A DNA stretch of 8,420 nt from contig JALOPK010000134.1 of assembly GCA_025453925.1 (NCBI GenBank), forward strand, positions 1-8,420, in the 5' to 3' direction. Position numbers and translations under genes: made by a program. Of this stretch, positions 1 to 8,420 are shown in pieces. The stretch is from Candidatus Eiseniibacteriota bacterium (GTDB lineage: Bacteria > JAFGKV01). The notes under the pieces are model-generated. The model was given only the letters and a program-made list of their open reading frames with translations. It did no database searches and was not told the DNA's origin. Positions within the stretch are counted from its first letter, which is position 1. The number at the start of each line of letters is the position of its first letter.

Positions 1-2
1 CG

Positions 3-233
3 AAGGGGCTCTCCTGGGATGCCCGCATACCGTACCATGATCTGCTCCACCCCGCGAAGGACTATCGGCTCGAGGGTCGTGTCTGTCGCAGGTCACCGGG
101 TCGAGGAGCACCCCGGGCGCGGCCCCTGCCGATTCCCGATGCAACCTGCCTGGGATGCAGCGGCGAGACGTTCGGGGCCGCGACGTCTGCACGGAAAGGA
201 TTTCAGGGCAGCGTACTCCGCATGGCAATCTAA
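3..233 (+). CDS. possible 3' end of an upstream gene (partial, doubtful)
   Basis: One plus-strand frame is open from the left edge to a TAA at 231-233 and has no start inside the window. Its first 25 or so residues (GLSWDARIPYHDLLHPAKDY and onward) have the mixed composition of a real protein. The remainder (about residue 30 on) turns rich in Arg, Pro and Gly and looks like translated noncoding GC-rich DNA. Third-position GC is only moderate. A competing frame (19-267) is also open and its TGA overlaps the muiA ATG, so the frame is not settled. No family is recognised. The likeliest reading is that a real gene, if present, ends early in this stretch or is frameshifted; the stretch could also be wholly noncoding. 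Confidence 0.22.
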   Translation, partial: KGLSWDARIPYHDLLHPAKDYRLEGRVCRRSPGRGAPRARPLPIPDATCLGCSGETFGAATSARKGFQGSVLRMAI

Positions 234-250
234 GCCTAACAAGAAGGTCC

Positions 251-254
251 GAGG
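251..254 (+). promoter_or_regulatory. ribosome binding site of the MuiA-family gene
   Basis: GAGG lies 9 bases before the ATG at 264, with a further AGAAGG a few bases upstream. The site is moderate, but it supports the 264 start, which also matches the usual family N-terminus (S-x-V-T-V-F-P-D-R-A-R-V). Confidence 0.5.
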
Positions 255-263
255 TATGAACGC

Positions 264-1847
264 ATGATATCGTTGAGCACCAGAATCTCCGCGGTGACCG
301 TGTTCCCTGATCGCGCGCGGGTCCTGCGCACGGGAACGCTTCACGTCGAGGTGGGCCGGCAGGTGCTGCGGGTGGGCCCGCTCCCGCTGGCGATGGACCC
401 GGAATCCGTGCGCCTGAGCGCCCACGGTTCGGCGACATGCACGCTGCACGGGGTGGAAGTACGAAAGGAAACCTACACGGAATCCCCGGCGGAAGAGGTG
501 CGTGAGCTCGAGCGTGAGATCGAATTGCTCGAGACTCGGGTCGCCGAGGTAGAGGCGCAGCTTGCCCTTGCAAAGGAGGAGCGGGCGGCGCTGACTGCCG
601 TTTTTCAGAGTTCCGAAACCCTGGCGCGGGGGATTGCATTCGGGAAGCTGGAGCCTGATGCGCACCTCAATCTGGTCGAACGCCTGTGCGCGAGATGTGC
701 CGAGCTTGACGCGCACCAGCGGGAGTTGGGCATCACGCGACGTGAGCTTGAGAGGGCTCTCCAGAAGCCCCGGCGGGAGATCGAACGTCTGCAGAGCGCG
801 GCGACCGTGGAGCGGTATCTCGCTGTGGTCGAGGTCGAGGCTGCATGCGCGGGAGATCTCGTCGTGGAGTTGTCGTCGTTGGTGCGCGGGGCCTCATGGT
901 CGGCGCTGTATGACTTTCGGATCACAGAGGGCGACGAGCCAATGCTGGGAGTGGGATACCTGGGTCAGGTAGTCCAGGAGACCGGCGAATCGTGGGACGG
1001 AATTGAGCTGGTGCTCTCCACCGCCCGCCCGTCACGCTCGGCGGCGCTCCCGGAACTGAAGCCATGGTACGTCGCACCACGGCGCCCGAGGATTGAGGAG
1101 ATGGACAGGGCGGCCAAGGCGCGTCCACAGGCGTTGGCCGCAGGATCCGAACGCACCACCGGCGCCGAACCGGAATCCGCGGCTGGCGAGTCGAACACTG
1201 CCGTGGCGGCCGTGGCCACAGTGGAGACGGCGGGCAGTTCGGTGACCTATCGGATCCCGGGCATGGTCACCATCCCGCCAGACGGGTCTTCCCACAAGGT
1301 GATGGTGGCCCGCTTCGACCTGCATCCGCAGCTTGACTACATCGCGGTCCCCAGGCTGGCGGAGGAGGTAGTTCGGCGTGCACGGGTGACCAATGAGAGT
1401 CCATACGTCTTCCTCGCGGGATCGGCGAATCTGTTCTGCGGTGATGACTTCATCGGGCGGGCATCCATGGACCATGTGCCGCAAGGCGGGAAGATCGAGC
1501 TCTTCCTGGGGGTGTGCGATCAGATCCTGGTGACGCGCGAGCTGAGCAGGCGGGACGTTGACCGCACGTTCATCGGCAACCGCAGGGCATTGTCTATGGG
1601 CTACAGGATGAAGGTTGAGAACCTCCTGGATTCCCCCGTGCTGGTGGTACTCCGGGATCAGCTTCCGGTGCCACGGGATGAGGAGATAAAGGTGAAGCTG
1701 GAAGCCGTCGACCCGCAGCCGACACGCCACGATGACCTCGGCCTTCTCACCTGGGACCTCTCGATCCCCGGGCGTAGCGCAAGGGTTGTTACGTGGGAGT
1801 TCGCCGTCGAGCATCCCCGCCAGATGGAGGTCGTCGGGCTCGACTGA
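264..1847 (+). CDS. MuiA family protein (DUF4140/DUF4139)
   Basis: A 527-residue protein of the mucoidy-inhibitor A (MuiA) family. The N-terminal DUF4140 region (about 5-105) starts with the family hallmark TRISAVTVFPDRARVLRTG. It is followed by two charged coiled-coil stretches (about 76-112 and 140-178). The C-terminal DUF4139 region (about 205-520) includes ASWSALYDFRI (210-220), the conserved GESWDGIELVLSTARP (241-256), a low-complexity Ala/Glu/Thr linker (about 283-322), and a beta-rich tail with SPYVFLAGSANLF and VENLLDSPVLVVLRDQLPV. No signal peptide or membrane segment is visible, so it is probably cytoplasmic. The name comes from suppression of mucoid colony form; the biochemical role of the family is unknown. 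Length and domain order are normal for the family. The downstream transporter is same-strand but 357 bases away, so co-transcription is uncertain. Confidence 0.9.
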   Translation: MISLSTRISAVTVFPDRARVLRTGTLHVEVGRQVLRVGPLPLAMDPESVRLSAHGSATCTLHGVEVRKETYTESPAEEVRELEREIELLETRVAEVEAQLALAKEERAALTAVFQSSETLARGIAFGKLEPDAHLNLVERLCARCAELDAHQRELGITRRELERALQKPRREIERLQSAATVERYLAVVEVEAACAGDLVVELSSLVRGASWSALYDFRITEGDEPMLGVGYLGQVVQETGESWDGIELVLSTARPSRSAALPELKPWYVAPRRPRIEEMDRAAKARPQALAAGSERTTGAEPESAAGESNTAVAAVATVETAGSSVTYRIPGMVTIPPDGSSHKVMVARFDLHPQLDYIAVPRLAEEVVRRARVTNESPYVFLAGSANLFCGDDFIGRASMDHVPQGGKIELFLGVCDQILVTRELSRRDVDRTFIGNRRALSMGYRMKVENLLDSPVLVVLRDQLPVPRDEEIKVKLEAVDPQPTRHDDLGLLTWDLSIPGRSARVVTWEFAVEHPRQMEVVGLD

Positions 1848-2204
1848 ACGGGCTCCGCATCGGGCAGTGCGACGGCAGTCGCCCTTGACCGCCGTTGTAC
1901 TCCGAACAGCCTCGATGCTCGATCGGCGGGGAATCCCCGCGGACAGCTGCCTTCCTCGATTGTCGTCGTGCTCAGTCGCCCCGCTGGTTGCAGTGCGTGT
2001 TGAACGGATGGTGCTGCGTGCTCAGGCCGCTGGAGTGCCGGCCATCAGCCGCATGCCAGTGCGTGTCGGGGGTGGCGGACGGACGACCGGAGTGCCGGCA
2101 GCGCGATCGGCTCGTGACGGCCCGGCTTGCCACAGGGACCAGGAATCCGCTACGTGGGCCCTTCCACCAGTCGACGCGGATCACACGTCTGAGGAGTCGG
2201 CGCC
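1848..2204. other. intergenic gap with short repeats
   Basis: Open frames cross this stretch in several registers, but their products are Arg/Ser/Pro-rich with no family resemblance, so I call no gene. It holds two short hairpins: GCGAC-GGCA-GTCGC (1869-1882), just after the muiA stop, and GCGGGG-AAT-CCCCGC (1926-1940); neither has a T-run. It also holds two interleaved direct repeats: CAGTGCGTGT (1991-2000 and 2057-2066) and GGAGTGCCGGC (2032-2042 and 2089-2099). A promoter for the transporter is expected here, but none stands out. Confidence 0.5.
2191..2196 (+). promoter_or_regulatory. ribosome binding site of the transporter
   Basis: GAGGAG sits 8 bases before the ATG at 2205, a strong Shine-Dalgarno match with good spacing. 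It fixes the transporter start and argues against the longer overlapping frames that run through this point. Confidence 0.8.
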
Positions 2205-3419
2205 ATGGGCACCGTTCTTACCGCAAGCATCATCCTGCTGACCCTGGCGGGGGTCGCCGTAGGGCGCTTCCCCGGGCTGCGAATGAACCGTGCGACGATC
2301 GCCCTCGTGGGGGCGGTGGCGCTGGTGCTCATCGGCGCTCTCTCCCTGGAACAGGCGTATGCCGCTCTGGATCTCAACACCCTGGTGTTGTTGTTCGCGA
2401 TGATGGTACTGAACGTCAACCTGAGCATGTGCGGGTTCTTCCAGCTCCTTGCCACGCGAATCCTCCGATGGGCACGAACCCCTCGCCAGCTTCTTGCGCT
2501 TGTCATTATGGCCTCCGGTGTGCTCTCCGCTCTTTTCCTCAACGACACGGTCGTGCTCATGTTCACGCCGCTCGTCGTGGAGGTCGCCGTTCAGGTCGGC
2601 AGGAGTCCCATCCCGTACCTGATGGCCCTGGCGACGGCGGCGAACATCGGTTCCACCGCCACCATAATCGGAAACCCTCAGAATATGCTCATCGGCATCT
2701 CATCGGGGATCCCCTTCGCACGGTTCACGGGCTTCCTTTTTCCGGTCGCGCTGGCGGGCCTGGGGCTGGCCTGGTCGGTAGTGTTCATGGTCTACCGCTC
2801 GGAGTTCCGGTCCGAGCGGTTTCCGGCCGGCCTCAATCTCCCTGTGCGGGTGTACCGCCCGCTGCTCCGCAAGAGTCTGATCGCGTCCGCAATCATGCTC
2901 ATTGCGCTGCTGGCGGGGATGCCGATCCCTCTGGCGGCTCTTTCCGCGGCGTCTATCCTGCTCGTGACTCGTCGCCTCAAGCCCGAACGGGTCTTTCGGG
3001 AGATCGACTGGTCGCTCCTCGTATTCTTCTCGGGGCTGTTTGTCGTGACGGGCGCACTGGAGACCAGTGGTCTGAGCAGGGGCATTTTCGGGGTGCTTGG
3101 CCACCTCGGGCACGGCGTCTGGGGTCTCACGGCCGGCTCGGCCGCGCTCAGCAACCTGATCTCCAATGTCCCGGCCGTTCTCATGTTTCGTCCGGTGGTG
3201 CCGGGTCTTCCGGATGTCGAGCGGTCATGGCTGGTCCTGGCTATGGCCACCACGCTGGCCGGCAATCTCACGCTCCTGGGTTCGGTGGCGAACCTCATCG
3301 TTGCGGAATCGGCCAGACGGCACGGCGTGAGATTGAGGTTCCTGGAGTACCTGAAAGCCGGTGTGCCCATCACGATCGTGACGCTCGCCTGGGGAGCCCT
3401 TTGGCTCAGCACGAGGTAA
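2205..3419 (+). CDS. SLC13/ArsB/NhaD-like anion transporter
   Basis: A 404-residue integral membrane protein with about 11 hydrophobic segments from residue 4 to the C-terminus. Signatures of the ion transporter superfamily (CitMHS/ArsB/NhaD/DASS) occur as two pseudo-repeated halves. The first half has FLNDTVVLMFTPLV (111-124) and ATAANIGSTATIIGNPQN (143-160); the second has LSNLISNVPAVLMF (315-328) and LAGNLTLLGSVANLIVAE (351-368). The GNPQN and SN-x-x-SNVP motifs sit in the re-entrant hairpins and helix breaks that bind ion and substrate in structurally known members. It is nearest in style to the short YbiR/ArsB-like anion transporters. The substrate (dicarboxylate, arsenite, sulfate, or cation/proton exchange) cannot be read from sequence. 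No arsR or arsC is adjacent, so arsenic efflux is unsupported. The neighbours, MuiA upstream and convergent metK, give no hint of substrate. Confidence 0.87.
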   Translation: MGTVLTASIILLTLAGVAVGRFPGLRMNRATIALVGAVALVLIGALSLEQAYAALDLNTLVLLFAMMVLNVNLSMCGFFQLLATRILRWARTPRQLLALVIMASGVLSALFLNDTVVLMFTPLVVEVAVQVGRSPIPYLMALATAANIGSTATIIGNPQNMLIGISSGIPFARFTGFLFPVALAGLGLAWSVVFMVYRSEFRSERFPAGLNLPVRVYRPLLRKSLIASAIMLIALLAGMPIPLAALSAASILLVTRRLKPERVFREIDWSLLVFFSGLFVVTGALETSGLSRGIFGVLGHLGHGVWGLTAGSAALSNLISNVPAVLMFRPVVPGLPDVERSWLVLAMATTLAGNLTLLGSVANLIVAESARRHGVRLRFLEYLKAGVPITIVTLAWGALWLSTR

Positions 3420-3495
3420 CCGGAAGAGAGGTAAGACCCCGGCTCTGCCAGAGGTCTCACCGATCCGGGAAAACGGTCCTATCAATCAGCATGGT

Positions 3496-3526
3496 GGAAC
3501 GCGACCCGGGATCCCGGGAACACGAC
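3496..3526. repeat. palindrome flanked by direct repeat
   Basis: CCCGGGATCCCGGG (3505-3518) is a perfect 14-base palindrome. It is bracketed by GGAACGCGAC (3496-3505) and GGAACACGAC (3517-3526), which match at 9 of 10 positions and are 21 bases apart, two turns of the helix. This could be a protein-binding site or a chance arrangement in GC-rich DNA. Confidence 0.4.
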
Positions 3527-3600
3527 TGGACTCCGGCATCCGCGGAAGTGACTTGGTGGGGCCTGTGAAGCAAGGAGAGGGAGAACGTGGTGGTTGCAGG

Positions 3601-3640
3601 CGGAGGCCGCTTTGAGAGGCCGGCAACCGGCACGCCTCCG
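3601..3640. repeat. 40-base stem-loop
   Basis: CGGAGGC (3601-3607) pairs perfectly with GCCTCCG (3634-3640). Inside it, GCCGG (3619-3623) pairs with CCGGC (3627-3631) around a CAA loop. It could fold as RNA from either strand. No T-run follows on the plus strand, so it is not a classical terminator. It matches no RNA family I know. Confidence 0.45.
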
Positions 3641-3833
3641 TATCTCCCCGGGCGGCAGCCTCCACGGCCAGGCGAGGAGTGTCTCGGCACGATTCTCGCC
3701 ATTTACCCATCAGGACGCTGCAGGTGTATTCATCACCACGTGTCTGCGACATCGACGACGCTCTGAGACGCGTAGCCACCGCTCAGTCGGCACACGAGCG
3801 GCCGGGATGTAGACACCACCAACCCGGCTGCCA

Positions 3834-3862
3834 TTGGGCATATAGGACTCGTCCAATATAGG
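3834..3862 (+). promoter_or_regulatory. possible sigma70-like promoter inside the double palindrome
   Basis: TTGGGC (3834-3839) and TATAGG (3857-3862) are separated by 17 bases, a plausible -35/-10 pair in otherwise GC-rich DNA. A transcript would start near 3869 and run towards the strong hairpin at 4024-4065. The match is partial in both hexamers, so this is a candidate only. Confidence 0.3.
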
Positions 3863-3879
3863 ATATGTCCTATATGCCC
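3836..3879. promoter_or_regulatory. operator-like nested double palindrome
   Basis: GGGCATATAGGAC (3836-3848) and GTCCTATATGCCC (3867-3879) are perfect 13-base inverted copies. Within them the octamer ATATAGGA occurs twice directly (3840-3847 and 3856-3863) and once inverted as TCCTATAT (3868-3875). This builds two overlapping palindromes: a near-perfect one at 3840-3859 (ATATAGGAC, TC, GTCCAATAT) and a perfect one at 3856-3875 (ATATAGGA, TATG, TCCTATAT), 16 bases apart. The layout is that of tandem sites for a dimeric regulator. The stretch is a marked AT-rich island. The bound protein is unknown. Confidence 0.6.
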
Positions 3880-4023
3880 TGGCGTTCCCTGAAGTCCATT
3901 GGTGAGCGCGGGGTCCGACTCCACTGCTCTCGCTGCCGCCTCGATGAGGCTTCCATGCACAGGCATGTCACGAGGGTCAATCCCCGCCGCGCGGAGTGTG
4001 CGCACCCGGATGGCGTGACGCAC

Positions 4024-4065
4024 GAAGCCCCCACCCGGGTCCAGGGCCCGGGCGGGGGCTTCTTT
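4024..4065 (+). terminator. strong GC-rich hairpin terminator between convergent units
   Basis: GAAGCCCCC (4024-4032) pairs with GGGGGCTTC (4054-4062). After one A/C mismatch, CCCGGG (4034-4039) pairs with CCCGGG (4047-4052) around a 7-base loop. On the plus strand the stem runs into TTCTTT, giving a short U-tract. On the minus strand the hairpin begins 18 bases after the metK stop but is followed by CGTGCGTC, with no U-tract. It probably ends transcription arriving on the plus strand and may also serve metK. Confidence 0.75.
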
Positions 4066-4079
4066 CCACGCGAGACGGG

Positions 4080-5270
4080 CTATGCCAGTCTCTTCAGCTC
4101 CTCAGCTTTGTCCGTCCGCTCCCAGGTGAACTCCGGCAGGGACCGACCGAAGTGACCGTAGGATGCGGTCTTACGGTAGATCGGCCTTCGCAGTTGCAGG
4201 TGGTCGATCATGCCCTTTGGCGTGAGGGGGAAGACCTCCCGCACCATGGCGGTGAGCTTGGTGTCGGGCACCACGCCCGTTCCGGCCGTGTCGATCATGA
4301 TGGACACAGGGTCCGCCACGCCGATGGCGTAGGCCAGCTGAACCAGCGCCTCCCGGGCCAGACCGGCGGCGACCAGGTTCTTTGCCACATACCGGGCCAT
4401 GTAGGTTGCGGAGCGGTCGACCTTGGTCGGGTCCTTTCCGGAGAATGCGCCGCCGCCGTGGGGCGCCCAGCCGCCATACGTGTCGACGATGATCTTCCGG
4501 CCAGTCACGCCCGTGTCGGATTGCGGACCACCGACCACGAACTTCCCGGTCTCGTTCACGAAGAACTTGGTCTTGGCGTCGAGGAGATCCTTGGGCAGGA
4601 CGGCCAGAGCGACATTCTGGACGATCTCATCCTTCGCGGCCTTAGTGATGAAAGCGTTGTTGCGGGCGGGGTCGAGGATCTCCTCGGTGTGTTGGGCGGC
4701 GATCACCACCGTGTCGATACGGACGGGTTTGCCGTCCCGGTACTCAACGGTCACCTGGGATTTGCCATCCGGCCCGAGATACGGGAGGATGTTGGCCCGG
4801 CGCACCTCGGCGAGGCGCAGCGTGAGCCGGTGGGCCAGCGTAATGGGCATGGGCATGAGCTCGGGCGTCTCGCTGCACGCGTACCCGACCATGAGGCCCT
4901 GATCACCGGCGCCGCCGACCACCACGCCCTGAGCGATGTCCGGCGACTGGCGGCCGATGGCATTGAGGATGCCGCACGTCGAGTAGTTGAACCCATACTT
5001 GACGTCGGTGTAGCCGATATCGCGGATGAGATCGCGCACCAGGCTATTGACGTCGACCCATGCCTCCGTCGTGATCTCACCTCCGACGATCACCAGCCCG
5101 ACGGTGATGAACGACTCGCACGCCACGCGGCTCAGGCCGACGTGGCCCTTTTCGATGTCGTCCTGGAGCACCGCATCGAGCACGGCGTCGGAGATCTGGT
5201 CGCACACCTTATCGGGGTGGCCTTCGGTAACGGATTCGGATGTGAACACGCAGTCCCTGGTTGAAACCAT
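4080..5270 (-). CDS. metK: S-adenosylmethionine synthetase (methionine adenosyltransferase)
   Basis: A full-length 396-residue cytoplasmic enzyme that makes S-adenosylmethionine from methionine and ATP, releasing phosphate and diphosphate (EC 2.5.1.6). It shows all hallmarks: [20 protein letters not shown] (8-27), with the ATP/metal-binding GHPDK at 17-21; [12 protein letters not shown] (62-73); the GAGDQG signature (120-125); [11 protein letters not shown] (257-267); and the phosphate-binding glycine-rich GGGAFSGKD (272-280). The C-terminus [15 protein letters not shown] is typical. The ATG at 5270 follows an excellent Shine-Dalgarno sequence. The gene is separated from the upstream isomerase by 303 bases and so probably has its own promoter. 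The long leader invites SAM-dependent regulation, but no known riboswitch class is evident. All key residues are present. Confidence 0.98.
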
Positions 5271-5573
5271 TCAACCCTCCTACAACGGTCGGCCGGGGGG
5301 CCGGTGACGATACCCACCCGACTGTACGAAATGGACCCACGCCGACCGCCCCTCTGTGGGGCACGGCGACGGAGTCCGGATATGTGAGCTTGACCGACGT
5401 GAAACCGCACGACGTGGAGCGCGCAGGCCACACCCGACCACGAGCCCGTCAAGGCCCGTGACGGCCGGCCCAACCCGACCCGCGATCAATGAACGCATGG
5501 ACGAACCTTGGCCCTGATCCGGCTCTTCTCAGACCGCGGGTGCGCAGCGAATCGTCTACAGACAGGCGCCCGC
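5271..5573 (-). other. metK leader region
   Basis: 303 bases lie between the isomerase stop and the metK start. Read on the minus strand, it contains three hairpin-forming segments: CCGTCA/TGACGG with a 7-base loop (5446-5464), next to the palindrome GGCCGGCC (5463-5470); GCCCC-ACAGA-GGGGC (5348-5362), extendable by CCG/CGG; and CGGCC-CCCC-GGCCG (5290-5303), ending 7 bases before the Shine-Dalgarno site. A promoter is expected here but I could not assign convincing -35/-10 boxes. I see no protein-coding potential on either strand and no consensus core of SAM-I, SAM-II, SAM-IV or SAH riboswitches. Confidence 0.5.
5275..5282 (-). promoter_or_regulatory. metK ribosome binding site
   Basis: On the minus strand the sequence reads TAGGAGGG, followed by four bases (TTGA) and the ATG. 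This is a near-consensus Shine-Dalgarno site and fixes the metK start. Confidence 0.85.
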
Positions 5574-6623
5574 TCAGGACGATCCCGGCGCGAGCACCTT
5601 CTTGAGATGGCCAATCCTCTCCACAGGAGTGGGATCCATGCCTCGGAGCAAACTGGCAAGGTAAGAAACCTGATCTCCGATGTACATCAAGGAGAAAATG
5701 CGCTCGAGTTCATGAGTTCCGCGGCTCGCCACGGCGAAGGCGGTTCCGCCGAAGCCCTCGTAGACCGAACCCAGGTAGTCCATGGCGGCACCCTCGGAGT
5801 AGGACTGGCCGTGATCTGTCAGAAGGACGAGCACTGTGCCCGCCCGGGCCGCGGCCTCGAGGCCTTCCACCTGATTGTGCAGCATCTCCGGGACTTCGAG
5901 AGCAAAACACGGCAGCTTCGCGTTCTCATTGAGCTGCTGTGACCACCTGAGGGCCGGCGCGAGCGAGAGGCCCGCCCCTGCGACAATCACGCACGTGGAG
6001 GGGACCGCCCTGGCAATCAGTCCGGGCTCGGTCTCCCACGGGGTGGAGGATCCGATTCCCCGCGCCCATTGCGTTCCAAGGGCGGCGGCCGTCGCTTCGA
6101 TCTCAGGCCGGGGGTCAGCCACGAGACCGTGCGTCCAGAGTGTCCAGAGGAGCCCCACTACCGCCTGCCCCACGGCGGTACGAGGCGGTTGGCCCGCCGC
6201 CATCGCGCGATGGACGAACCCCTGAGAGGCGGCCAGATCCTGGAGTACGCCCCCGGCCGAGACTGAGGCGACGCTGCAGCCCCTCCTGCATGCCTGCTCG
6301 AAGCAGGCCAGCGTCTCCCTGGTATTGCCGGAGTAGGAACACGCAACGCACAGCCAGCCCGGGCCTACCCACTCCGGAAGGGTGTCGCCGTGCACCACCA
6401 TCGCCGGCAGCCTGGCGCGGACCGAGTAGAGAGCAACCTTGGCGGCCATGGCGGACCCGCCCATAGCCGCGGCGACCACCCCGCGATCGGGCATCGGCCC
6501 GGCGGCTTCTCCGGGCCAGAATGCGACGGCTCTGCGCATCTGTCCGGGCAAGTCTTCGATCCATGAATGCATCCGTAGTCCCGGGTCCGACGCCGCCCAC
6601 TGTTCCCGATTCATCAAGGGCAT
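5574..6623 (-). CDS. bifunctional phosphoglucose/phosphomannose isomerase
   Basis: 349 residues from the preferred ATG at 6623. It is a SIS-fold sugar isomerase that interconverts glucose-6-phosphate or mannose-6-phosphate with fructose-6-phosphate (EC 5.3.1.9 / 5.3.1.8). The N-terminal SIS domain has AAMGGSAMAAKVA (52-64) and the phosphate-binding CSYSGNTRETL (95-105). The second SIS domain has QQLNENAKLPCFALEVPEMLHNQVEG (229-254), giving catalytic-type Glu233 and His249, spaced 16 apart as in the Pyrobaculum enzyme (Glu203/His219). The C-terminus, GDQVSYLASLLRGMDPTPVERIGHLKK, supplies the expected Lys near 341. An in-frame ATG at 6647 would add 8 residues, but it overlaps the upstream gene and lacks a Shine-Dalgarno site; 6623 has GGAG 8 bases upstream. 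It follows the deaminase by 13 bases, so it is probably co-transcribed and the main hexose-phosphate isomerase of this segment. Confidence 0.93.
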   Translation of the reverse strand: MPLMNREQWAASDPGLRMHSWIEDLPGQMRRAVAFWPGEAAGPMPDRGVVAAAMGGSAMAAKVALYSVRARLPAMVVHGDTLPEWVGPGWLCVACSYSGNTRETLACFEQACRRGCSVASVSAGGVLQDLAASQGFVHRAMAAGQPPRTAVGQAVVGLLWTLWTHGLVADPRPEIEATAAALGTQWARGIGSSTPWETEPGLIARAVPSTCVIVAGAGLSLAPALRWSQQLNENAKLPCFALEVPEMLHNQVEGLEAAARAGTVLVLLTDHGQSYSEGAAMDYLGSVYEGFGGTAFAVASRGTHELERIFSLMYIGDQVSYLASLLRGMDPTPVERIGHLKKVLAPGSS

Positions 6624-6631
6624 CACGGTGT

Positions 6632-6635
6632 CTCC
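6632..6635 (-). promoter_or_regulatory. ribosome binding site deciding the isomerase start
   Basis: On the minus strand the order is: TAA stop of the deaminase, then TGGAGACACCGTG, then ATG. GGAG lies 8 bases before the ATG at 6623. The alternative upstream ATG (6647) has no comparable purine-rich site, so the downstream start is preferred. Confidence 0.65.
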
Positions 6636-6636
6636 A

Positions 6637-8013
6637 TTACCTCGCATGGGTCGCCACCCGTCTGCGCAGCCTCAGGCTCTCGGCCCGGTGCTCGGCGCAT
6701 AGGCTCCCCACGTCCAGCCCACTGATCCTTCCTTCGCACACCACGTGGCGTCCCGCAACGAAGAGATGTCTGACTTGGGCGGGGGCGCACAGGATGAGGC
6801 CAGCGACCGGATCCATGGCGCCGCTGTGGGCCACGTCCGTGATCTCAAAGACCGCCACGTCCGCTGCGAATCCCGGGGTCAACCTCCCCAGGGCACGCTC
6901 CCTCCCCAGGCATCGTGCGCCTTCCACCGTGGCCAGCTCCAGGGCATCCCATGCCGAGAAACCGTCGGCCCCCGCGCCGAGCCTGCCGAGCAGGAGCGCC
7001 TGCCGCATTTCCAGAAGCAGATGCGACGAGTCGTTGGAGGCCGACCCGTCCACACCGAGGCCGACCGGGCACCGCGCTGCCCGAAGAGCGGGCACCCGCG
7101 CGATCCCGCTGGCGAGCCTCATGTTCGAGGTCGGGCAGTGGGCGATGCCGACGCCTGCGTCGCCGAGAGTCCTGATCTCCGCATCCGAGAAGTGGATGCC
7201 ATGCGCCAACCACGTCCGGGGGCTCAGCCAACCCGTCCGGTGGAGGAGTTCCAGCGGTGTGCAGCCGTAGTGGCGGCGGCAATAGTCCTGTTCATCCTTG
7301 GTCTCCGCAAGATGCGTGTGCAGCCGGACGCCCAACTCGGCGGCGAGGGTGGCAGTCGCCTCCATCAGGCGGGGAGTCACCGAGAACGGCGAGCAGGGAG
7401 CGAGGGCAACCTGGACCATACCGAAGGGATCGGGATCATGGTAGTCTTCCACGACCCGGCGGCAATCGGCAAGGATCACCGCCTCGTCCTGAACCACCGA
7501 ATCCGGTGGCAGGCCCCCCGCCCGGGTCCCCAGACTCATGCTGCCCCGCGTCGCGACGAACCGCATCCCGAGGTTCTTGGCCACCTCGATCTGCGCGTCG
7601 ATGAGACGCGGCTCGGCGTCGCAGGGGAACACGTAGTGATGATCGGATGTGGTGGTGCAGCCCGAGAGAAACAACTCCGCCATGGCCAAGGCCGTCCCCA
7701 GGCGGACTGAGTGGGCGGTGATTCCCTCCCAGACCGGGTAGAGCGCACGGAGCCACGGGAAGAGCGTGGCATCCACCGAGGGTGGATACGCGCGGGTGAG
7801 GGTCTGATAGAAGTGATGGTGGGTATTGACCAGCCCAGGGGTCACGACGCACCCCGAGGCATCCACGGTCAGCGCATCGGGCAATGCGGGGGGAGCCCCC
7901 TCTCCGATACTGTGCACTTGTGACCCCTCGAGCACCACATAGCCCGAGCGAATCACGTGTCTGCTTTCCATCGTGACCAGGGCATCGGCATTGGCGATGA
8001 TGACCGGTCTCAT
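6637..8013 (-). CDS. 8-oxoguanine deaminase-like amidohydrolase
   Basis: 458 residues from the ATG at 8013; cytoplasmic metal-dependent hydrolase of the TrzA/AtzA group (amidohydrolase superfamily). Metal and catalytic residues are complete: H65-x-H67 in PGLVNTHHHFYQTLTRA, H234 and E237 in LHTHLAET, H271 in WLAHGIHF, and D322 in GVDGSASND. The segment LTRAYPPSVDATLFPWLRAL followed by LYPVWEGIT, and then TSDHHYVFP, matches 8-oxoguanine deaminase (EC 3.5.4.32; makes urate and ammonia) and its close relative hydroxyatrazine ethylaminohydrolase. Hence the activity is likely but not certain; guanine or another aminated heterocycle remains possible. The N- and C-terminal beta-sandwich segments (1-60 and about 375-430, with GFAADVAVFE) are intact. 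An upstream in-frame ATG at 8064 is disfavoured because it reaches the tRNA promoter, while 8013 has GGAGG. It is first gene of an operon with the sugar isomerase. Confidence 0.9.
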   Translation of the reverse strand: MRPVIIANADALVTMESRHVIRSGYVVLEGSQVHSIGEGAPPALPDALTVDASGCVVTPGLVNTHHHFYQTLTRAYPPSVDATLFPWLRALYPVWEGITAHSVRLGTALAMAELFLSGCTTTSDHHYVFPCDAEPRLIDAQIEVAKNLGMRFVATRGSMSLGTRAGGLPPDSVVQDEAVILADCRRVVEDYHDPDPFGMVQVALAPCSPFSVTPRLMEATATLAAELGVRLHTHLAETKDEQDYCRRHYGCTPLELLHRTGWLSPRTWLAHGIHFSDAEIRTLGDAGVGIAHCPTSNMRLASGIARVPALRAARCPVGLGVDGSASNDSSHLLLEMRQALLLGRLGAGADGFSAWDALELATVEGARCLGRERALGRLTPGFAADVAVFEITDVAHSGAMDPVAGLILCAPAQVRHLFVAGRHVVCEGRISGLDVGSLCAEHRAESLRLRRRVATHAR

Positions 8014-8018
8014 GAGGT

Positions 8019-8023
8019 CCTCC
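8019..8023 (-). promoter_or_regulatory. ribosome binding site of the amidohydrolase
   Basis: On the minus strand CCGGAGGACCTC precedes the ATG at 8013: GGAGG with a 5-base spacer. This decides the start 17 codons inside the longest open frame. Confidence 0.75.
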
Positions 8024-8045
8024 GGGTTAGTCAGCCATGGGGATG

Positions 8046-8073
8046 TTGCGTGGCCGCACGCCATGTCTATAAT
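8046..8073 (+). promoter_or_regulatory. promoter of the tRNA-Ser gene
   Basis: TTGCGT (8046-8051) and a perfect TATAAT (8068-8073) are separated by 16 bases. Transcription would start near 8080, leaving a leader of about 16 bases before the mature tRNA at 8096. On the other strand the same AT-rich block reads ATTATAGA, so it might also serve the divergent amidohydrolase operon. Confidence 0.65.
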
Positions 8074-8095
8074 GTCCCAATGTACACGACTCGCC

Positions 8096-8188
8096 GGAGA
8101 GATGCGAGAGCTGGTTTAATCGGCGCGATTGGAAATCGCGTGAGCCCCGAAAGGGGCTCCGAGGGTTCGAATCCCTCTCTCTCCGCCA
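8096..8188 (+). tRNA. tRNA-Ser(GGA)
   Basis: A complete 93-base class II tRNA. Acceptor stem GGAGAGA (8096-8102) pairs with TCTCTCC (8178-8184), followed by discriminator G and encoded CCA (8186-8188). The anticodon arm is CGCGA (8124-8128), loop TTGGAAA, TCGCG (8136-8140), giving anticodon GGA at 8131-8133, which reads UCC and UCU. The long variable arm typical of serine tRNA is GAGCCCC-GAAA-GGGGCTC. The T arm is GAGGG-TTCGAAT-CCCTC (8161-8177). The D arm has the short CGA/TCG stem with an enlarged loop containing GG. It is flanked by its own promoter and terminator, so it is a single-gene unit. Confidence 0.97.
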
Positions 8189-8199
8189 CACCCGAGCCC

Positions 8200-8230
8200 G
8201 CGGCCCCGGGAACGCCGGGGCTGTTTTTCT
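8200..8230 (+). terminator. intrinsic terminator of the tRNA-Ser gene
   Basis: GCCCCGG (8203-8209) pairs with CCGGGGC (8215-8221) around GAACG, extendable by three outer pairs, and runs directly into TTTTT (8224-8228). It starts 12 bases after the tRNA CCA. The stop codon of the convergent partial gene lies at 8229-8231, in the terminator's downstream edge. Confidence 0.85.
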
Positions 8231-8420
8231 ATTGAGCGCCCCGGCTCTCCGTGGGCTTCTGATCCAGGATGCGCACACCGAGGATCACTCCAACGGGCTG
8301 ATTTCCCTGAAGCACGCGCCCGGCCTCATCCAACGCTTCGATGCGGAGGAGGTTGCGGTCCGGAAGCGCCTCCACGCCGTTTACCCGCACACTGATCGTG
8401 TCATCGGCGGCGAATCGGCC
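8229..8420 (-). CDS. C-terminal end of an unidentified protein (partial)
   Basis: The last 63 codons of a gene entering from the right edge and ending with TAG at 8229-8231. The visible peptide (RFAADDTISVRVNGVEALPD ... PVGVILGVRILDQK) alternates hydrophobic and polar residues and reads like the end of a beta-rich domain. About three quarters of codons end in G or C, which fits a real gene here. There is no start in the window, no recognised motif and no basis for a function. It converges on the tRNA-Ser unit; the hairpin there has no U-tract on this strand, so its own transcription end is unclear. Confidence 0.6.
   Translation of the reverse strand, partial: GRFAADDTISVRVNGVEALPDRNLLRIEALDEAGRVLQGNQPVGVILGVRILDQKPTESRGAQ

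Follow-up and report, generated by a model that had tools for sequence, protein, structure and literature searches.

Does the near-palindrome between metK and the convergently transcribed gene for a CitMHS-type transporter serve as an operator for a local regulator, is it a small mobile repeat, or does it belong to something larger? The window analysed here is a stretch of 8,420 nucleotides from the host MAG (G000; 3.9 Mb, 502 contigs, 82% complete). Re-reading of the window reproduced the features on which the original prediction was built, namely the convergent gap (Table 1), 13-base perfect arms (GGGCATATAGGAC at 3836-3848 and GTCCTATATGCCC at 3867-3879), two direct copies of ATATAGGA (3840-3847 and 3856-3863) with one inverted copy, TCCTATAT (3868-3875), and CCATTGG at 3831-3837 and 3896-3902. 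A perfect 13-bp inverted repeat with a spacer of at most 40 occurs once in the window and three times in total in 200 Markov-resampled windows, and the remaining doubt about a chance origin is removed because the element recurs genome-wide.

Table 1. Features of the 8,420-nucleotide window, in order of position.
Feature	Position	Strand	Remarks
DUF4140/DUF4139 protein	264-1847		function-unknown family; upstream of the transporter
CitMHS-type transporter, left neighbour	2205-3419	+	orthologue in the sister species without element downstream
Reported near-palindrome	3836-3879	.	family element plus copy-specific GGG/CCC tips, arms extended to 13 bp
38-bp family element CATATAGGACTCGTCCAATATAGGATATGTCCTATATG	3839-3876	+	34-bp core at 3841-3874; 1 mismatch to consensus
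Left palindrome TATAGGAC-TC-GTCCAATA	3841-3858	.	dyad between 3849 and 3850; predicted one-dimer site
Right palindrome TATAGGAT-AT-GTCCTATA	3857-3874	.	dyad between 3865 and 3866, 16 bp from left dyad; predicted second-dimer site
GC-rich 19-nt inverted repeat	4024-4062	-	just downstream of the metK stop
metK (S-adenosylmethionine synthetase), right neighbour	4080-5270	-	orthologue in the sister species without element downstream
tRNA-Ser (GGA)	8096-8188	+	

The recurring unit is 38 bp long, CATATAGGAC-NN-GTCC-WATATAGGAC-NN-GTCCTATATG, and consists of two GGACNNGTCC palindromes 16 bp apart; alignment of the copies in the host genome gives CATATAGGAC-NN-GTCC-W-ATATAGGAC-NN-GTCCTATATG without a shared flank. 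With up to three mismatches to the 34-mer, ∼38 double sites were found in the host genome and ∼25 in a sister species of the same genus (G001, a draft 'Candidatus Fermentibacteria' MAG of 340 contigs); the same search returned none in a third genome of the family (G002) and no matches with reversed-pattern controls. With relaxed searches and single palindromes included, the set under study grew to 44 places in the host genome and 30 in the sister species. In a scan of GTDB contigs, which may have left out the window's own genome, the motif was confined to a single MAG, deposited under the name Candidatus Fermentibacteria (JAFGKV), with the same sequences as G001. Viral contigs (IMG/VR) contained no motif match, an Rfam search gave no hit, and in the literature searched neither the exact element strings nor a paper joining Fermentibacteria with palindromic was found. 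The copies occur singly, spaced 9 to 55 kb apart on contigs that carry two or more, and an assembly artefact was rejected, the distances of sites to contig ends being not different from uniform. The window element belongs to a family of ∼45 dispersed sites that is restricted to one genus, with the motif known from two species only and the co-variation of motif and binder sampled within one genus. The GGG/CCC tips that lengthen the arms are private to the window copy, the family consensus ending at C...G (3839 and 3876), and in the right palindrome of this copy GGAT stands in place of the consensus GGAC.

The original prediction likened the layout to tandem dimer sites of a local repressor or activator, while noting that no regulator gene and no obvious target gene adjoin it. 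The local part was not supported. An operator for the transporter or metK was rejected, as the orthologues of both genes in the sister species have different neighbours and no site, and the family, with ∼44 copies that lie mostly off promoters and have no common pathway, is genome-wide. The GC-rich inverted repeat downstream of metK could possibly be its terminator, which would put the element outside the metK transcript; it obtained no score in a terminator scan. The transporter orthologue in the sister species is, as in the window, directly preceded by a coding gene.

The sites lie between genes and mostly not at promoters. Their contexts rest on fetched loci, on which a purpose-built hexamer-based gene finder was trained, and overlap with a predicted gene was seen for 2 of 74 copies in genomes that are 87% coding. 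In the host genome, 14 of 31 copies lie in convergent gaps, compared with 5.4 expected by length (p=3e-4), and in the sister species 9 of 24 do so (4.3 expected, p=0.02). In codirectional gaps, 17 of 22 copies are closer to the stop than to the start. Sites are rarer near starts, a few others besides the pair described below lying <160 bp from a start, and some copies occupy divergent gaps. No theme or pathway shared among the site-neighbouring genes was found. The odds that the sites have a genome-wide role away from promoters appear evenly balanced, and placement in convergent and 3' gaps would by itself also be expected of a tolerated repeat.

Such a repeat would be a REP-like dispersed palindrome, short and non-autonomous, spread by a palindrome-recognising enzyme and tolerated in convergent and 3' gaps. 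The family does consist of short palindromes repeated tens of times between genes, and it resembles GTAG/CGTC-tagged REP elements, which are 20-40 bp long, palindromic and intergenic with a convergent and 3' preference (PMC3733652). The hairpin potential is strong, most positions differ between the two species, and Y1 transposases are present in all three genomes. Copy number and placement thus fit the small mobile palindromic repeat that the original prediction offered as its other option, but the marks of mobility are absent. The copies carry no terminal GTAG or CGTC tag, no conserved flank and no linked RAYT, and no motif was found around the Y1_Tnp genes of the host genome and the sister species. 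Among 69 copies, flanking direct repeats, CCATTGG included, are not in excess, so that no target duplication is apparent. In 0.82 Mb of fetched sequence, 18 copies match the 26 core positions with 0-5 mismatches and all other windows have at least 7, so that no class of decaying copies was seen there. Together with a symmetric, position-specific constraint of the kind expected of a protein site and with conservation at shared positions, these features make a REP-like origin rather unlikely.

Six site positions are common to both species. At these, 155 of 168 specified bases agree (92%) compared with 13 of 24 free bases, and the intergenic flanks are drifting, aligning poorly and with many gaps; the six came from a comparison of site lists, which says nothing about the rate at which syntenic gaps lose a site. 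In a less biased sample the syntenic gap L029 kept its site, and orthologous flanks in places of altered gene order were without a site except in one case (L030). Most site positions are not common to both species because gene order around the sites changed, and the window copy is of this kind. The original prediction had named many scattered copies as the sign of a repeat, and conservation amid drifting flanks as the sign of an operator. The genome search returned the former (∼44 places) and the shared positions the latter, and because both outcomes came true the choice between operator and repeat was too narrow.

Each unit of the element is a TATAGGAC-NN-GTCCTATA palindrome, and two of them overlap with their dyads 16 bp, or ∼1.5 helical turns, apart. 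The GGAC, GTCC and TATA positions are near-invariant and the NN nearly free, while flanks beyond C...G carry almost no information. Base use is mirror-symmetric inside each palindrome at positions 9/10 (in the host genome A.62, G.22, T.09, C.08 at position 9 and T.54, C.29, A.09, G.08 at position 10) and likewise at 8/11, and copies with a single palindrome exist. Mirror symmetry and single-unit copies are what a dimeric DNA-binding protein would impose. The tandem-dimer part of the original prediction therefore stands, resting on the two spaced palindromes, the symmetric preferences, the free central NN and the single-palindrome copies. The element is very probably a tandem-dimer protein site kept by selection. 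The central hexamer is mostly the asymmetric AATATA in the host genome (22/39) and mostly the symmetric TATATA in the sister species (14/30), possibly because the binder, or the contact between dimers, differs between the species. A replication-polar site was rejected, the orientation of the asymmetric AATATA core in the host genome showing no bias with GC skew.

The same inverted layout could instead act at the RNA level. Once transcribed, it would fold into a hexaloop hairpin that shields or terminates 3' ends, or it would work in both directions as a terminator or roadblock where genes converge. Predicted hairpins are very stable (z −4 to −8) and the copies have a 3' bias. In addition, positions 9 and 26 of the 34-mer, the outer N of both palindromes, covary as complementary bases in both species (excess pairing, p=.007 and.035), for which independent dimers give no explanation. 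However, the neighbouring pair N10:N25 shows no significant pairing, and the other pairs are almost invariant. A longer hairpin or RNA stem was rejected, since sequence beyond the motif does not pair and the flanks never lengthen the stem. Single-palindrome copies are unable to form the hairpin, no T-run is present, copies occur in divergent gaps and at a median of ∼140 bp past the stop codon, and protein dimers account better for the half-site symmetry. An RNA element is accordingly a quite improbable explanation for the family.

For a protein-bound site, the question becomes which protein would bind. When sites were ranked by distance to the nearest start, just one credible gene had a site immediately upstream of its start in both species. 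It encodes a protein with PadR and Vir_act_alpha_C domains (G000:C333 and G001:C276), and the site lies ∼20 bp before the start codon and within ∼26 bp of it in both species. The orthologues, from among five PadR genes found in the host genome and three in the sister species, are 74% identical, and the closest solved relative is AphA (PDB 1yg2, E=6e-24). In the site-free G002 no close PadR orthologue was found, the best relative being 32% identical. The natural reading of the site before this gene is an autoregulatory operator, at which the PadR protein would bind its own promoter site, and because the site is in that position the PadR protein is the first to test. The link rests on one gene, the matching presence or absence of motif and protein spans three genomes only, and a site at this one gene does not prove binding of PadR to the whole set. 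The most likely binder is nevertheless a winged-helix PadR protein of the AphA type, a tentative assignment that we would hold at rather less than even odds. Studied PadR operators (LmrR, bcPadR1 and AphA) are likewise inverted repeats at the regulator's own promoter, and one LmrR operator can take two dimers (PMC3506622, PMC5428041). The element does not fit the consensus ATGT-N8-ACAT of studied PadR proteins (PMC3506622), showing ATAG instead at −8 to −5, and the PadR proteins described control one or a few loci (PMC3506622, PMC5428041) in contrast to the ∼45 mostly non-promoter sites found here.

The family might then be nothing more than conventional transcription factor operators, probably of PadR, with a regulon and with many sites that are weakly functional or decoys. 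In favour of this, the site at the PadR gene sits in both species where a classical operator would, a few other sites lie <160 bp from a start, and tandem palindromes are usual for cooperative repressors. Against it, sites are scarce close to starts, convergent gaps hold more of them than expected, and their neighbours have no shared function. The motif also holds ∼60 bits, a value biased upward by the choice of copies by match, where ∼16 bits would be enough to mark 44 places in 3.9 Mb. We regard a conventional regulon as unlikely, slightly more so than a REP-like repeat.

We propose instead, with a probability of roughly 0.45, that the ∼45 sites are selected tandem-dimer sites for one protein, with PadR the likeliest binder, and that they mark or organise the whole chromosome. 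Each site would hold two dimers of a single sequence-specific protein side by side, and the bound sites would serve the chromosome at large, in nucleoid occlusion, domain marking or segregation, with the adjacent genes not regulated and with a mode like that of SlmA, Noc or MatP. As in such systems, the conserved palindromes of the family number in the tens, are dispersed and share no regulon. In E. coli, the chromosome-organising protein MatP reads dispersed short palindromes, although matS is a single 13-bp site and is confined to the Ter domain. A chromosome-wide role, architectural or in the cell cycle, is favoured by analogy because tandem-dimer palindromes singly dispersed outside promoters have the layout of SlmA sites and come close to that of Noc sites. 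SlmA, the TetR-family nucleoid occlusion factor of E. coli, binds 24-52 dispersed palindromic sites (SBS) as a dimer of dimers, with a function not tied to neighbouring genes (PMC4726725). The present sites differ in that their sequence is unrelated, each has two separate palindromes, the candidate binder is PadR rather than TetR, and nothing in the family points to FtsZ control.

Noc of B. subtilis binds ∼70 dispersed 14-bp palindromes (NBS; PMC4726725), and dispersed palindromes read by a ParB paralogue are thus a known arrangement (PMC4726725) that a parS or Noc-type site would fit. The element differs from NBS in sequence and length, however, and one HTH_ParB protein was found in the host genome and one in the sister species; in both cases a perfect canonical parS, TGTTTCACGTGAAACA, is adjacent and the element is not nearby. 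No second ParB or Noc paralogue was found in either assembly. As far as the assemblies go, a ParB-family binder is largely refuted, and its probability is close to negligible. That a PadR-type one-component regulator has turned into a genome-wide chromosome marker with ∼50 tandem-dimer sites, a system unrelated to Noc, SlmA and MatP, is a more specific claim than chromosome-wide marking and one that we consider unlikely as it stands. Site systems that mark the chromosome have been described in few model bacteria. A strong motif, kept between species and off promoters in an uncultured lineage, provides an exact bait sequence and a candidate protein, which makes the function of a dispersed palindrome family directly testable rather than something to be written off as a repeat.

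The sites were also considered as rearrangement hot spots. This was rejected: synteny is often lost at gaps with a site, but site-free convergent gaps show the same (6/7). In one case the flanking genes of two separate sites in the host genome (L032 and L050) are adjacent, without a site, in the sister species (L260, G001:C147), and a remnant of the 3' end of the first gene precedes the second gene in the host genome. One pair of host-genome sites maps to one gap of the sister species, but the breakpoints are not coincident with the site on both sides. Around one pair of shared sites, L020:28-824 and L093:88-878, the DNA of the two species is 89% identical over 797 bp, with ∼200 bp near 99%, an identity that exceeds that elsewhere between the two genomes and that may reflect recent exchange, strong constraint or binning carry-over.
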